A stretch of 64,000 nt of DNA from Sulfurimonas hydrogeniphila (GTDB lineage: Bacteria; Campylobacterota; Campylobacteria; Campylobacterales; Sulfurimonadaceae). The notes under the pieces were generated by a model, which did not search any database, was not told where the DNA came from, and worked only from the letters and a program-made list of their open reading frames with translations. A program made the translations under genes and the position numbers. Of this stretch, positions 1 to 64,000 are shown in pieces; within the stretch, counting starts at the first letter, position 1, and each line of letters begins with the position of its first letter. The stretch is from NCBI RefSeq assembly GCF_009068765.1, contig NZ_CP035534.1:124001-188000 (forward strand). Reading direction: 5' to 3'.

Positions 1-92
1 GTTTTTGTGTATTTTCCTTTTAAATTTTGATGCTTTTTAAAAAACTTTTTTACTGTTTTTTCATACTTTTTACTAAAAGTGATTTCATACAT
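1..92 (-). CDS. RelE/ParE-family toxin, N-terminal part (runs off window)
   Basis: A reading frame on the minus strand opens with ATG at 92-90, inside the last codons of the upstream antitoxin (8-bp overlap), and stays open to the window edge. It reads MYEITFSKKYEKTVKKFF and continues KKHQNLKGKYTK, which resembles the beta-strand plus lysine-rich first helix of RelE/ParE mRNA interferases. Toxin directly after antitoxin with an overlap is the usual type II arrangement. Only about 30 residues are visible, so no catalytic residues can be checked. The family call is inferred from composition and context. Confidence 0.6.
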   Translation of the reverse strand, partial: MYEITFSKKYEKTVKKFFKKHQNLKGKYTK

Positions 93-333
93 CAGCTATC
101 TCTTTTAAATGTTTTGCAATATCTGTATGATAATCTTCATTTTTAATATCCTCCATTACCTCTGTATAAGCACGGTCAAGTTCCAAAGCACGAAGCTCTT
201 TATACCTTTCTATGTCCATAACGACATACTTTTTTTCACCACGAAAATTGATAATAACCTCGTCCCATTTCTCCAAGAGTTCTCCAAAAAGAGAAACGCC
301 TCGTTTTTTTACTTCATTTGCGCTGACTGTCAT
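85..333 (-). CDS. Phd/YefM-family antitoxin
   Basis: An 82-residue acidic protein. Its N-terminus (MTVSANEVKKRGVSLFGELL, then a central VIINFRGEKKYVVMDIERYKEL) follows the Phd/YefM pattern: an N-terminal DNA-binding beta-alpha fold, then 'xxxxRGkpkyVvmdieeYe' and a helical C-terminal toxin-binding tail. It should neutralise the RelE-like toxin that overlaps its 3' end and repress the pair's promoter. The module lies 44 bp downstream of the efflux adaptor gene, in the place where the RND pump gene of a cus-type operon would be expected. The start is the first ATG. Confidence 0.8.
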   Translation of the reverse strand: MTVSANEVKKRGVSLFGELLEKWDEVIINFRGEKKYVVMDIERYKELRALELDRAYTEVMEDIKNEDYHTDIAKHLKEIADV

Positions 334-377
334 AAGAATATCCTTAAAAGTACTTTTAAGAGTATTATAACACAGTT

Positions 378-1376
378 TTAATACAAGCCGTTTATCTGCG
401 CATCACTGTCCATCATAAAGAGGGCATTGTTGACAACTTCATCGCCGGCATTGAGTCCGCTTGTTATGATGTATGTTTCATTATTGAGCGGTTTGACATT
501 GACTTCCATCGGTTCATACTCTCCCTCAAATTCTCCGACAACAAAAACATAGTATTTTCCGTCTTTTAAGATAACCGCACTCTGCGGCAGTGTCAGATAC
601 TCTTTTGCCTTGTCTTTTGAAATTACATCCGCATACATTCCCGGAAAAAGTGTATGGTCTTTGTTCGCCAAAGTGAGTCGCATAGTGAGCGTTGCCTCTT
701 TTGGACTCAGATTTGGATAAAGAAACTTTGAATGCGTCTCGTATGTTTTATCGGTTGTTTTAAAACTGACACGAAAGTCATTGGCATGTTTGAGCCATTT
801 GACATCATCTTCAAAGACCTTTACCTCAACCCAGACGTCATCAAGATTGACTATCTCAAAAAGATTTGTTTTTGCATTAAAAGCAGATCCTTCATTGATA
901 TTTTTCATAAAGATATAACCGCTTTGCGGTGCATAGATTGTTGTGTTCGGTGATACTTTTCTCATCTTTATAACTTGAGAAATCTCATTTGGCGCGACTT
1001 CCAGCAAAGAAAGTTTCAGCTTTGCACTCTTGAGCATACCTTTGTTTGGTCTGTTTTTTGTGTAGTTGTACGAGTTGACATAGTCCTCTTTTGCTTTGTA
1101 TACTTCAGGAGAGTAGACAACTGCCAAAGGCTCGCCTTTTTTGACATATTTGTAAATTTTGTCGGCATAAAGTTTTTCGACAAATCCTCCAAAACGGGGA
1201 CTCACTTCATACACTCTCGCTTCATTTGCTTTGACAAAACCGTAATTTTTTTTGCTGTGGCTTGTTTTTGTTTTTTGTACCTTGACGGTCTGAACTGAAA
1301 AAAGCTGTTCCACCGATGCTTCTTTTGCCGATACCATCAACGGCAGCAAAAGTAGTAATAATTTTAAATTTTTCAC
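378..1376 (-). CDS. efflux RND transporter periplasmic adaptor subunit (CusB-like)
   Basis: A 332-residue exported protein with a Sec signal peptide (about residues 1-17, ending VSA). A barrel-sandwich half-motif (YEVSPRFGGFVEKLYADKIYK) comes next, then a helical hairpin region, a second lipoyl half (TTIYAPQSGYIFMKNINEGS) and beta-barrel and membrane-proximal domains, the order of the HlyD/CusB family. Such adaptors bridge an inner-membrane pump and an outer-membrane TolC channel, often for Cu/Ag or other heavy metals. It overlaps the upstream TolC gene by 4 bp (ATGA), so the two are co-translated. No RND pump gene follows; a toxin-antitoxin module does. The substrate cannot be told from the sequence. 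Confidence 0.82.
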   Translation of the reverse strand: MKNLKLLLLLLPLMVSAKEASVEQLFSVQTVKVQKTKTSHSKKNYGFVKANEARVYEVSPRFGGFVEKLYADKIYKYVKKGEPLAVVYSPEVYKAKEDYVNSYNYTKNRPNKGMLKSAKLKLSLLEVAPNEISQVIKMRKVSPNTTIYAPQSGYIFMKNINEGSAFNAKTNLFEIVNLDDVWVEVKVFEDDVKWLKHANDFRVSFKTTDKTYETHSKFLYPNLSPKEATLTMRLTLANKDHTLFPGMYADVISKDKAKEYLTLPQSAVILKDGKYYVFVVGEFEGEYEPMEVNVKPLNNETYIITSGLNAGDEVVNNALFMMDSDAQINGLY

Positions 1377-2551
1377 TGTAATTCTCCTTTAAGTTGTGCT
1401 ATTTTGGCTTGTGCCAGGTTGTAGTTTGCGACGGCTTTGATACTTTTTTGTTCCAAATCAAGTTTTTGAAACAGGACATCTATATATTTGAACAAATCAG
1501 CCCCGACAGAGATGGAAGAGCTTGAAAGCTCAAACATGTGAGCAACCTGGGGAAGAGCTTCATCTTGAATAATATGATATATTTCATAAGAAGAGAGCAT
1601 TTGCGCATAATAGGCTTCAAGCTCGGCATTGACAGATATCTGAGTATCTGCTTTTTGGCTTGTAGCGGAGAGAACCAAGGCGCGTGCTTCTTCTTCTTTG
1701 TAGTCTTCCGTGCCGTATATAGGCAGGCTCAAGCCGAAACCAAAATTAAAATAGTTGTTGAAATTTTCTCGAAGAGCATAGCCTGCGATGAGATTAATGT
1801 CCGGATAGTTGTTGAGATCTGCCATTTTTAACTTTGCATTTTGTTTGAGAATCTCTTTGTCTTTTATTTTAATATCCGGGTTCTCTGCTAAAGATTTTTG
1901 CAGTTGTCCCAAATCCGGTTTTTCCCCCATTTGTATATTTATATCCAAATGGTGTACTTTAAATGAGGCCAGATAGGAGAGTCTTGCATAGGCAGCATTG
2001 ATTTTTTCACGCAAAACACTTTTTTGGATTTGCAGATCTGAGAGGGAGAGTTCCGCTTTCATTATTCCGATATGCTGGTTCTCATCAATACTTGTGTAGG
2101 ATTCGTACAGATCAATGTTTTGCTGTGTCAGTGTGACATACTCATCAATAATTTTATACAATTCATTCAGTTTCCAAATGGTATAGGCTTCACTCTTTAT
2201 CTGTGCAACCAGTTTTGTTTTTGCTGCATTTAGTTTTTCCTGCAACAAAGCATCTTCCGCTTCTGCAATTTTTTTGTTGGTTTCACGTTTATTGTAAAAA
2301 GGAATTTTTTGTTTGAATGTCACCACAGACTGACTCATCGCCTGCGAAGAATTGAGTGTATTTTTTGTTATGAGCAGTTGGGGGTTTTCAAATTGGTCGG
2401 AGACTGCTATATTATATCTGTTTGCCTCAATTCTTTCATTGATAGCTTCCAGCGACGGTTTTTTTGCCAAAGAGATGTCAATAATTTCACTCAGGCTGAC
2501 TGCCTGTGCTCCGGAGCAAAGTAGGAAAATACCCAGTATCACTGTTTTCAT
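1373..2551 (-). CDS. TolC-family outer-membrane efflux protein (CusC-like)
   Basis: A 392-residue exported protein with a signal peptide (residues 1-17, ending AQA) and two outer-membrane-efflux repeats. The long helical segments and the conserved start SLSEIIDISLAKKPSLEAINERI are typical of TolC/OEP proteins. It forms the channel through which a tripartite pump expels its substrate. Its stop overlaps the start of the adaptor gene by 4 bp, giving a two-gene operon. It is somewhat shorter than E. coli TolC or CusC (about 460-490 residues), in the usual range for heavy-metal OEP proteins of Campylobacterota. Confidence 0.82.
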   Translation of the reverse strand: MKTVILGIFLLCSGAQAVSLSEIIDISLAKKPSLEAINERIEANRYNIAVSDQFENPQLLITKNTLNSSQAMSQSVVTFKQKIPFYNKRETNKKIAEAEDALLQEKLNAAKTKLVAQIKSEAYTIWKLNELYKIIDEYVTLTQQNIDLYESYTSIDENQHIGIMKAELSLSDLQIQKSVLREKINAAYARLSYLASFKVHHLDINIQMGEKPDLGQLQKSLAENPDIKIKDKEILKQNAKLKMADLNNYPDINLIAGYALRENFNNYFNFGFGLSLPIYGTEDYKEEEARALVLSATSQKADTQISVNAELEAYYAQMLSSYEIYHIIQDEALPQVAHMFELSSSSISVGADLFKYIDVLFQKLDLEQKSIKAVANYNLAQAKIAQLKGELQ

Positions 2552-2705
2552 AAATTATTCCTCTGTTTTTTTAGTTTTCAAAGTATAGCATGCTAATGTG
2601 TAGTGTTTGTGAGTTTTGTTGCTTATATGTCTACGCTAACTCAGTCAACGAAGCGGTGAGAAAGCCTTTTATTGTTAAGATGTTGTTTTAATAAAAAGGG
2701 AAAAA

Positions 2706-3044
2706 ATGAAAGAGATAGAAGAATTACTGCAAAAGTACAACCACTTTAAGCATGAACAACTGCGTTCAATACAACAGCTGCCCGATACAAAAATTGTGAC
2801 ACTTGTGGTGCAGGATGACGAGGGGGAGGATATTCACACTGTTAAAATTACTTTTAGCGGTATCAATGCTTCGAGAATTTTGGAAAACCATGTCCTCTCT
2901 TTCTTAGATATGGGCTTTGGGATAACACTTATCAAAGAAAACAACCTCTATGGCTTTGCCCTTGGAAGCGGAAGTACAATGTTACATGTACACAATGCGC
3001 CTTTGTACATTGTCGCTTCTGATATCAAGATAGAAGAGAGCTAG
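2706..3044 (+). CDS. conserved hypothetical protein, 112 residues
   Basis: Not recognised. The protein starts with a helical, acidic stretch (MKEIEELLQKYNHFKHEQLR) and continues as a predicted alpha/beta domain (KIVTLVVQDDEGEDIHTVKITFSG ... GITLIKENNLYGFALGSG). It has no signal peptide, membrane segment or cysteine, so it should be a soluble cytoplasmic protein. A purine-rich ribosome site (AAAAAGGG) sits 5 bp before the ATG. It lies between the divergently transcribed efflux pair and a diguanylate cyclase; the 48-bp gap suggests possible co-transcription with the latter. Confidence 0.65.
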   Translation: MKEIEELLQKYNHFKHEQLRSIQQLPDTKIVTLVVQDDEGEDIHTVKITFSGINASRILENHVLSFLDMGFGITLIKENNLYGFALGSGSTMLHVHNAPLYIVASDIKIEES

Positions 3045-3092
3045 CTTTATTCCTTAACATAGCTTTCAGTTTGTTTGCTATAAGCTATTTGT

Positions 3093-4577
3093 ATGAAGAA
3101 CTCAAAAAATAAATTTTTTATGATTGGGATTACCATTTTGCTTGTATGGGTTTTTATAGAAGCATACTTCTACATGATAGCTGTAGAGGCACAAAAAAAC
3201 TATACTGACAATTTACTCAAAGATGCACGGGAACATTACGAAGAAATAGAAAATATCCGTAATCTTCCTGCCGAGATTGGAACTTTTTATGTGAAAGAAG
3301 GTGATGCCTTTAAAAAAGTTGATCCCAGTCTGCCTGTACAAACCCTCTTGAAACAATACCAAACAAACGATTTTTACTATACAGTGACTCCAAAGGTGCA
3401 ACAAAAAGCTCTTTATAAGCTTGAGAGCGAAAAAAAAAGGCTTTATTATGTTTATAAAGAGATTGCCATTGATATGGATGCCTCTTTCTATGTAGAGAAG
3501 ATACAGAGCGTCTGGTTCAAGTTTTTTGCAGTAAGTTTTTTATTTACTGTTTTTACACTTGTCCTTCTTTTTCTCATCAGGTTTTTACAAAAAAAGAGTA
3601 GTAGTTATGAAAAGCTAAGCAATACGCTTGAACTCAAAGTTCTCCAGCAGACAAAACTGCTCGAAGCAGAACATGCCAAAAAAGAGATTTATCTGGAGAC
3701 GCTTTTTGAAAAGAGTCCCAATATCATCATTATCACAACCGGCAACAGTATTACCCGGGCGAATGAGGCATTTTTTAAATTTTTCAAAGAGTATGCTTCT
3801 TTGGAAGAGTTTAAAAGAGAGCATGAATGCATTTGTGACTTTTTTTGTGCATCATGCCATGGTGATACCATCAACAGCACAAAAATGCAATGGGTGGAAG
3901 ATGTTCTGGGTGAGGAAGAGCCAATCATAAAAATCTGTTACCTGGAGCAGGAATACTATTTTTCTGTGTATGCCAAAAAGATATATGAAGAGAATAAAAT
4001 GCATATGATGGTGACATTAAATGATATAACAGAAATATATAATATTCGGCATAAATTTGAAGATTTGTCCATGCAGGACGCACTGACAAATATTTACAAC
4101 AGGCGGTACTTTAATGTAGTGTTTCCGCAGGAGCTAAACAGAGCAAAAAGAACCCATGAGAGTTTTTGTTTTGTGATTATGGATGTGGACAATTTTAAAC
4201 TCTACAATGATAACTACGGGCATGATGCAGGGGATGAGGCACTTCAAAGCATTACTGCAAAAATCACAGAACTGACACAGCGTGCCAATGAGTTCTTTTT
4301 CCGTTTGGGCGGAGAAGAGTTTGGCTTTGTCTGCAGTGCCTATACAAAAGAGGAAGCCTTTAGACACCTGCAAAATATATGCAAAGAGGTGCAAAACCTG
4401 AAAATTGAGCATCTTTACAATGAAAAGTATGGAGTGCTTACTATATCTATAGGCGTATGTTATCTCTCTGATGCACGCGAGGGTGAAGTGAAATATATTT
4501 ATAAAAGTGCGGACAATGCCCTCTATAAAGCAAAAGAGAGCGGAAGAAACAAAGTTGTTCTATTTGAAAACTGTTGA
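3093..4577 (+). CDS. membrane-bound diguanylate cyclase with PAS domain
   Basis: A 494-residue sensor. A membrane helix at about residues 9-28 and a second at about 145-168 flank a periplasmic sensing region of roughly 115 residues. A short coiled coil and a PAS domain follow (about 200-320), and then a C-terminal GGDEF domain. The active site is GGEEF at about residue 406, an active variant. The product would be cyclic di-GMP. The allosteric inhibitory RxxD motif is changed to RANE (about 396-399), so product inhibition may be weakened; this is an inference. The 3' end overlaps convergent mutY by 18 bp. Confidence 0.9.
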   Translation: MKNSKNKFFMIGITILLVWVFIEAYFYMIAVEAQKNYTDNLLKDAREHYEEIENIRNLPAEIGTFYVKEGDAFKKVDPSLPVQTLLKQYQTNDFYYTVTPKVQQKALYKLESEKKRLYYVYKEIAIDMDASFYVEKIQSVWFKFFAVSFLFTVFTLVLLFLIRFLQKKSSSYEKLSNTLELKVLQQTKLLEAEHAKKEIYLETLFEKSPNIIIITTGNSITRANEAFFKFFKEYASLEEFKREHECICDFFCASCHGDTINSTKMQWVEDVLGEEEPIIKICYLEQEYYFSVYAKKIYEENKMHMMVTLNDITEIYNIRHKFEDLSMQDALTNIYNRRYFNVVFPQELNRAKRTHESFCFVIMDVDNFKLYNDNYGHDAGDEALQSITAKITELTQRANEFFFRLGGEEFGFVCSAYTKEEAFRHLQNICKEVQNLKIEHLYNEKYGVLTISIGVCYLSDAREGEVKYIYKSADNALYKAKESGRNKVVLFENC

Positions 4578-5465
4578 GAGCGCTTTTTTTGTCAAAGAAG
4601 AGATTGGAGCGCTGTGCAAGGCCTTTGTTTCTACCCAGATGCCATCTTCAAAAGAGTCGAGTGTGTAGAGCTTTACATGTAGGCGGTATTTTGTGTAGGC
4701 GTGTTTGAAACTGCCTAAAAAATCTTCTTCTATCGGGTCGACGGCAGGAAGTTCAAGCATGCCTTTGTACATGTTTCCTGTAGCAGGGGTAAGAGCTATT
4801 TTTTCATTTTGTATGCAAATACCGTAAAAAAGTTCGAGTGATTCATACTCTTTTTTCTTTGTTTTTGTATATAACTCCGCTTCTGTTTTTCCCTGACAGG
4901 TTTTTTGTAGCGGACACTCTTCGCATTTTGGATTTTTGGGCAGGCAGACAAGCGAACCCAAATCCATAAGGGCAAGGTTATGGCTTCTGGTGTCTTTGTG
5001 ATTAAGGAATTTTTGTGCGTATTCCCAAACTGTTTTGTCCTTTACATGTAAGAGGGCAAAATAACGCTTGAGCACTCTTGCTATGTTTGTATCGACAACA
5101 GGAATATTCTGATTGCAGCCGAAACTGCAAACGGCACTTGCGGTGTATTGCCCTATGCCGGGCAGAGAGAGCAGCTCCTTGTAGTCTGTCGGCAGAGATT
5201 TTGGTGAAAGTCGGGCTGTTTTATGAAGATTTCTTGCACGCGAATAGTACCCAAGTCCGCTCCATGCCGCTAAAACATCATCCAGCGGTGCATTTGCAAG
5301 GCTTTGAAGTGTGGGAAATTTCTCCAAAAACTGGGGGTAGTATTCATCCCGTACACGATTGACCTGTGTTTGTTGGAGCATGATTTCGCTGAGATATACA
5401 CGGTAGATGTCCTGTGTATTTCGCCAGGGAAGCTCATGCCTGCCTGCTTTTTCATACCATGCCAA
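4560..5465 (-). CDS. mutY: adenine DNA glycosylase MutY
   Basis: MutY removes adenine mispaired with 8-oxoguanine. The sequence has the catalytic Glu in LSEIMLQQTQV (residue 27 from the TTG start), the helix-hairpin-helix LSLPGIGQYTASAV, the catalytic Asp in VVDTNIARVL, a [4Fe-4S] loop with C-x6-C-x2-C-x5-C spacing (CLPKNPKCEECPLQKTC), and a C-terminal Nudix-like 8-oxoG recognition domain. The start is uncertain. The TTG at 5465 leaves only two residues before the conserved WYEKAGRHELPWR. An in-frame ATA at 5498-5496, 8 bp after a perfect AAGGAG (5512-5507), would give IKKIKQAQKELLAWYEKAG, a more normal N-terminus. No ATG or GTG is available nearby. The gene follows the ABC exporter directly. 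Confidence 0.93.
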   Translation of the reverse strand: MAWYEKAGRHELPWRNTQDIYRVYLSEIMLQQTQVNRVRDEYYPQFLEKFPTLQSLANAPLDDVLAAWSGLGYYSRARNLHKTARLSPKSLPTDYKELLSLPGIGQYTASAVCSFGCNQNIPVVDTNIARVLKRYFALLHVKDKTVWEYAQKFLNHKDTRSHNLALMDLGSLVCLPKNPKCEECPLQKTCQGKTEAELYTKTKKKEYESLELFYGICIQNEKIALTPATGNMYKGMLELPAVDPIEEDFLGSFKHAYTKYRLHVKLYTLDSFEDGIWVETKALHSAPISSLTKKALSTVFK

Positions 5466-5494
5466 AAGTTCTTTCTGTGCCTGTTTTATCTTTT

Positions 5495-7267
5495 TTATAA
5501 CAACTGCTCCTTGAGAAATTCGCTGTAGTGCCCTTCTTGTTCTTCAAGTTCTTCATGCGTGCCGCGTTGGACTATTTCGCCTTCATTGAGGACATAAATC
5601 ATATCGGCATTTTTAACAGTGCTGAGTCTGTGGGCGATGGTAATGACTGTTTTTTTCTCAAGCAGGGGAGCGAGTGCTCTAAAGAGTTTGGCTTCGGTGT
5701 GTACATCGAGTGCAGAAGTTGATTCATCAAAAATGACGACACTCGGATTTGCAATTATCATTCTGGCGATGCTGAGTCTTTGTCGTTGCCCGCCTGAAAG
5801 GCGTATGCCGTGATGCCCGACGAGGGTGTCAAGTCCGCTTGGCATAGTTTGGAGCATGTCAGAGAGCTGGGCGATTTCAAGAGCTTTGTGGATGGCCTCA
5901 TCGCTAATGTTTTCATGTCCCATGGTGATGTTAAATCTGAGTGAAGCGTTAAAGAGGATAGGCATCTGCAGGACTAAAAATATTTTTTGGCGCACGGAGT
6001 GTTTGTCCAGCTCTTCTGTGGGAATATCATTATATTTGAGTTCGCCGGATGTTTTTTCATAAAAACCGGCAATAATCTGAGCAAGGGTTGTTTTGCCGCT
6101 GCCGCTTGCACCGATAAGCGCTGTTTTTGAACCGTATTTGACATCAAAAGTTATCTCTTTAAGAATGAGCTTATCACTTGAGGCATAACTGAAGCATATA
6201 TTTTTTAAAGAAATATCAACGCTCTTTGTTGTAAGTTTTTTCTCCCCGCTCGTTTCTGTTTTGAGTGTCAGGACTTTGTTGATACGCTCTAAAGCAGCTT
6301 TGGCGGAGGCATAACTGTACTGCATGGAGAGGATGTCCTGGACCGGTGTCATGATAAACCAGATGTAGCCAAACATGGCAAACATCATACCGATACTCAG
6401 ATCACTGTAGGCTACAAGCAAAAGTCCTGAAGCACGAATGAGTTCAAAAACACTTAAAAAGATTGTATAAGAGAGTTTTTCATAGGCGACACTTTTAAAG
6501 CTGAATTCATTGGAAGTATCCTGAATTTTTTTTGCCTGTTCTATCGCTTTGCCAAAAAAATGCTGTTCTTTGTTACTGGCCTTTATCTGCCCGAACAGTT
6601 CAAGCGTTTCGCCGACATTTTCCTGAAATTCTGCAATTGCCTGGTTCTCTTCTTTTTTGAGTTCTCCCACGCGTGCGGACATTTTCTTGCTGACAAACAT
6701 GATAAGCGGCTGCACAAAAAGTATGAGTATGCCCAAAACAGGATTGATAACAATCATCACGATACCGACGGCAAGAAGGGTTAAAACAGAGGCAACAAAA
6801 CGTGAAGCACTGCTCATAATAAATGCATCAAGGGTATTGATGTCGGTGATAAGATTTGCCGTAATAGCACCGCTTCCAAGGGTCTCATAGGCATTCATGG
6901 AAGTTTTTTGGAGATGTTTTAAAAGACGTGAACGTATCATAAAAGTGACATATTTTGAAATTTTTGTAAATATTTTTGTGCTGAGTACCCCTAAAAAGTA
7001 GTATAAAAAGCGTAAAAATATAACAGCAAAGGCAACAAGCCCAATATAGTAAAAAGCAGAACCGCTCCCTAAAAATTTGTTAATAGTTGGAACAATATAC
7101 TCCGGCTTGTGCAGCAGGACTTCATCTACCATGACCGGCAGCATCAAAGGAATGGGAACACTGACGATGATAGCCAAAATGGTCAAAATCTGCCCGTTTA
7201 TCAGAGAAGATTTTTTATGCAGCGCTAATGCAAAGATGGATTTTATAGTGACAGGTTTTTGATTCAT
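5495..7267 (-). CDS. ABC exporter, fused permease-ATPase (MsbA/LmrA type)
   Basis: A half-transporter of about 590 residues: six membrane helices in the N-terminal half, then a nucleotide-binding domain with Walker A GASGSGKTT, signature LSGGQRQRLS, Walker B VVIFDEST and the H-loop IAHRLS. Homodimers of this type export lipids, peptides or drugs; the substrate is not visible here. A TTG in frame at 7285 would add six residues, but the ATG at 7267 (MNQKPVTIK) is the more likely start. The gene runs into mutY (stop at 5495) and probably shares a transcript with it. Confidence 0.88.
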   Translation of the reverse strand: MNQKPVTIKSIFALALHKKSSLINGQILTILAIIVSVPIPLMLPVMVDEVLLHKPEYIVPTINKFLGSGSAFYYIGLVAFAVIFLRFLYYFLGVLSTKIFTKISKYVTFMIRSRLLKHLQKTSMNAYETLGSGAITANLITDINTLDAFIMSSASRFVASVLTLLAVGIVMIVINPVLGILILFVQPLIMFVSKKMSARVGELKKEENQAIAEFQENVGETLELFGQIKASNKEQHFFGKAIEQAKKIQDTSNEFSFKSVAYEKLSYTIFLSVFELIRASGLLLVAYSDLSIGMMFAMFGYIWFIMTPVQDILSMQYSYASAKAALERINKVLTLKTETSGEKKLTTKSVDISLKNICFSYASSDKLILKEITFDVKYGSKTALIGASGSGKTTLAQIIAGFYEKTSGELKYNDIPTEELDKHSVRQKIFLVLQMPILFNASLRFNITMGHENISDEAIHKALEIAQLSDMLQTMPSGLDTLVGHHGIRLSGGQRQRLSIARMIIANPSVVIFDESTSALDVHTEAKLFRALAPLLEKKTVITIAHRLSTVKNADMIYVLNEGEIVQRGTHEELEEQEGHYSEFLKEQLL

Positions 7268-7369
7268 AAAAGAATTATATCTCAAAAAAGCAGACTCTAA
7301 AGTTAACTTTTTTATGTTTTTAGATATTTCAGGTATAATATATTGTGAAAAAATAGATAAGGACAGGTT

Positions 7370-7624
7370 ATGAAGAAAATATTATTGGCAGTTGTCTTTG
7401 CCGGCTTACATGTAATGGTGCTTAACGGGGATGATATTACACAAAAGCATATTCAGCAACAGATACAAAAAGAACAAAAATATGCAAAAGAGCAGAGGTT
7501 TTATCAGGGAAAAGATTATAATCTCTCAGCAGTGGAAGTGGACCCAAGTGATTTGGATGCAATCCCTACCATTGAACCGGAAAATGATTTTGATATGACG
7601 GATGTCTACAGAGATGATATTTAA
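7370..7624 (+). CDS. small secreted protein of unknown function
   Basis: An 84-residue protein with a clear Sec signal peptide (about residues 1-19) and a charged mature part rich in Gln, Glu, Lys and Asp (ITQKHIQQQIQKEQKYAKEQ, then an acidic C-terminus with many Asp residues). No cysteine or known domain is seen. A TATAAT -10 element lies at 7335-7340, about 30 bp before the ATG, and GGACAGG is a plausible ribosome site. It is divergent from the ABC exporter. It may be a lineage-specific periplasmic protein; its function is unknown. Confidence 0.7.
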   Translation: MKKILLAVVFAGLHVMVLNGDDITQKHIQQQIQKEQKYAKEQRFYQGKDYNLSAVEVDPSDLDAIPTIEPENDFDMTDVYRDDI

Positions 7625-7756
7625 TGGGGATATTTTGAAAATAGACGGATTTTATAGCTGAATAAGTTCTTTTTAAGCAATAATATCAAATAATTCTTAA
7701 AAGATAATATTTTTCTATTAATGAAAGTATGCTCTTTACTAAAAAAAGGATTCTCC

Positions 7757-8767
7757 GTGAAGAAAATGATTTTTTCATTATCAGTTGTTATATCATCCCT
7801 CTATGCTTCAGACACTCTCCTGTTAGAACAGGCAAAACAAAATTTTGCGCTATTGCCAAAAACATTTTCTTCTGCGCAATATACCATGACGCCGGAAAAA
7901 ATCAGACTTGGAAAGATGCTTTTTCATGAAAAAAGAGTTTCTATAGACGGAACAACGAGTTGTGCAAAATGCCATCCGTTTAGTTATTACGGAGCAGACA
8001 ATCTTGAAAAATCAAGAGGGAATTTTGGGAAACTGAATCCAAGAAATGCACCAACGGTCCTCAATGCTGCAGGTCAGGTTTCTCAGCATTGGCGCGGAGA
8101 CAGAAAAGATGTTGAAGAGCAGGCAAGAAAGGCATTGCTCGGAAAAGGCTCTTTTGGTGCACCTTCTAACGAGTGGGTGGAAAAGAAGCTGCAAAGTATT
8201 GAACAATACCGTATTTTGTTTAAAAAAGCATTTCCAAATGATACGAAGCCGATAAGCGTTGCCAATTATGCAAAGGCGATTGGAGCATGGGAGCGCACAC
8301 TTTCAACACCTTCACGGTTTGACGAATTTTTAGAGGGCAAAACAAATGCTTTGACACAAAAAGAAAAAACGGGGCTTAAAACATTTATAAAAACAGGCTG
8401 TGCCTCTTGTCATTCAGGAGCACTGCTTGGCGGTACAATGCTGCAAAAATTTGGAGTTGTTGCGCCTTACTGGGAGTATACCAAAAGCAAGAAGATTGAT
8501 GAAGGTCGCTACAATGTCACGAAAAAAGAAGAAGACAAATATCTCTTTAAGGTACCGCAACTTAGAAATGTTGCAATGACTTCCCCTTATTTTCATGATG
8601 GCAGTGTTGCATCATTGCAAGAAGCTGTAAAAATAATGGCAAAGGTGCAGTTAGGGGTAGATTTATCGCAAGAGGAAACAGAAAGTATTTATCTGTTTTT
8701 ACAATCTTTAACAGGGAAATTATCGCAAGATATAGTGACTGTGCCTATTTTACCGGAGACAAATTAA
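7757..8767 (+). CDS. di-heme cytochrome c peroxidase (CCP/MauG family)
   Basis: A periplasmic peroxidase of about 336 residues that would reduce H2O2 with electrons from c-type cytochromes. There are two haem-binding motifs, CAKCH (about residue 69) and CASCH (about 215), at the spacing of the bacterial CCP/MauG family. GTG at 7757, preceded by AAAGGATT, gives a compact signal peptide (VKKMIFSLSVVISSLYA); an in-frame ATG at 7721 would add 12 residues and looks less likely. It differs clearly from the second CCP at 33870-34790, so the two are not recent duplicates. Confidence 0.9.
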   Translation: MKKMIFSLSVVISSLYASDTLLLEQAKQNFALLPKTFSSAQYTMTPEKIRLGKMLFHEKRVSIDGTTSCAKCHPFSYYGADNLEKSRGNFGKLNPRNAPTVLNAAGQVSQHWRGDRKDVEEQARKALLGKGSFGAPSNEWVEKKLQSIEQYRILFKKAFPNDTKPISVANYAKAIGAWERTLSTPSRFDEFLEGKTNALTQKEKTGLKTFIKTGCASCHSGALLGGTMLQKFGVVAPYWEYTKSKKIDEGRYNVTKKEEDKYLFKVPQLRNVAMTSPYFHDGSVASLQEAVKIMAKVQLGVDLSQEETESIYLFLQSLTGKLSQDIVTVPILPETN

Positions 8768-8772
8768 AACAC

Positions 8773-8796
8773 AGAAGCCATTATATATTGGCTTCT
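8773..8796. terminator. bidirectional hairpin between the CCP gene and gltX
   Basis: An 8-bp perfect stem (AGAAGCCA / TGGCTTCT) with an 8-base AT loop lies just after the CCP stop and overlaps the last codons of convergent gltX. It can act in both directions as an intrinsic terminator, though the T-tract is weak on each side. Confidence 0.55.
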
Positions 8797-10169
8797 ATGG
8801 CTCTGGCAATACGAAGGATGGTTTCATCCTTTCCGATGACAGACATAACGACATCAAGTCCCGGACCGCTCATTTTACCCAGCAGTGCCACACGAAGCGG
8901 ATTGCCGATTTTTCCAAAACCGATTTCCATCTCATTGACAAGGGCTTCCATCACATGATGATAGTCACTTGGCAGGTGCAGCTCTTTTGCTTCATCAAGT
9001 TTGTTTGCAAAATGTTCAAGAATTTCAATCGCATTGCCTTTAAAGGCTTTTTTGACCGCTTTTTCATCATATGACTGCGGTGTTGTCACTATCTCATTGA
9101 TAAGCGTTGCCAGCTCTTTGAGGGTTTTTGCCCGTTCTTTAAGGGCATCAAGCAAAATCTCTTTTTTATCGTGTGAACTTAGTACCACGCCAAAATCAGC
9201 GAGCAGTTCCGTCAGTTCTTCATTAGGTGTGTTTTTAATGTAGTGGGCATTGAGCCAGTCGAGTTTTTCCGTATTGTAAATGGAGGCTGATTTGTTGATG
9301 TCTTTTGGATCAAACAGCTCTTTCATCTCATCCATAGAAAAAATCTCCTGATCCCCGTGGCTCCAGCCAAGACGCACAAGAAAGTTAAGCAGTGCCTGTG
9401 GTAAATATCCCATCTCTTTGTATGCCATGACATCTGTCGCACCGTCACGTTTTGAGAGCTTTTTGCCCTGCGCATTGTGAATCATAGGGACATGGTAAAA
9501 TTTCGGAACATCAAATCCGAGCGCTTCATAAACGACGATTTGTTTAGGAGTGTTTGAGAGGTGGTCGTCTCCGCGGATAACTTCATTGATACCCATCAAA
9601 GCATCGTCTATTGCCACGACAAAGTTATAGGTAGGACTTCCGTCTGCACGGGCAATGACAAAATCATCCAAAATATCTTCTGCCTGAAAGACAATATCGC
9701 CTTTGACACCGTCATGCACGACTATTTCACCGCTTAGAGGTGCTTTGATGCGGATGACAGGATCAACACCTTCGGGAGGAGTTCCGCAAAAGTCACGGTA
9801 TCTGCCATCATATTTTGTCCGTTCTTTGTTTGCCATTTGTTGCTCACGCAAAGCATCAAGTTCCTCTTTGCTCATATAGCATTTGTAGGCTTTGCCCTCA
9901 TCAAGCAGCTGCTGTATGTATTTTTTGTAAATATCTTCACGTTTGCTTTGGTAGGTGATTTCTCCGTCTGCTTCAAGTCCAAGCCATTCAAATGCTTTTA
10001 AAATGGCCTCTGTTGCCTCTTGAGAATTTCTTGCTTTGTCGGTATCTTCAATGCGAAGAAGAAACTTTCCCTTGTTCTTTCTTGCCCACAGATAAGAAAA
10101 AAGAGCCGTGCGTAAACCGCCAATATGCAGATAGCCTGTAGGAGATGGAGCAAAACGAGTAACAACCAT
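8781..10169 (-). CDS. gltX: glutamate--tRNA ligase
   Basis: A class I aminoacyl-tRNA synthetase of 462 residues that charges tRNA with glutamate in the cytoplasm. The HIGH-type motif is HIGG (residues 15-18) and the KMSKS-type motif is KLSKR (about 236-240); the catalytic core TRFAPSPTGYLHIGGLRTAL is typical. Campylobacterota usually carry two GltX enzymes, one of which charges tRNA-Gln for later amidation. Sequence inspection alone does not show which one this is. The gene is divergent from the SurA-like gene, with a structured inverted repeat in between. Confidence 0.95.
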   Translation of the reverse strand: MVVTRFAPSPTGYLHIGGLRTALFSYLWARKNKGKFLLRIEDTDKARNSQEATEAILKAFEWLGLEADGEITYQSKREDIYKKYIQQLLDEGKAYKCYMSKEELDALREQQMANKERTKYDGRYRDFCGTPPEGVDPVIRIKAPLSGEIVVHDGVKGDIVFQAEDILDDFVIARADGSPTYNFVVAIDDALMGINEVIRGDDHLSNTPKQIVVYEALGFDVPKFYHVPMIHNAQGKKLSKRDGATDVMAYKEMGYLPQALLNFLVRLGWSHGDQEIFSMDEMKELFDPKDINKSASIYNTEKLDWLNAHYIKNTPNEELTELLADFGVVLSSHDKKEILLDALKERAKTLKELATLINEIVTTPQSYDEKAVKKAFKGNAIEILEHFANKLDEAKELHLPSDYHHVMEALVNEMEIGFGKIGNPLRVALLGKMSGPGLDVVMSVIGKDETILRIARAIEANI

Positions 10170-10193
10170 GATATACCTCTTGTGTTAGTGTTC

Positions 10194-10270
10194 ACTTCTT
10201 ATGTAAACTTAGCGTGAGGCTCAGACTGGCAAGGAGAATTTGCCCTCTAAGTTAAGGTTACATAAGAAGT
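10194..10270. repeat. 77-bp inverted repeat with inner hairpin, between gltX and the SurA-like gene
   Basis: The outer arms ACTTCTTATGTAA (10194-10206) and TTACATAAGAAGT (10258-10270) are perfect complements. A second pair, ACTTAG (10207-10212) and CTAAGT (10247-10252), continues the stem with a 5-base bulge. An inner hairpin, GGCAA...TTGCC, sits in the loop. The structure fills the divergent intergenic space. It could be a small inverted-repeat element or a structured leader of one of the two genes. Confidence 0.6.
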
Positions 10271-10343
10271 TTCTTGCAATTTTAGGCAATTGTTGGTTAA
10301 AGGCTGGTAAAATACTCTATTAAAATTAACAAAATGGATTTTT

Positions 10344-11180
10344 ATGTTTAAATTACTCGTATTACTTATGCTTGCAAGCTTAGTAAATGCAGAAGTCTAT
10401 GACGGTGTCGCAATTGTTGTAGAAGATAAAGCAATTACTCTGCTTGATATTGAAAAAGAGATGCAGCAGGCGCATATAGATGCAAAAAAAGCGTCCGACA
10501 TCCTTATTCGTAAAAAACTTGAAGAGCTTGAAATTGCCAAAAGAGATATTTCGGTTTCAAGTACGGAAGTGTATGATGATATTAAAAAAATGGCTGAAGC
10601 AAACGGATTGACAATCAGTCAGTTGTATGATGCTGTGAGAGAACAAAGCGGTTTGAGTTCTACAGAATTCAAAGAAAAAATAAAACAAAAACTTTTAAGC
10701 CAAAAGCTTTATGTTGCCATTGCAATGTCATCACTCTCCGAACCGACTGACGAAGAGATAAAAGAGTATTACGAGCTGCACAAAAAGCAGTTTAACCATC
10801 CCGAATCTTTTTCTGTCATCATAAACGAATCAAAAGACAAAAGCCGACTGCAGGAAAAAGTAGACAATCCAATGTTTTATGCACCCGATATCAAGACACA
10901 GGAGCAGGTATTGCCTTACAATAAAATTCCGCCACAGCTTGCGGCAATCTTGGAAAAAACACCCCCAGACCATTTCACTCCGGTTTTGCCTGACGGCAGA
11001 GGCGGTTTTATGTGTTGTTATGTAAAGTCGACAACAAAATCAAAAAAAGTGGATCTGAAAAAGCTGAAACCGCAGATCATCAATGCGATTATGGCAGAAA
11101 AACGTGAAGCGGTTTTGAGTGACTATTTTGCACGGCTTCGTGACAATGCAGATATCAACATTATCAGACTGCCCAAATAA
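10344..11180 (+). CDS. SurA-like periplasmic chaperone / peptidyl-prolyl isomerase
   Basis: A 278-residue exported protein with a signal peptide (residues 1-16, ending VNA) and a SurA N-terminal helical chaperone domain (VYDGVAIVVEDKAITLLDIEKEM). A short parvulin-like region (about 165-230) and a C-terminal helix that returns to the chaperone core follow. The parvulin part is small and may be inactive, as in other Campylobacterota SurA-like proteins. The likely role is helping outer-membrane proteins fold in the periplasm. The dCMP deaminase gene follows after 3 bp. Confidence 0.8.
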   Translation: MFKLLVLLMLASLVNAEVYDGVAIVVEDKAITLLDIEKEMQQAHIDAKKASDILIRKKLEELEIAKRDISVSSTEVYDDIKKMAEANGLTISQLYDAVREQSGLSSTEFKEKIKQKLLSQKLYVAIAMSSLSEPTDEEIKEYYELHKKQFNHPESFSVIINESKDKSRLQEKVDNPMFYAPDIKTQEQVLPYNKIPPQLAAILEKTPPDHFTPVLPDGRGGFMCCYVKSTTKSKKVDLKKLKPQIINAIMAEKREAVLSDYFARLRDNADINIIRLPK

Positions 11181-11183
11181 ACT

Positions 11184-11621
11184 ATGCTCAGCGATAAAAA
11201 TTTTATAAACATAGCTTCAGAAATAGCCTCAGCATCCAAATGCGTTTCAAAACAGGTCGGTGCTGTCATTGTCAAAGACGGACGCATCTTAAGCACAGGC
11301 TACAACGGAACGCCTGCAGGCTATACGAACTGCTGTGATCACTGGAACGACGAATACACCAAAGAGCACCATGAGTGGAGCAAGACATACGAAATTCATG
11401 CAGAGATGAACGCGATTATCTGGGCGGCGAGAAAAGGCATCTCCATTGAGGGCGGAACAATTTACGTCACTTTGGAACCTTGCAGCGAATGCAGCAAAAA
11501 CTTGATCGCCAGTGGCATCAAACGCATTGTATATGCCAAAGAGTATGAACATACTCACTCCAAAACCATCTCAAAGTTTTTGGAAGATAACGGAGTAAGC
11601 ATAGAGCAGTTAGCTCTTTAA
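11184..11621 (+). CDS. dCMP/cytidine deaminase family protein (ComEB-like)
   Basis: A zinc-dependent deaminase of 145 residues. The Zn ligands and catalytic Glu are in HAEMNAI and PCSEC, the layout of deoxycytidylate deaminases, which make dUMP for thymidylate synthesis. The substrate loop SKQVGAVIVKDGRILSTGYNGTP fits that family. The last ten codons and the stop lie inside a 51-bp repeat that recurs at 12745-12795 beyond a toxin-antitoxin cassette, so the 3' end of this gene marks the left boundary of an insertion. Confidence 0.9.
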   Translation: MLSDKNFINIASEIASASKCVSKQVGAVIVKDGRILSTGYNGTPAGYTNCCDHWNDEYTKEHHEWSKTYEIHAEMNAIIWAARKGISIEGGTIYVTLEPCSECSKNLIASGIKRIVYAKEYEHTHSKTISKFLEDNGVSIEQLAL

Positions 11622-11636
11622 AAGTTCTTTTGCTTT
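11586..11636 (+). repeat. left copy of the 51-bp direct repeat bounding the toxin-antitoxin cassette
   Basis: It matches 12745-12795 at 47 of 51 positions; the core GAGTAAGCATAGAGCAGTTA continues identically through GCTCTTTAAAA. This copy carries the end of the dCMP deaminase gene on the plus strand. On the minus strand it still reads KAKELLKS-stop, a relic of the arsC C-terminus (KAKEFLKS). The two genes were therefore probably convergent and overlapping before about 1.1 kb was inserted. Confidence 0.85.
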
Positions 11637-11842
11637 AGATATAGGAAGACGATTGCCATGCCTTGCGGGTATTTATTTATATCTAAACTACTTAAAAAAA
11701 TATAAAGGTTGGACACAACAGCAACAGATGTTAGTTGCTTAAGAAAATTTATCATTGTTTTTTGAAAATAAGTTTTAAATTTAATAGAAAAGCATCTATT
11801 ATTTTGTTAGAATAGTAGTATATGCTTAAAATGGAGTTCATT

Positions 11843-12076
11843 ATGCTAACCTTAAAACAAGAACAACTATTTGAAGAAATAGACATTTTACCGATAGATT
11901 TAAAAACTAAAATTGTTGATAAGTTACTGGCAAGTATCACACCTTCAAATGCTGCAATAGATTCTTTATGGATTAAAGAGGTAAATAGACGTAGAGATGA
12001 GATAGAAACCAATCAAGTTTCACATGTTAACGGGGATGAAGTTTTTAAAAAAATTTTTCAAAGATTAAACGCATAG
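11843..12076 (+). CDS. addiction-module antitoxin (TIGR02574-type)
   Basis: A 77-residue protein (MLTLKQEQLFEEIDILPIDL, later LLASITPSNAAIDSLWIKEVNRRRDEIE) of the putative addiction-module component family, which pairs with ParE/RelE toxins. The N-terminus is helical and the tail carries the conserved W-x-x-E-x-x-R-R motif. The ATG at 11843 has GGAG 6 bp upstream, so it is preferred over the in-frame ATG at 11822. It lies 1 bp before the toxin gene and inside the segment bounded by the 51-bp repeats. Confidence 0.85.
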   Translation: MLTLKQEQLFEEIDILPIDLKTKIVDKLLASITPSNAAIDSLWIKEVNRRRDEIETNQVSHVNGDEVFKKIFQRLNA

Positions 12077-12077
12077 T

Positions 12078-12371
12078 ATGATATATTTTTTTCACCCTGA
12101 TGCAGAAGCTGAACTTAATGCTTCAGTAAATTATTATGAAGAATGTCAAACTCATTTGGGTTTAGAGTTTGCACATGAAATTTACAAAACAATCCAAAGA
12201 ATTATAGAATTTCCAGATGCTTGGCAAAAGCTTGATAAAGATATTCGAAGATGTTTAACAAATCGTTTTCCCTTTGGTGTAGTTTACTATCAAAAAGATG
12301 ATGAAATAATAATTTTAGCAGTTATGCAACTTCAAAGAAAACCTAACTATTGGAAATCAAGAAAGACATAG
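12078..12371 (+). CDS. ParE/RelE-family toxin
   Basis: A 97-residue protein of the plasmid-stabilisation (ParE/RelE) superfamily: MIYFFHPDAEAELNASVNYYEE, a central GLEFAHEIYKTIQRI helix, FPDAW, and a C-terminal strand pair ending RFPFGVVYYQKDDEIIILAVMQLQRKP. The conserved Arg-x-F-P-F-x-V-x-Y motif is present. Such toxins block gyrase or cut mRNA; which one cannot be told here. It forms an operon with the antitoxin just upstream. Confidence 0.87.
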   Translation: MIYFFHPDAEAELNASVNYYEECQTHLGLEFAHEIYKTIQRIIEFPDAWQKLDKDIRRCLTNRFPFGVVYYQKDDEIIILAVMQLQRKPNYWKSRKT

Positions 12372-12532
12372 GAATTCCACCCCTGTGAGTAAATCTCCAC
12401 TTTTAGGGTGTAAAGTAACAAAGATGGCAGTTACTCACCCGAGTCCCCTCTGTAGTAAGAATCTATAGTTTTAAATTTTAAATAAAATTATGATAAATTA
12501 AAATGATAAAAATAATTTCAAAAGGTAGCAAA

Positions 12533-12691
12533 ATGACAGCACCAATAATTGAAGCAAAAAAAGTTATTGAAACTTTATTACAAGAGTCATCATATGATGA
12601 GATTATAAGAGAATTGGCTTTTGATAGAATGATTAAGAAGGGTTTGCAAGAATCTAAAAAAAGAAAACTTACTATTGAGAGTCTTTTTTAG
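12533..12691 (+). CDS. small orphan antitoxin-like protein
   Basis: A protein of 52 residues (MTAPIIEAKKVIETLLQESS, then YDEIIRELAFDRMIKKGLQESKKRKLTIESLF), all-helical and charged, like the C-terminal part of RelB or ribbon-helix-helix antitoxins that lack a partner. An in-frame ATG at 12503 would add ten residues; AAAGG before 12533 favours the shorter form. It lies in the same inserted segment as the toxin-antitoxin pair, 160 bp downstream, with no toxin of its own. The family assignment is weak. Confidence 0.5.
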   Translation: MTAPIIEAKKVIETLLQESSYDEIIRELAFDRMIKKGLQESKKRKLTIESLF

Positions 12692-12744
12692 ATTACAAAA
12701 CTAACTGTGCTTAAATGTCAGCAAAACATACGAGCCAAATGAAT

Positions 12745-12795
12745 GATAAAAGAGTAAGCATAGAGCAGTTAGCTCTTTAAAAACTCTTTTGCTTT
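12745..12795 (+). repeat. right copy of the 51-bp direct repeat bounding the toxin-antitoxin cassette
   Basis: Direct copy of 11586-11636 with four mismatches (two adjacent pairs). It supplies the C-terminal codons and stop of arsC on the minus strand. On the plus strand it still carries the last codons of the dCMP deaminase (GVSIEQLAL-like) with no gene in front of them. The segment between the copies is 1,108 bp. Confidence 0.85.
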
Positions 12796-13128
12796 TTCTG
12801 GCGGACGGGCGATGATTGCCTCTTTGTCATCTTTTATAATGATGGGACGTTCTATCAGTTTTGGATGCTCCGCCATCGCTTCTATAAGTTTGTCCTCATC
12901 TTTTTCATTTTGCAAATCAAGTTCTTTGTAAATGGCCTCTTTGGTACGCATCATCTCTCTCGCACTTTGCAGTCCGAGCATTTTTATAATGTTTTTGAGT
13001 TGTGCGGCACTCGGACGTTCGTCAAGATACTTGACAACATCGGCAGCAATACCGTTTTCTTCTAATATTTTAAGCGCCTCTCTCGATTTTGAACATCGCG
13101 GATTGTGTAAAATAGTGTATTTACTCAT
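12769..13128 (-). CDS. arsC: arsenate reductase family protein (glutaredoxin-type ArsC)
   Basis: A 119-residue thioredoxin-fold protein of the ArsC/Spx family. The active-site cysteine is in HNPRCSKSR (Cys12), followed by ALKILEENG and the Arg-Pro region LIERPIIIKDDKEAIIARPPE, as in glutaredoxin-dependent arsenate reductases. It would reduce arsenate to arsenite in the cytoplasm. There are no other ars genes nearby, so a different reductase role is possible. Its last eight codons lie in the right copy of the 51-bp repeat. Confidence 0.85.
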   Translation of the reverse strand: MSKYTILHNPRCSKSREALKILEENGIAADVVKYLDERPSAAQLKNIIKMLGLQSAREMMRTKEAIYKELDLQNEKDEDKLIEAMAEHPKLIERPIIIKDDKEAIIARPPEKAKEFLKS

Positions 13129-13198
13129 TCTCTTTCCTTTTTTTTAGTAGAATTTTACACTATAATAGTTGCAATTGATTAATAAAGAGGGTTTTGGA

Positions 13199-13708
13199 AT
13201 GAAATATAAAAACAAATCATTAAAACTTGCCGAGTTTGCAAGGGAGTTGTTGACAAAACATTCTCTTGAAGATGGTCTGCCTCTGATTGCAAAATATGTC
13301 AAAGATGTCATAGGTGCCGAGCGGTGTTCTATATTTATATATGATGCTGCTGCAAATGAGGTGTGGACAACCCTGGCGGATGAAGTTAAAAAAATAACAC
13401 TTCGTGCAGATAAAGGGTTGGTGGGGTATACACTCAAGGCAAAGAAACCTGTTGTAGCAAATGATGCCTATGCCCATCCGGAGTTTTTGCCCGAAATTGA
13501 TTCGGCGACAGATTATATTACAAAAAATATCATAACAGCACCAATATTCAGTTCCAAAAGAGAGATTATCGGGGTGATGGAACTTTTAAACAAAGAAGAA
13601 GGATTTGATGAAGAAGATGTCCGTTTTATGATATTTTTTGCACATTATGTCAGCGGATTTTTAGAACTGCTGCATACGTATTTAGATCAAGAAAAGAGAG
13701 TGGATTAA
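13199..13708 (+). CDS. GAF-domain protein (first of a tandem pair)
   Basis: A 169-residue protein that is almost entirely one GAF domain: ERCSIFIYDAAANEVWTTLA, GLVGYTLKAKKPVVANDAY, and NIITAPIFSSKREIIGVMELLNK. There is no output domain, so it would bind a ligand and act on a partner. The ATG at 13199 is preceded by GAGGG; the -10 TATAAT is at 13160-13165. The neighbour at 13710 is a paralogue separated by 1 bp. A regulatory role is inferred, the target is unknown. Confidence 0.8.
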   Translation: MKYKNKSLKLAEFARELLTKHSLEDGLPLIAKYVKDVIGAERCSIFIYDAAANEVWTTLADEVKKITLRADKGLVGYTLKAKKPVVANDAYAHPEFLPEIDSATDYITKNIITAPIFSSKREIIGVMELLNKEEGFDEEDVRFMIFFAHYVSGFLELLHTYLDQEKRVD

Positions 13709-13709
13709 T

Positions 13710-14204
13710 ATGAAACAATTAAAGAGAATTGCCGAATTCGGTAAAAAACTGATGACAACCAATGCGATTGATGATGCAATTGTTTTGATAAGTGATGAGG
13801 CAAAATCTCTTGCAGAGGCACAAAGATGTTCTATATTTATTGTGGACAGTGATGATGAGATACTCTGGACGACACACAGTGACGGAATGGGAAAAATCGT
13901 TGTCAGTGCGGATGCGGGGATAGTTGGCGCCACATATAAAAGCAAGACACCGCAGATAGTGAACAAACCTTATGAAGACGAGCGGTTTTTACAGCACATA
14001 GATAAAAAAAGCGGCTATCTGACCGAAAACATGCTGACAGTTCCTGTATTTGATTCAAAGAGAAATGTAATGGGCGTGATGCAGCTGCTTAACAAAGAAA
14101 CAGACTTTACCCCGCAGGATCTGGAGACACTCACTTTTTTTGCCAATTATGTAAGTGGAAGCCTGGAACTTGTACTGATAACACAGATACAAGGCGGGGA
14201 ATAA
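13710..14204 (+). CDS. GAF-domain protein (second of a tandem pair)
   Basis: A 164-residue single-GAF-domain protein, clearly paralogous to the preceding gene (shared RCSIFI-D, DAGIVGATYKSKTPQIVNKPY, NMLTVPVFDSKRNVMGVMQLLNKE, and FFANYVSGSLEL). The pair looks like a local duplication that has diverged considerably, and the two may form a heterodimer. It is followed by a hairpin terminator that starts inside its last codons. Confidence 0.8.
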   Translation: MKQLKRIAEFGKKLMTTNAIDDAIVLISDEAKSLAEAQRCSIFIVDSDDEILWTTHSDGMGKIVVSADAGIVGATYKSKTPQIVNKPYEDERFLQHIDKKSGYLTENMLTVPVFDSKRNVMGVMQLLNKETDFTPQDLETLTFFANYVSGSLELVLITQIQGGE

Positions 14205-14215
14205 ACACCTTGTAT
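14187..14215 (+). terminator. intrinsic terminator of the GAF gene pair
   Basis: Perfect 8-bp stem ATACAAGG / CCTTGTAT with a 13-base loop, followed by TTTCTC. The stop codon of the second GAF gene lies inside the loop. Confidence 0.65.
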
Positions 14216-14225
14216 TTTCTCGACA

Positions 14226-14459
14226 TTACATTGTAATATTGAGAACTTTGTGTGCTTTACTGATAAGTTCGTGATCAACAGCTCTGTCTGCAGGATCAAT
14301 GGCTTTCATTGTTTTTGCAAGGGTGACTAAAAGTGCTCCTGCTATTTCCGGAAGTTTGTTTTCAAGCTCAATTTCAAGTGATAAAACCGGTGGATAAAAG
14401 CTAAGCGTTTGCGCAACATCTTTTGCATCTGTTTCTGCTTCAAGTTTTTTAAATGCCAC
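14226..14459 (-). CDS. conserved hypothetical protein, 77 residues
   Basis: A small soluble protein (MAFKKLEAETDAKDVAQTLS ... DPADRAVDHELISKAHKVLN) with no signal peptide, cysteine or recognisable domain, probably mostly helical. It begins 12 bp after the lytic transglycosylase gene on the same strand and may be the last gene of that operon. Function unknown. Confidence 0.6.
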   Translation of the reverse strand: MAFKKLEAETDAKDVAQTLSFYPPVLSLEIELENKLPEIAGALLVTLAKTMKAIDPADRAVDHELISKAHKVLNITM

Positions 14460-14471
14460 CTATGTAGCAAA

Positions 14472-15452
14472 TTATTTAGTTTTTAGTAAAGTGTGAGCAT
14501 CATAGGCTAATCGAATGACGCCGACGGCATAGTTTGAGGAGTTGTTGTAACGCATAATTTTTTGTACATATTTTCTCATATACTGCAGGTGCTTTTTGCC
14601 TTTGCTGAAACATTGGTATGCTTTGCCGCTTTTGCTGCTTTTTTCATAGCAAAACGATGCATTGTCGTATTTGTAGGCATAGGCGTACCACTCTTGTTCT
14701 GTTTTTGGAATATCAGGCATTTTTTTCCAGTCAATGAGTGTGTCAAATTTTGCCTTTACATGTAAGAACTTCGCAGCAGAGAGGATGGCGTCTTCCATTT
14801 TACTCAAGTCTGCGACTTTGCCTTTGTAGCTGTCCGTGTAGATAAAACTGTTTGGCATAAACTGCGGGATGCCTATGGCACCGGCGTAGGAGCTTGCTAG
14901 ATTACACTGTTGGGGTTTGACACCTTTTTTGTAGCAGTGTTCTATAATCGAAGCCATATTTGTTTTGCCCATTTTTAAGAGCCACTTGTTTCGGTGGGTA
15001 TCGGGTTTTGTGCGTGTTACGATAGTGTTGAAAACAATGAAGGCATCATGTGTCGGTTTTATTTTGCCGAGTTTTGTCTCTTTGAGCAAAATGGCGGCAA
15101 TGATTTCACGGTTGACATGATATTTATTTTCGGCATAGTCGTAAACATCTTTGTATTTTTGAAGATTTTTTACCATTTTTGGAACATATTTTATCAGTAC
15201 ATTGTTTGCCTGTTTCTCTTTTTCTTTATGGTATTTTATTTTTGAAGGCTGTATGTATTTCCAGGTTATTTCATCATACTTTTGTGTTTTAAAATAGGAG
15301 AGTAGAAATTGGTTGGCATATTTGTAACTGACGCCGTGTTTGACGACTTTTTTGCAAATATCTTCATAATGTCTGTTTGTAAAATTGCAGTTGTCATATT
15401 TTGCAAAAAGTACACTGCCAAGGAGCAGTAAAAATATAAATTTAGTTTTCAT
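14472..15452 (-). CDS. lytic murein transglycosylase (MltB/SLT_2 family)
   Basis: A 326-residue exported enzyme with a signal peptide (residues 1-17, ending LFA). The catalytic Glu is in AAILLKETKLGK and the sugar-binding segment is SSYAGAIGIPQFMPNSF, both typical of MltB-type transglycosylases. These cut the MurNAc-GlcNAc bond and leave 1,6-anhydro-MurNAc ends, the substrates of the recycling genes upstream. It overlaps murU by 11 bp and closes the peptidoglycan recycling operon. There is no lipobox, so it is soluble in the periplasm rather than a lipoprotein. Confidence 0.87.
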   Translation of the reverse strand: MKTKFIFLLLLGSVLFAKYDNCNFTNRHYEDICKKVVKHGVSYKYANQFLLSYFKTQKYDEITWKYIQPSKIKYHKEKEKQANNVLIKYVPKMVKNLQKYKDVYDYAENKYHVNREIIAAILLKETKLGKIKPTHDAFIVFNTIVTRTKPDTHRNKWLLKMGKTNMASIIEHCYKKGVKPQQCNLASSYAGAIGIPQFMPNSFIYTDSYKGKVADLSKMEDAILSAAKFLHVKAKFDTLIDWKKMPDIPKTEQEWYAYAYKYDNASFCYEKSSKSGKAYQCFSKGKKHLQYMRKYVQKIMRYNNSSNYAVGVIRLAYDAHTLLKTK

Positions 15453-16101
15453 TGATTTCTTGAAGCCTTTGTGGTGTGCCTATATCATGCCACATTTTGT
15501 TAAATACTTCGCCACTGACAAGATTTTTGTCGATATTTTTTCTCAAAAGCGGAGCGAGCGGGCTTTTTTGTAACGCTTCGTTTTCAAAGAGTTTTGGATG
15601 GTAGTAGCCTATGCCGGAAAAGGTGTACATTGTTTTGTCTTTATTTGTTACAAGTCCATTTTTGAGTCCAAAGTCTCCTGTTGGATTGTGTACAGGATTG
15701 GGTACCAAAACAAGATGGGCAAACACGTCGATGAGTTTGAAATTCGGATTGAATTCATATTCGCAAAATATATCGCCGTTGACAACCAAAAAAGGAGCAT
15801 CTCCTAAAAGTGGCAGTGCTTTTTTGATACCGCCGGCACTCTCGAGGGCTCCGCTGTTTTGCTCATTCGAGTAGTGAATTCTGACATGCCACCGTGAGCC
15901 GTCTCCGAGAGACTCCTGGATTTTATGGCCAAGATGGGCAATATTGATAACGATCTCCTCAAAACCGTTTTGAGCCAGCTTTTCAATATGCCACTCTATC
16001 AGCGCCTTTCCCTTTACATGTAACAAGGGCTTTGGCAGAGTATCGCTCAAAGGACGTATGCGCTCACCCCGACCTGCCGCAAGTATCATCGCTTTCATCA
16101 T
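15442..16101 (-). CDS. murU: N-acetylmuramate alpha-1-phosphate uridylyltransferase MurU
   Basis: A nucleotidyltransferase of about 219 residues with the signature MILAAGRGERIRPLSDTLPKPLL, then NGDIFCEY (metal-binding Asp) and GDFGLK. Adjacency to amgK and anmK supports MurU, which makes UDP-MurNAc from MurNAc-1-phosphate and bypasses de novo synthesis. The start is set by AAGGAG 5 bp before the tandem ATGATG at 16101-16096; the longer frame to 16155 runs into a repeat element and is rejected. A related sugar nucleotidyltransferase role (for example in cell-surface glycans) cannot be fully excluded. Confidence 0.87.
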   Translation of the reverse strand: MMKAMILAAGRGERIRPLSDTLPKPLLHVKGKALIEWHIEKLAQNGFEEIVINIAHLGHKIQESLGDGSRWHVRIHYSNEQNSGALESAGGIKKALPLLGDAPFLVVNGDIFCEYEFNPNFKLIDVFAHLVLVPNPVHNPTGDFGLKNGLVTNKDKTMYTFSGIGYYHPKLFENEALQKSPLAPLLRKNIDKNLVSGEVFNKMWHDIGTPQRLQEINEN

Positions 16102-16142
16102 ATGCTCTCCTTTTTTTATGGGTTTTAACCTGGCTATTCGTC

Positions 16143-16412
16143 TTGAAAGACACAAAGCCCGCGCTACAGAAAAAAATTTAGTTTTTTTCTAAGTCATGCT
16201 TTAGCATAGAAAGTACGGGTTCCGGGAAAATCATTTAACTTAATGGAACCCAGACTTCAGTCTGGGCTGAGTTGCTGTCAAAGTACAAGGCGAAGCTAAA
16301 GCATCGCTTCCGAAGAGTTTAGCACATGTTCTTTGAAACCTAGACTTCAGTTTCAATGACATTAAGTTAAGCGGCTTTTTCGGAACCCAGACTTCAGTCT
16401 GGGCTGAGTTGC
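16143..16412. repeat. REP-like repeat, copy A (murU-amgK gap)
   Basis: The first 81 bp (16143-16223) match 18487-18566 at about 76 positions. A 31-bp unit beginning GGAACCCAGACTTCAGTCTG occurs twice as a direct repeat, at 16245-16275 and 16382-16412, with a decayed third copy near 16335. Each unit folds as CCCAGACT-TC-AGTCTGGG. The stretch CGGCTTTTTCGGAACCC (16372-16388) is shared exactly with copy B. The right end runs into amgK and supplies its last codons (LSPD-stop). Confidence 0.8.
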
Positions 16413-17338
16413 CGTAAAAGTTTCCCAAACTCTTTGGTCTCCTCATATCGTAAAGCCGTTTCAATCACATAACGCAGTGTCAGCGGAATATTTTTTACAT
16501 ATCCCTCTTTGCCGTCACGCAAATGCAGACGCGAAAAAATCCCCAACACCTTTATATGCCGCTGCAGCCCCATAAAATCAAACCACTTTAAAAACTCTTC
16601 ATTGCTTACATGTAAACCCTTTTTACGGGCAAACAAAAGTGCCAGCGCCTCGATCTCTTTGCGCTCAAAAGAGATATAACAGTCTTTTAAAAGCGAAACC
16701 AGATCATAGGTGAGTGCCCCGCTCATGGCATCCTGATAATCAATTATACCGAGTTCATTTTTGCTTGTGAACATAATATTTCGCGAGTGAAAATCACGAT
16801 GTACAAAAATGTTTTGCGGCTGAGACAGTACAACACCGGATATCGCCTCAAGGGTAGAAGATATCAGCCTCTTTTGTTCTTTGTTTACATGTAAAGCAAG
16901 CTTTTTCTCCAAATACCACTCTTGCATTAAATCCATCTCTGTATGGAGAAATTTTTTGTCATACAGCGGCAGGTTTTTCGTATCGGCACTTTGCATTTGT
17001 ATTATTGCATCAATGGCTTTTTCATACAGGCTTTTAAAGTTTTCACGCTTGAGTACATCCAGCAGTTGCGTATCACCGAAATCTTCTAAAATAAGATATC
17101 CAAGAGAGAGATTTTTTGCAAGAATTTTTGGTGCTTTGACCTTTACATGTAAGAGTCTTGAAGTGATGTTTACAAAGGGTGACAAAGAGTGTTTTTCCAA
17201 AGAGGCATCCAGCAAAATAACAGAATGATTTTTATATGAAAGCCGATAATATTTTCTAAAACTTGCATCGGCAGAGGCAATATGTATGTCATAATCTTTA
17301 TAGGGAGTGGTTTGCAACCATGCTTTAATCTGCTGCAT
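16394..17338 (-). CDS. amgK: N-acetylmuramate/N-acetylglucosamine kinase AmgK
   Basis: A 314-residue aminoglycoside-phosphotransferase-fold kinase: FRKYYRL near the start, EDFGD, the catalytic loop VHRDFHSRNIM and metal-binding IIDYQDA. Together with murU and anmK next to it, this identifies AmgK, which phosphorylates MurNAc at the anomeric position in the cytoplasm. It overlaps the 3' end of anmK by 14 bp. Its C-terminal residues are encoded by the REP-like repeat, so its natural stop may have been replaced when the repeat arrived. It contains three copies of TTACATGTAA. Confidence 0.9.
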   Translation of the reverse strand: MQQIKAWLQTTPYKDYDIHIASADASFRKYYRLSYKNHSVILLDASLEKHSLSPFVNITSRLLHVKVKAPKILAKNLSLGYLILEDFGDTQLLDVLKRENFKSLYEKAIDAIIQMQSADTKNLPLYDKKFLHTEMDLMQEWYLEKKLALHVNKEQKRLISSTLEAISGVVLSQPQNIFVHRDFHSRNIMFTSKNELGIIDYQDAMSGALTYDLVSLLKDCYISFERKEIEALALLFARKKGLHVSNEEFLKWFDFMGLQRHIKVLGIFSRLHLRDGKEGYVKNIPLTLRYVIETALRYEETKEFGKLLRQLSPD

Positions 17339-18419
17339 AAATAGCTCCTGCTACGGAATCTTTTTGGGCACCGGTAACTTTGGCGAGGGCAAGCGGCTCT
17401 TTGTGCAGGCGTTTCTTTGCAAACCAGGCAAATGCCATGGCTTCTAAAAAATCACTGCTGATCCCGAGGGCATCGCTTGCAATTACTTTGGCGTGGCACA
17501 GTGTGCTGAGTCTTTGCATCAAAAAGCTGTTTTTTACGCCGCCGCCGCAAATTATGAGCTGTGTAGCCTGTGTGGCATTGACGTCATTGGCAATGGAGCG
17601 GGCGGTAAGTTCGAGCAGGGTTTTTTGTATCTGTGCATCGGATAAATGTGCAAAATTTTGCAGTTGTTGTTCAAGCCATGCGGCATTAAAATACTCTCTG
17701 CCCGTACTTTTTGGCGGTTTTTGCCTGAAATAGTCATCGTCAAGCATTGTTTTGAGCAGTTCTTCATCTGCTTCGCCGCTTTTTGCAAATGCTCCCTCTG
17801 CATCATAATTTTTCTGTTGAGTTTTTTGCATCCACACATCCATCAAAACATTCCCGCAGCCGACATCCCAACCGCCAAAAGTATCAAAAAGCAAAGAGAT
17901 ATTTGCCATCCCTCCGATGTTTAGCACCGCTCTGTTTTCTTGTGTATCTGCAAATAAAAATTGATGAAAAGCAGGAGCAAAAGGCGCTCCCTGACCGCCG
18001 TTGGCTATGTCTTTGCCTCTAAAATCAGCTACAGTCGTGATGCCTGTCTTGGCTGCAACGATGTTTGCGTTGCCTAGCTGCATGGAAAAAGGATACAAAG
18101 AATCAGGTTCGTGCCAAAGTGTCTGTCCGTGCAGACCGACGGCAACTATACTCTTTAGATGTAAAGCATTGCTTTTTATAAAATCATTGATACTCTCTGC
18201 AAAAAGAAGCCCGAGTCTGCTGTCACATTCTCCGATTTGTTTTAAAGTGGCAGAATTGGCTGCAAGTTTGAGAACTTCTTCTTTTAATTCGTCTGGAAAA
18301 GGATACTCCTGTGCCGCAAGGAGTTTGCAGTTTGCAGTATCTATTTCACACAGAGCAATGTCAATGCCGTCAAGACTTGTCCCGCTCATAACACCGATGT
18401 AGAGTTCTTTTTTTATCAT
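17325..18419 (-). CDS. anmK: anhydro-N-acetylmuramic acid kinase
   Basis: A 364-residue sugar kinase of the AnmK family: start ELYIGVMSGTSLDGIDIALCEI, GLHGQTLWHEP, DFRGKDIANGGQGAPFAPAFH and NIGGMANISLL are its hallmark segments, and the length is typical. It opens the anhydro ring and makes MurNAc-6-phosphate. AmgK needs MurNAc without that phosphate, so a phosphatase (MupP in Pseudomonas) is expected; none is in this cluster. The REP-like copy B lies upstream, separating anmK from the symporter gene by 305 bp. Confidence 0.95.
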   Translation of the reverse strand: MIKKELYIGVMSGTSLDGIDIALCEIDTANCKLLAAQEYPFPDELKEEVLKLAANSATLKQIGECDSRLGLLFAESINDFIKSNALHLKSIVAVGLHGQTLWHEPDSLYPFSMQLGNANIVAAKTGITTVADFRGKDIANGGQGAPFAPAFHQFLFADTQENRAVLNIGGMANISLLFDTFGGWDVGCGNVLMDVWMQKTQQKNYDAEGAFAKSGEADEELLKTMLDDDYFRQKPPKSTGREYFNAAWLEQQLQNFAHLSDAQIQKTLLELTARSIANDVNATQATQLIICGGGVKNSFLMQRLSTLCHAKVIASDALGISSDFLEAMAFAWFAKKRLHKEPLALAKVTGAQKDSVAGAIYAAD

Positions 18420-18486
18420 GTTTTTCCTGTTTCTTTTGATTATTATATCTATTTAGTAATAATTTTTTGTAACCTGGGCTCTAGTT

Positions 18487-18698
18487 TTGAAAGACACAAA
18501 GCCCGCACTACAGAAAAAATTTAGTTTTTTTCCAAGTCATGCTTTAGCATAGAAAGTATGTGTTCCAAAAAAAGCAAAAGAAACGAAAAAAAAGTTTCAA
18601 TACCATTAGGCTCTCAACGGCTTTTTCGGAACCCGTACTTCAGTGCGGGCTCAAAGTGTTAAAGTGCTGGCAACAGCCGGCACTGAAGTACCGGTTCC
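18487..18698. repeat. REP-like repeat, copy B (anmK-symporter gap)
   Basis: It occupies most of the 305-bp space between the symporter gene and anmK (18420-18724); nothing else was seen there. The left part matches copy A for about 80 bp. The right part holds hairpins CCCGTACT-TC-AGTGCGGG (near 18632) and, inverted, its cousin CCGGCACT-GA-AGTACCGG (near 18677). Compared with copy A the stem bases differ in pairs while the central ACTTCAGT is fixed, so the hairpin itself appears to be conserved. Confidence 0.8.
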
Positions 18699-18724
18699 AA
18701 GACGATACCAAGCTTTTGCTTAAG

Positions 18725-20239
18725 CTAATGGTTTATCCTTTTAGTTTGGGCTGTACTGCTTGCGAGAGTTGTATGCGAAGTATCTGTCTGCATAATCACA
18801 AAAGCAACCAAGGTTCCTAAAATCATCTGCCAGGCAAATCCTATATGAATGCTAAATACATAGGGCTGTAAGGCTAATACACTCACAAAGCCTCCGACAA
18901 GGGCAAAAGGAACGGTCGCGGCACTTCCTCTTGTTGTAAAAACCGCCGAGAAAAAGACGCCTAAAAGTCCGGTGTAGGCAAAGGTCATTACCCCCAGGGC
19001 AAAACTGACAAGGGAGAGTTCACTTTCTCTTTGCCAAAAATAACTCACAATTGCCATAAAAAAGAGAATAAATGCAAAGATAAGTACGGCATTTCGGGAA
19101 GCTTTTAAAAAATGTATTTCTTTCGTATGGGGATCTTTTTGCAATTTCCACGGTCGGTACAAATCTTCAACGGCGACAGAAGCCATGGCACCCAAAACAG
19201 AGTTTGTGCTTGAAAGTGCTGCGGCAATGGCACCGACTGTTACAAGCCCTCTCAGTCCTGAGGGCATTTCATTGAGGATGTAATACATAAAAACGGTAAT
19301 GCTCTCGCCTTGAAAATTCTGACTTACCGTATCCGTCTGGTAATGTACAAAAAGCAGTGCTCCGATGCCAAGAAAAAGCATGACAATGGGAATAGTCAAA
19401 ACAATGGAGAGAATGAGTGACTGCGCAGCTTCGTTTTTGTTTTTACAGCTGAGTACGCGCTGGGTCATGTCCTGATCAAGTCCGAAAGCGGCTATGTTTA
19501 AAAGCAGCCAACCGCTAAAAAGTGCCATCATACTGAACTTCCCATCAAGTGAATTATCTATTACATGTAACTTGTTATGTGCTTGCAGGATTGCTAAAAT
19601 ATCTATATTGTGCAAAGAGAGATACAAATACCAAAAAACTAAAAGACCGGCACCGACATAGGTAAGGGCTTGAATGATATCACTGAAGATGATGGACTTG
19701 ATACCGCCGAAGTAAGTGTAGGATAAAGCGCCTGCAATTAAAAGAGTGATGGCAACAAGCATATGAAAAAAGCCGATATCCAAAAAAAGTATCATACTCA
19801 CAGCCAGTGCGCCGATGTAGAGCCGTGCCCCGCTCGCCATAATGCGTCCAAGCAAAAACATGATGCCTGCCTGCTTTTTGGCACGTTCGCCGTAGCGTGT
19901 TTGTAAAAGTTCATAGACGGTGACAACTTTGTATTTGTAAAATTTCGGGACAAAAACAAGGCTGATAAATACAACAGCCACCAGCGCAGAAAAATAAAAC
20001 CCCAAAAAGGTAAAATCATGGACATAGGAAAATTCCGGAACACCCAAAAAAGTTGCAGCAGATTGAGAAGTAGCGATGATTGAGACGGCAACAGCGAACA
20101 TTGGCATAGTATTTGAGCTGACAAAATAGTCTCTTGAGGAACTGATTTTGAATTGGGAAAAGAGGTAGGAACTGATGGCGAGCACCAGAAAATAAGCACC
20201 AAAAACAAACCAGTCAAGAGAAGAAAACCCGCTACTCAT
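18725..20239 (-). CDS. sodium:solute symporter family transporter
   Basis: About 504 residues with 13-14 hydrophobic helices. The SSS-family pattern is visible: SSSRDYFVSSNTMP near the N-terminus, AATSQSAATFLGVPEFSY-like unwound first helix, and SSTNSVLGAMASVAVEDLY late in the protein. The ATG at 20239 overlaps the stop of the nagZ-ampD gene (ATGAGTAG), so the two are translationally coupled. From the context I infer import of a muropeptide sugar such as anhydro-MurNAc or GlcNAc, in place of AmpG. That substrate is not shown by the sequence. Confidence 0.85.
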   Translation of the reverse strand: MSSGFSSLDWFVFGAYFLVLAISSYLFSQFKISSSRDYFVSSNTMPMFAVAVSIIATSQSAATFLGVPEFSYVHDFTFLGFYFSALVAVVFISLVFVPKFYKYKVVTVYELLQTRYGERAKKQAGIMFLLGRIMASGARLYIGALAVSMILFLDIGFFHMLVAITLLIAGALSYTYFGGIKSIIFSDIIQALTYVGAGLLVFWYLYLSLHNIDILAILQAHNKLHVIDNSLDGKFSMMALFSGWLLLNIAAFGLDQDMTQRVLSCKNKNEAAQSLILSIVLTIPIVMLFLGIGALLFVHYQTDTVSQNFQGESITVFMYYILNEMPSGLRGLVTVGAIAAALSSTNSVLGAMASVAVEDLYRPWKLQKDPHTKEIHFLKASRNAVLIFAFILFFMAIVSYFWQRESELSLVSFALGVMTFAYTGLLGVFFSAVFTTRGSAATVPFALVGGFVSVLALQPYVFSIHIGFAWQMILGTLVAFVIMQTDTSHTTLASSTAQTKRINH

Positions 20240-21914
20240 CGGCACCTCTGAGATGCAGGTCTGGCACACCTGCTCTTACTTCCTGCATAAAAAGTACCCC
20301 GGGATCTGCTTTTTGGGTTCTGTACCCTGCATCATGTTCCAGCCAGAGGGGATTGTTTTGCATTTTTGTGTATTCGTAATGCCCGATGAGGTAGGCAATG
20401 TCAGGATATTGTTGTTTGAGATATTTTACAAGGGCAATGTTTGCACGTACCTGCGCATCTGTTAAATCCTCTTTTTTGTTTGCCTCACCGCCGACGTTTT
20501 CTATGCCGATACTTGAGTAGTTGAGTCCGATGACATGGCGTGCCATAACATCATCTGGCATCAGCTGGTAAATTGTTCCGTCTCGGTCCACCAAATAGTG
20601 TGCCGAGACATTCAATGCCGAGGCGTTTGCTATATCTTTTCTGTCAGAGAGCAGTTTTTGCGGATCAAGTCTGGCAAAACTTTTGTTTGCATCCATCACG
20701 GCAGTCCAGTGCAGAACAATTATTTTTGGCTTTATTTTTATCTCCTTTACATGTAAGCCGTAATGTTTTTGAATATATGCCCGCGTTAATGCTTTACGCT
20801 CTTTTTCAAATATGACAGGCTTTTGTACAAGTCTGTTTTTGAAATGCAGATTTGTGATTCGTGCATTGGATGCTATAATTTTGCTGAGCGGAATCTTTTT
20901 ATTTTTGACCTGCTTGAAAATAGTCTCAACTATCTCTTGCGTCGAATTGTGTGCAAGCTGATTGCCAAAGAGTAAAATATTCACCCCTGCATTGATTGCC
21001 AGAGTCAGGGCATCTTTGAGTGAATAATTTGCAGAGATAGCCTTCATCTGCATATCATCACTGATGATGACGCCCTGAAAGTGCAATCTGTTGCGTAAAA
21101 GTTCTGTATTTATTTTATAAGAGAGTGTTGCCGGATATTTGTCATCCAAATGTGCATTAAAGACATGTGCAGTCATAATTGCATCAGCCTTATGGGCTTT
21201 GATGAGGATTTTATAAGGCTCCAGTTCTTTTTTGCTCCAGGTATTTGTGATGTCGACAAACCCTTTATGGGAATCTCCGAGTGAGGAACCGTGCCCGGGA
21301 AAATGTTTTAAAACAGAAAGGACATTGTGGCGTGTCTGGGCGTCTATCATTGTCTGTGCATATTTTGCAACCTCTTTGGGATTGCTTCCGTAAGAACGCT
21401 CTAAGCCTACTATGACTTTGTTGTCTGGGTTGGTGCTTAAATCGAGTACGGGGGCAAAATTTACATTAATACCGCTGTTTTGGAGCATTTGAGCCTGAGC
21501 CTTGTAAATTTGCTGTGCTCTTTGTAAAGGCATACATGAAACGGCAGCAGCAGAGGGGATTTTGACAAAGCCGTATTGTGGTTTGAGCCTGCTGACCTTG
21601 CCGCCTTCCTGGTCGACGGCTATAAAAAGTGGTTTGTGTGCAAAATATTGTAAATGCCAGGTAAGTTTTTTCAGCTGATAGGGTGAGAGGATGTTTTTAA
21701 CTCTTTGTTTGTCTGTATAAAACCGGTCAAAGAGAATCACACCGCCCAAATCATACTTTTGTATATCTGAAACTATTTGGGACGTCGGTTCTACATAACT
21801 TTCATCAAAGCCGACAATCAGCATGCGCCCTATCATTTTTTTGAGTTGCGTATCTGTAGGCACTGTGGCATGAAGCGTTATGTAGAGACTTAAAAAAAGT
21901 AAAAAGATGCGCAT
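20232..21914 (-). CDS. exported NagZ-AmpD fusion: beta-N-acetylhexosaminidase plus muramoyl-alanine amidase
   Basis: A 560-residue two-enzyme protein. After a short signal peptide (about residues 1-16, ending LHA) comes a GH3/NagZ domain (about 20-370) with VDQEGGKVSRL, the NagZ loop KHFPGHGSSLGDSH (catalytic His/Asp dyad) and the nucleophile region VIISDDMQMKAI. It is followed by an Amidase_2/AmpD domain (about 395-550) with a Zn-ligand His in IIVLHWTA, His in LIGHYEY and Asp in QKADPG. NagZ and AmpD are normally separate cytoplasmic proteins in Gram-negative bacteria. Here both steps, removal of GlcNAc and of the peptide, would occur in the periplasm on one chain. The start is the first ATG. 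Confidence 0.88.
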   Translation of the reverse strand: MRIFLLFLSLYITLHATVPTDTQLKKMIGRMLIVGFDESYVEPTSQIVSDIQKYDLGGVILFDRFYTDKQRVKNILSPYQLKKLTWHLQYFAHKPLFIAVDQEGGKVSRLKPQYGFVKIPSAAAVSCMPLQRAQQIYKAQAQMLQNSGINVNFAPVLDLSTNPDNKVIVGLERSYGSNPKEVAKYAQTMIDAQTRHNVLSVLKHFPGHGSSLGDSHKGFVDITNTWSKKELEPYKILIKAHKADAIMTAHVFNAHLDDKYPATLSYKINTELLRNRLHFQGVIISDDMQMKAISANYSLKDALTLAINAGVNILLFGNQLAHNSTQEIVETIFKQVKNKKIPLSKIIASNARITNLHFKNRLVQKPVIFEKERKALTRAYIQKHYGLHVKEIKIKPKIIVLHWTAVMDANKSFARLDPQKLLSDRKDIANASALNVSAHYLVDRDGTIYQLMPDDVMARHVIGLNYSSIGIENVGGEANKKEDLTDAQVRANIALVKYLKQQYPDIAYLIGHYEYTKMQNNPLWLEHDAGYRTQKADPGVLFMQEVRAGVPDLHLRGADE

Positions 21915-21930
21915 TATAAGTAATCCTGAT

Positions 21931-22476
21931 TTAGATATGCTTTTGCAATACTCTATTTATATCATGAATAACATTAAACAAAAGTGATTTTGTATTTTCT
22001 TTTGTAATGGTGTGTGGTGCAAAATGGTCACTGACGACCTTTAAAATATGAAATTTTTCAATGGCAGGATTATGAACAACCGCCTCATAAAAACCAAAAC
22101 TTTCCATATCAACGGGTGTTTCGTGTTGTATTGCGGCTGCTTCGTCTTTACATGTAAGCGTATGTTTGTCAGCGCAAAAGGGATAAACGGTATTGTGATA
22201 GACTACAGTACCTATTTCTAAAAGTTCTCCGATTTTATGCTGCTTTGGTGCACCGCAGATACCGACATTGAGATAAATGTCTTCTTTTGTAATGTCAAAA
22301 TTGTCAATCAGCGTCTGCGTCGCAAGTCTGGCATTGTCAACCCCGATACCGCTGATAATGAGTCTGATATCTGTGTTTGTAAAAAGTGTATAGTTTTGCA
22401 GTTTGTTTTTTTTGAGTCTGTATTTGTCAACGAAGGCCTGAGCTTCAGGTTTGAGAGCGGTTACTATGTAGAGCAT
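21931..22476 (-). CDS. phosphorylase-superfamily nucleosidase (MTA/SAH nucleosidase-like)
   Basis: A 181-residue protein of the purine nucleoside phosphorylase/MTAN fold: it starts MLYIVTALKPEAQAFVDKY, has ISGIGVDNARLAT and NVGICGAP, and the substrate-binding segment VDMESFGFYEA, comparable to VDMEGAAIAQ of MTA/SAH nucleosidases. It is shorter than Mtn (about 230 residues), so the exact substrate is open. It precedes the nagZ-ampD fusion by 16 bp on the same strand and may be the first gene of that operon. Confidence 0.72.
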   Translation of the reverse strand: MLYIVTALKPEAQAFVDKYRLKKNKLQNYTLFTNTDIRLIISGIGVDNARLATQTLIDNFDITKEDIYLNVGICGAPKQHKIGELLEIGTVVYHNTVYPFCADKHTLTCKDEAAAIQHETPVDMESFGFYEAVVHNPAIEKFHILKVVSDHFAPHTITKENTKSLLFNVIHDINRVLQKHI

Positions 22477-22497
22477 AGTTTTTCTTTTTTATTTTTT

Positions 22498-22665
22498 AAG
22501 CCTAAACTATACAATAGGAATTTCTAAAATTTGTCTATGCTTGTGATGAAGGAGCGTTTAATAAAAATTTAAAGCTACCTAATTGGTAGTGTAAATTTTT
22601 AATGAATGTTACTTTGTTACAATGATAGATGAAGTTTTTAATTCTCTATTGTATAGTTTAGGCTT
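22498..22665. repeat. 168-bp segment with 20-bp perfect terminal inverted repeats
   Basis: AAGCCTAAACTATACAATAG at 22498-22517 is matched by its exact complement at 22646-22665, and weaker complementarity continues inward. The inside is AT-rich with no reading frame. It lies between the SRP RNA gene and the nucleosidase gene, with one arm abutting the SRP RNA 3' end. It looks like a small MITE-type element; no convincing target duplication is visible. Confidence 0.65.
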
Positions 22666-22670
22666 TAGGT

Positions 22671-22775
22671 GCCTCTCTCCAGATGGCTGCGGCACATAGC
22701 GTACTAAGGCGTGCTGCTGTATTCCTACCCTGACACATTACCTCAGTGCACCATTGCACAGGTCTAAAGAGAAGC
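22671..22775 (-). ncRNA. ffs: bacterial small signal recognition particle RNA (4.5S)
   Basis: On the minus strand the apical domain reads GTGTCAGGGTAGGAATACAG followed by CAGCAC, matching the conserved SRP domain IV (GTCAGG...GGAA...CAGCAG) that binds Ffh. The 5' end TCTCTTTAGA pairs with TCTGGAGAGA at the 3' end, closing one long hairpin of about 105 nt. A -10 TATAAT lies at 22787-22782, 7 bp before the proposed start. The ends are estimated from pairing and are good to a few bases. Confidence 0.88.
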
Positions 22776-22798
22776 GGTGAAATTATAGCAGATTTTTC

Positions 22799-23035
22799 TT
22801 AATCTTCTCTATATTTTGAAATGCCGCAGGGCTGATTTGGTGTTGGCGGGTGCTCTTTTAGGTAGGTTAAATCTTCTAAAGTCTGGTCAAGTACCCGTTT
22901 TTGCTGCAAAATCGGCAGCATCAGATTGTCTTTTTCATTGAGCGGAATACTCCAGTCGAGTAAAATCTTTTGTACTTCGTCATCGAGTTCTTTGAGGGCA
23001 TTTTTTATATGTTTTATGGAATTATCTATCATCAT
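22799..23035 (-). CDS. conserved small hypothetical protein
   Basis: From the ATG at 23035 this is a protein of about 78 residues ([20 protein letters not shown], later [31 protein letters not shown]) that is helical and charged, with no signal peptide. The open frame extends 27 codons further to 23116, but that part runs through the rpmI promoter and start and is rejected. It is divergent from rpmI and directly upstream of the SRP RNA. Function unknown. Confidence 0.6.
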
Positions 23036-23109
23036 GGCAGAAGTATAGCAAAATTTTAGAAAAGTTTGGGTATAATTGCACTTCCAAAATTTTACGAAAA
23101 GGATTATCG

Positions 23110-23304
23110 ATGCCAAAAATGAAATCGGTAAAAGGCGCTGTAAAGCGTTTTAAAGTGAAGAAGAACGGTCAGATCAAACGCGGAACAGCGTTTAGAAGCC
23201 ATATTCTTACAAAGCAGGATGCAAAAACTCGTCGTAAGCAACATGCTCCAAAAGTAGTTGCCAAGTCAGATGCAAAAAACATTAAGGAAATGATCGTTAG
23301 CTAG
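23110..23304 (+). CDS. rpmI: 50S ribosomal protein L35
   Basis: A 64-residue basic protein starting [20 protein letters not shown] after the Met, the standard L35 N-terminus (KMKTxxgaaKRFk-T-sGkik). Ribosome site AAAAGGA; -10 TATAAT at 23071-23076. It is followed by rplT, whereas infC lies 21 kb away after thrS, the split usual in Campylobacterota. Confidence 0.96.
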
Positions 23305-23324
23305 GCTAAGAGTATCATTAATCT

Positions 23325-23391
23325 CCAATTTTCAGTAATTGGGCAAGACCACCCGAGAGTGGCACCCTGACTACATGTAAAGTAGCTGGGT
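23325..23391 (+). promoter_or_regulatory. structured rpmI-rplT intercistronic leader
   Basis: The 107-bp gap before rplT folds into successive hairpins: CCAATT/AATTGG (23325-23342), CCAC/GTGG (23349-23362) and a two-part stem ACCC/GGGT plus CTAC/GTAG separated by a small internal loop (23364-23391). In E. coli and Bacillus, L20 represses its own operon by binding structured leader RNA. A similar L20 site here is an inference; there is no T-tract, so it is not a simple terminator. Confidence 0.4.
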
Positions 23392-23411
23392 AAAGAAACA
23401 AAAGGAAAGAT

Positions 23412-23771
23412 ATGCCAAGAGTTAAAACAGGTGTTGTTCGCAGAAGAAGACACAAAAAAATATTAAAATTAGCGAAAGGTTTTTACAGCGGTCGCCGTAA
23501 ACACTTCAGAAAAGCTAAAGAACAGATAGAACGCTCATTAATGTACGCGTTCCGTGACAGAAAGCAGAAAAAACGTGAATTCCGTAAACTATGGATTATC
23601 CGTATCAATGCTGCATGTCGTTTAAACGGTATGAACTACTCAACTTTTATGAACGGACTTCACAAGTCTGGTATCGAACTTGATCGTAAAATTCTTGCTG
23701 ATATGGCAATGAACGATGCGGCTGCATTTACTGCAGTTGTTAAAGCTTCTAAAGCTGCATTGGCAAAATAA
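23412..23771 (+). CDS. rplT: 50S ribosomal protein L20
   Basis: A 119-residue protein beginning [20 protein letters not shown] and containing [28 protein letters not shown] and [20 protein letters not shown], the classic L20 sequence. L20 assembles early into the large subunit and binds 23S rRNA. The ribosome site AAAGGAAAGAT lies just upstream. Confidence 0.97.
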
Positions 23772-23781
23772 CCTTCTATTT

Positions 23782-23802
23782 CAAAAGCCTTCAGGGCTTT
23801 TG
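23782..23802 (+). terminator. intrinsic terminator after rplT
   Basis: Stem CAAAAGCC / GGCTTTTG with a 5-base loop, followed by TTATTACTT; it ends the rpmI-rplT transcript. Confidence 0.75.
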
Positions 23803-23994
23803 TTATTACTTACATATTACTTACAATCTTCTCTACGCTATATTTCAAATCTTAAGTCAGTATAATAAAATATTATATTTTTAAACACTCTGAGTTTTTA
23901 ATATTGATTACACTTATCAGATACTGTTTAATTTTATTGTATATTGAATTTTTTTTTGATATAATCTTTAACTGTAAAAAAAAAGGATTATTTT

Positions 23995-26268
23995 ATGACA
24001 ATCAAAACAAAATTAGTATCTGTTGTTATAGCGGTTATTATTGTATTGGCATCAGCTATTACCTACGTATCTATTACAAAGTCCAAAGAGGCTATAGATA
24101 AGAGTGAATTTGATAAGCTTAGCAGTGTAGAGGTGTCTAAGCATGGGGAAATTGCAAATTATTTTGATTATCTTGGTGGTCTTCTTACTTCTTTGGCAGG
24201 GCAAGAAGGAACAAAAGAAGCTTTTGTTTCTTTAGATAATGGTTTTTATAAGCTTGAAAATGAACTGCACCTGGATATAGAAAAAGTAAAATCTACATTA
24301 AAGAAAAATTATAAAAATGAGTATTTGAATGCAGTAAATTATAATGTGCCAAATGCAGCAAAACCCAAACCGCTAGAAGAGTATTTACCGCGTGAAGATG
24401 ATGCATTGGTTGCACAATATATTTTTATTGTAAAAAATCCTGCGAAATTGGGTGAAAAAAATAAAATGGCTTTTAATCCAAAATATGACAGCAGTTATAT
24501 GCGCGCCCATAAAAAATACCATACTTCTTTTGATAAGTTTTTAAATTCTTTTAGCCTGTATGATATCTTTTTGGTAAATATGAGAGGAGATGTTGTTTAT
24601 ACAGATTTTAAAGAAAAAGATTTCGCGACAAATCTCAAAAAGGGTGTTTATGCAGATACAGGGCTTGCTAAAGCGTACAAAAAAGCCTTAAGAATGAAAG
24701 AAGGTGAAATAGCATTTGATGATTTTTCCCCTTATGAGCCAAGTTACAATTCTCCGGCATCTTTCATAGCAACACCAATTTTTATAAATGGTACCAAAAA
24801 AGGTGTCTTGATTTTTCAAATGCCTGTGGATGTTATAAATTCTATTATGCGTTTTAATGATGATTTTGAAAAAGCAGGGTTAGGAAAAAGTGGGGAGTGT
24901 TATCTCGTTGGCAGTGATTATTATATGCGAAGTAATTCCAGGTTTCAAAAAGAGATAAAAGATAAAGTAGTACAGGAATTAGGGACTACGATAGGAGTAT
25001 GGAAAGTAAAAACGCCTTCAACTGAGGCAGTAATAACTGGAGAACGCAAACGCGGGCAATGGATTATAAAAGATTACAGAGGTATTTCGGTTCTTAGCGT
25101 TTACGAAGAATTAAGTATTTTTAATGGACAGGGAAAATGGGTAGTTGTGGCTGAGATTGATGAAGCAGAAGCCTTTGCCCCTGCCTACAAGTTAAGAAAT
25201 TATCTTTTAATTATATCTTTAATTATCATTATTATCTCTGTTGGAATATTACTGTTTATGATCTATAAAATTATTATCAATCCTTTAAATAAAATTGTGC
25301 AATATATTCAGCATATATCCAATGGTGAAAATATTGATTTGACAAAAGAGTTGAAAATGAAAGGGGATGATGAAGTTTCGATTATTGCACAAAACCTTTC
25401 TCGTGTTATGTCACAGTTAAGAGATTTACTCTCTGAGGTTAAAGTAACATCAGAAGAAAATGCTTCAATTTCACAAGAACTTTCACAAAGGGCTATAAGT
25501 GTGGGCAAAAATGTTGAGAGTTCAGTGGCAATAGTAAAAGAAACAACATCAAATGCAAAAGAGATACAAAATGAAATAGCTACGGCAATCACAGAGGCTC
25601 AAGAATCGAAAAATGATATTATAAATGCAAATGAAAATTTAGAAATGGCGAAAAACAATATTATTTCTTTAGCATCAAAAATTCAAACAACAGCAGAATC
25701 TGAGTCAGATTTAGCACAAAATATGGAGACTCTTTCTCATGATGCGAGTGAAGTGAAAAATGTATTAACTATTATTTCTGATATAGCAGATCAGACAAAC
25801 TTGCTTGCTTTAAATGCTGCTATAGAAGCAGCACGAGCGGGTGAACATGGACGTGGATTCGCTGTTGTAGCTGATGAAGTCAGAAAACTAGCAGAGAGAA
25901 CTCAAAAAACACTCTCTGAAATTAATGCTACAATAAATGTTGTTGTCCAGTCTATAATTGATGCTTCAAATAAGATGATTTCCAATTCTGATGAAATTCA
26001 GGAGTTGGTAACAATCGCTCAAGATGTGGAAGAAAGAATTAATTCTACTGTCACGACTGTGAATAAGGCGGTGGATGCAAGTGATAGAACGGTTAAAGAT
26101 TTCGAAGATACAGGTAGAAATGTAGGTGAAATTGTAGGAAAAGTCGAAGAAATTAATGAAATATCATCAACAAATGCGCACAGTGTGGAAGAAATAGCTG
26201 CTGCGGCAGAACATCTTAATGTAATGACAGATGAACTTAATATGAAATTAACAACTTTTAAAATTTAA
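23995..26268 (+). CDS. methyl-accepting chemotaxis protein with dCACHE-type sensor
   Basis: A 757-residue chemoreceptor. It has a membrane helix at about 9-28, a large periplasmic double-CACHE-like domain (about 35-395) and a second helix at about 402-425. A HAMP domain and a long cytoplasmic coiled coil follow, whose tip contains [38 protein letters not shown]. It passes ligand binding to CheW/CheA. The ligand is unknown. A -10 TATAAT at 23959-23964 and AAAGGATT before the ATG set the start. It is monocistronic. Confidence 0.95.
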
Positions 26269-26483
26269 TAGAAAAATTGTGAGACCGTTTAAAGTTCTGT
26301 GTTAATCTTCCAGGTCCATTTGGGCCTGATTCTCAAAATCACTTCTTTCAACTCTTTTTTATTAAATTTATCTTAGAATGCACAACCTTGTGTTTTTTGG
26401 ATACGGATTATGACATTACTAGAAAAGCGGAAACGCTGTTTAGCTGTACTTTTTGCAATAAAGATGAAAACAATCCATAGAGT

Positions 26484-26816
26484 ATGCAACAAATGATTGG
26501 AAACAGTAAAGCAGAAATTTTGCCAAAATTTGAAGAACAGGAATTTGAAAATCTGATAGGTACCATACAGGATAATTTAAAAATCCTTAAATTTGTACTC
26601 AACAGTGTGCCGATAGGTATTTTTATATATCAGCCCAATATTGTCTATGCAAACAACTATACACTGCAGCATTTTAAAATAGACGCAAAAGAGCTTTTTT
26701 CCTATACTCCAGAGATGCTTCTTGACAAGAGTACCCCGCAGCATGTTCGCAAAGACCTCATAAGCAAAGATACCGGTATCAAAAACTACGAACTGAGATT
26801 AAATCGCCAATTCTAA
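26484..26816 (+). pseudogene. 5' fragment of an IS-interrupted PAS-GGDEF-EAL gene
   Basis: The first 107 codons (26484-26804) encode a helical start and the beginning of a PAS domain (LKFVLNSVPIGIFIYQPNIVYANNYTLQHF). The frame then enters the IS30-type element and ends after four foreign residues. Joined at the duplicated AAT codon to 27916, the frame continues without a shift to 29991, so the ancestral protein was 798 residues. The upstream 215 bp (26269-26483) hold a CAGGTCC/GGGCCTG hairpin and a short frame of unclear meaning; I see no other gene there. Confidence 0.9.
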
Positions 26817-27912
26817 TATCAAGTGCAATTTCCACCTAATTTAACTAGCTAACTTTTTACTCATTTCACTAAAAAACACCTCATATGGAGTTTTGTATCC
26901 AGAGATTTTTCTAGGTCGATTGTTAAGTCTGTTCTGAATCATAATGATTTCATCCTTTGAGACATTTAAAAAGGTGCTTTTCTTGGGTAAATACTGCCTG
27001 ATTAATCCGTTAGTATGCTCATTCAATCCTCTTTCCAAGGAGTGGTGTGGATTAGCAAAGTAAAAATCTGTGTTCAGTGCAGCTACTACTTGTTTATGAT
27101 ATGCGAATTCCTTGCCGTTGTCACTTGTAATTGTATGAGTGATCTTTTTCATTGGTGTGAGCATCTCTATAAGTGCTTGGGTTACTACTTCGGCATGTTT
27201 AGTTGGTACATTTTTAATGATAGCAAATTTTGATTTTCTGTCAACTACAGTAACTAAAAATCCTTTATGATCTTTACCAACTACAGTGTCAATTTCCCAA
27301 TCTCCGATGCGAGACTTTTCCTCTACAATCTTTGGTCTCTTATCTATCATGACACGGTCTATAATAGTACCTCTTGCCATATAGTCATTACTTCGCTTAT
27401 GATACTTCTTGTTTTTGTGTCGGAGGTACTGGTAAAGTTTACCACCATTCTTTTTGTTGGTATAAATGTAGCGATATATAGTCTCATGAACTACTGATAC
27501 CCCGGTATCGAGTTTCATACGACCTGATATCTGTTCTGGTGACCAGTCCTGTTTCAGCTTAGCTCTGATATATTTCTCGATAGGTTTAGTGAGTGAGTAT
27601 CTCTTTCTTTTTTGCATCTCAGTTTTTGTTGAAATAATCTGAGCTAGTTCTGCATTATAGCCTCTTATAGTATCATTATTTCTTCTAAGCTCTCTGCTTA
27701 TTGTTGATGGGTGCACACCAAGTTCATTTGCAACTTCTTTTTGGTTTAATCCAGCCTTTTGCAAAGCTGAAATATGGTATCGTTTCTCTAGGGTTAATTG
27801 TTTATATCTCATGCTACTTCTTATTTTTTAGTTGAAATAGATTAGCAGGTTATCAGTTAACCCTACCTTTCAACTTACTTTTAAAAAATTGCACTTGATA
27901 TTAGAATTGGCG
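26805..27912 (-). mobile_element. IS30-family insertion sequence, complete, 1,108 bp
   Basis: Both ends carry the same 27-bp inverted repeat, beginning CGCCAATTCTAATATCAAGT at the left end (26805-26831) and exactly complementary at the right (27886-27912). The flanking AAT at 26802-26804 is duplicated at 27913-27915, a 3-bp target duplication as expected for IS30. The element holds a single transposase gene on the minus strand. The perfect repeats and intact gene suggest a recent insertion. Confidence 0.96.
26841..27812 (-). CDS. IS30-family transposase
   Basis: A 323-residue DDE transposase. The N-terminal helix-turn-helix is LTLEKRYHISALQKAGLNQKEVANELGVHPSTISRELRRN, followed by WSPEQISGRM and the catalytic core: first Asp in GDWEIDTVVG, second Asp in ITSDNGKEFA, and Glu in RGLNEHTNGLIRQYLPK. 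This layout is diagnostic of IS30. The gene is intact, so the element may be active. It reads opposite to the gene it interrupts. Confidence 0.97.
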   Translation of the reverse strand: MRYKQLTLEKRYHISALQKAGLNQKEVANELGVHPSTISRELRRNNDTIRGYNAELAQIISTKTEMQKRKRYSLTKPIEKYIRAKLKQDWSPEQISGRMKLDTGVSVVHETIYRYIYTNKKNGGKLYQYLRHKNKKYHKRSNDYMARGTIIDRVMIDKRPKIVEEKSRIGDWEIDTVVGKDHKGFLVTVVDRKSKFAIIKNVPTKHAEVVTQALIEMLTPMKKITHTITSDNGKEFAYHKQVVAALNTDFYFANPHHSLERGLNEHTNGLIRQYLPKKSTFLNVSKDEIIMIQNRLNNRPRKISGYKTPYEVFFSEMSKKLAS

Positions 27913-29991
27913 AATGTAAAAGGTGTCATTTTAGATGTTATTGCCGTTTCGCAGACTATTGTCTACAAAGGCAAACCTGCAGGTATTATCTGGTTTATAG
28001 ACAATACAAAGTTTAAAGAGATAAAAGAAGAGTTTTCTGAGTTGCTGCACTATTTGCCGATTGTGGCCTATAAAGTACGTATATTTAAAGACAAGAGTTT
28101 TCAGATAACTGTTTCAAAGGCTATAAAAAAGTTAACAGGATTTACTCCTGACGATGTCAGATCAAATTTGTTCTGGTGGCAGGAACATATTTATGAGGCA
28201 GACAGAGACAAAGTTTTAAAAGTACAGAATACCCTTGCCCAAAACCAGTATTTGCAACACCAGTACCGAATAGTGTGCAAAGACGGCTCTTATATCTGGA
28301 TTGATGACCGGCTTGTAAATCTGAATCGCGGTGATATGATTCTAGATATTTTAGGTTTTTGGAATGAAATAACCGTACTGAAACTCCATGAATTTGCAAA
28401 TCAGGCAATAGCTGAAATCAATCAACATTTTATTACACAAAGCGATGAAGAACGGATCCTGTTTTGTATATGCAAACATTTTGTTGAGAGTGAATTTTGT
28501 GAGCAGGTTGTTTTAACACGAAAGTCAGGAAAGAAATACCGTTATCCCGAGAATGATATAAAAGATTTTGTCATGCAAAAACATCTGAAAGTTGCTTATG
28601 CAGAAGAAGTTTTAAAAATTGTTTTTTATTTTCAAGCCAAAATAACAAAACCGGAAGTTTTTGAAGGTATTTTAAATATGTTTAAAAACAATGTGGAAAC
28701 CGGGCTGAAGGCTCTTAGGGATGCAAGAAAACTGAATTATCTGACCTACCATGAGTTTCTTTGCGATTATCCTAATGATAACGCGCTTAGAAAAAAACTA
28801 AAAAAGTATAAAGAGCCTTTTGCTCTGCTGATTATCAATATACGTTCTTTTTCAAATATTAACCTTCTGTATGGCTTTTCATTCGGAAATAAAGTACTTT
28901 GTGCGGTGGCGGATATAATGAAAGAGAGTTTGGCAGTCACCGACTCTGTTTATCATCTTGCAGGTGATAAATTTTGTCTTTTGATTAAAGATGTGAACCA
29001 GCTCAAAAAAATTGCCAAGAAAATAGCCAACCAGTGTGCACATAGTATTTTTGTCAAGCAAAGGCACATTCCCGTCAGTTGCAGATTCGGCATAGCAAAA
29101 TACCCTCAAGACAGTGAAAACAGCTTAGAAGTAAGAGATTTAGCGATGACGGCACTCTCTTATGCAAGCAAACACAAACAAGAGATAGCAGTATATGAGC
29201 CTAAAATGAAAGAGACGTTAAGTACATACATTGAGACGGAAACAGTACTCATTGATGCAATAGAAAATAATGCCTTTGCGCTGCATTATCAGCCTGTAAT
29301 AGATGTAAAAACAGAAAAAATTCTGTACTGTGAAGCACTTATCAGGCTTAAAGATAAAAACAATAAGCAGATAGTGCCGGAGTATATGATACATGTCGCA
29401 GAAGAGCTTGGGCTTATTAAAAAAATCACAAAGATTGTTATAACAAATGTTGCAAAGCAGCAGCAGATTTGGCGAAAAAAAGGTTTACATGTAACGGTTG
29501 CCGTAAATATTTCTTCTTATGATGTAGAGAGTGAAGAATTTCTGGATTTTTTTGAAGAGACCATGACAAAGTATGGCCTGAACAATAAGAGTATAGCAAT
29601 TGAAATTACAGAAAGAACAGCGGTACAAAATTATGCGGCAGCAGAAAAATTTCTGCAGATTATGAAACAGCTTGGCATATCTGTAGAGATTGATGATTTT
29701 GGAATAGCACACTCTTCACTGTCTCAAATAACGCAAATGGAATTTGATACACTTAAAATAGACAAGTCTTTTATTGATAAAATTATACAAAGCGACAAAG
29801 AGCGAGAAATTGTAAAGATTATAATTGAGATGGCAAAGGTTTTAAATGTTACAACTTTGGCAGAAGGTGTTGAGAGCAAAGAGCAACTTGAATGGCTTAA
29901 AAAGAATGGCTGTGATATGATACAGGGGTATTATATTTCCAAACCGTTGAGTGCTCAAGATTTTGAAGCATATTTTTCTTTAAGGGGCTAA
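27889..29991 (+). pseudogene. 3' fragment of an IS-interrupted PAS-GGDEF-EAL gene
   Basis: The native part begins at 27916 (VKGVILDVIAVSQTIVYKGK). It contains the end of the first PAS domain, a second PAS domain (about YKVRIFKDKSFQ to WNEITVLKLHE), a degenerate GGDEF domain (AGDKF instead of GGDEF) and a C-terminal EAL domain with CEALIRLKD and DDFGIAHSS. The intact protein would most likely have been a c-di-GMP phosphodiesterase with a non-catalytic GGDEF domain. Whether this part is still translated is uncertain. A start codon exists at 27889, within the IS end, but with no good ribosome site. Confidence 0.88.
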
Positions 29992-29993
29992 GA

Positions 29994-31013
29994 TTGAATA
30001 CAGATCTGCAAAAACAGTATGTTCACAATGAATATATACAGACCTATTTTCGTCTTTTTTTTATTGCTGTATCGGTTATTGCCATTACGTATTATACTTT
30101 TGTTGAGCATGCGCTTAGTGTTGAAGTCTATAAGTATATTATGCTGTTTCCTGTTTTGATGCTGAGTTTAATTGCCGTATATATGTTTATAGTTTACAAA
30201 TATCCCTATTTTCTCCAAAACCAACGAATTGTTTTTATGAGCTTTGTTGAAACAACAGCAACTGGTTATGTTATGTACCTGACAGGACCGCTTTCGGCAT
30301 ATTTTCCTGCTTTGCTGTTATGGTTTTGTATAGGGTACGGAGTACGGTATGGAGAAAAGATAGGATTTGTCACCTATGGTATAGTTTTAATTACCTGGCT
30401 TGTTCTGCTCAACACCAGCCCGTTTTGGATACAAAACAGAGCACTCGGTTTTGGCTGGTTTATTGCTTATCTGGTTATTCCTCTGTATTTTTTCAAATTG
30501 CTGCAAAAGCTTCATAGCGATGTGGAAACATTCAACTATAAAGCAACACACGACCCCTTAACAGGTCTTCCAAACAGGTTTTTATTTGATGAGGTGCTAT
30601 ATCAATACTTAAAAGGCAAAAACTTTGCGTTGATATTTGTAGATTTGGACGGCTTTAAAGAGATAAATGACTCTTTTGGACACCTCACCGGCGATAAAGT
30701 TTTAGTAGAAGCATCCAAAAGAATAGAGCAGATAACTGATTTTACCTCTCGTTTGGGCGGAGATGAATTTGTTTGTATTGTGACATATGAGACAAAAAAT
30801 GAATTAAAAGACCGATTAGACAAACTTGTTGCAAATCTTCAAAAAAATTGTCCAAATGAGCATATAAATCTTTCTGCAAGTATAGGTGTTTCACTTTATC
30901 CGAATGATTCTTTGTCTGCACATGAATTAAAGAAGAAAGCAGATGCGGCAATGTACAAAGCCAAGGAATCCGGAAAAAACAGATATTTTTTATACAGTGA
31001 GCTTGCCAGTTAA
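29994..31013 (+). CDS. membrane-bound diguanylate cyclase
   Basis: A 339-residue protein: five or six membrane helices (about residues 17-175) form an N-terminal sensor, followed by a canonical GGDEF domain with RLGGDEFVCI near residue 252. It should make c-di-GMP. The start is a TTG, 2 bp after the stop of the interrupted gene, with AAGGGG just upstream, so it was probably translated together with that gene. Since the IS insertion its expression may depend on other promoters. Confidence 0.88.
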   Translation: MNTDLQKQYVHNEYIQTYFRLFFIAVSVIAITYYTFVEHALSVEVYKYIMLFPVLMLSLIAVYMFIVYKYPYFLQNQRIVFMSFVETTATGYVMYLTGPLSAYFPALLLWFCIGYGVRYGEKIGFVTYGIVLITWLVLLNTSPFWIQNRALGFGWFIAYLVIPLYFFKLLQKLHSDVETFNYKATHDPLTGLPNRFLFDEVLYQYLKGKNFALIFVDLDGFKEINDSFGHLTGDKVLVEASKRIEQITDFTSRLGGDEFVCIVTYETKNELKDRLDKLVANLQKNCPNEHINLSASIGVSLYPNDSLSAHELKKKADAAMYKAKESGKNRYFLYSELAS

Positions 31014-31020
31014 AAAATAT

Positions 31021-33873
31021 TTACAGAATCTTTTCAGAGAATCTTTCAATAATCTCTTTACATGTAACCGGTCGTGAAAAAAGATAACCCTGTCCAAAAT
31101 CACAGTTTGCTTCAGCCAGAAACTCTTCCTGATCCTGTGTTTCGATGCCTTCGGCAACTATCATATATTCGAGTGTTTTTGAAAGCGCTATAATTGCTTC
31201 GATGATGACATTGTCCGAACTGCCGTTGGCTATGTCATCGACAAAAGATTTGTCTATTTTGATGGTGTCGGTGGGGAGTTGTTTGAGATAGGACATAGAG
31301 GAGTACCCTGTACCGAAGTCATCGATTGAAATTTTAAATCCGTAGTTTCTGAAGTTTTGCAAAATATCCATATTGGCAACGGTGTGCTCCATTATGAAGC
31401 GTTCAGTGATTTCAATCTCTATCTCATGCGGTTGGACATTGTGTTTTGCCGCTATGGCTAAAAAAGTTTCCAAAAGATTGGCTTCTTTAAACTGCAAACT
31501 GGAGACATTGATAGCAATGTAGTGTATGTGAATGTTTGCTTCTTTCATTTGATTAAATGCTTTGCAGGACTCTTCAAAGACGAAGTACCCAAGTGGGATA
31601 ATCGTACCATTTTCTTCGGCGACAGGAATAAATTTGTCAGGGGTAACATTGCCAAGTTTTGGATTTTTCCATCGGACAAGGGCTTCAACAGAGTGGATGG
31701 TTTTTGTTTTGAGTCTGTATTGTGGTTGAAAAACCATAAAAAGTTCATTGTTTTGCAAAGCGTTACGAAGTGCCATGTCAATGTCGAGTCTGTGCTGTAT
31801 GTTGCGTGAAAGTTCTTGTGTGTAGTAGCGGAAGTTGTTTTTTCCTGACTCTTTGGCAAGATACATCGCACTGTCGGCATGTTTTATGAGTGTCTGGGAA
31901 TCTTCTCCGTTTTGCGGATAAACGGCTATACCGATACTTGCCGTAGTGATAAGCGAGTGCTCATTTACATGTATGGGTTCTTCAAGGTTTTTTATAATGT
32001 TTTGAGCGACTATTGCCGCATCGCTTGCAAGTGTCAGGTTTTCCAAAATTATAACAAATTCGTCACCGCCCCAACGGGAAATAAAGTCACTTTCTCTGAG
32101 TGTCGTTTTCAGTCTTGAAGCAACAGTTTTTAAAACTTCATCTCCTATGTCATGCCCGAGTGTATCATTAATGACTTTAAAACGGTCCAGGTCTATAAAC
32201 AATACAGCCAAAATATCCTTGTTTCTTTTGCTTATTATGAGTGCATGTTGCAAATACTCTTCAAAGTTGACACGATTGGAAAGTCCTGTGAGCGCATCAT
32301 GATAGGCAAGATAATCCGCTTTTGCCTGTGAAGTCTCTATCTCTCTGAGGTCGGTCTGCACTGCAGTATAGTTGAGAACATCGCCTTTGGAGTTTGTGAT
32401 TTTTTTAATTGTTGACCAAAGAGGAATCAGTTCACCGTTTTTGGTTTTATTGACAAATTTTCCTTTCCATATACCGTGTTCTATCAGTTGATTCCAAAGA
32501 TCTTTGTAAAAACTTGTATCCTGTACTCCCGAATGGAGAAACTTGAGACTTTTGCCTTTTACTTCAGCAAAAGAGTAGCCGTATATATTTGTAAAAGCAC
32601 GGTTGATAGAGATAATTTTTCCCTCTGAATCTGTTATGATGATGGACTCTTCTGTATTTTCAAAAACACTGGCTGCCTGGGCGAGTTGTTTGTTTTTTTC
32701 TATATATTCTGTGATGTCAAGCTTAAGCGCAATATAGTTCACCAGTTTTCCCTGAAGAAAAATCGGAACGATGGAAGCCTTTTCGTATAAAAGAGAGCCG
32801 TCTTTTCGTTTGTTGATAAACTGTCCCTCCCATTTTTCCCCTTTGGCAAGTTTTGCATTGAGTTCTTCATAGAGAGCCGGGTCCTGAATATCTGATTTTA
32901 AGATTCTTGGATTTTGTCCCAGTACTTCTTGTGCTTTGTATTTTGTTGTTTTTTCAAATGTTTCGTTGACATAGACGATATTTCTTTGTGCATCTGTGAT
33001 GACTACAATGTTGTCACTGTGTTCTATGGCATATTTAAATGCCAAAAGTTCTTTTTTTGTTTTGTTTGACTGAAGATGTGAAAAAATAAGTATAAATAAA
33101 ATCGAAACAGTTACAAGGAAAAATACTATCATCAGCCATGTCTGGTGCTGCAAGTCTTTTTCATAGTCAAGTGTTATATGACGCTTGAGTGCTTCGAGTT
33201 GCCTGTAAAGCGGATTTGTCTGTACTTCTTGTGAAACCTCTTTGAGTGATTGGAGTGTTTGGAGCATTACTTTTGCGTGCATATAAAAAGTATAAAGATA
33301 TTGACTGTTTTTATTGCGGGCAATTATTTTAAGTTCATGAAGCTTTTTTTGTATGGTTTTTTTATCTATATATTCACTTGAAGCATATCGTAAGATATAA
33401 AAAAGAGCCTCATTTGTAAGGTTCTTTGCCTGAAGAGAAATATCAGCTGCATTGGAAATTGTCGTATGCAGACCAAAAAGAAAATGGGAGCTGTTTATAA
33501 GAGCAGAGTTTTGTGCTTTGAAGTATTCTAAATCATCAGCTTTTTTTTGAAAGTTTTGTGCAATTTTTTCTAAAAGAGGTGCAGTGTTTTTATTGTATTT
33601 TTGCATATCCTGACGCAGGCTTTTTAAAATTTTCTCAAATTGTTTTTTTTGCTGGTCAACTGTATCATAATTTGTGAATTTATTTGCAGTGAATGTAAAG
33701 TCATTGAGTTCTCTGTCTATAAGTTGCAGTTGGGTTATTTTATTGCTTTGGAGTGAAAAATGACTCATGTTTTCTTTGATTTTGTAGCCGTTTACAAACA
33801 TTATAAAAACAAAAAGGATGAAAACAAAGAGAATGAATGTAGTTTTATCGGTATGCTTTAACTTTTCTATCAT
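31021..33873 (-). CDS. membrane sensor with two PAS domains, GGDEF and EAL
   Basis: A 950-residue protein: membrane helix about 13-30, a helical periplasmic region, second helix about 246-266, PAS at about 285-400 and 405-520, a GGDEF domain with RWGGDEFVII (about 612) and an EAL domain with VEALVRWKN and DDFGTGYSSM. Both active sites look intact, so it could make or break c-di-GMP. Its start overlaps the stop of the cytochrome c peroxidase gene (ATGA), which suggests that the sensor is expressed under peroxide- or respiration-related control. Confidence 0.92.
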   Translation of the reverse strand: MIEKLKHTDKTTFILFVFILFVFIMFVNGYKIKENMSHFSLQSNKITQLQLIDRELNDFTFTANKFTNYDTVDQQKKQFEKILKSLRQDMQKYNKNTAPLLEKIAQNFQKKADDLEYFKAQNSALINSSHFLFGLHTTISNAADISLQAKNLTNEALFYILRYASSEYIDKKTIQKKLHELKIIARNKNSQYLYTFYMHAKVMLQTLQSLKEVSQEVQTNPLYRQLEALKRHITLDYEKDLQHQTWLMIVFFLVTVSILFILIFSHLQSNKTKKELLAFKYAIEHSDNIVVITDAQRNIVYVNETFEKTTKYKAQEVLGQNPRILKSDIQDPALYEELNAKLAKGEKWEGQFINKRKDGSLLYEKASIVPIFLQGKLVNYIALKLDITEYIEKNKQLAQAASVFENTEESIIITDSEGKIISINRAFTNIYGYSFAEVKGKSLKFLHSGVQDTSFYKDLWNQLIEHGIWKGKFVNKTKNGELIPLWSTIKKITNSKGDVLNYTAVQTDLREIETSQAKADYLAYHDALTGLSNRVNFEEYLQHALIISKRNKDILAVLFIDLDRFKVINDTLGHDIGDEVLKTVASRLKTTLRESDFISRWGGDEFVIILENLTLASDAAIVAQNIIKNLEEPIHVNEHSLITTASIGIAVYPQNGEDSQTLIKHADSAMYLAKESGKNNFRYYTQELSRNIQHRLDIDMALRNALQNNELFMVFQPQYRLKTKTIHSVEALVRWKNPKLGNVTPDKFIPVAEENGTIIPLGYFVFEESCKAFNQMKEANIHIHYIAINVSSLQFKEANLLETFLAIAAKHNVQPHEIEIEITERFIMEHTVANMDILQNFRNYGFKISIDDFGTGYSSMSYLKQLPTDTIKIDKSFVDDIANGSSDNVIIEAIIALSKTLEYMIVAEGIETQDQEEFLAEANCDFGQGYLFSRPVTCKEIIERFSEKIL

Positions 33874-34790
33874 TCTGGCTCAATATTTTTAGGAAGTTCA
33901 CCGTTGAGAGACTGTAAAAAAGCAGTTATTTTCGCAATCTCCTCTTTTGTAATGTGACGACCGAGTTGATACTGAGACATAATTTCTACCGCTTTTTTCA
34001 AATCATAGGTACGCCCGTCATGGAAATAGGGTGCCGTCCTTGCAATATTTCGAAGCGAGGGGACTTTAAAAAAGTATTTGTCCCGCTCTTTATGGGTAAT
34101 ATTGTATCTTCCCAGCCACTCGGAATTTGATTCATTGAAGATACCAAATTTGTTATAAAGATTGCCGCCAATGTTCTCTCCGTGATGGCAGCTTACACAC
34201 CCCTTTGACTTAAAAAGTTCGTATCCCTCTTTTTCTTTTTGAGTGAGAGCACTTTTATCACCCCTGAGATATCTGTCAAAGCGGGAGTTTGGCGTGATGA
34301 GTGTTTTTTCATATTCCGCGATGGCATCTGTAATATTATTTTTGGTAATACCGTCATTATAAATTGCATCAAAAAGTTTTTTGTATTTGCTTTTTTTGAG
34401 TTTTGGTATGATCTCTTCAAAGCTAGAACCCATTTCAACAGGATTTTCAATAGGTCCAATGGCCTGTTCCTGCAGATTTTTTGCCCGACCGTCCCAAAAC
34501 TGTCGAAAATTAAAAACAGCATTATAAACAGTAGGCGCATTCACTGAGCCTTCTTGCCCTTGAATACCAAAAGAGAATTTTAACCCGTCATCTCCGCCAT
34601 TGTGCAAATCGTGGCAGCTTGCACAGCTGATAGTATTATCATGCGATAAAATAGGATCAAAAAAGAGCACTTGACCGAGTTTTGCCTTTGCCTGATTGAC
34701 CTGTACACTTTGCGGTAAAGGTGTAATAGGCTCATTTGCCGTTAGCAAAGTAACATAAAAAGAGAAGATGAGAATTATTATTTTATACAT
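33870..34790 (-). CDS. di-heme cytochrome c peroxidase
   Basis: A 306-residue periplasmic peroxidase with a signal peptide (ending LTA) and haem motifs CASCH and CVSCH. It shows the classical bacterial CCP segments SVNAPTVYNAVFNFRQFWDGRA, AIGPIENPVEMG and APYFHDGRTYDLKKAVEIM. It converts H2O2 to water using cytochrome c. It is the first gene of a two-gene operon with the PAS-GGDEF-EAL sensor. It is closer to the standard CCP family than the paralogue at 7757-8767. Confidence 0.94.
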   Translation of the reverse strand: MYKIIILIFSFYVTLLTANEPITPLPQSVQVNQAKAKLGQVLFFDPILSHDNTISCASCHDLHNGGDDGLKFSFGIQGQEGSVNAPTVYNAVFNFRQFWDGRAKNLQEQAIGPIENPVEMGSSFEEIIPKLKKSKYKKLFDAIYNDGITKNNITDAIAEYEKTLITPNSRFDRYLRGDKSALTQKEKEGYELFKSKGCVSCHHGENIGGNLYNKFGIFNESNSEWLGRYNITHKERDKYFFKVPSLRNIARTAPYFHDGRTYDLKKAVEIMSQYQLGRHITKEEIAKITAFLQSLNGELPKNIEPE

Positions 34791-34826
34791 ACTGTAATAT
34801 TATCACAAATAACCTAAAACAATATT

Positions 34827-37331
34827 TCATTGTCCGTACATATGTTTTTTCGTTTTACTCGTAGCAACAGCTTTAAAAGGATTTTGCGGCCAATAATGCC
34901 TTTTGTATTTTCCCCGTAACTCTTTTGCGACCTCGGCATAAGAGTTCTCCCAAAAGCTTTTTAAATCATAAGTGATTTGTATGGGTCGCATAGCGGGTGT
35001 GAGGAGATGCATCTGTAAAGGGAGTGTGCCGTTTAACACTTTGGGTGTTTCATGAAGTCCGAACACTTCTTGTATCTTTACATGTAAAGAGGGTTTGTGA
35101 ACGTCGGTGTAATCTATATGAATACTTGAACCGCTTGGTACTGTAATACTTTGGGGTACCTGGGTGTCCAAAAGCTGCTGCTGTTCCCATGTCAAGAGTG
35201 AGCGCAACAGTGCATAAATATCTAAACTTTCCAACTCTTTTATGCTTGCAATGTTGTCAAGATGAGGCTCCAGCCAAAGGTCAAGTCTCTCAAGCAGCGC
35301 TGTATCACTAAAGTCTGCAAACTCTTGATGATGGTGTAAAAAATTGACTCTTTCTTTGAATTTTACAGCTTTTTTGCTCCATGTCAAAAGTTCCAGACCC
35401 TCTTTTTTTATTAACTCTGTAAGCAGCTTTTGAAAATCTTGCCCTTTTGCAACCTGTATCGGTTTTGCAAAAAGGAGCAGTTTTAAAAAGTAAGTCTCTT
35501 CTCTTATGTCAAACTTCTTGTTCTCTTTATTGTAGTTTATTGTTTGTTTGGTGTGCATAAAGGAAGAAAAGTATTGCTCAATCTGCGTCATTGTTACACT
35601 CAGTGCCAGATTTATAAGTGAGTCTTTGGCATGTGCATGAAGATTTGCCACAACCAGGTACTCTTCATTGCGCAAAGTGTCTTCGTCATGAAGCATGGCG
35701 CCTTTTGCGTTGCTGAGTATGTATTTGTTACTGTTGCTGTCTCGCCGTCTAGCGAGTCTGTCAGGGTAGGCAAAAAGGAGCAGTACCCCGAGTATATCTT
35801 TGTCAAGTGAACTGTTTTTTTTGTGTGCCTGTTTGATATATTTGAGTTTTTTATAAAAAAACTCTGCTTCGCGGAGTACTTCTTTGGCTCTGAATGTATG
35901 GATATAGCTACTGTTGCAGTCTTGCTCAAAAAGATGTATATATCGCGGCAGTATATCACTCTCTTTTGATGCATCTTTAAAAATATCTTTTTCTCCCAAA
36001 AGTGAGGCCAGCAGACAGGCTTCATAGGCAAAGCCCAAATCATTTGCTTTTAAAATCATATAGGAAAATCTTGGATGCAGTCCCAGACTCAGAGCATCTC
36101 TGCCAAAAGCGGTGATTTTGAAAGAAGCATCAAGCATTGCGAGCGCCTGTAAAATTTTTTTTGTTTTTTGAGTAGTGTCGGGATGCGGAATATCCAAAAA
36201 TTTCAGTTCGCAAAAGTCATCAACACCCCATAAAGCCAAATCCAGCATCAGTGAGCTTAAATCCGTCCGGAGTATTTCGGGTTTTGTGGACGGTTGCAGT
36301 ATTTTTGATGCATGCCACAGCCTGTAGCAGACTCCGTTTGAGAGCCTTCCGGCTCTGCCTGCTCTTTGAACGGCGGCATCTTCTGAGACAAAGGACATTT
36401 CCAAATGATTCATCGCATTGGCATGGTTGTAGCGTGAGAGCTTCTCCAGACCCGAGTCTATCACGACTGTCACGCCCTCTATGGTCAGAGATGTCTGTGC
36501 AATGTTTGTACTGAGTATGATTTTTCGTTTTGAGGAGGAGGAGAGTGCCCTGTCCTGTTCTTTTTTTGAGAGTGAAGAGTAGAGCGGTACAATGAGGACA
36601 TCTTTGCTAACGGTATTAAGAAGTGCATTTTGCAAATTTTTTATCTCTTTGACTCCTGGCAAAAAGACTAAAATATCTCCTGTATGCTTTTTTAATGCCT
36701 GCAGTGTCGTTTTGAGAAGCAAAGCATTCAAAGAGCGTGCGTCAGGTTGTTTTGTTTTGATGTCAAGATATATATTTTGTACATCATATCTTTTCCCTTT
36801 TGAAGTTATCACGGGAACATCACCGAGCAGGGAGGAGATTTCGTTTGCATTGAGTGTGGCGGACATAATCAGGATTTTCAACTCATCACGTAAGAGTTCC
36901 TGTACCTGCAAAGACAGCGCAAGGGACAAATCAGTGTGAATACTGCGTTCATGAAACTCATCAAAAACAATCATAGCTACATCATCCAAAGTCTGATTGC
37001 TTTGGAGTTTGCGTACTAAAACAGCTTCGGTAACAACCAGAATTTTGGTGTTTTTTGAATAAACACTGTCCATTTTTATCTGATAGCCCACACGCTCTCC
37101 AAGTGGTTCACCCAGAAGTTTCGCCATTTGCGAAGCAACCATCCGGGCAGCCACGCGCCGCGGCTCAAGCATAATGATCATTTTGTTTCCAAGCCAGGCT
37201 TCATCAAGCAAAGAGATAGGCACAACAGTGCTTTTTCCTGCCCCGGGAGGAGCCTGTAAAACAAGCCTGTTATTATTTTGCAGTGATTTTTTTACATCTT
37301 CTAAGACGTCATGTATCGGTAGTTTTATCAT
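34827..37331 (-). CDS. hrpB: ATP-dependent helicase HrpB
   Basis: A DEAH-type helicase of 834 residues: Walker A APPGAGKST (about 25-33), Walker B/DExH in VFDEFHERS, SAT motif in LIMSATLN, and motif VI QRAGRAGRLSNG. The long C-terminal domain, ending in FKAVATSKTKKHMYG, is typical of HrpB. Its cellular role is poorly known. The gene is monocistronic and divergent from the rhodanese gene. Confidence 0.93.
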   Translation of the reverse strand: MIKLPIHDVLEDVKKSLQNNNRLVLQAPPGAGKSTVVPISLLDEAWLGNKMIIMLEPRRVAARMVASQMAKLLGEPLGERVGYQIKMDSVYSKNTKILVVTEAVLVRKLQSNQTLDDVAMIVFDEFHERSIHTDLSLALSLQVQELLRDELKILIMSATLNANEISSLLGDVPVITSKGKRYDVQNIYLDIKTKQPDARSLNALLLKTTLQALKKHTGDILVFLPGVKEIKNLQNALLNTVSKDVLIVPLYSSLSKKEQDRALSSSSKRKIILSTNIAQTSLTIEGVTVVIDSGLEKLSRYNHANAMNHLEMSFVSEDAAVQRAGRAGRLSNGVCYRLWHASKILQPSTKPEILRTDLSSLMLDLALWGVDDFCELKFLDIPHPDTTQKTKKILQALAMLDASFKITAFGRDALSLGLHPRFSYMILKANDLGFAYEACLLASLLGEKDIFKDASKESDILPRYIHLFEQDCNSSYIHTFRAKEVLREAEFFYKKLKYIKQAHKKNSSLDKDILGVLLLFAYPDRLARRRDSNSNKYILSNAKGAMLHDEDTLRNEEYLVVANLHAHAKDSLINLALSVTMTQIEQYFSSFMHTKQTINYNKENKKFDIREETYFLKLLLFAKPIQVAKGQDFQKLLTELIKKEGLELLTWSKKAVKFKERVNFLHHHQEFADFSDTALLERLDLWLEPHLDNIASIKELESLDIYALLRSLLTWEQQQLLDTQVPQSITVPSGSSIHIDYTDVHKPSLHVKIQEVFGLHETPKVLNGTLPLQMHLLTPAMRPIQITYDLKSFWENSYAEVAKELRGKYKRHYWPQNPFKAVATSKTKKHMYGQ

Positions 37332-37519
37332 ATAGAGTATTATAGCATTTTATCCAAATAATTTTTTCTTATTTAAATGTTTATAAAAACTGATACTGCT
37401 TTTTCCAGTGTGTAATTTTTACTCACTTTTATTATTAATTTATATTATAACATCAAAAAATTATAAAAATTATATTTTCGTGATACAGTTACGGTAAATT
37501 TTTAAAATATGGAGTAAAA

Positions 37520-38980
37520 ATGAACAAAACATCACTTATAGTGGTTGCAGCAACTTTGGCTGTATCACTTGAAGCAGGTACTTTTTCAAACTTTTTTGAC
37601 AGAGTTTCTAAAAAAGGGCATTCTATAAAAGTTGTAAGGGGTTTGAACCACGATCAAAAAAGTTATAAAGATAATGAGTACGGTCTTGTAAATGCAGACG
37701 TTGCTGCAAAGTGGATTAATGACTGGGAAGCAAATAAACCAGCAGGTGTGAACGGGCGCCTGTTTGTGATGCAGGTAGGACTTTTGCCGGGAAGCAAACC
37801 ATTTGTGAAGCATGACGATGTGCATGTATTTACTTTTGACAGAACAGCAGGGTGTACTACAACAGGCGATATTCGCAATGACGGAATTTCTGATATTCCT
37901 ATGCCGATTTTTTCAGGCGGTATGACAGGTATGGATGGTGCTTTTTGGGCATACGATATCAATCCGAATGAAGATATGCTTTTGGTTGTAGTCGCATCAG
38001 ATGATCCTCAGAATATGGCACTGGCATCACGCTTTTTGTGGACAATGAGTTATTGGGGAATGAAAGAGGATCATGTTTCATTAATGAACGGAACGGCAAT
38101 GTATATGTTTGATCCTGAGCTAAACCCTCGTATAAAAAGAGCGGGTGTAACGAGCAAAGAGTCAATGTTTACAGAGATGGGGTCTGAGTATTTGATGGCT
38201 CCGGGCGGAAAACTTGATTTTGGTGACGCAAAAAGCGGTCGTGCACCGGCACAGCGCCAGAACTTTGAATCTATAAAAACACTGCCTACCCAACCAAACT
38301 TCTCATTGTTTGCCAGTATGGAAGATATAATGAATGTAGTTGATGCAAACCAAAAATCTGATGTTATTATTGATGGCAGAAGTGCGGCTGAATACAATGC
38401 TGAAATCGAAGTTAAAAGAAGCAAAACAGAAACAAAAGAGTGTGGTGTAAATCATGATCAGCAGTGCTATTCCGCGTTTGAAGGACATATCAGAGGTGCT
38501 GTTAATCTCGAATACCGCAGTGTTATTAACACTCAAGACTTTGTCAAAGATCTTAATGGTGACGGCATAGTCGATGAGCGTGATGCATCGATGACTTTTC
38601 TCTCAAAAAGAGAACTTAAAAGAACATTTAGAAAATTAGGCGTAAAGCGTGACAGTGATGTATATACATACTGCAGAACAGGTACCCGTGCATCGCTTGT
38701 GACTTTTGCATCGTATGAGATTTTAGGATACAAAACACACATGTATGACGGTTCATGGATTCAGTGGTCAAAACTTGCAGATGCGGTAGATACTTACGCA
38801 AAACAAATGCTTCCGGAAGATTCACCATGGAGAACAGATGTTTCGCGCTATACAGAAAATATAAAATATAACGATTCTGTTGATGTGGGACCGGCTTCTG
38901 CAACACTTTATCCTTATGCGCCTGAAGGTTCAGGAAACCGCATTGTAGAAGAAGATGAAGCCTATCGTTTTGACTTCTAG
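37520..38980 (+). CDS. periplasmic rhodanese-type sulfurtransferase
   Basis: A 486-residue exported protein (signal peptide about 1-19). The N-terminal region (about 40-250) looks like an inactive rhodanese-related domain (WAYDINPNEDMLLVVVASDD). The C-terminal rhodanese domain begins at VIIDGRSAAEYNAE (about 277) and has the active loop YCRTGTRAS with Cys near residue 385. A dockerin-like calcium loop, DLNGDGIVDERD (about 344-355), is inserted before the active site. Activity on thiosulfate, polysulfide or another sulfur donor is likely in a sulfur oxidiser, but the substrate is an inference. The upstream region is very AT-rich. Confidence 0.83.
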   Translation: MNKTSLIVVAATLAVSLEAGTFSNFFDRVSKKGHSIKVVRGLNHDQKSYKDNEYGLVNADVAAKWINDWEANKPAGVNGRLFVMQVGLLPGSKPFVKHDDVHVFTFDRTAGCTTTGDIRNDGISDIPMPIFSGGMTGMDGAFWAYDINPNEDMLLVVVASDDPQNMALASRFLWTMSYWGMKEDHVSLMNGTAMYMFDPELNPRIKRAGVTSKESMFTEMGSEYLMAPGGKLDFGDAKSGRAPAQRQNFESIKTLPTQPNFSLFASMEDIMNVVDANQKSDVIIDGRSAAEYNAEIEVKRSKTETKECGVNHDQQCYSAFEGHIRGAVNLEYRSVINTQDFVKDLNGDGIVDERDASMTFLSKRELKRTFRKLGVKRDSDVYTYCRTGTRASLVTFASYEILGYKTHMYDGSWIQWSKLADAVDTYAKQMLPEDSPWRTDVSRYTENIKYNDSVDVGPASATLYPYAPEGSGNRIVEEDEAYRFDF

Positions 38981-38998
38981 GTTTTAATATGCAATAGG

Positions 38999-39015
38999 GG
39001 AGGGGAGGTCCCTCC
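38999..39015 (+). terminator. possible terminator after the rhodanese gene
   Basis: GC-rich stem GGAGGG / CCCTCC with a 5-base loop 19 bp after the stop; the T-rich tail (GTTATTTT) is displaced by about 10 bases. Plausible but weak. Confidence 0.4.
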
Positions 39016-39051
39016 TTGTGTCGTTATTTTGCAGTGCGCTTTTTACATCTT

Positions 39052-39597
39052 TCAGCGTAAAAACTTTGCAACTCTCGGGTTGCGTTTGACTGCTTCCTGT
39101 TTTGCTTTTTGTGTCGCATTAATAATATTTTTGATAACAAATGGATTGAGTTTCACTGCTTCTAATTGCACTTTTTCTGAAGGGTAAGTGATAAATTTAA
39201 TGATTTGCGGATTATGTCTTACTGCGACTATTTGTGCTTCTTCGTCAAATGATTCAATCAGTTTTGTTAATGCTATGTTAAAGCTGCCGTTTTTCATAAT
39301 CTTGTTTACTGCAAGAATCTGAATCTCTTTCGTTGGATTTTCAATCTCTTCAATAGCTCTTGGAGAGGTTTCCAGTGCTGCTTTTTGTACCTTATACGAA
39401 GGGGCTTTTATAAATTGTATTTTCCACCAGTATTGTGTAACCGCTTTGATTTGTTCTTCTTCACTGAGTGAAGAGTAATACTTTGTTCTTTCTTTTATCT
39501 GTTGTGCATAGGAAAGGTTTTTTGGCTGGGCACATCCGGTAAGAAGTACAAATAAAGCAAGTGCACTGAAAGTAAAAAATTTCATTAAAGGTGCCAT
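39052..39597 (-). CDS. lipoprotein with DUF4116-like helical repeats
   Basis: About 177-181 residues with a lipoprotein signal (lipobox LLTGC) and several imperfect repeats of the form 'IxAVxxNPxxIKxIxxPSexVQLEAVKxNPxVI', a short helical repeat as in DUF4116 proteins. Two starts are possible: ATG at 39597 with AGGAAGAGG upstream, or ATG at 39585, which overlaps the previous stop as TAATG. The signal peptide works with either. It follows a thioredoxin-like gene and may share its transcript. Function unknown. Confidence 0.7.
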   Translation of the reverse strand: MAPLMKFFTFSALALFVLLTGCAQPKNLSYAQQIKERTKYYSSLSEEEQIKAVTQYWWKIQFIKAPSYKVQKAALETSPRAIEEIENPTKEIQILAVNKIMKNGSFNIALTKLIESFDEEAQIVAVRHNPQIIKFITYPSEKVQLEAVKLNPFVIKNIINATQKAKQEAVKRNPRVAKFLR

Positions 39598-39998
39598 AAG
39601 TAGTTTTCCTCTTCCTGCCAGCCGTCAATCTCATCAATAATCTGTCCACTGGGTGCATCTATAATATAGGTAACCGGTGAAAAAGGTCTGATAAGTTTTT
39701 TGGGAATATTTTTATCTGTATCGCGATTTATTATAAGCTTTATATACTTTTTGTTGATATAGTCTCGTATATCTTTTTTTATTAAAATAGTATCTACCAG
39801 ACGATGACAAAAAGGACATCCGTCACTTACCAGAATTACAAGAAGGTCTTTATTCTCTTTTTTGGCAATGTTAACAGCTTTGTTGTAATCTCTTTCGTAT
39901 CCCATATACTCTGCAAAAAGATTGTAATCATCCCAATAGTTGGCATACAGAGAAATTGACAGTAAGGGCAATAATAATAGTTTCTTATAAAAATTCAT
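39585..39998 (-). CDS. exported thioredoxin-like protein
   Basis: A 137-residue protein with a signal peptide (residues 1-19, ending YAN) and a thioredoxin fold: DLLVILVSDGCPFCHRLVD carries the CxxC pair (CPFC) and RPFSPVTYIID the cis-Pro region. It should be a periplasmic thiol-disulfide enzyme or sensor. It is coupled to the lipoprotein gene downstream. Confidence 0.8.
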   Translation of the reverse strand: MNFYKKLLLLPLLSISLYANYWDDYNLFAEYMGYERDYNKAVNIAKKENKDLLVILVSDGCPFCHRLVDTILIKKDIRDYINKKYIKLIINRDTDKNIPKKLIRPFSPVTYIIDAPSGQIIDEIDGWQEEENYLWHL

Positions 39999-40057
39999 GT
40001 TTTTATTTTAGCATAAAATGATAAATAAGGAATTTGATGGACAAAACGAATATGTGG

Positions 40058-40133
40058 TGGTGGAGCATAGCGGGATCGAACCGCTGACCTCTTCGCTGCC
40101 AGCGAAGCGCTCTCCCAGCTGAGCTAATGCCCC
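40058..40133 (-). tRNA. tRNA-Ala (GGC)
   Basis: The cloverleaf reads GGGGCAT for the acceptor strand and CTTCG-CTGGCAG-CGAAG for the anticodon arm, anticodon GGC. The T-arm GGTTCGATCC and an encoded CCA are present. Last of five tRNAs in the operon. Confidence 0.96.
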
Positions 40134-40176
40134 ATATATATTTGTAAGTATCGTAAATGTTTTTTGATTTTATAAA

Positions 40177-40265
40177 TGGTGGACCCTCAGGGATTCGAAC
40201 CCTGGGAGGTGTTACCCTCGCCGGTTTTCAAGACCGGTGCATTCGACCAACTCTGCCAAAGATCC
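40177..40265 (-). tRNA. tRNA-Ser (TGA)
   Basis: A class II tRNA with a long variable arm. Anticodon arm CCGGT-CTTGAAA-ACCGG, anticodon TGA; T-loop GGTTCGAATCC; CCA is encoded. The acceptor stem uses two G-U pairs. Confidence 0.95.
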
Positions 40266-40290
40266 ACATTTGTAGTTATGATTAAAAAAC

Positions 40291-40364
40291 TGGAGGTGCC
40301 ACCCAGATTTGAACTGGGGATAGCAGCTTTGCAGGCTGCGGCCTTACCACTTGGCGATGGCACC
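40291..40364 (-). tRNA. tRNA-Cys (GCA)
   Basis: Acceptor GGTGCCA, anticodon arm GCAGC-CTGCAAA-GCTGC, anticodon GCA, T-loop GTTCAAATC, encoded CCA. Confidence 0.96.
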
Positions 40365-40383
40365 AGTTTCAGTTAATTATCAG

Positions 40384-40470
40384 TGGTGCCCGGGGCCGGA
40401 CTTGAACCGGCACAGTATTGCTACCGGGGGATTTTAAGTCCCCTGCGTCTACCGATTTCGCCACCCGGGC
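40384..40470 (-). tRNA. tRNA-Leu (TAA)
   Basis: A class II tRNA. Acceptor GCCCGGG, anticodon arm GGGGA-CTTAAAA-TCCCC, anticodon TAA, long variable arm, T-loop GGTTCAAGTCC, encoded CCA. Confidence 0.96.
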
Positions 40471-40511
40471 AATATATTGAGTGTACCACAGTTTAACAAT
40501 CTTAAATTAAA

Positions 40512-40586
40512 TGGAGCGGGAAACGAGGTTCGAACTCGCGACCCCAACCTTGGCAAGGTTGTGCTCTACCACTGAGCTATTCCCGC
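40512..40586 (-). tRNA. tRNA-Gly (GCC)
   Basis: Acceptor GCGGGAA, anticodon arm CAACC-TTGCCAA-GGTTG, anticodon GCC, T-loop GTTCGAACC, encoded CCA. First tRNA of the five-gene operon. Confidence 0.96.
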
Positions 40587-40618
40587 AATTTCAGTTTACA
40601 ATTTGTAAGTGAGCCGGA

Positions 40619-40647
40619 ATTATAGCTTTTTTTTTTTGCTTTGTAAA
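40619..40647 (-). promoter_or_regulatory. sigma-70 promoter of the five-tRNA operon
   Basis: -35 TTTACA (40647-40642) and -10 TATAAT (40624-40619) on the minus strand with a 17-bp spacer. Transcription should start near 40612, 25 bp before tRNA-Gly. A second TATAAT on the plus strand at 40679-40684 serves divergent ilvD. Confidence 0.85.
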
Positions 40648-40728
40648 GAGTTTTTAGTTAAAAATAGTAAAAAAGTGCTATAATCGCATTCATATTTTAA
40701 GATGTAAACTACTATACAGGGATTTTTT

Positions 40729-42420
40729 ATGAGAAGTGATATAATCAAAAAGGGCTTTGATAAGGCGCCTCACCGTTCATTGTTGCGTGCTACCGGTCTA
40801 AAAGATGAAGATTTTGACAAACCGTTTATCGGAATTGCAAACTCTTATATTGACATTATTCCAGGACACTTTTTCTTGCATGAATATGGTGAAATAGTAA
40901 AAGAGGCCATCCGTGAAGCAGGCGGTGTGCCATTTGTATTTAACACAATCGGTGTTGATGACGGTATTGCCATGGGGCATGACGGTATGCTTTACTCTTT
41001 GCCGTCACGTGAAATTATTGCGGATTCTATTGAAACTGTTATGAATGCGCACAAACTTGATGCGATGATTTGTATCCCTAACTGTGACAAAATTGTTCCG
41101 GGTATGATTATAGGGGCACTCCGTGTGAATGTTCCTACTATTTTTGTCTCCGGTGGGCCTATGGCTGCGGGACACAAAAAAGACGGTACGCCGATTGACC
41201 TTGCAACTGCATTTGAGGCAGTCGGTCAGCATGCCGAGGGTAATATGACGGATGAGGAGCTGTATGAGATAGAGTGTGAAGCTTGTCCTTCCGGCGGAAG
41301 CTGTTCGGGTATGTTTACAGCAAACTCTATGAATACTCTCTGTGAGGCGATGGGTATAGCACTTCCTGGTAACGGAACTGTTTTAGCCATGACACCTGAG
41401 CGGATTGCAATGGTGAAAAAAGCGGCAAAACGTATTGTCGAGCTTGCAAAAATGGAAAATAACGAAAAATACAATTTTAAAAATATTTTGAATGAAAAAG
41501 CGGTGCATAATGCATTTACCGTAGATATGGCTATGGGCGGAAGTTCAAATACCGTACTGCATATGCTTGCCATTGCCAAAGAGGCAGATGTTGATTTTAA
41601 AATAGAAAATATTAATGCAATTGCAGAAAAAGTTGCACACATTGCAAAGATTTCTCCGTCATTAACAACTGTTCACATGAAAGATATAGATGATGCGGGC
41701 GGCGTCAATGCGGTAATGAAAGAGGTTTCCAACAGAGGCAATGATGTCTTGCAGCTTGATGCACTGACTGTTACCGGTGAAACTATCGGCGAGAGAATTA
41801 AAGATGCCGAGATAAAAGATACAAACATTATTCATACAAATGAAAATGCCTACTCTCCTGTTGGCGGGCTCTCGATTTTATTTGGAAATCTTGCGACTGA
41901 GGGTGCGGTTATTAAAGCAGCCGGCATTGTAGACTCTATGAGACACTTTAAAGGTACGGCTATCTGTTTTAATTCACAGCAAGAAGCAATAGACGGAATT
42001 ATGGCGCACAAAGTCAAACCCGGCAATATTGTAGTGATTCGCTATGAGGGTCCAAAAGGCGGTCCCGGTATGCAGGAGATGCTTGCCCCGACGGCACTTA
42101 TTCAGGGTATGGGGCTTGGCGAGAGTGTTGCGCTTATTACCGACGGGCGTTTTTCTGGCGCTACCAAAGGGGCTTCCATCGGGCATGTTTCTCCTGAAGC
42201 TGCCGAGGGCGGACTGATCGCATTGATAGAAGACGGTGATGAGATAGAACTTGATGTTGACAAACACATCTTACAGTTAAATGTAGACGGCGAAGAACTT
42301 GCAAGAAGAAAAGACCATTATGTTCCTTATAAAAATGAAGTAAAATCAAAATGGCTGAAACGTTATCAGTTGCTCGTCTCTAACGCATCAAACGGTGCTG
42401 TATTAAAAACAGAATTATAA
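40729..42420 (+). CDS. ilvD: dihydroxy-acid dehydratase
   Basis: A 563-residue Fe-S dehydratase of branched-chain amino acid synthesis. The cluster cysteines are in [12 protein letters not shown] and [30 protein letters not shown]-like [14 protein letters not shown] and [21 protein letters not shown] are also present. Full family length. -10 TATAAT at 40679-40684. It is followed 15 bp later by thrS, so ilvD-thrS-infC may form one transcript. Confidence 0.97.
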
Positions 42421-42435
42421 GAAGGAAAATATATT

Positions 42436-44244
42436 TTGAATGAAATTGCTATAAAAAGAGACGGTGAAATTATAGATACACAGACAGCAAAAGAGCTGGG
42501 CTTTGAGGGTGAGCAGATTCACCTTGACAACTCTCCTGAGTCTTTGGAAGTTCTGCGTCACTCAACGGCACACCTTATGGCTCAGGCTATTAAGTCACTT
42601 TATCCTGATGCTGAATTTTATGTGGGACCGGTTGTCAAAGAGGGCTTTTATTATGACTTTAAAACTTCTGCTGAAATCGGCGAGGCTGATTTAAAGAAAA
42701 TCGAGAAGCAGATGCTCTCTTTTGCAAAGAAAAAGTACCCGATAGAAAAGTATGAAATTACAAAAGAAGAAGCGATAGAGAAGTTTAAAAACGACCATTT
42801 AAAGCTTGAAGTCATGAAAAGAATTCCGAGTGATACAGTCAGTATTTACAAGCAGGGTGAGTTTGAAGACCTTTGCCGCGGACCGCACCTGCCAAATATC
42901 GGTCTTATCCGATACTTTAAACTGACAAAAATCTCCGGTGCCTATCTTGGCGGAGATTCCAAAAACGAAATGCTTACACGTATATACGGTATAGCATTTG
43001 CAACAAAAGAGGCCCTCAAAGAGCATATGACAATGCTGGCCGAAGCTGAAAAACGGGACCACCGCAAGCTCGGCAACGAGATGAAACTGTTTACCTTTCG
43101 TGAAGAAGTCGGTGCCGGTTTTCCTATCTGGCTGCCTGCCGGTGGACGCCTGCGCGCAAGACTGGAGTCTTTACTTTTTAAAGCGCACAGAAAACGCGGA
43201 TACGAGCCTGTACGCGGTCCTGAAATGCTCCGTTCTGATTTATGGAAAACATCAGGGCATTATCAAAACTACGGTGAAAACATGTACTTTACCCATATAG
43301 ATGAGCTTGAATTTGGGGTAAAACCGATGAACTGTGTCGGGCATATCAAAGTATATGAAGATGAACTGCACTCTTACCGTGATTTACCGATTAAATACTT
43401 TGAATACGGCGTTGTGCATCGTCATGAGGCAAGCGGGGCTTTGCACGGGCTTTTCCGTGTACGTGAATTTACACAGGATGATGCGCACATTTTCTGTCGT
43501 GCAGATCAGATTGAAGAACAAATCATTGAAGTAGTTGATTTTGTGGATAAAATTATGTCTACTTTTGAATTTGACTATAAAATGATGATTTCTACAAAAC
43601 CTGAAAAAGCGGTCGGGAGTGATGAAGTGTGGGAAATTTCTACACAGGCACTAAAAAATGCAATGGATAAAAACGAACTGGCTTATGAAATAGACGAAGG
43701 CGGCGGAGCATTTTACGGTCCTAAAATTGACATCAAAATCACCGATGCCATCGGACGTGAGTGGCAGTGTGGAACAATTCAGCTTGATTTTAATCTTCCT
43801 GAGCGGTTTAAACTTGAATATAACGGCGAAGAGAATGATAAAATTCAGCCGGTAATGATTCACCGTGCCATTTTAGGCTCATTTGAACGCTTTATAGGGA
43901 TTTTGACAGAGCATTATGCCGGAGAATTTCCGATGTTTATCGCCCCTACACAGGTAGCAATTGTTCCTGTTGCAGAAACACATAAAGAATATGCTAAGCT
44001 TTTATCAGATAAACTTATCGATATTAATGCCGATAGTGAAATCTATGCGAAAAATGATTCTTTAAACAAAAGAATCAGAACTGCAGAAAAAACCCGTGTT
44101 CCTATGATAGTTGTCATCGGGGATGAAGAGATTAAAAACAAAACTGTAGCCATTCGCGACAGACGAACTAGAGAGCAGTACAACTTAAGTGAAGAGGAAT
44201 TCTTGAAACTTATACAAACTAAAATAAATGAGGTAAATTTTTGA
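42436..44244 (+). CDS. thrS: threonine--tRNA ligase
   Basis: A class II synthetase of 602 residues, about 40 shorter than the E. coli enzyme because the N-terminal TGS-like domain is reduced, as is usual in Campylobacterota. The editing domain has [12 protein letters not shown] and the CRGPHLPN region. The catalytic core has [26 protein letters not shown], and the C-terminus is the anticodon-binding domain. The start is TTG with AAGGA upstream. It overlaps infC by 4 bp. Confidence 0.96.
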
Positions 44245-44759
44245 GTAAAAACAAAGACCGCGTTATCATGAATGATGACATCCGTGTTCCAGAGGTGAGA
44301 TGTAATGTAGATGGAGGTGAATCTTTAGGCGTCATCTCTACTGATGAAGCTATGACGAAAGCAAATGAATTGGGCTTAGACCTTGTGCTGATTGCTCCAA
44401 ATGCCAAGCCGCCTGTTGCGAAAATCATGGATTATGGCAAGTTTAGATACCAAGAAGAGAAAAAGCTTAAAGAGCAGCGAAAAAATCAGGTAAAAATTGT
44501 TGTCAAAGAGATTAAACTTTCGGTGAAAATTGCAGAAAATGACATTGCCTACAAGGTCAAGCATGCAAGAGAGTTCCTTGAAAAAGGCTATCATGTAAAA
44601 TTCAGAGTCTTTTTGCGTGGTCGTGAAATGGCACATCCTGAAGCTGCAAAAGAGGTACTTATGCAGGTATGGCCTATGGTTGAAGACATCGCCGTAATGG
44701 AAAAACCGCCAAAATTTGAAGGACGTTATTACAATATGTATGTCGTTCCGAAGAAGTAA
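44241..44759 (+). CDS. infC: translation initiation factor IF-3
   Basis: A 172-residue protein with IF3-N ([20 protein letters not shown] ... [23 protein letters not shown]) and IF3-C ([22 protein letters not shown] ... [20 protein letters not shown]). It starts with TTG at 44241, overlapping the thrS stop. IF-3 genes often use non-AUG starts because IF-3 rejects them, which gives autoregulation; that role here is inferred. A strong terminator follows. Confidence 0.96.
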
Positions 44760-44779
44760 CTTTTTTTCAATTTTCTTCT

Positions 44780-44805
44780 ATAATAAAGCCTAAAGGCTTT
44801 ATTAT
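44780..44805 (+). terminator. intrinsic terminator after infC
   Basis: An 11-bp stem (ATAATAAAGCC / GGCTTTATTAT) with a 4-base TAAA loop, followed by TTTTCTTCTCTT. Confidence 0.85.
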
Positions 44806-44857
44806 TTTCTTCTCTTATCAGTAAGATAACAATCAATTAACAAAAATAGTATTATAA

Positions 44858-44867
44858 TTACATGTAA
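44858..44867. repeat. TTACATGTAA palindrome (only non-coding copy of a 14-member family)
   Basis: A perfect 10-bp palindrome. The 14 full copies start at 5042, 7406, 14756, 16014, 16606, 16885, 17143, 19561, 20747, 22148, 29485, 31058, 35078 and 44858. All but this one are inside coding regions: eleven are read as TTA-CAT-GTA (Leu-His-Val) and two in the frame Thr-Cys. This copy overlaps the promoter region of the YeeE/YedE genes, 4 bp after a TATAAT-like sequence. Confidence 0.8.
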
Positions 44868-44887
44868 TTTATTATATAAGGATTATT

Positions 44888-45400
44888 ATGATTAGACGTA
44901 TGCCGTGGTGGTTAGCCGGAATCTTAATGGCGTTATTGGTACTGTTTACATTTTCAGTATTTGGAGCAAACAGGCCTTTTGGAGCATCAACCTATGTGCC
45001 TTATTTCGCAGGGATACTTTTTGATTTAAGTCCCGAAAAATACCCTTATCTCAAAGAGGTACATTTTGCCGGTGCCTGGGAAGGGGTAATGCTTTTGGGT
45101 GCTCTGACAGGCGGTTTTTTGACCTCTGTCTTTGTCACAAAAACTTTTCGTTTGAGTATTATGCCCACAGGCTGGAAAAAATATAAAAACTCTTCAGTCA
45201 TATCACGGCTTGTTTGGAGTTTTATCAGCGGTTTTTTTCTTATAATAGGTGCACGCCTGGCAGGCGGATGTACAAGCGGGCATTTTTTAAGCGGGATGGC
45301 ACAGACGGCTATAAGCAGTATGATTTTTGGCGGAGTAGTTCTTTTAAGTCTGATTATTACAGGAAAAGTATTTTATAAAAGTGAGGCAAATGATGTTTGA
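44888..45400 (+). CDS. YeeE/YedE family transporter, first half-protein
   Basis: A 170-residue membrane protein with four hydrophobic helices and the family motif LAGGCTSGHFLSG, whose cysteine is essential for thiosulfate or sulfur-compound uptake in YeeE (TsuA). In many bacteria the protein is one chain of about 350-400 residues; here it is split in two. The second half follows with an 11-bp overlap. A TATAAT -10 at 44852-44857 precedes the gene. Confidence 0.83.
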   Translation: MIRRMPWWLAGILMALLVLFTFSVFGANRPFGASTYVPYFAGILFDLSPEKYPYLKEVHFAGAWEGVMLLGALTGGFLTSVFVTKTFRLSIMPTGWKKYKNSSVISRLVWSFISGFFLIIGARLAGGCTSGHFLSGMAQTAISSMIFGGVVLLSLIITGKVFYKSEANDV

Positions 45401-45995
45401 TAGAATCTTAAACATGTTTACGACTGTCTCCAATGAATCCCACGGTTCGGTATTTGTCGTTTTTATGATAGGGCTTGTGTTTGGTGTACTGATTCAGTAC
45501 AGCAGGGTGGACAAGTTTGAAAAAATTGCCGGTTTTGCAATGCTCAGAGATACAGTGGTGCCTAAAATGCTCTTTTTGGCAATAGGTTTAGCCTCTATAG
45601 GACTCTATTTTATGGTGGAAGCGGGATATGCATCGTACCATCCAAAGCCGATCATCTTAGGCGGACTGATTATAGGCGGTACGATTTTTGGTATTTCTAT
45701 GGCAATACTGGGAAAATGTCCGGGAACCGGTCCCGTATCTATTGCAGAAGGGCGCATTGATGTTCTTGTGGGAGCCATCGGCGGAATATTCGGCGGGCTG
45801 GTCTTTACTGTTTATTTCGATTTTTTTAAAAAAATCATGGGTGAGAGTCTTGGAAAAACAACCTTGGTATCCTACTTTCAGGGACATGAAAATTTAAGTG
45901 TCTTTATTTTTGGTATTGTTCTTATTATTGTGAGTATTGTTATTCCTCTTCGCCAAGAGTTTGATGAAGCGGATCTGCAACAGCTGCAAGAATAA
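45390..45995 (+). CDS. YeeE/YedE family transporter, second half-protein
   Basis: About 201 residues with five or six hydrophobic helices and the second family motif, ILGKCPGTGPVSIAEGRID. It should pair with the preceding half to form a sulfur-compound channel in the inner membrane. The ATG at 45390, after GAGGC, is preferred over the GTG at 45381. A role in thiosulfate or sulfur trafficking fits a sulfur-oxidising host, but the substrate is inferred. Confidence 0.83.
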   Translation: MMFDRILNMFTTVSNESHGSVFVVFMIGLVFGVLIQYSRVDKFEKIAGFAMLRDTVVPKMLFLAIGLASIGLYFMVEAGYASYHPKPIILGGLIIGGTIFGISMAILGKCPGTGPVSIAEGRIDVLVGAIGGIFGGLVFTVYFDFFKKIMGESLGKTTLVSYFQGHENLSVFIFGIVLIIVSIVIPLRQEFDEADLQQLQE

Positions 45996-46002
45996 TATTT
46001 AT

Positions 46003-46016
46003 TGATAAATATCATC
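46003..46016 (+). promoter_or_regulatory. Fnr/Crp-type operator before the regulator operon
   Basis: TTGAT-AAAT-ATCAT, one base from a perfect TTGAT-N4-ATCAA site. Its centre (46009.5) is about 41 bp before the start predicted by TATAAT at 46038-46043, the class II activator position. It controls the gene at 46067 and the Crp-family regulator behind it. Confidence 0.7.
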
Positions 46017-46066
46017 TTTTCACCGGATTTTCTTCTGTATAATATTCCTTAAAAAAGGAAATAGAT

Positions 46067-46516
46067 ATGCAGCAGATACAGAGAATAGCAATACTGTTTG
46101 GAGTTTTATTCCAGTTTGCAATAGCGCAAACACCAGAATTGGATACACAGGAATTTCCTTTAGAAGAATTGAAAAAACAAAATATTCAAATTGCTGCGCT
46201 CGCGGCAAAAGAGATGTCCAAAACACTGCCTCAAAAAGTCGACAGATATACTACTGTCACAAGTATCATTAATGACAAGAACACGCTGGTATATACATTT
46301 GTTATCGATACCGGCAAAAAAAGTGATGCAACTGTTCAAAAAGAAGACCACAGCAGAATGCAAAAAGCAATCACGACAGGTGTCTGTAAAACTTCAGAAA
46401 AATTTTTGCTTGCCGGAATTGATACTCTTTATGTTTACAAAAGCGAAAAAACAGGCAGGGTATTGTTCAGGTTTAAAATCACTCAAGAGAAATGCCCAAA
46501 TCTAACCAGTCGATAA
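46067..46516 (+). CDS. secreted protein of unknown function
   Basis: A 149-residue protein with a signal peptide (residues 1-20, ending AIA) and a mature domain with two cysteines (TTGVCKTSEKF and TQEKCPNL) that could form a disulfide in the periplasm. No family is recognised. It is the first gene of an operon with the Crp-family regulator (8-bp gap) and lies behind an Fnr-type operator. A link to nitrogen-oxide respiration is inferred from position only. Confidence 0.68.
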   Translation: MQQIQRIAILFGVLFQFAIAQTPELDTQEFPLEELKKQNIQIAALAAKEMSKTLPQKVDRYTTVTSIINDKNTLVYTFVIDTGKKSDATVQKEDHSRMQKAITTGVCKTSEKFLLAGIDTLYVYKSEKTGRVLFRFKITQEKCPNLTSR

Positions 46517-46523
46517 GTCTCTT

Positions 46524-47192
46524 ATGCCGATTAAAAATATCATACGGTCTCAGAATTTTTTTTCCTCTTTGGAAGATGAAGACCTGGAGCGACTTGCATC
46601 CATATCCTTGCTGCATCATTATAAAAAAGAGTATATGCTTCAGTATGAAAATGAAGAGTGTAATGAACTGTTTTTTCTGTGCGAGGGTATGGCAAAAGCC
46701 TATAAAATTGACAAACACAATAATGAAGTTGTGCTGCACTACATATATGCAGATTCAATGATATCGGAGATTTCGGATACTGATGCTGAAAAACTCCGGT
46801 CCTTTTCAAATATTCAGCTGATTGAAGATTCCCAGGTTTTAAGTATAAATTATCAAAAATTCAAGAAGTATTTTTTAGAAACACATCTGTTGCAAAAGGA
46901 ATTTACGGGTGAGATTGTAAAAAGATCATTACAATTACAATCTTTAATCAATCGGGAATTTATCTTTGATGCTGTTTCGAAGGTCAGCATGATGCTTTAT
47001 GATGATTTGCAAATGTTTAACAAACTCAAGCGCCATGAGATATCCCTGATGCTGCATATTCAGCCGGCAACACTTTCACGTGTTCTTAACAGATTAAAAC
47101 GAAACAATATTATTGATATAATACACGGGCAGGTAAAAATCATCAGTCAAAGAGGTTTGCAAAATATATACAAGGATAAAATTGATGACTAA
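46524..47192 (+). CDS. Crp/Fnr-family transcriptional regulator (candidate N-oxide regulator)
   Basis: A 222-residue protein with an N-terminal cyclic-nucleotide-binding-type beta roll (about 10-120), a dimer helix, and a C-terminal helix-turn-helix (LKRHEISLMLHIQPATLSRVLNRLKRNNII). It lacks the N-terminal cysteine cluster of oxygen-sensing Fnr, so it is more like NnrR/DNR/NssR proteins that respond to nitric oxide. Matching operators lie upstream of its own operon, nosZ, nosB and nosL. The signal it senses is an inference. Confidence 0.85.
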   Translation: MPIKNIIRSQNFFSSLEDEDLERLASISLLHHYKKEYMLQYENEECNELFFLCEGMAKAYKIDKHNNEVVLHYIYADSMISEISDTDAEKLRSFSNIQLIEDSQVLSINYQKFKKYFLETHLLQKEFTGEIVKRSLQLQSLINREFIFDAVSKVSMMLYDDLQMFNKLKRHEISLMLHIQPATLSRVLNRLKRNNIIDIIHGQVKIISQRGLQNIYKDKIDD

Positions 47193-48138
47193 AATAAAAT
47201 TTCTAGGGGCATTGATTTTTTTTCTTTCCATAGTGCTTGCCCTGTACTCCAAACATATTGCTGCGCATAATGAAGCAAATTTGCGACTTTTGAAAGTGAT
47301 TAATGAACAAAAAGCATTTACACAGGAGATTGCGAAAAATATCTTTTTTATGTATAAAAACAAAGATGCTTCAGTAGAAGAGTTGGACAAATATATACAG
47401 TCTTTTGTTGAAAATATGAACAACAAAGATGAGATACTCGATAAGATATTTTCAAAAGATATCAAACAGGAGTCGGAAAAAATTATTTCCCTGTGGAATA
47501 ACTTTTATCTGCTTGTGCAAAAATTCAGAGATGCCTCCCGGATACACAACGGTTATACAAACATTGTAATTGACAAACTGGTCAAAGATATCTATGATAC
47601 AAATCTGCAGCTTGTAGTAGAATTCAACAAACTGATAAAAATGCATAAAAAATATTTTGACACACTGCAGCATAAAAATAAAACTATTCAAGTTACGCTG
47701 TTTGTTGTTTTGCTTCTTTTGCTTTTATACCTTTTTTCCCAATTAAAATCTTTGCTTGGATTTATTCAGAAATTTCTCCATACTTCTAAAAAAATTGTGC
47801 AAAAATCAACGGTACTTGGTGTGGAGCCGATAGAAGAAAAGAGCAGTATTGCTGATGTGACACAGGCAGCGGATGCTTTTAATTTTCTTGTTCAAAAGAT
47901 AGACAAATCAATTGAAAATTCGAGCAAGTCCATCCAGGCTGCTTCTAAATCACTCGAAGAGACAGAAAAAAGTATAGAGGATTTGCTGGAATTAATTGCT
48001 GTGATGGATGAAGAAAACAGACTTGACAAAAATTTGGTAAAAAAAGAGGATATCCTTATCGAATCTTTGGAAGAACTCACTACATCTCTGCAGAAACTCC
48101 ATTCTCTGAAAATACATTTGGACAACTTTAAAAAATAA
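47185..48138 (+). CDS. membrane protein with helical periplasmic sensor and cytoplasmic coiled coil, no output domain
   Basis: A protein of 317 residues: a helix at about 5-22, a periplasmic all-helical domain of about 145 residues similar in layout to the NarX/PilJ sensor fold, and a second helix at about 169-188. A cytoplasmic HAMP-like and coiled-coil tail rich in Ser/Glu/Lys follows (SSKSIQAASKSLEETEKSIEDL). No kinase, methyl-accepting hairpin or cyclase is present. The ATG at 47185 overlaps the regulator gene by 8 bp. It may relay a nitrogen-oxide signal by contact with a partner; that is a guess. Confidence 0.7.
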   Translation: MTKIKFLGALIFFLSIVLALYSKHIAAHNEANLRLLKVINEQKAFTQEIAKNIFFMYKNKDASVEELDKYIQSFVENMNNKDEILDKIFSKDIKQESEKIISLWNNFYLLVQKFRDASRIHNGYTNIVIDKLVKDIYDTNLQLVVEFNKLIKMHKKYFDTLQHKNKTIQVTLFVVLLLLLLYLFSQLKSLLGFIQKFLHTSKKIVQKSTVLGVEPIEEKSSIADVTQAADAFNFLVQKIDKSIENSSKSIQAASKSLEETEKSIEDLLELIAVMDEENRLDKNLVKKEDILIESLEELTTSLQKLHSLKIHLDNFKK

Positions 48139-48147
48139 AACTAATTG

Positions 48148-48173
48148 AATAATTTGACCAAGGTCAAATTATT
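48148..48173 (+). promoter_or_regulatory. extended Fnr/Crp-type operator before nosZ
   Basis: Two 12-bp arms, AATAATTTGACC and GGTCAAATTATT, are perfect complements around a central AA; the core TTGAC-N4-GTCAA matches Crp/Fnr-family sites such as those of DNR/NnrR. It lies 75 bp before the nosZ ATG. A weak -10 (TAAGAT, 48190-48195) would place it at about -41. Confidence 0.82.
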
Positions 48174-48247
48174 AGATGCCTTTGTGTATTAAGATTTTTC
48201 TATCATTTGGGAAAATTTCTCAAAATGAAAGAAAAAAGGAGAATACA

Positions 48248-50854
48248 ATGGCTACTCATTTAAGTAAGCTGACTTCACTTATTTTAGGCACTTCACTGAT
48301 GGCGACTGTTGCGTCGGCAGCTATCGGCGGTGAACTGCAAAAAGTAATGAAGGCAAGGGGACTTACGGAAAACGATATTATTCATGCTGCAAAAACATAC
48401 ACACCAAGCGGTGGCAGAGATGAATTTATTGTATTTAGTTCTGGTGGACAGTCCGGACAGATAATTGTCTACGGTGTTCCATCTATGAAAATATTAAAAT
48501 ATATTGCCGTATTTACGCCGGAACCATGGCAGGGCTACGGATATGACGAGGATTCCAAAAAAATCCTGGCACAAGGAAAAATCCGGGGAAAATCAATCAC
48601 CTGGGGAGATACGCACCACCCGGCACTCTCTGAGACAAAAGGGGTGTATGACGGAAAATGGCTTATTATCAACGATAAGGCAAATCCTCGTCTGGCTGTA
48701 ATTGATTTAAATGATTTTGAAACCAAACAGATTGTTGTGAATCCTGTTTTCAAATCAGAACACGGCGGCTCTTTCTTTACGCCAAACTCAAAACATATTT
48801 TAGAAGCATGTCAGTACGCTGCGCCGTATGACAATAACTATCACCCGATAGAAGAGTACAAAGAGACATATCGGGGCGGTGTGACTGTATGGAGTTTTGA
48901 TCCAAAAATCGGTCGTATCAAACCAAAAGATTCATTTACGATTGAGATGCCTCCTTATATGCAGGATTTGAGTGATGCCGGAAAAGGCGCCTCTTTTGGA
49001 TGGGGTTTTACAAACTCTTTCAATACAGAGATGTACACAGGCGGTATAGAAGTCGGAATGCCACCGTTTGAGGCAGGAATGTCAAGAAATGATACTGACT
49101 TTTTACATGTATACAACTGGAAAAAACTCTACCAGCTTTCTAAAAACAAAAAAAATGTAAAAGTTGTCAACGGAATGAAGGTTATTCCTATGAGTGTGGC
49201 AGTGGCCAACAATGCACTGTTTTTAATTCCTGAACCGAAATCTCCGCACGGTGTTGATGTCTCTCCTGATGGTGAATACATCACTATCTGTGGAAAACTT
49301 GATACACATGCTTCTGTTTTTAAATGGAGTAAAATCAAAAAACTGATTGATAACCATGAATATGCAGGAAAAGATCCTTACGGGATTCCTATTTTGGATA
49401 TGAAAAAATCTTTACACGGTCAGGTAGAGTTGGGTCTTGGGCCATTGCACAACCAGTATGGCAAAAACTGGAAAGACGGTGAAATCTATACGTCACTTTA
49501 TGTGGATTCACAAATTGTAAAATGGAACTACAAAACACTGAAAGTCCTTGACAAAGTCAATGTGCATTATAATGTTGGACACCTGTGTAGTATGGAAGGA
49601 AAATCGGCTGATCCGCAGGGAAAATATGTAATTTCTTTGAACAAACTTGCTATTGACAGATTTAATCCGGTTGGTCCTCTGCATCCGCAAAATCACCAGC
49701 TGATTGATATCAGAGGCAAAAAAATGGACCTTTTGTATGATATGCCGATTCCGTTGGGTGAACCACACCAGGCGGTTGCAATTCGTGCGAGTAAACTGCA
49801 TACTGAAGTACGCTACAAAATGGGTACAAATCCGAAAACGGGTAAAATGCATGTAGGAAAAACGCTTGCAGGACAGGAAAGAATTGTAAGAAAAGGCAAT
49901 AAAGTATATATTTACGGTACATTGGTCCGTTCCCATATTAATCCTGAACGGATTACTGTGAACAAAGGAGATACTGTAATCTTTTATCTGACAAATCTTG
50001 AAAGAGCAGAAGATGAGACACACGGTTTTACAGTAGATAACTACAATGTACACGGATCATTGGAACCGGGAGAGACTGTAGAACTTAAATTCAAAGCGGA
50101 CAGAGAGGGTGTCTTCCCTTACTACTGTACAGAGTTTTGTTCTGCCCTTCACTTAGAAATGATGGGTTATCTGATGGTCAAAGATCCAAACAAAAAATAT
50201 GTCAGCGCACAAAAGCTTAAAATGAAAAAAATGTCAAAAGCTGAGCTTAAAGCCGAGTATGAAAAGACTGTAGCTGTGAACAATGCAACAGATGCGGTTA
50301 TTCAGTCTGTTGTCAAGTTCCTAAAAGAAAATCATTACGAAAAATATCCTACAGTCAAAGCACTTGTAGAAGATGCACTTGACCAGTACGGAAAAATTCC
50401 GGAACAAAAGAAAAAAGCTGATGAAGCCGTCAAAAAAGGCGACTATGAAAAAGCAATTCTTTTTGAAAATATGATTTGGCAGTATATGGTCAAGACGGCA
50501 GATGTCGGTATCCGTGCCAAAGATTTGTTAGTGAAAAAAGTTGCAACAAAACAGTCTCCTGCTGCTGCTGCCGGTGAACGGGCATTTGGCGAAGGCGGAT
50601 GTGGCGGTTGTCATGTTATCGGTAAAGTATCTTCTGGGCCAGACCTCACAGGTGTTTTACTCCGTCATGAAAATGCTGAGAAATGGGTCAAAGACTTCAT
50701 TATGGATCCTGCATCCAAATATGATGATCCGTATGTGAAAAGTATGATAGATTACTTTAATCTAAAAATGCCGAATCAGCATATGAATGAAAAAGAAGTC
50801 AAAAATATCATTGAATACCTGAAATGGGTCGATGAGAATGCAAATCTGTTTTAA
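48248..50854 (+). CDS. nosZ: nitrous-oxide reductase, clade II, with C-terminal cytochrome c domain
   Basis: Reduces N2O to N2 in the periplasm. It has a Sec-type signal (MATHLSKLTSLILGTSLMATVASA) rather than Tat, as in clade II. The beta-propeller carries the CuZ histidines in DTHHPALSE, EHGGSFF, PHGVDVSPDG, GPLHNQYG, NVGHLC and EPHQAV. The cupredoxin domain has the CuA motif CTEFCSALHLEM (about 627). A monohaem cytochrome c domain (CGGCH, about 785) ends the 868-residue protein, as in Wolinella cNosZ. The ATG at 48248, after AAGGAGA, is chosen over an in-frame ATG 72 bp upstream. An Fnr-type operator precedes it. Confidence 0.97.
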   Translation: MATHLSKLTSLILGTSLMATVASAAIGGELQKVMKARGLTENDIIHAAKTYTPSGGRDEFIVFSSGGQSGQIIVYGVPSMKILKYIAVFTPEPWQGYGYDEDSKKILAQGKIRGKSITWGDTHHPALSETKGVYDGKWLIINDKANPRLAVIDLNDFETKQIVVNPVFKSEHGGSFFTPNSKHILEACQYAAPYDNNYHPIEEYKETYRGGVTVWSFDPKIGRIKPKDSFTIEMPPYMQDLSDAGKGASFGWGFTNSFNTEMYTGGIEVGMPPFEAGMSRNDTDFLHVYNWKKLYQLSKNKKNVKVVNGMKVIPMSVAVANNALFLIPEPKSPHGVDVSPDGEYITICGKLDTHASVFKWSKIKKLIDNHEYAGKDPYGIPILDMKKSLHGQVELGLGPLHNQYGKNWKDGEIYTSLYVDSQIVKWNYKTLKVLDKVNVHYNVGHLCSMEGKSADPQGKYVISLNKLAIDRFNPVGPLHPQNHQLIDIRGKKMDLLYDMPIPLGEPHQAVAIRASKLHTEVRYKMGTNPKTGKMHVGKTLAGQERIVRKGNKVYIYGTLVRSHINPERITVNKGDTVIFYLTNLERAEDETHGFTVDNYNVHGSLEPGETVELKFKADREGVFPYYCTEFCSALHLEMMGYLMVKDPNKKYVSAQKLKMKKMSKAELKAEYEKTVAVNNATDAVIQSVVKFLKENHYEKYPTVKALVEDALDQYGKIPEQKKKADEAVKKGDYEKAILFENMIWQYMVKTADVGIRAKDLLVKKVATKQSPAAAAGERAFGEGGCGGCHVIGKVSSGPDLTGVLLRHENAEKWVKDFIMDPASKYDDPYVKSMIDYFNLKMPNQHMNEKEVKNIIEYLKWVDENANLF

Positions 50855-50874
50855 ACACAACAGTATGTCAACAG

Positions 50875-50902
50875 GGAGGAGGAATGCTTTTTTTCCTCCT
50901 CC
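50875..50902 (+). terminator. strong hairpin between nosZ and nosB
   Basis: A perfect 10-bp stem, GGAGGAGGAA / TTCCTCCTCC, with the loop TGCTTTTT, 20 bp after nosZ. There is no T-tract after it. It may stabilise the nosZ mRNA or cause partial termination, so that nosZ is made in excess over the assembly genes. Confidence 0.65.
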
Positions 50903-50913
50903 ACAATGAAAAA

Positions 50914-50927
50914 TTGATATATATCAT
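50914..50927 (+). promoter_or_regulatory. Fnr/Crp-type operator before nosB
   Basis: TTGAT-ATAT-ATCAT, almost identical to the site at 46003. TACAAT at 50951-50956 is a suitable -10, giving a start near 50963 with the operator centred about -42. A further TATAAT lies at 50979-50984. Confidence 0.68.
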
Positions 50928-51007
50928 TAAATTTACCCCAAACAATTAGATACAATTAACTAAGTCTATATTTAAGTTTATAATCACTTATAGTAAAGGA
51001 ATAAAAT

Positions 51008-51793
51008 ATGCATCCAAGTCTCATAAAAGCCAAAATATTTGCCACAATAGCTTTACTGATTTTAACATTTTCATTTACACTGCCAATGATAGCTTTTCAC
51101 GGAACCTTGAATAAAATAGAAGAAGGGAAGGCAAATGAAGTCTCATCGGTCAGTAAAAGTGTATGGAATCTATACAACAAAGGAAGATATAAAAGCGTTG
51201 CAACACCTAAAGATGCCAGAAACAATTTAGAGAAGATGATAGAAGAAGGGGCTGAAATCGGTCCGGCATCTCTGCCTATCTGGGCGGTTTCTCTGGAAGC
51301 TCCAAATTATCCGAAAGAGGCATTTCCGGAAGGGATACCTGTCTTTTTCCATTTTGACGGATACAGTGGAGAAGTACATGAAATGAACACAATCAACCAC
51401 TATGTGGGTATGGACCCTATGTGGGCAGGCGGTCATATAGAACGTGCAATCGGAATTTATGCTCTTTTATTTCTTTCTTTGGGAATTATTTTGTTTATTG
51501 CCTATGATAAAAAAATCTTTAATTACATTATGCTGATTCCTGCCGCACTGCCGCTTATCTTTATAGCTGATTACTCCTACTGGCTGTATCATTTTGGGCA
51601 CAGTCTGCATGACTGGGGTGCTTTTAAAATCAAGCCTTTTATGCCGACTGTTTTTGGTGACGGAAAAATAGCACAGTTTACAACACACTCCTACCCAACC
51701 ATTGGTTTTTACATGCTGTTGCTTATCAGTTTTTTCAGTATTTTGGCTTTTTTCGCAAAACAGAAAGCTTTTAAAGAGATGGAAGAGAAATAA
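51008..51793 (+). CDS. nosB: NosB, membrane protein of the nos cluster
   Basis: A 261-residue protein with a first membrane helix at about 12-30, a periplasmic part (about 31-150), then helices at about 153-172, 178-195 and 232-252. It occupies the nosB position directly after nosZ, as in Wolinella succinogenes and other clade II nos loci. Segments such as NHYVGMDPM and DYSYWLYHFGHSLHDWGAFKIKPFMPTVFG are conserved-looking, with several His and Tyr. Its exact role is unproven; suggestions include electron transport or maturation. The ribosome site is AAAGGA. Confidence 0.87.
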   Translation: MHPSLIKAKIFATIALLILTFSFTLPMIAFHGTLNKIEEGKANEVSSVSKSVWNLYNKGRYKSVATPKDARNNLEKMIEEGAEIGPASLPIWAVSLEAPNYPKEAFPEGIPVFFHFDGYSGEVHEMNTINHYVGMDPMWAGGHIERAIGIYALLFLSLGIILFIAYDKKIFNYIMLIPAALPLIFIADYSYWLYHFGHSLHDWGAFKIKPFMPTVFGDGKIAQFTTHSYPTIGFYMLLLISFFSILAFFAKQKAFKEMEEK

Positions 51794-51794
51794 A

Positions 51795-53009
51795 ATGCTT
51801 CTAAGAATATTTGTATTGCTTTTGTATTGTAACGGATTAAATGCAAATATTCTGCAAGAGGCTATAGACAAAGCTCCTGCAGGCTCAATTTTAAAACTCC
51901 CAAAAGGTATATACAAAGGCTCTGTTGTCATTAACAAACCGCTCTCAATCATAGGGCAGGAAGCAGGTGTAATTATTGACGGAGAGAATAACGGAACGGT
52001 CATAACAAGCAAAAGCTCGTATGTGACATTAAGAAATCTGACGATCATCAACAGTGGTGACAGGCATGAGAATGTTGATGCGGCTATTGCAATGAGTGAG
52101 TCCAAACAGTGCGAGATAAGCAACTGTACAATCAAAAACTGTCTGTTTGGCATAGATCTGCAAATGGTCGACAATTCTATCATTCAAAACAATACCATCA
52201 GTTCAAAACCTTTTGCTTTGGGGCTTAGAGGAGATGGCTTAAAGCTGTGGTATTCCAATGACAATATTGTCCGGGGCAACAGACTGATCAAATCACGGGA
52301 TATGGTTGTCTGGTACTCCCACGGAAATCTGATTGAGGAGAACTTTGGAAAAGACGGCAGATACTCTTTGCATTTTATGTATGCGGGAAAAAACATTATA
52401 AAAAACAATTACTACGAGCTCAATTCTGTGGGTATATTTTTTATGTATTCGCAAGACTCCATAGCCGTGGGCAATGTGATTAAAAGCTCTCAGGGTGCCA
52501 CAGGAATGGGCATAGGCTTAAAAGATGCATCCAATTTTACGATAAAAGACAATACGGTCATCTACTGTGCGCAGGGACTTTATATAGACAGATCCCCTTT
52601 TGAGCCGGGAACACACAATACAATAGTGGGCAATAAGATTTTATACAATGCCGAGGCAATGCATTTTCACTCCCTGAGTGAGAATAATATTATTAAAAAC
52701 AATATCATACAGGGAAATATAGAGGATATTGTCAATGACAGCAGAGGCAGCAAGACAAACGAAAATGAAATATCGGGAAATTACTGGGACAAATATGAAG
52801 GTTTTGATAAAAATCACGACGGCATAGGCGATACACCGCATAAAGTGTATCAGTATGCTGACCAACTATGGGTTTATAACTCTAATGTGAAATTTTTTTA
52901 TGCTTCACCGGTTATCTCACTTCTTAATTTTTTGGCAAAACTGGCACCTTTTACGAAACCGCTTTTTTTGATGGAAGACAAGAAACCAAGAGTGGTAAAA
53001 CCATTATGA
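51795..53009 (+). CDS. nosD: NosD, periplasmic NosZ maturation protein (copy 1)
   Basis: A 404-residue exported protein with a signal peptide (MLLRIFVLLLYCNGLNA) and a right-handed beta-helix built from repeats of the type 'NIIKNNxxxxNSxGIFFxYS' (carbohydrate-binding/sugar-hydrolase fold). NosD works with NosF and NosY in building the CuZ sulfide-copper cluster. The ATG at 51795 is 1 bp after the nosB stop; the frame extends upstream but overlaps nosB. A second nosD lies at 58306-59514 with a closely similar C-terminus (GIGDTP, KFFYA, MEDKKP). Confidence 0.94.
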   Translation: MLLRIFVLLLYCNGLNANILQEAIDKAPAGSILKLPKGIYKGSVVINKPLSIIGQEAGVIIDGENNGTVITSKSSYVTLRNLTIINSGDRHENVDAAIAMSESKQCEISNCTIKNCLFGIDLQMVDNSIIQNNTISSKPFALGLRGDGLKLWYSNDNIVRGNRLIKSRDMVVWYSHGNLIEENFGKDGRYSLHFMYAGKNIIKNNYYELNSVGIFFMYSQDSIAVGNVIKSSQGATGMGIGLKDASNFTIKDNTVIYCAQGLYIDRSPFEPGTHNTIVGNKILYNAEAMHFHSLSENNIIKNNIIQGNIEDIVNDSRGSKTNENEISGNYWDKYEGFDKNHDGIGDTPHKVYQYADQLWVYNSNVKFFYASPVISLLNFLAKLAPFTKPLFLMEDKKPRVVKPL

Positions 53010-53034
53010 CTCAAGTTAACAAAAAAGGAACACT

Positions 53035-53778
53035 ATGGCAAAGCAAGTAAAAACAGACAGAAGAGAATTTATAAAGTACTCTACATTGGGTGTTTTGGGA
53101 CTGGTTCTGGGAGGCGGTATTGTTTTGAGCCCGTATTTGCAGGCAAAAGAGAATCGGCTTCGTCCGCCGGGGGCGGTTCCTGAAAAAGAGTTTTTAGGTT
53201 TATGCATTAAATGCGGGCAGTGTCTGCAGGTGTGCCCTTACCACTCTATAAAACTGGCAGATATTGCCAAGGGAGTAGGCGAAGGGACGCCTTACATAGA
53301 TGCAAATATCCGGGGATGTTATGCCTGTGATGCCGTTCCCTGTGTGCTGGCCTGTCCAAGCGGTGCTTTGGACCACAGTTGCTCAAAACCCGAAGATATT
53401 CAGATGGGAGTTGCCGTACTGGAATTTCCCGATACCTGTCTGGCAATGACAAATACTCTGGTACCAAAAGGCTACAATGATAAAATGAAAGCCTTTACCG
53501 CCTCTGTCAACAATGTGACAAGTCAGGAATTGCAGCTTCTTGAAAAATTTGACGGGTATGAGGGAAAAGAGTGTACGCTGTGTGCCGATATGTGCCCGGT
53601 TCCCAATCCTTTAAGTGCCATCGCTATGGTTCCGGATGCGCAGGGAGGGAAGCGCCCTGAAATATATGACGGGTGTATAGGATGCGGAGCCTGTCAGGAG
53701 GTCTGCCCGACGCAAAAACCGTCGATAGTCGTCAAACCAAGAGTAACATACGAACAGTATTATGAAAAAACAACATAG
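53035..53778 (+). CDS. nosG: NosG, NapG-like ferredoxin
   Basis: A 247-residue protein with a twin-arginine signal (TDRREFIKYSTLGVLGL) and four [4Fe-4S] cysteine motifs, for example CIKCGQCLQVCP, CYACDAVPCVLACP, CTLCADMCPVP and CIGCGACQEVCP. Together with NosH it is proposed to carry electrons from menaquinol to NosZ through the cytochromes NosC1 and NosC2. It is placed as in other Campylobacterota nos clusters. The ribosome site is AAAGGA. Confidence 0.94.
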   Translation: MAKQVKTDRREFIKYSTLGVLGLVLGGGIVLSPYLQAKENRLRPPGAVPEKEFLGLCIKCGQCLQVCPYHSIKLADIAKGVGEGTPYIDANIRGCYACDAVPCVLACPSGALDHSCSKPEDIQMGVAVLEFPDTCLAMTNTLVPKGYNDKMKAFTASVNNVTSQELQLLEKFDGYEGKECTLCADMCPVPNPLSAIAMVPDAQGGKRPEIYDGCIGCGACQEVCPTQKPSIVVKPRVTYEQYYEKTT

Positions 53779-53786
53779 GAAATCCC

Positions 53787-54401
53787 ATGAAAACAGATAA
53801 AAGAAAAAAGAGTATGAAGGGTTTTGTTCTTACTTCGTCGTTGGTCTTGCTGACACTTTTAAGCGCATGCAGTGACTCAAAAGAGGACAGATCACAAAAA
53901 GAGCAATCTCTGTCTGCTAAAAATCAAAAGAGCAGTCCAAAGATTGAAATAGTTGAAAATAAAAATGCGCATGCGGTGAAAGTGGCCCGGCAGGAGAATG
54001 GAAAAACACAGAATAACTCGTTTTATTATGATTACGGAGAGAAAGAGAGTGTGCAGGAAGTCAATACAAAAAAGCGTACTGACATTGATGCCAATTTACA
54101 TGTACGCAGCCCCTATGAACAGATTCAGGTCACGATGCTAGTAAAAAAACTAAGCAAAAACTTTATCGTCAGATGTGCACCTTGTCACAATGATTATGCA
54201 AACGGGGTTATCGGGCCGTCGCTTCTGGAGAGAAAAGCGGACTATATATACAATAGAATTCAGGATTTTAAAACCGGAAAGAAGTCCAATCCTTTGATGA
54301 ATGACCTTATCCAGATGATGAGTGACGAACAGATTAGAGCTATGGCAGATGAAATATATGCCTTTAATAAAGAGATTAACAAGATGAGGGGCAGAGAATG
54401 A
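53787..54401 (+). CDS. nosC1: NosC1, monohaem cytochrome c lipoprotein
   Basis: A 204-residue protein with a lipobox (LLTLLSAC), a long charged linker (about 35-100) and a C-terminal cytochrome c domain with haem motif CAPCH in RCAPCHNDYANGVIGPSLLERK. It should be anchored to a membrane and pass electrons toward NosZ. Its stop overlaps nosC2 by 4 bp. Confidence 0.9.
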   Translation: MKTDKRKKSMKGFVLTSSLVLLTLLSACSDSKEDRSQKEQSLSAKNQKSSPKIEIVENKNAHAVKVARQENGKTQNNSFYYDYGEKESVQEVNTKKRTDIDANLHVRSPYEQIQVTMLVKKLSKNFIVRCAPCHNDYANGVIGPSLLERKADYIYNRIQDFKTGKKSNPLMNDLIQMMSDEQIRAMADEIYAFNKEINKMRGRE

Positions 54402-54898
54402 AAAATATAATTGTAGGAATCTTAACACTTGTAATTTTTGGACTGATGGCGTGGACGGCTATGAACGGAGGTGCATACAACGGAGGCGAACACGGAAAAA
54501 TTATTGCAGATATCGGCAACAGAACGGCTGCTGTGCAAGAGAGCCAACCACAGGAAAAGAGTGACAGAGAAAAAGAGAACGAAGCATTAAGTGCATTGCG
54601 AGAGAAGGCCGGCAATGTTGCAGGTTTTAAAGTAAGTGATGCGTACAAAAGCAAATGTGCTTCCTGTCACGGTGTAGACGGCAGCGGTATGCAGTACGGG
54701 AAAAAACTGATGGGACCGAAGCTCTTCGGACAAAGTGCGGAGACAATTTACAAAAAACTTGAAGACTTTAAATCGGGAAGAAAAGAAAACCTGGTGATGA
54801 AAGGGCTTTTAATTCATATGACACAAGAGGATTTACGCAGGTTTGCCAATGAAATAGGTGAGTTTCCGGCAAGAGCACAAGCAGTGAAACAGGAATAA
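54398..54898 (+). CDS. nosC2: NosC2, monohaem cytochrome c
   Basis: A 166-residue protein with an N-terminal membrane helix (about 3-20, probably an uncleaved anchor) and a cytochrome c domain with CASCH in SKCASCHGVDGSGMQYGKKLMGP. The fold and the end of the domain (ETIYKKLEDFKSGRKENLVMKGLL) resemble NosC1, so the two are paralogues. It starts within the nosC1 stop (ATGA). Confidence 0.9.
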   Translation: MKNIIVGILTLVIFGLMAWTAMNGGAYNGGEHGKIIADIGNRTAAVQESQPQEKSDREKENEALSALREKAGNVAGFKVSDAYKSKCASCHGVDGSGMQYGKKLMGPKLFGQSAETIYKKLEDFKSGRKENLVMKGLLIHMTQEDLRRFANEIGEFPARAQAVKQE

Positions 54899-54900
54899 AA

Positions 54901-55806
54901 ATGGATAAGTATCATAATAGAGAGACGATAAAAAGAACAACTTTCTGGTCAACATTCTATAACACAACAAAAGAGGGGAAAAAGGTTCTGAGCTACAGAG
55001 CCAAAAGATGGATTCTTGTTATAGTAATTCATCTGATGTTCTTTTTATCTTTTGCTGTGGATATTCAAATGCTTGAAGGAACATTAAACGGTTCACGTTT
55101 TTTAGGCTTTCACCTGATTGATCCTTTTACGACTTTAGAGATGCTGATGGCAGAGCACCATCTGCATATAAACATCATTATCGGTGTGAGTACGATTGTG
55201 CTGTTTTATATTTTGGTTGGGGGCAGGAGCTATTGTGCCTGGGTCTGTCCTTATGGAATATTGAGCGAAATAGGCGAAAAATGGCATGATACGCTGGTGC
55301 ATAAAAAAATTATAAAAGAGAGAAGGTTTGATCATCGAATCCGTTATGCTTTTTGGGTGATTTTTCTTATACTCTCATTTACAAGCGGCTATCTTGTTTT
55401 TGAAACATTTAATGTCGTGGGAATACTCTCCCGTGCAATTGCGTACGGCTGGAGTCTGGCACTTGTCTGGGTTTTGGTGGTGCTGGCTTTTGAGGTCTTT
55501 TTTTCACGCCGGGCCTGGTGTACATATATCTGTCCGATAGGCACAACCTATGGTATGATAGGAAAAGTTTCCGCATTGCGTGTTGAATGGAATGACAACT
55601 GTGACCACTGTATGGTCTGTCATGATGTCTGTTTTGAAAATCAGGTTTTGGAAATCACAAAGGCAAAATATGACAAACAGAGAGAAGAAGAAGGCATCAC
55701 AAGAGAGTACATTACGGGTGCGGACTGTACTTTATGCGGAAGATGTATAGATGTTTGCCATGAAGATGCGCTCAATTTCGATTTTCGATTAAAAAGTTTG
55801 GTGTAA
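54901..55806 (+). CDS. nosH: NosH, NapH-like polytopic membrane ferredoxin
   Basis: A 301-residue protein with about four membrane helices, two conserved C-x3-CP motifs on the cytoplasmic side (CAWVCPYG, CTYICPIG) and two C-terminal [4Fe-4S] motifs (CDHCMVCHDVC, CTLCGRCIDVCHED). The NapH-type layout indicates a menaquinol-oxidising partner for NosG. It starts 2 bp after nosC2. Confidence 0.94.
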   Translation: MDKYHNRETIKRTTFWSTFYNTTKEGKKVLSYRAKRWILVIVIHLMFFLSFAVDIQMLEGTLNGSRFLGFHLIDPFTTLEMLMAEHHLHINIIIGVSTIVLFYILVGGRSYCAWVCPYGILSEIGEKWHDTLVHKKIIKERRFDHRIRYAFWVIFLILSFTSGYLVFETFNVVGILSRAIAYGWSLALVWVLVVLAFEVFFSRRAWCTYICPIGTTYGMIGKVSALRVEWNDNCDHCMVCHDVCFENQVLEITKAKYDKQREEEGITREYITGADCTLCGRCIDVCHEDALNFDFRLKSLV

Positions 55807-55809
55807 ATT

Positions 55810-56448
55810 ATGATTCAGATATCCCATGTAACAAAAAAATTCGGACAGAATATTTCCCTTGACAATGTCAGCTGTGAATTTAGGAAAAACGAATCCATAG
55901 CACTTATGGGCGCAAACGGTGCAGGAAAAACAACACTCATCCGTTCGATTTTGGGATATTACCATCCTGATGCCGGAGAGGTGCTGATTAACGGATTGAA
56001 TCCCGTAAAAAAGAGAGTCGATGTTTTGTCCCATATCAGTTTTGTGCCGCAGCTTCCTCCGCCTATCAAGCTCAGTATTGACGAACTGATACAGTATGTC
56101 TGTGTGAGTGCCGAGGTGGACAAAGAGTTGGTGAAACATTATGCGAATGAAATGAAACTCGATATAAATGCCAATTTGAACAAATCATTTTTCAAACTCA
56201 GCGGAGGAATGAAACAGAAGCTTCTTATCGCAATCTCTTTGGCAAAGAAGAGTGACATTATCATATATGATGAACCGACGGCAAACCTTGATCCAAAAGC
56301 CAGAGATGATTTTTACAGACTGCTCAGGCAAAATGAGCAGGAGAAGGTTTTGCTCTTTGTAACGCACAGGCTTGAAGAGGTAAGAGAGTTGGTCAACAGG
56401 CAGATCTATATGGATATGGGAAAAATTGTATCAGATGAGAGATTTTAA
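55810..56448 (+). CDS. nosF: NosF, ABC transporter ATPase for NosZ maturation
   Basis: A 212-residue ATPase: Walker A GANGAGKTT, signature LSGGMKQKL, Walker B IIIYDEPT and the switch His in VTHRLEE. It powers NosY; with NosD it is thought to deliver a sulfur species for the CuZ centre. It is 3 bp after nosH and directly joined to nosY. Confidence 0.95.
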   Translation: MIQISHVTKKFGQNISLDNVSCEFRKNESIALMGANGAGKTTLIRSILGYYHPDAGEVLINGLNPVKKRVDVLSHISFVPQLPPPIKLSIDELIQYVCVSAEVDKELVKHYANEMKLDINANLNKSFFKLSGGMKQKLLIAISLAKKSDIIIYDEPTANLDPKARDDFYRLLRQNEQEKVLLFVTHRLEEVRELVNRQIYMDMGKIVSDERF

Positions 56449-57276
56449 ATGAAAAATTTATATTTAATTGCATACTTGGATTTAAAAGAGTCAATCCGGG
56501 CGAAATGGTTTTTAGTCTATTCCCTTGTGTTTGGCGGTCTGATTGCCCTGTTTTTTATTGCAGGGGTGACGGAATCGCAGGTAATGGGATTCAGCGGGCT
56601 GAGCCGTCTGCTGTTGATGTATATTCAGATAACGATTGTTATTTTGCCTATATTTATTTTGATTACTACGGTTCGTTCCATCTCGGGGGACAGAGACAGT
56701 CATATTTTGGAGTATATGCTCTCTTTTCCTATCTCTTTAAAGCAGTATTACTGGGGGAAGATTATCGGGCGTTTTATTACCGTCTATCTGCCTGTTGTTT
56801 TTGCGATGGTGATTGCCGTTGTCTACGGTGCTTTTAAGGGAGCCGAAATTCCCTGGGGTATTTTCTTTTTGTATACCGGGCTTTTGTTTGCGATGAGTGC
56901 CACATTTTTGGGCATTGCTTTTTTTATCTCCTCTTTTGTAAAATCTTCCGAAGTGGCTTTGGGTATCGCATTTTTTATTTGGATATTTTTACTGGCATTT
57001 ATAGACATTGCCCTTATATCACTGATGATGCAGGAGCGTTTTAGTGAAGGTTTGATTATCACCATAGCACTGTTAAACCCTATGGAGATTTTCCGGGTGG
57101 CAGCCATATCACTGTTTGATCCACAGTTGACAGTGATGGGCCCGGTTGCCTATTATATACTTGACTCTGTAAGTCAGACAACTTTTGTACTGCTTGCTAT
57201 TGGGTATCCTCTTGTTTTGGGGATTGGGTTTGCGTATCTTGGATATAAAATATTTGAGAAAAAAGATTTGGTCTAG
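56449..57276 (+). CDS. nosY: NosY, ABC-2 type permease for NosZ maturation
   Basis: A 275-residue protein with six membrane helices of the ABC-2 family (start MKNLYLIAYLDLKESIRAKWFLVYSLVFGG; SHILEYMLSFPISLKQYYWGKIIGRF). It begins at the base after the nosF stop. It forms the membrane part of the NosFY exporter. Confidence 0.94.
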   Translation: MKNLYLIAYLDLKESIRAKWFLVYSLVFGGLIALFFIAGVTESQVMGFSGLSRLLLMYIQITIVILPIFILITTVRSISGDRDSHILEYMLSFPISLKQYYWGKIIGRFITVYLPVVFAMVIAVVYGAFKGAEIPWGIFFLYTGLLFAMSATFLGIAFFISSFVKSSEVALGIAFFIWIFLLAFIDIALISLMMQERFSEGLIITIALLNPMEIFRVAAISLFDPQLTVMGPVAYYILDSVSQTTFVLLAIGYPLVLGIGFAYLGYKIFEKKDLV

Positions 57277-57284
57277 GAGCTGTT

Positions 57285-57752
57285 ATGAAAAAAATTATGA
57301 GTATGGTCCTGTTTACAACACTGTTGTTTTCGTATGAGATGAATTATGACAAAAATACGACAGGGCTGATAAGACAGATGAAAGTCTATAAATATCCGAC
57401 ATGGGTCGCGAAGATAGAACTGGCAAGCGGAAAGAAAATATTTTTTGTTTCTCCAAAATCCATGTTTGAATTTTATTTTCGGCCTGCCGCATGGCCTGAA
57501 TACGGCATAAAACAGGAGAGTGATTTCAAAAACATCTATGTGACTGATTTTGCAACGGCAGAACCTATCAAAGCCAAAGGTGCCTTTTATGTGTACGGAA
57601 GTGATACGACCTCTCCTTCGGGTGATGACCTGGTGCCTTTTGACTCATATAAAAGAGCGGAAGAGTTTGCAAAAAGGCACAAGGGAAAACGCATTCTCGG
57701 ATTCAGAGAGATTAACAGAGGACTTATCAACTGGCTCAACGACAGCCTGTAG
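57285..57752 (+). CDS. cysteine-less NosL-like protein
   Basis: A 155-residue exported protein (signal peptide about 1-17) whose main part aligns by eye with NosL: GKKIFFVSPKSMFEFYF, YVTDFATAEPIKAKGAFYVYGS, PFDSYKRAEEFAKRHKGKRILGFREI. It has no cysteine at all, so both the lipobox and the copper-binding CxxC of true NosL are missing. It may be a chaperone partner that does not bind copper through thiols. The true nosL lies at 59495-59941 on the other strand. It follows nosY by 8 bp. Confidence 0.75.
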   Translation: MKKIMSMVLFTTLLFSYEMNYDKNTTGLIRQMKVYKYPTWVAKIELASGKKIFFVSPKSMFEFYFRPAAWPEYGIKQESDFKNIYVTDFATAEPIKAKGAFYVYGSDTTSPSGDDLVPFDSYKRAEEFAKRHKGKRILGFREINRGLINWLNDSL

Positions 57753-57761
57753 GAGAAAAAA

Positions 57762-58286
57762 ATGACAAAACCGACACCAATAGATGAAGAGATTCAGCTG
57801 GATCCGAAACGATACATCGTCAGTGAAACAGACGAAAAAGGAAAGATCACTTATGCCAATGATTATTTTCAGGAAGTTTCAGGGTATACGGAAGAAGAAC
57901 TGTTGGGACAGCCTCACAGTATTGTGCGCCATCCGGATATGCCAAAAGTAGTATTTAAACTGTTATGGGAGACGATAAAACAGGGAAAAAACATTAATGC
58001 TGTTGTGAAAAATCTGGCAAAAGACGGGCGCTACTATTGGATATTTACCGAGTTTGAAATCAGAAAAGACACAGACACCGGGAAAATCATAGGGTATCAT
58101 GCTTCAAGAAAGACCATATCAAGGCATGTTATTGAAATCATAGCGGACCTGTATGCCAGACTTTTGGAAATAGAGAAAAAAGAGGGTCTTGCAGCAAGCG
58201 AAAAATATCTTATCTCGTTTTTAAAAGAAAAAGGCGAAACAATAGAATTTGCAGATATTATGGAAGAGATTCACAAGTTTTACTGA
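57762..58286 (+). CDS. single PAS-domain protein (Aer-type sensor module)
   Basis: A 174-residue cytoplasmic protein with one PAS domain of the Aer type (about 15-130: GKITYANDYFQEVSGYTEEELLGQPHSIVRHPDMP, then DGRYYWIFTEFEIR) and a short helical tail. It has no chemoreceptor or kinase part. In Aer this domain binds FAD and senses redox state. Its place inside the nos operon suggests a redox or electron-flow sensor that acts through a separate receptor; that is an inference. TAGGAG precedes the ATG. Confidence 0.8.
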   Translation: MTKPTPIDEEIQLDPKRYIVSETDEKGKITYANDYFQEVSGYTEEELLGQPHSIVRHPDMPKVVFKLLWETIKQGKNINAVVKNLAKDGRYYWIFTEFEIRKDTDTGKIIGYHASRKTISRHVIEIIADLYARLLEIEKKEGLAASEKYLISFLKEKGETIEFADIMEEIHKFY

Positions 58287-58305
58287 TGTTGAGGTACAAA
58301 ACAGA

Positions 58306-59514
58306 ATGAAATTCCTCATACTTTTTGTAATTTTTATCTCCTCTCTTTTTGCAAACTCCTTGCAGGAAGCTGTTGATCAGGCATCCGCGGGTGCCGTCAT
58401 TAAGCTTCAAAACGGTATTTATCATGGAAATATTCTTATTAAGAAACCGCTGACAATTATCGGGGTTGGCAATCAGGTTGAAATCAGGGGAGAAGGAAGA
58501 GGTTCTGTTGTCAGGATACAAAGCGCACATGTACGTTTAAAAAACATAATTATCACAAACAGCGGAAAAAACATGCGCTCTATTGATGCAGCAATTAGCC
58601 TGAAACAGGTAAAGTACTGTGAAATCAGCCACTGTACACTGAAAAATGTATTGTATGGAATTGACATGGATATGGTGCAAAACTCTTTGGTTTTGCAAAA
58701 TGATATCACTGTTGCAAAAAATGATATTGCCTTGCGCGGAAATGCTTTGAAGCTGTACTATTCGCACTACAACACCATTGAAGCAAACAACATTCATGAT
58801 GCACGGGATGTGACACTGCGCTATTCGCATCATAATCTTTTTCAGAAAAATAAATTTGCACATAACAGGTTTGCAACACATCTCGAACTCAGTAATGCAA
58901 ATATATTTAAAAACAACAGCTACATGTATAATTCTGTGGGCATGATGTTTATGGGTGCAAAAGATACGCAGGTTATTGCAAATAAAATTTACAGTTCAAC
59001 AGGAGCAGCCGGAATCGGCGTGATGATAGGCAGTGTTTCCAATTTTGTATTTACAGGCAACAGTGTGCGTTATAACGCAAAAGGTATTTATATTCAAGGG
59101 GCTGAAAAAGCGCGGGGAATGAAACGCTTTTTTAAAAACAATGAAATAGCCTATAATGCCGAAGCACTGCATTTTCACGCCTCTATCAGAGACAACATGA
59201 TTGTACATAATAAATTTTTTGGAAATATTGATGATGTGCTCAAGGATATCGGAGGTGATTTTGATGCTTCCAATGTTGTGGAGTATAATTACTGGGACAG
59301 GTATGACGGTTTTGATGCAAACAGTGACGGTATAGGCGATACACCCTACCGTGTCTACCAGCATGCTGATCTGCTGTGGCAGGAGAACAACAAAGTCAAG
59401 TTCTTTTACGCGGCTCCGGTGATGAGTCTGCTTGATTTTTTGCTCAAACTTGCTCCTTTTATCGAGCCGGATTTAATTATGGAGGACAAAAAACCTATCT
59501 TCCGATCTTTTTGA
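58306..59514 (+). CDS. nosD: NosD-like periplasmic protein (copy 2)
   Basis: A 402-residue exported beta-helix protein with a signal peptide (MKFLILFVIFISSLFA). It resembles the first NosD along its length, with the same start (SLQEAVDQASAGAVIKLQNG, compare ILQEAIDKAPAGSILKLPKG) and end (DGIGDTPYRVYQHADLLW ... MEDKKP). The ATG at 58306 follows the PAS gene by 19 bp; the frame continues upstream but overlaps it. Two diverged NosD proteins in one operon imply split substrates or a heteromeric complex. The 3' end overlaps nosL on the opposite strand by 20 bp. Confidence 0.9.
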   Translation: MKFLILFVIFISSLFANSLQEAVDQASAGAVIKLQNGIYHGNILIKKPLTIIGVGNQVEIRGEGRGSVVRIQSAHVRLKNIIITNSGKNMRSIDAAISLKQVKYCEISHCTLKNVLYGIDMDMVQNSLVLQNDITVAKNDIALRGNALKLYYSHYNTIEANNIHDARDVTLRYSHHNLFQKNKFAHNRFATHLELSNANIFKNNSYMYNSVGMMFMGAKDTQVIANKIYSSTGAAGIGVMIGSVSNFVFTGNSVRYNAKGIYIQGAEKARGMKRFFKNNEIAYNAEALHFHASIRDNMIVHNKFFGNIDDVLKDIGGDFDASNVVEYNYWDRYDGFDANSDGIGDTPYRVYQHADLLWQENNKVKFFYAAPVMSLLDFLLKLAPFIEPDLIMEDKKPIFRSF

Positions 59515-59941
59515 CACGTCTGAGCACTTCATTGAAATCTATAATCTCCTGATCTTTTGCTATATCATTTTTGGAAGCATGAGCAGAAAATCCGTATGCC
59601 ATTGGGGTAATGTTTTCAGTGTCATAGTAGGCAGTTCTTGCATTAATCCATTTTCCTGTTTTTGCATCTGTCACCCAGATAACAGCTTTGTCCTTCCAGG
59701 GAATCTGTTCATCATGAAACCAAAGAACCATGCAGCCAATATCATCAAAGGGGTAATATTTTCCGTTTGAGGGGTTGATGACCTGGACCGTGTTTTTCCG
59801 GTCACTGACAACCATTGCACAGCGTGCACACATATCTCTGTCAAAATGGACTTCGTGGGCCTGTACGGCAGACTTTTTTTCACATCCGGTTATACTCAGC
59901 AGGCCCAAAACAAGCGTGACTGATAAGAAGAATAATCGCAT
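59495..59941 (-). CDS. nosL: NosL, copper-binding lipoprotein chaperone
   Basis: A protein of about 148 residues with a lipobox (LLSITGC) and a NosL domain: the copper motif MCARCAM (about residues 33-39), then YYPFDDIGCMVLWFHDE and YYDTENITPMAYGFSAH. NosL delivers copper to NosZ. The ATG at 59941, after AAGGGA, is chosen; the TTG at 59947 adds two residues. It is transcribed against the nos operon from its own promoter (TAGAAT at 59967-59962) under an Fnr-type operator. Confidence 0.93.
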   Translation of the reverse strand: MRLFFLSVTLVLGLLSITGCEKKSAVQAHEVHFDRDMCARCAMVVSDRKNTVQVINPSNGKYYPFDDIGCMVLWFHDEQIPWKDKAVIWVTDAKTGKWINARTAYYDTENITPMAYGFSAHASKNDIAKDQEIIDFNEVLRRVKKIGR

Positions 59942-59989
59942 AGGCAAATCCCTTTTTGATTATTCTAACTTATTCCTGTTCTTTAGAAG

Positions 59990-60003
59990 ATGATATATGT
60001 CAA
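59990..60003 (-). promoter_or_regulatory. Fnr/Crp-type operator before nosL
   Basis: On the minus strand TTGAC-ATAT-ATCAT, centred at 59996.5, 29.5 bp from the -10 TAGAAT (59967-59962), the same spacing seen at the regulator operon and nosB. It also lies just past the stop of the MFS gene. Confidence 0.7.
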
Positions 60004-60006
60004 GTA

Positions 60007-61332
60007 TTATTTAATTATCTGTGCTTTGAGAGTCTCTTCTTCGAGTTTTTCCGTTGCATATTTTATGACGACGACATGCTCTGTTTCATTGATGAACCAC
60101 TCTGCAATATGTTCGCTTTCCAGGGCATTGAGTTTATCAAAGTCCACTTCATTTTGTGGAATAATCAAATGAGAATATCTTGTAGGATTTTTCATTTTCA
60201 AGAGTGTCCACAGAAGCCATAAAAGACCAATGGCACCGATGGTGAGTCCCAAAGTCTCTCTGGAGCTGACATCAAGATAGAGTCCGGCAAAGGTACCGCC
60301 CAAAAAGGTTGCAAAATATGCCGCAGAGTTTGCTATACCCAAAGCGGCACCTTTTTGGTGTACTTTGGCAAACTTGCTGATCATAGACTGCACAAGCGGT
60401 TCCATCATATTAAAGGCTACAAAAAAGAAGATAACGGCAGTAATAAATACGGCACTTGAAGTTGTTGTTCCCATCATCACAAATGAAGCGATAAACAGGA
60501 TGATAGAGAGTAAAAAGATCTGTTTTGGAATATTTCTTTTTTCTCCAAATACAGCAGCCGGTCCCATCGCAACAAGTCCTGCGATCATTGCAGGCACATA
60601 GACCATCCACAGATCACTCTTTTCCCAGCCAAAACCGTATTCCGGCTTGGTCAAAAAGACGGGAATAATGACAAATGCGGCAGTCATCAGACCTTTTTGC
60701 ATTGCATTGATGATAATCATACTTAAGAGATTCGGATCTTTAAGTATATCTGCAGTTTTTGTTTTTCCGTGGTAGATATGTTTTATCTTTGGCGGTGTCG
60801 GTACTTTGACAAATAGAATAACAATGGCAACAAGTGATAAAATCGCCGTAATAACGAAGATAACACTGATGCCGAATTCTGCGGCGATAACCGGACCGAG
60901 TGCCATAGCAGCAGCAAAACTCATAGCGATAAACCCGCCCATGATCGCCATGGCATGGCCACGCTGCTTCTCTTCAACCAAATCGGCAATCATAGCAGTG
61001 ACAACAGAACCGATAGCGCCGGCTCCCTGCAAAAAACGCCCAAACATCAAGGTGTATATATCTGTTGAGTAGGCACAGATAAGCGAACCGACCAAAAAGA
61101 TGATCAGACCGAAGAGTATCGTCGGTTTTCTTCCGATTTTATCACTCATGCTTCCAAAAGGAACCTGAAAAACAGCCTGTGTCAGGGCATAGCCGCCGAC
61201 AACAACACCGACAAGAAAAGGTGTGGCCCCTTCCAGGTCAAGAGCATAAACGGAAAGAACCGGTAAAACGAGAAAAAGTCCTAAAAATCTGAGAAAAAGA
61301 ATACTGGAGAGTGGTAAAACTTTTTTGAACAT
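60007..61332 (-). CDS. MFS transporter with C-terminal YAM-like domain (YajR type)
   Basis: A 441-residue protein with 12 membrane helices of the major facilitator superfamily; motif A is FGSMSDKIGRKP. A soluble C-terminal segment of about 65 residues (residues 375-441, ferredoxin-like fold expected) is as in YajR drug/proton antiporters. The substrate is unknown. It ends 66 bp before nosL on the same strand but lies upstream of it, with nosL's own promoter in between. Confidence 0.85.
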   Translation of the reverse strand: MFKKVLPLSSILFLRFLGLFLVLPVLSVYALDLEGATPFLVGVVVGGYALTQAVFQVPFGSMSDKIGRKPTILFGLIIFLVGSLICAYSTDIYTLMFGRFLQGAGAIGSVVTAMIADLVEEKQRGHAMAIMGGFIAMSFAAAMALGPVIAAEFGISVIFVITAILSLVAIVILFVKVPTPPKIKHIYHGKTKTADILKDPNLLSMIIINAMQKGLMTAAFVIIPVFLTKPEYGFGWEKSDLWMVYVPAMIAGLVAMGPAAVFGEKRNIPKQIFLLSIILFIASFVMMGTTTSSAVFITAVIFFFVAFNMMEPLVQSMISKFAKVHQKGAALGIANSAAYFATFLGGTFAGLYLDVSSRETLGLTIGAIGLLWLLWTLLKMKNPTRYSHLIIPQNEVDFDKLNALESEHIAEWFINETEHVVVIKYATEKLEEETLKAQIIK

Positions 61333-61443
61333 AAAAATCCTTTTGTTTTAGTGTATAATTTTGTAATTATAGAGCAACTATTATTTATAATTGATTTGCA
61401 AAAGATAAATAATATAATTTAAAAGATAATTTAAGGAAAGAAA

Positions 61444-62034
61444 TTGAAACAACTGGTTTTAGCAACATCAAACAAGGGAAAAGTCAGAGAGATCAAAGAA
61501 CTTTGCAGTGAATATGAAGTAGTGCCCTATACAGATTTAATCGATGCTTTTGAAATTATAGAAGATGCCGATACTTTTCAGGAGAATGCACTGATTAAAG
61601 CACGTGCGGTTTATAAGGCTTTGGGTAATGAAAATGCAATTGTACTGGCTGATGACAGTGGCATAAGTGTGGATGTGCTTGAAGGTGCACCGGGAATTTA
61701 CAGTGCCAGATACGGAGGAGAAGGGGCAGATGACAAAGAGAACCTGCACAAGCTTATGCAGGATATCAAAGCAAAAGGTGTGACGAACTCTCCTGCACAT
61801 TATACGGCAGCCATTGCCATTGTAACAAAAGGCATTGAAAAAACAGTACACGGATGGATGCACGGAGAGGCGATTACTGAGGCAAAAGGGGAAGGCGGTT
61901 TTGGATATGACCCGATGTTTGTACCGCTGGGGTATGAAAAAACACTGGGCGAGTTGGATGAAAAAGTCAAAAAAGAGCTTTCTCACCGCTCCCAGGCTTT
62001 AAAACTGGCGGGTAAAATTTTAAAAAGCTTATAA
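61444..62034 (+). CDS. rdgB: dITP/XTP pyrophosphatase (RdgB/HAM1)
   Basis: A 196-residue enzyme that removes non-canonical purine triphosphates. Signatures: LVLATSNKGKVREIKEL, the catalytic DDSGISVDVLEGAPGIYSARYGG, GYDPMFVP and SHRSQAL. The start is TTG at 61444 with AAGGAAAG upstream; no ATG is available at the conserved N-terminus. Its 3' end overlaps a small frame on the other strand by 6 bp. Confidence 0.95.
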   Translation: MKQLVLATSNKGKVREIKELCSEYEVVPYTDLIDAFEIIEDADTFQENALIKARAVYKALGNENAIVLADDSGISVDVLEGAPGIYSARYGGEGADDKENLHKLMQDIKAKGVTNSPAHYTAAIAIVTKGIEKTVHGWMHGEAITEAKGEGGFGYDPMFVPLGYEKTLGELDEKVKKELSHRSQALKLAGKILKSL

Positions 62035-62121
62035 GAATTTACGGCTTGCCAGATAGAATGTTTTTTCTAATTTACTGAGTAATACATGTAAGTGATCGCT
62101 GTATCGGCTGATTCTTTGCAT
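62029..62121 (-). CDS. possible 30-residue protein with perfect ribosome site
   Basis: ATG at 62121-62119 preceded by AAGGAGATATC (AAGGAG 5 bp before the start). It encodes 30 residues: MQRISRYSDHLHVLLSKLEK followed by TFYLASRKFL, a basic, amphipathic helix. It sits 58 bp downstream of uppP on the same strand, after a GTCTC/GAGAC hairpin, and ends within the last codons of convergent rdgB. The ribosome site and the full use of the gap support it; the short length keeps confidence modest. Confidence 0.5.
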   Translation of the reverse strand: MQRISRYSDHLHVLLSKLEKTFYLASRKFL

Positions 62122-62179
62122 GATATCTCCTTATAGATTTAAAATGTCTCACAGGAGAGACTCAGCAAAAAGTGTACCA

Positions 62180-62950
62180 TTAGTTAAATAGCGTTAAAAG
62201 TATCACACCAAAAAGAATTCTGTATACACCAAAGGCAACAAAGGTGAATTTTTCCAAAAATTTCAAAAAGAGCTTGATTGTCAGATAGGCAACAGCAAAA
62301 GCAACAACAAAGCCGACCGCCAAAGCTTCGATGTTTGCAGAAGAAAATTCATGATAATGTTTGAGCAGATCATATCCACTCACGGCACTCATTACGGGAA
62401 AAGCAAGCAAAAAACTGAATTCCGCACTGGCCTTTCTGTTCAAACCGACCAGTAAGGCCCCGATGATTGTTGCTCCCGCACGTGAAGTTCCGGGGATGAG
62501 TGCAAAAATCTGTGCAATACCAATCCACAAAGACTGCCTGAGTGTAATATCTTCGACATCTTCTGTAAGTTTTTTTTCTTTGGGAATATAAAATTTTTCG
62601 ACAATCAAAAATATAATTCCGCCTGTGATAAACATAATCGCAACAATATTGATACTGAAAAGTGCTTTGATCTGGTGTGAAAAAATGAAACCGACAATAC
62701 CGATAGGCAAAAAGGCAAGAAAAACTTTTGTCCATAATGAAATATGTTTGAATGTAAATTTTTCTCTGTAGTTGAGAACAACAGCCAAAATAGCTGCAAA
62801 CTGGATGATAACTTCATACGCTTTGGTGACATTTGTCTGGTCTATACCCAAAAATTGACTCGCTACAATCAGATGACCGGTTGAAGATATGGGAAGAAAT
62901 TCGGTAAAACCTTCAATTATACCTAGTAAAACAGAGTCAGACAATGTCAT
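62180..62950 (-). CDS. uppP: undecaprenyl-diphosphatase UppP/BacA
   Basis: A 256-residue membrane enzyme that recycles undecaprenyl pyrophosphate, the lipid carrier of cell-wall synthesis. Signatures: [19 protein letters not shown] with the catalytic Glu residues, and [10 protein letters not shown] with the catalytic Ser/Arg. About eight membrane helices. The ATG at 62950 ([10 protein letters not shown]) is the family start; 26 further upstream codons in frame are rejected. It is divergent from the aminotransferase gene. Confidence 0.95.
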
Positions 62951-63040
62951 GAAAGAACCTTCTTTTTTAAAATTTAAACTTATTTCGATATAATACGAGG
63001 TTTTATTTTTAAACAACCTAAAACTCACAGGAAATTACAT

Positions 63041-64000
63041 ATGTTACTTTTTACACCCGGTCCTACACCAGTACCGCAAAATGTTAGAAATGCCATGGCT
63101 GATGAGACAATGCACCATCGTACCCCTGAATTTGAAGCTATTTTTGAAAAAACACGAAAACATCTTTTTGAACTTTTTGCTACTGATGAAGTTGTTATGA
63201 TTGCATCAAGCGGAACAGGCGCTATGGAAGCAACAGTAGTCAACCTGTGTAAAAATACAATTTTAAGTGTCAATTCAGGAAAATTCGGCGAGCGTTTTGG
63301 AAAAATTGCCAAAGCACACGGACTCAAAAATATTGAGATAAAAAATGAGTGGGACACACCTGTCAGTGTTGAAGATGTTGTTGCCGCTGTAAAATCCAAC
63401 AGCGACATTGATGCTGTGGCTGTGCAGATTTCTGAGAGTGCGGGCGGACTGAGGCATCCCGTGGAAGAGATAGCAGAGGCGCTCAAGGCAATCAATCCGG
63501 ATATTATGATTATTGCGGACGGGATTACCGCTGTCGGTGTTGAACGTATAGATGTGACAAATATTGATGCGTTGATTGCAGGCAGTCAAAAAGCACTTAT
63601 GCTGCCTCCTGGACTTGCCATTATCGGACTCAGCAATGCCGCGATAGATAAAATCGGCGAGGGCAAAGGCTACTATTTTAACCTTGCGTCCGAAATCAAA
63701 AAACAGCGCCAGAACACGACAGCCTATACTGCTGCTACGACACTTGTTATCGGTCTTTTGGAAGTTTTGGAGACAATAAAAAAAGAGGGCGGATTCGGCG
63801 TGCTGTATTGCAATACAGCCAGACGTGCCAAAGCGACAAGAGCGGCACTCGAAGCGATAGGTTTGCACTCTTACCCCAAAGTGCCTGCTAAAAGTATGAC
63901 AACCATTGATGACAAAGATGCGGCAAAAATCCGCTCCGCTTTAAAAGAGGAGTACGGGGTAAATGTAGCCGGCGGACAGGACCATTTAAAAGGTAAAATA
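63041..64000 (+). CDS. class V aminotransferase, partial (serine-glyoxylate/alanine-glyoxylate type)
   Basis: Open from ATG 63041 to the window end (320 codons, C-terminus missing). It starts MLLFTPGPTPVPQNVRNAMA and shows the PLP fold of small-subunit class V aminotransferases: ASSGTGAMEATVVNLC, IADGITAVGVE, the PLP lysine in GSQKALMLPPGLAI, and a late substrate Arg region expected beyond the edge. In Campylobacterota such proteins act in serine or alanine/glyoxylate metabolism; the exact reaction is open. The ribosome site CAGGAAA is present. Confidence 0.88.
   Translation, partial: MLLFTPGPTPVPQNVRNAMADETMHHRTPEFEAIFEKTRKHLFELFATDEVVMIASSGTGAMEATVVNLCKNTILSVNSGKFGERFGKIAKAHGLKNIEIKNEWDTPVSVEDVVAAVKSNSDIDAVAVQISESAGGLRHPVEEIAEALKAINPDIMIIADGITAVGVERIDVTNIDALIAGSQKALMLPPGLAIIGLSNAAIDKIGEGKGYYFNLASEIKKQRQNTTAYTAATTLVIGLLEVLETIKKEGGFGVLYCNTARRAKATRAALEAIGLHSYPKVPAKSMTTIDDKDAAKIRSALKEEYGVNVAGGQDHLKGKI

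Follow-up and report, generated by a model that had tools for sequence, protein, structure and literature searches.

A candidate AmpG-independent route for peptidoglycan-sugar recycling in Sulfurimonas hydrogeniphila, with a predicted exported NagZ-AmpD fusion and a sodium symporter

Main finding and proposed route

The minus strand of the complete 2.34-Mb genome of Sulfurimonas hydrogeniphila carries a gene cluster of a NagZ-AmpD fusion, a sodium:solute symporter, AnmK, AmgK, MurU and an MltB-type lytic transglycosylase (Table 1). We consider it probable, at about three chances in four, that these genes serve an AmpG-independent recycling of peptidoglycan sugars, with exported trimming, uptake by the sodium symporter, and AnmK, AmgK and MurU acting in the cytoplasm. 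According to the textbook scheme of Gram-negative recycling, AmpG imports muropeptides and the cutting takes place inside the cell; the present cluster is better read as cutting outside, after which the sugar is imported in free form. The sequence-only reading of the window (the whole 64,000-nucleotide stretch that was analysed) had proposed that exported trimming and sodium-symporter sugar uptake replace AmpG, and our results support it, the pathway, and most of all what the symporter carries, being what we infer.

Judging from their family, the MltB-type and other lytic transglycosylases would release GlcNAc-anhydroMurNAc-peptides in the periplasm. There the fusion, whose N-terminus suggests export, would take off the peptide with its Amidase_2 domain and GlcNAc with its GH3 domain, activities expected from family and conserved catalytic residues, leaving anhydro-MurNAc, GlcNAc and peptide in free form. 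The symporter, to judge by gene linkage, co-occurrence and family, would take up anhydro-MurNAc, possibly also GlcNAc, together with sodium. In the cytoplasm AnmK, by its family, would open the anhydro ring and phosphorylate the sugar, a putative phosphatase would remove the 6-phosphate between AnmK and AmgK, and AmgK and MurU would, again by family, form UDP-MurNAc. The fusion and the coupling of its gene to that of the symporter would place supply and uptake under one control.

Table 1. Features of the cluster, in window positions
Feature	Position	Strand	Evidence
NagZ (GH3)-AmpD-type (Amidase_2) fusion, 560 aa	20232..21914	-	Pfam; signal-like N-terminus ~residues 1-16, Glyco_hydro_3 27-356 (E 1.4e-63), Amidase_2 395-539 (E 3.7e-22)
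Sodium:solute symporter (SSF), 504 aa, candidate anhydro-MurNAc importer	18725..20239	-	Pfam SSF E 7.8e-28
ATGAGTAG overlap, fusion stop/symporter start	20232..20239	-	read from sequence
AnmK	17325..18419	-	Pfam 445.7 bits, E 1.7e-133; NCBIfam NF007139 467 bits, cut-off 367
Probable AmgK, MurNAc/GlcNAc kinase	16394..17338	-	best match NF045759, 256.6 bits, below cut-off 550
MurU, MurNAc-1-phosphate uridylyltransferase	15442..16098	-	NF045761 298.8 bits, cut-off 250
MltB-type lytic transglycosylase, signal-like N-terminus	14472..15452	-	SLT_2 5.5e-31; TIGR02282 (MltB) 67.8 bits, below cut-off 281.4
Inverted repeat, 24-nt arms, 92% complementary, in symporter-AnmK spacer	18628..18698
Short nucleosidase-like protein	21931..22476	-	NCBIfam scores below cut-offs; synteny

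Organization of the cluster

All reading frames named by the sequence-only reading were recovered, and its domain assignments (GH3, Amidase_2, SSF, AnmK, AmgK, MurU, transglycosylase) are backed by profiles, the AmgK and MltB models scoring below their cut-offs; for AmgK, the gene context agrees with the assignment. The overlap described earlier also stands, as the TAG of the fusion and the ATG of the symporter have 8 bases in common, and because of it the 504-aa frame of the symporter was preferred and a 514-aa frame starting with GTG was set aside. The 8-base overlap recurs at three loci of relatives (L004, L005, L006), and it makes translational coupling of the two genes likely. For MurU, the ATG at 16098 is the most likely start, in preference to the TTG at 16155.

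AnmK and AmgK overlap by 14 bases, and AmgK usually directly adjoins AnmK in the relatives as well, with exceptions at L074, L081 and L082. A 305-bp spacer holding the inverted repeat lies between the symporter and AnmK, and a 295-bp gap between AmgK and MurU, so a single transcript is not certain. The arm motif of the repeat has a further copy elsewhere in the same genome (L210). In many Sulfurimonas, the nucleosidase-like gene precedes the fusion. Since the gene arrangement is found again across genera, it represents more than chance.

The NagZ-AmpD fusion and its predicted export

The NCBIfam NagZ model NF003740 scores the fusion at 180.9 bits, slightly under its cut-off of 207. In all 24 aligned fusions the KHFPGHGSS..DSH and SDD motifs and the nucleophile Asp of NagZ-type GH3 are invariant, as are the amidase columns H402, E472, H512, K535 and D537, of which, following AmpD numbering, we take H402, H512 and D537 to be zinc ligands and K535 and E472 to be catalytic. 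The predicted structure of the fusion has a pLDDT of 82.5, and its GH3 part, the part that the structural match lists took in, reaches Z 41-43 to GH3 glucosaminidases of Paenibacillus and B. subtilis, with B. subtilis NagZ among the nearest solved structures. In the AmpD tree, 26 fusions form one clade (97/81) and two fusions of a sister genus lie apart. The AmpD tree needs 2 changes and the NagZ tree 4, only 1 of them in each tree being required by branches with good support, and the fusion may have arisen once or more than once.

The earlier description of the fusion as bearing a signal peptide agrees with the N-terminus of the fusion, which is signal-like as judged by hydropathy only, as it is in almost every relative that is a stand-alone NagZ or AmpD. 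When every start as far as 50 codons upstream was considered and the best one kept, such an N-terminus was present in 56/56 NagZ or fusion proteins, 20/21 stand-alone AmpDs and 17/17 MltBs, and in the controls, treated alike, in 0/42 AnmKs, 0/43 AmgKs and 1/36 MurUs. When the start nearest the expected place was taken, the counts were 25/25 for the fusion, 32/33 for NagZ, 15/21 for AmpD and 17/17 for MltB, with 0/45, 0/44 and 0/40 for AnmK, AmgK and MurU. Rows with a match starting past query residue 60 or a frame leaving the locus were dropped and duplicates removed, some genomes being present via two collections. The N-termini of the NagZ, fusion and AmpD rows differ in letters but are alike in character, and two stand-alone AmpDs (L051, L052) carry lipobox-like motifs. 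The alternative that the fusion is cytoplasmic or only attached to the inner side of the membrane, because the N-terminus does not act as a signal peptide or the start was wrongly placed, would find room in the reliance on hydropathy, but against these counts and the lipobox-like motifs we regard it as scarcely credible. Both trimming steps are very probably periplasmic. NagZ export by itself does not imply recycling, since a match to one domain of the fusion was found in 125 of the 298 Campylobacterota genomes and AnmK in 27.

Search for AmpG and distribution of the module in Campylobacterota

That no AmpG is seen was confirmed for the complete genome, where the AmpG profile has 0 matches at E 0.001. 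Among the 298 Campylobacterota genomes the profile reaches its cut-off in none, a result to be read with the lack of a positive control within the phylum, where its sensitivity is unproven; weak matches occur in 33 genomes, none of them among the 27 with AnmK. In 14 control genomes the same profile matches 5, E. coli and Caulobacter included, 2 of them over the cut-off. The best MurQ match in the genome of S. hydrogeniphila has 25.1 bits against a cut-off of 302.

Intact muropeptides could also enter by YejBEF or an MFS carrier, the fusion then acting only as an autolysin or scavenger on exogenous or septal wall. YejBEF-YepA does stand in for AmpG in Agrobacterium, but the same source describes YepA as exclusive to Alphaproteobacteria (PMC9790009). 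Moreover, the profile search of the whole genome found one GH3 and one Amidase_2, both inside the fusion, which leaves no second GH3 or Amidase_2 for cytoplasmic trimming; separate cytoplasmic NagZ and AmpD, which, together with an AmpG, the sequence-only reading had named as speaking against it, were thus not found. Together with the linkage to AnmK-AmgK-MurU, this makes such an entry very unlikely.

The fusion-symporter pair is conserved in related genomes. The symporter was found in 26 and AnmK in 27 of the 298 genomes, and all 26 symporter genomes have AnmK. Directly upstream of the symporter lies the fusion in 10 genomes, a stand-alone NagZ in 6 and a stand-alone AmpD in 9, so that it is linked to one of them in 25 of the 26 genomes, in two families and with a partner differing by clade; in the remaining one (G234) it is unlinked. 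AnmK follows in the same orientation at a distance of 4-8024 bp in 24/26 genomes and lies on another contig in 2. Single genomes deviate: G284, a 240-contig assembly, has AnmK and no symporter match, and G219 has no NagZ match. G254, of the Sulfurimonas group, keeps nucleosidase, NagZ and MltB side by side, while symporter and AnmK are absent from its genome, and AmgK and MurU from the 14-kb stretch inspected (L228).

These patterns bear on the proposal that the symporter takes up peptide, amino acids or some solute with no relation to the pathway, its place in the operon being accidental. SSS members transport very varied solutes, and the substrate of this one is inferred only, but the linkage in 25 genomes with changing partners and the joint absence of symporter and AnmK in G254, where NagZ and MltB remain, render this proposal highly improbable.

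The symporter and its solute

The closest solved relative of the symporter is the sialic-acid symporter SiaT (5nv9, E 1.7e-37), whose solute is a carboxylated N-acetyl sugar, and the two superpose with Z 43-44 and rmsd 2.6-2.7. The SSF profile, the LeuT-type fold and the Na2-site residues place the protein in SSS/SLC5. The Na2-site residues of SiaT, as defined in PMC5931594, are largely kept, the equivalent of Ser342 being Thr in 3 of the 30 Campylobacterota rows. The carboxylate-binding Arg135 of SiaT is Ala in 30/30 of these rows, Gln82 is Tyr or Phe, and Asn replaces the Na3 residue Ser345 in 25/30. Two arginines near the Arg135 site, 132 and 139, are invariant; a role for them in solute binding is a guess.

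The symporter query (residues 4-504) also matches 365 of the 395 genomes around the Saprospiraceae genome G298, presumably of Bacteroidota, at 26-33% identity among the matches listed, and these are therefore SSS members in general. In the best 30 loci of the ~30%-identical Bacteroidota symporters, AnmK lies within 1.5 kb in 3, and no NagZ or AmpD relative was found at E 0.01, so that these loci do not display the complete module. The 55 loci of GH3 relatives outside Campylobacterota (L088-L142), largely from Legionella and Chlorobi at 41-52% identity, have no symporter or AmpD relative above 45 bits in flanks of varying length; one of them (L113) has AmgK and MurU ~3 kb away.

Relatives of the symporter at ~30% identity adjoin Asparaginase_2 genes, which we take to be of aspartylglucosaminidase type, and in some cases GH92, and this suggests GlcNAc as a solute. 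A symporter carrying mainly GlcNAc or both amino sugars, with the enzymes exported as described and anhydro-MurNAc entering mainly via another carrier, would further fit the naming of the AmgK family for both sugars and the lost carboxylate arginine. Still, AnmK acts on anhydro-MurNAc, and 26 of the 27 Campylobacterota genomes that encode it also have the symporter, which is missing from many genomes with a NagZ match, where GlcNAc would also arise; such a division of labour is unlikely. The solute of the symporter is very probably anhydro-MurNAc, and GlcNAc may be a second one.

We lean, with less assurance, towards a wider claim. Under it, sodium-driven importers of anhydro-MurNAc would form a new family and, acting with an exported NagZ and AmpD as either one fused or two separate proteins, would take the place of AmpG and of trimming in the cytoplasm in two families of Campylobacterota. 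Related symporters would do likewise in parts of Bacteroidota, beside AnmK and a beta-lactamase-family protein, and AnmK would thereby be fed in AmpG-less Gram-negatives.

The phosphatase step

MupP is absent from the cluster, as had been noted before, and neither of two Gph-like candidates elsewhere in the genome proved to be a HAD phosphatase specific to recycling. Out of 7 HAD_2 matches, these two reach 100.4 and 67.6 bits with the MupP model, whose cut-off is 359, and they are the ones covered by the comparison with AnmK occurrence. The candidate at C1:968040 has matches in 265/298 genomes, and genomes of the same family that lack AnmK contain close relatives of it (G254 64%, G289 65%, G010 61%). 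That at C1:235400 has matches in 47/47 genomes tried, again with close relatives where AnmK is lacking (G015 71%, G027 68%, G289 68%) and weak ones in some others, so that neither is recycling-specific. Either could nevertheless perform the MurNAc-6-phosphate phosphatase step. An N-terminal motif scan of frames of at least 150 aa found no HAD gene at loci L003-L087 and L155-L182.

Comparison with known systems

What appears new is the joining of NagZ and AmpD in one protein, the module of NagZ/AmpD, symporter and AnmK, and the mutual exclusion between this module and AmpG, while periplasmic NagZ without AmpG (Rhodothermus) and a sodium-symporter MurNAc importer (Tannerella) are already in print. 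The literature searched contained no report of the module in Campylobacterota and no paper on peptidoglycan recycling in Sulfurimonas; most subscription papers were outside its scope, so novelty is unproven.

With the AmpG-NagZ-AmpD-AnmK-MurQ route of E. coli, the cluster shares lytic transglycosylase products, NagZ, an AmpD-type amidase and AnmK. In contrast to E. coli, no AmpG and no MurQ above cut-off were found, and NagZ and the amidase are fused behind a signal-like N-terminus; the muropeptide crosses the membrane in E. coli, whereas in Sulfurimonas the sugar would, and few intact muropeptides are predicted to reach the cytoplasm. The anabolic route of Pseudomonas is fed by AmpG. AnmK, MurU and a probable AmgK are common to that AnmK-MupP-AmgK-MurU route (PMC5371407) and are clustered in Sulfurimonas, where no recycling-specific counterpart of MupP was found; like the Pseudomonas route, the present one is predicted to bypass the fosfomycin target.

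B. subtilis exports NagZ and AmiE and imports by the PTS protein MurP (PMC6987092, PMC6403190). Here, too, a glucosaminidase and an amidase, exported as predicted from hydropathy and lipobox-like motifs, would work before sugar uptake, but in a Gram-negative, as a single fused protein, with a sodium symporter as the candidate importer instead of a PTS and with AnmK-AmgK-MurU and no MurQ above cut-off. The MurT importer of Tannerella forsythia, of the sodium-symporter superfamily, lies in an operon with MurNAc-salvage genes (PMC5790795, PMC7670621) and is, by description, a precedent for the proposed uptake; as these sources describe it, Tannerella keeps AmpG and uses MurK-MurQ, with no predicted AnmK. 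For the Urechidicola mussel symbiont, a sodium co-transporter, nis, is listed with ampD and GH3 in a cell-wall-sugar locus (PMC10199937). The locus also has ampG, murQ, nagB and SusCD pairs, and the accessible part of that source mentions neither AnmK nor a NagZ-AmpD fusion. With SiaT (5NV9, PMC5931594), the symporter shares the LeuT-type fold, most Na2-site residues and the equivalents of Ser60 and Thr63, but identity is 24%, and Arg135, Gln82 and mostly Ser345 are not retained.

The RmNag3 protein of Rhodothermus marinus is a NagZ with a signal peptide, fused to a beta-lactamase domain, in an organism with AnmK and with no AmpG and no intracellular NagZ or AmpD; MurP and NagE orthologs are absent, and the paper names no importer (PMC6987092). 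Sulfurimonas differs in having a NagZ-AmpD fusion and an importer candidate, bound to the trimming enzymes through overlapping genes and co-occurrence, in a compact cluster that eases the design of uptake assays and gene removal, and its symporter may be of the type that the Rhodothermus proposal lacks.

Organization of the Proposed Recycling Cluster

The cluster is read on the minus strand in the order of a short nucleosidase-like frame, the NagZ-AmpD fusion (560 aa), a symporter of the SSF family (504 aa), AnmK, AmgK, MurU and an MltB-type transglycosylase. The domain assignments of the sequence-only reading were borne out by profile searches, with AnmK and MurU scoring over the curated NCBIfam cut-offs and the models for AmgK, MltB and NagZ falling below theirs, the last reaching 180.9 bits on the fusion for a cut-off of 207. 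The proposed overlap of the fusion and the symporter is likewise present, ATGAGTAG being common to the stop of the former and the start of the latter.

Coordinates of the recycling cluster in the window
Feature	Position	Strand	Remarks
Short nucleosidase-like frame	21931-22476	-	181 aa; weak MTA/SAH nucleosidase match, below cut-offs
GH3 + Amidase_2 fusion	20232-21914	-	profile matches
Symporter	18725-20239	-	profile match
AnmK	17325-18419	-	over curated NCBIfam cut-off
AmgK	16394-17338	-	below NCBIfam cut-off
MurU	15442-16098	-	over curated NCBIfam cut-off
MltB-type transglycosylase	14472-15452	-	below NCBIfam cut-off

In regard to the surroundings, the nucleosidase-like protein directly adjoins the fusion or NagZ on the upstream side in many Sulfurimonas loci, and also in G254 (42%), a genome devoid of the symporter and AnmK. 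The spacer between symporter and AnmK holds a 24-nt inverted repeat (18628-18698), the arm motif of which recurs far off in the genome, at about position 2346 of the stretch L210, raising the question of a REP-like element. Convergent with the cluster, two neighbouring similar-looking proteins are encoded at 13169-14204, the second being a GAF-domain protein (Pfam).

The genome searched is a single contig of 2,342,011 bases (completeness 100), in which the window occupies bases 124001-188000. Profile searches of this complete genome gave no match to AmpG, extending to the whole chromosome what had been claimed for the window, and the best MurQ score was 25.1 bits, so that no etherase was found. 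Only one GH3 and one Amidase_2 domain are present, both within the fusion, and therefore no member of either family is left for trimming in the cytoplasm; a check for separate cytoplasmic NagZ or AmpD enzymes accordingly found none.

Predicted Export and Conservation of the Trimming Enzymes

Export was approximated by N-terminal hydropathy, scored as the highest mean of any 10 residues within the N-terminal 32 for the most favourable of the possible starts and judged against a threshold of 2.0; cytoplasmic enzymes from the same loci served as controls. Signal-like N-termini were found in all 56 NagZ or fusion proteins, in 17 of 17 MltB and in 20 of 21 stand-alone AmpD proteins, the remaining one scoring 1.93, while among the controls AnmK (0/42) and AmgK (0/43) never passed and MurU did so once (1/36). 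The export proposed for the fusion is thus predicted by hydropathy as well. The N-terminal letters differ and their character stays constant, as expected for signal peptides, and two stand-alone AmpDs (L051, L052) carry the lipobox-like motifs LSGC and LTAC. Since AmpD has its own signal-like start in genomes where the two halves are split, the amidase half of the fusion would also lie outside, and these N-termini together suggest that trimming takes place beyond the inner membrane.

Across 24 aligned fusions, the GH3 motifs KHFPGHGSS..DSH and SDD are invariant, as are the amidase columns H402, E472, H512, K535 and D537, to which we tentatively assign roles from AmpD numbering. Over residues 19-361, a span that covers the GH3 part, the structure model of the fusion (pLDDT 82.5, pTM 0.84) matches glucosaminidases of the GH3 family from Paenibacillus (Z 42.7) and from B. 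subtilis (Z 41.2). Outside Campylobacterota, most of the nearest GH3 relatives (L088-L142; 41-52%) belong to Legionella and Chlorobi, possibly owing to an old gene transfer, and their available flanks hold no relative of the symporter or AmpD above 45 bits.

Linkage across Campylobacterota

Among 298 Campylobacterota genomes, 43 matched the symporter query (residues 4-504), 26 of them strongly (at least 549 bits) and the 17 others with no more than 158.4 bits. AnmK was found in 27 genomes, which include all 26 with a strong symporter (Fisher p 1.6e-36, a value that ignores kinship within the two families f1 and f4); the sole exception, G284, is an assembly of 240 contigs. AnmK and AmpG-profile matches are mutually exclusive: of the 33 genomes with a weak AmpG match, not one has AnmK, and the AmpG cut-off was reached in 0 of the 298.

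The gene directly preceding the symporter is the full fusion in 10 of the 26 genomes, a stand-alone NagZ in six, all with AmpD elsewhere, and a stand-alone AmpD in nine, eight with NagZ elsewhere and one (G219) in which the genome search found no NagZ; in G234 the symporter is unlinked to NagZ, AmpD or fusion. As the symporter adjoins whichever half is near, its link is to the pathway and not to one gene. The pairing suggested by the sequence-only reading also recurs in relatives at 61-82% identity spanning both domains: in 19 of 19 named loci (17 labelled Sulfurimonas, two Epsilonproteobacteria or Helicobacteraceae) the symporter lies directly behind the fusion, reading as two pieces in L069, and AnmK is present in 18, L065 being at a contig end. 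G254 has adjacent genes for the nucleosidase, NagZ and MltB, yet the whole genome contains no symporter or AnmK, and a 14-kb stretch (L228) no AmgK or MurU, as if these genes had been lost together. In G288, part of a further symporter copy (106 aa, 62%) separates AnmK from the complete symporter (L223 8928-9245), perhaps as a remnant of duplication.

Symporter Likeness

The nearest solved relative of the symporter is the sialic-acid symporter SiaT (5NV9), to which its model (pLDDT 86.2) aligns over 462-465 residues with rmsd 2.6-2.7 and Z 43.2-43.8, a Z some 5 units higher than for the next members of the family. SiaT site positions (PMC5931594) were transferred by eye from the pairwise alignment. 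Equivalents of Ala56, Ser60, Thr63 and Asp182 are conserved in 43 of 43 rows, and in the 30 Campylobacterota rows the equivalent of Ser343 never varies, and that of Ser342 is unchanged in 27 and replaced by Thr in three. The fold agrees with that of a sodium symporter related to a carrier of an acidic N-acetyl sugar, but its specificity pocket is distinct: Ala occupies the place of Arg135 in all 30 of these rows, Tyr or Phe that of Gln82, and Asn that of Ser345 (Na3 site) in 25.

Symporters of about 30% identity occur in the phylum of the Saprospiraceae genome G298, which we take to be Bacteroidota. In three loci of separate genomes (L263-L265) they are divergent from an adjoining AnmK, near a beta-lactamase-family protein (PF00144), echoing the Rhodothermus NagZ-beta-lactamase fusion. 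Others lie near Asparaginase_2 (L267, L270, L271) and GH92 (L267, L268), possibly as units for N-glycan GlcNAc salvage.

Proposed Route and Known Systems

Most likely, recycling works as follows. Lytic transglycosylases would cleave the wall into GlcNAc-anhydroMurNAc-peptides, the exported two-domain fusion would remove peptide and GlcNAc, and the symporter would bring in anhydro-MurNAc with sodium. AnmK, then a putative phosphatase, AmgK and MurU would convert it to UDP-MurNAc. What the data show directly is which genes are present and in what order, their conservation, the mutual exclusion with AmpG-profile matches and the nature of the N-termini; from these we infer each activity, the enzyme locations and the transported solute.

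Published work bears on parts of such a route. The AmgK-MurU route and MupP come from Pseudomonas (PMC5371407), AmpG is replaced by YejBEF-YepA in Agrobacterium (PMC9790009), and a review calls AmpG more sporadic in epsilonproteobacteria (PMC11382707). In B. subtilis, exported NagZ and amidase act before sugar uptake (PMC6987092, PMC6403190), and a mussel symbiont locus carries a sodium co-transporter alongside ampD, GH3, ampG and murQ (PMC10199937). Our literature searches found no report of the NagZ-AmpD fusion or of its tie to a symporter and AnmK. The MurNAc importer reported for Tannerella belongs to the sodium symporter superfamily, like the symporter described here, but Tannerella retains AmpG and is not predicted to encode AnmK (PMC5790795, PMC7670621). 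For Rhodothermus marinus, a periplasmic NagZ was proposed, with AnmK and without AmpG, and no importer was named (PMC6987092), whereas the present cluster offers a candidate importer.
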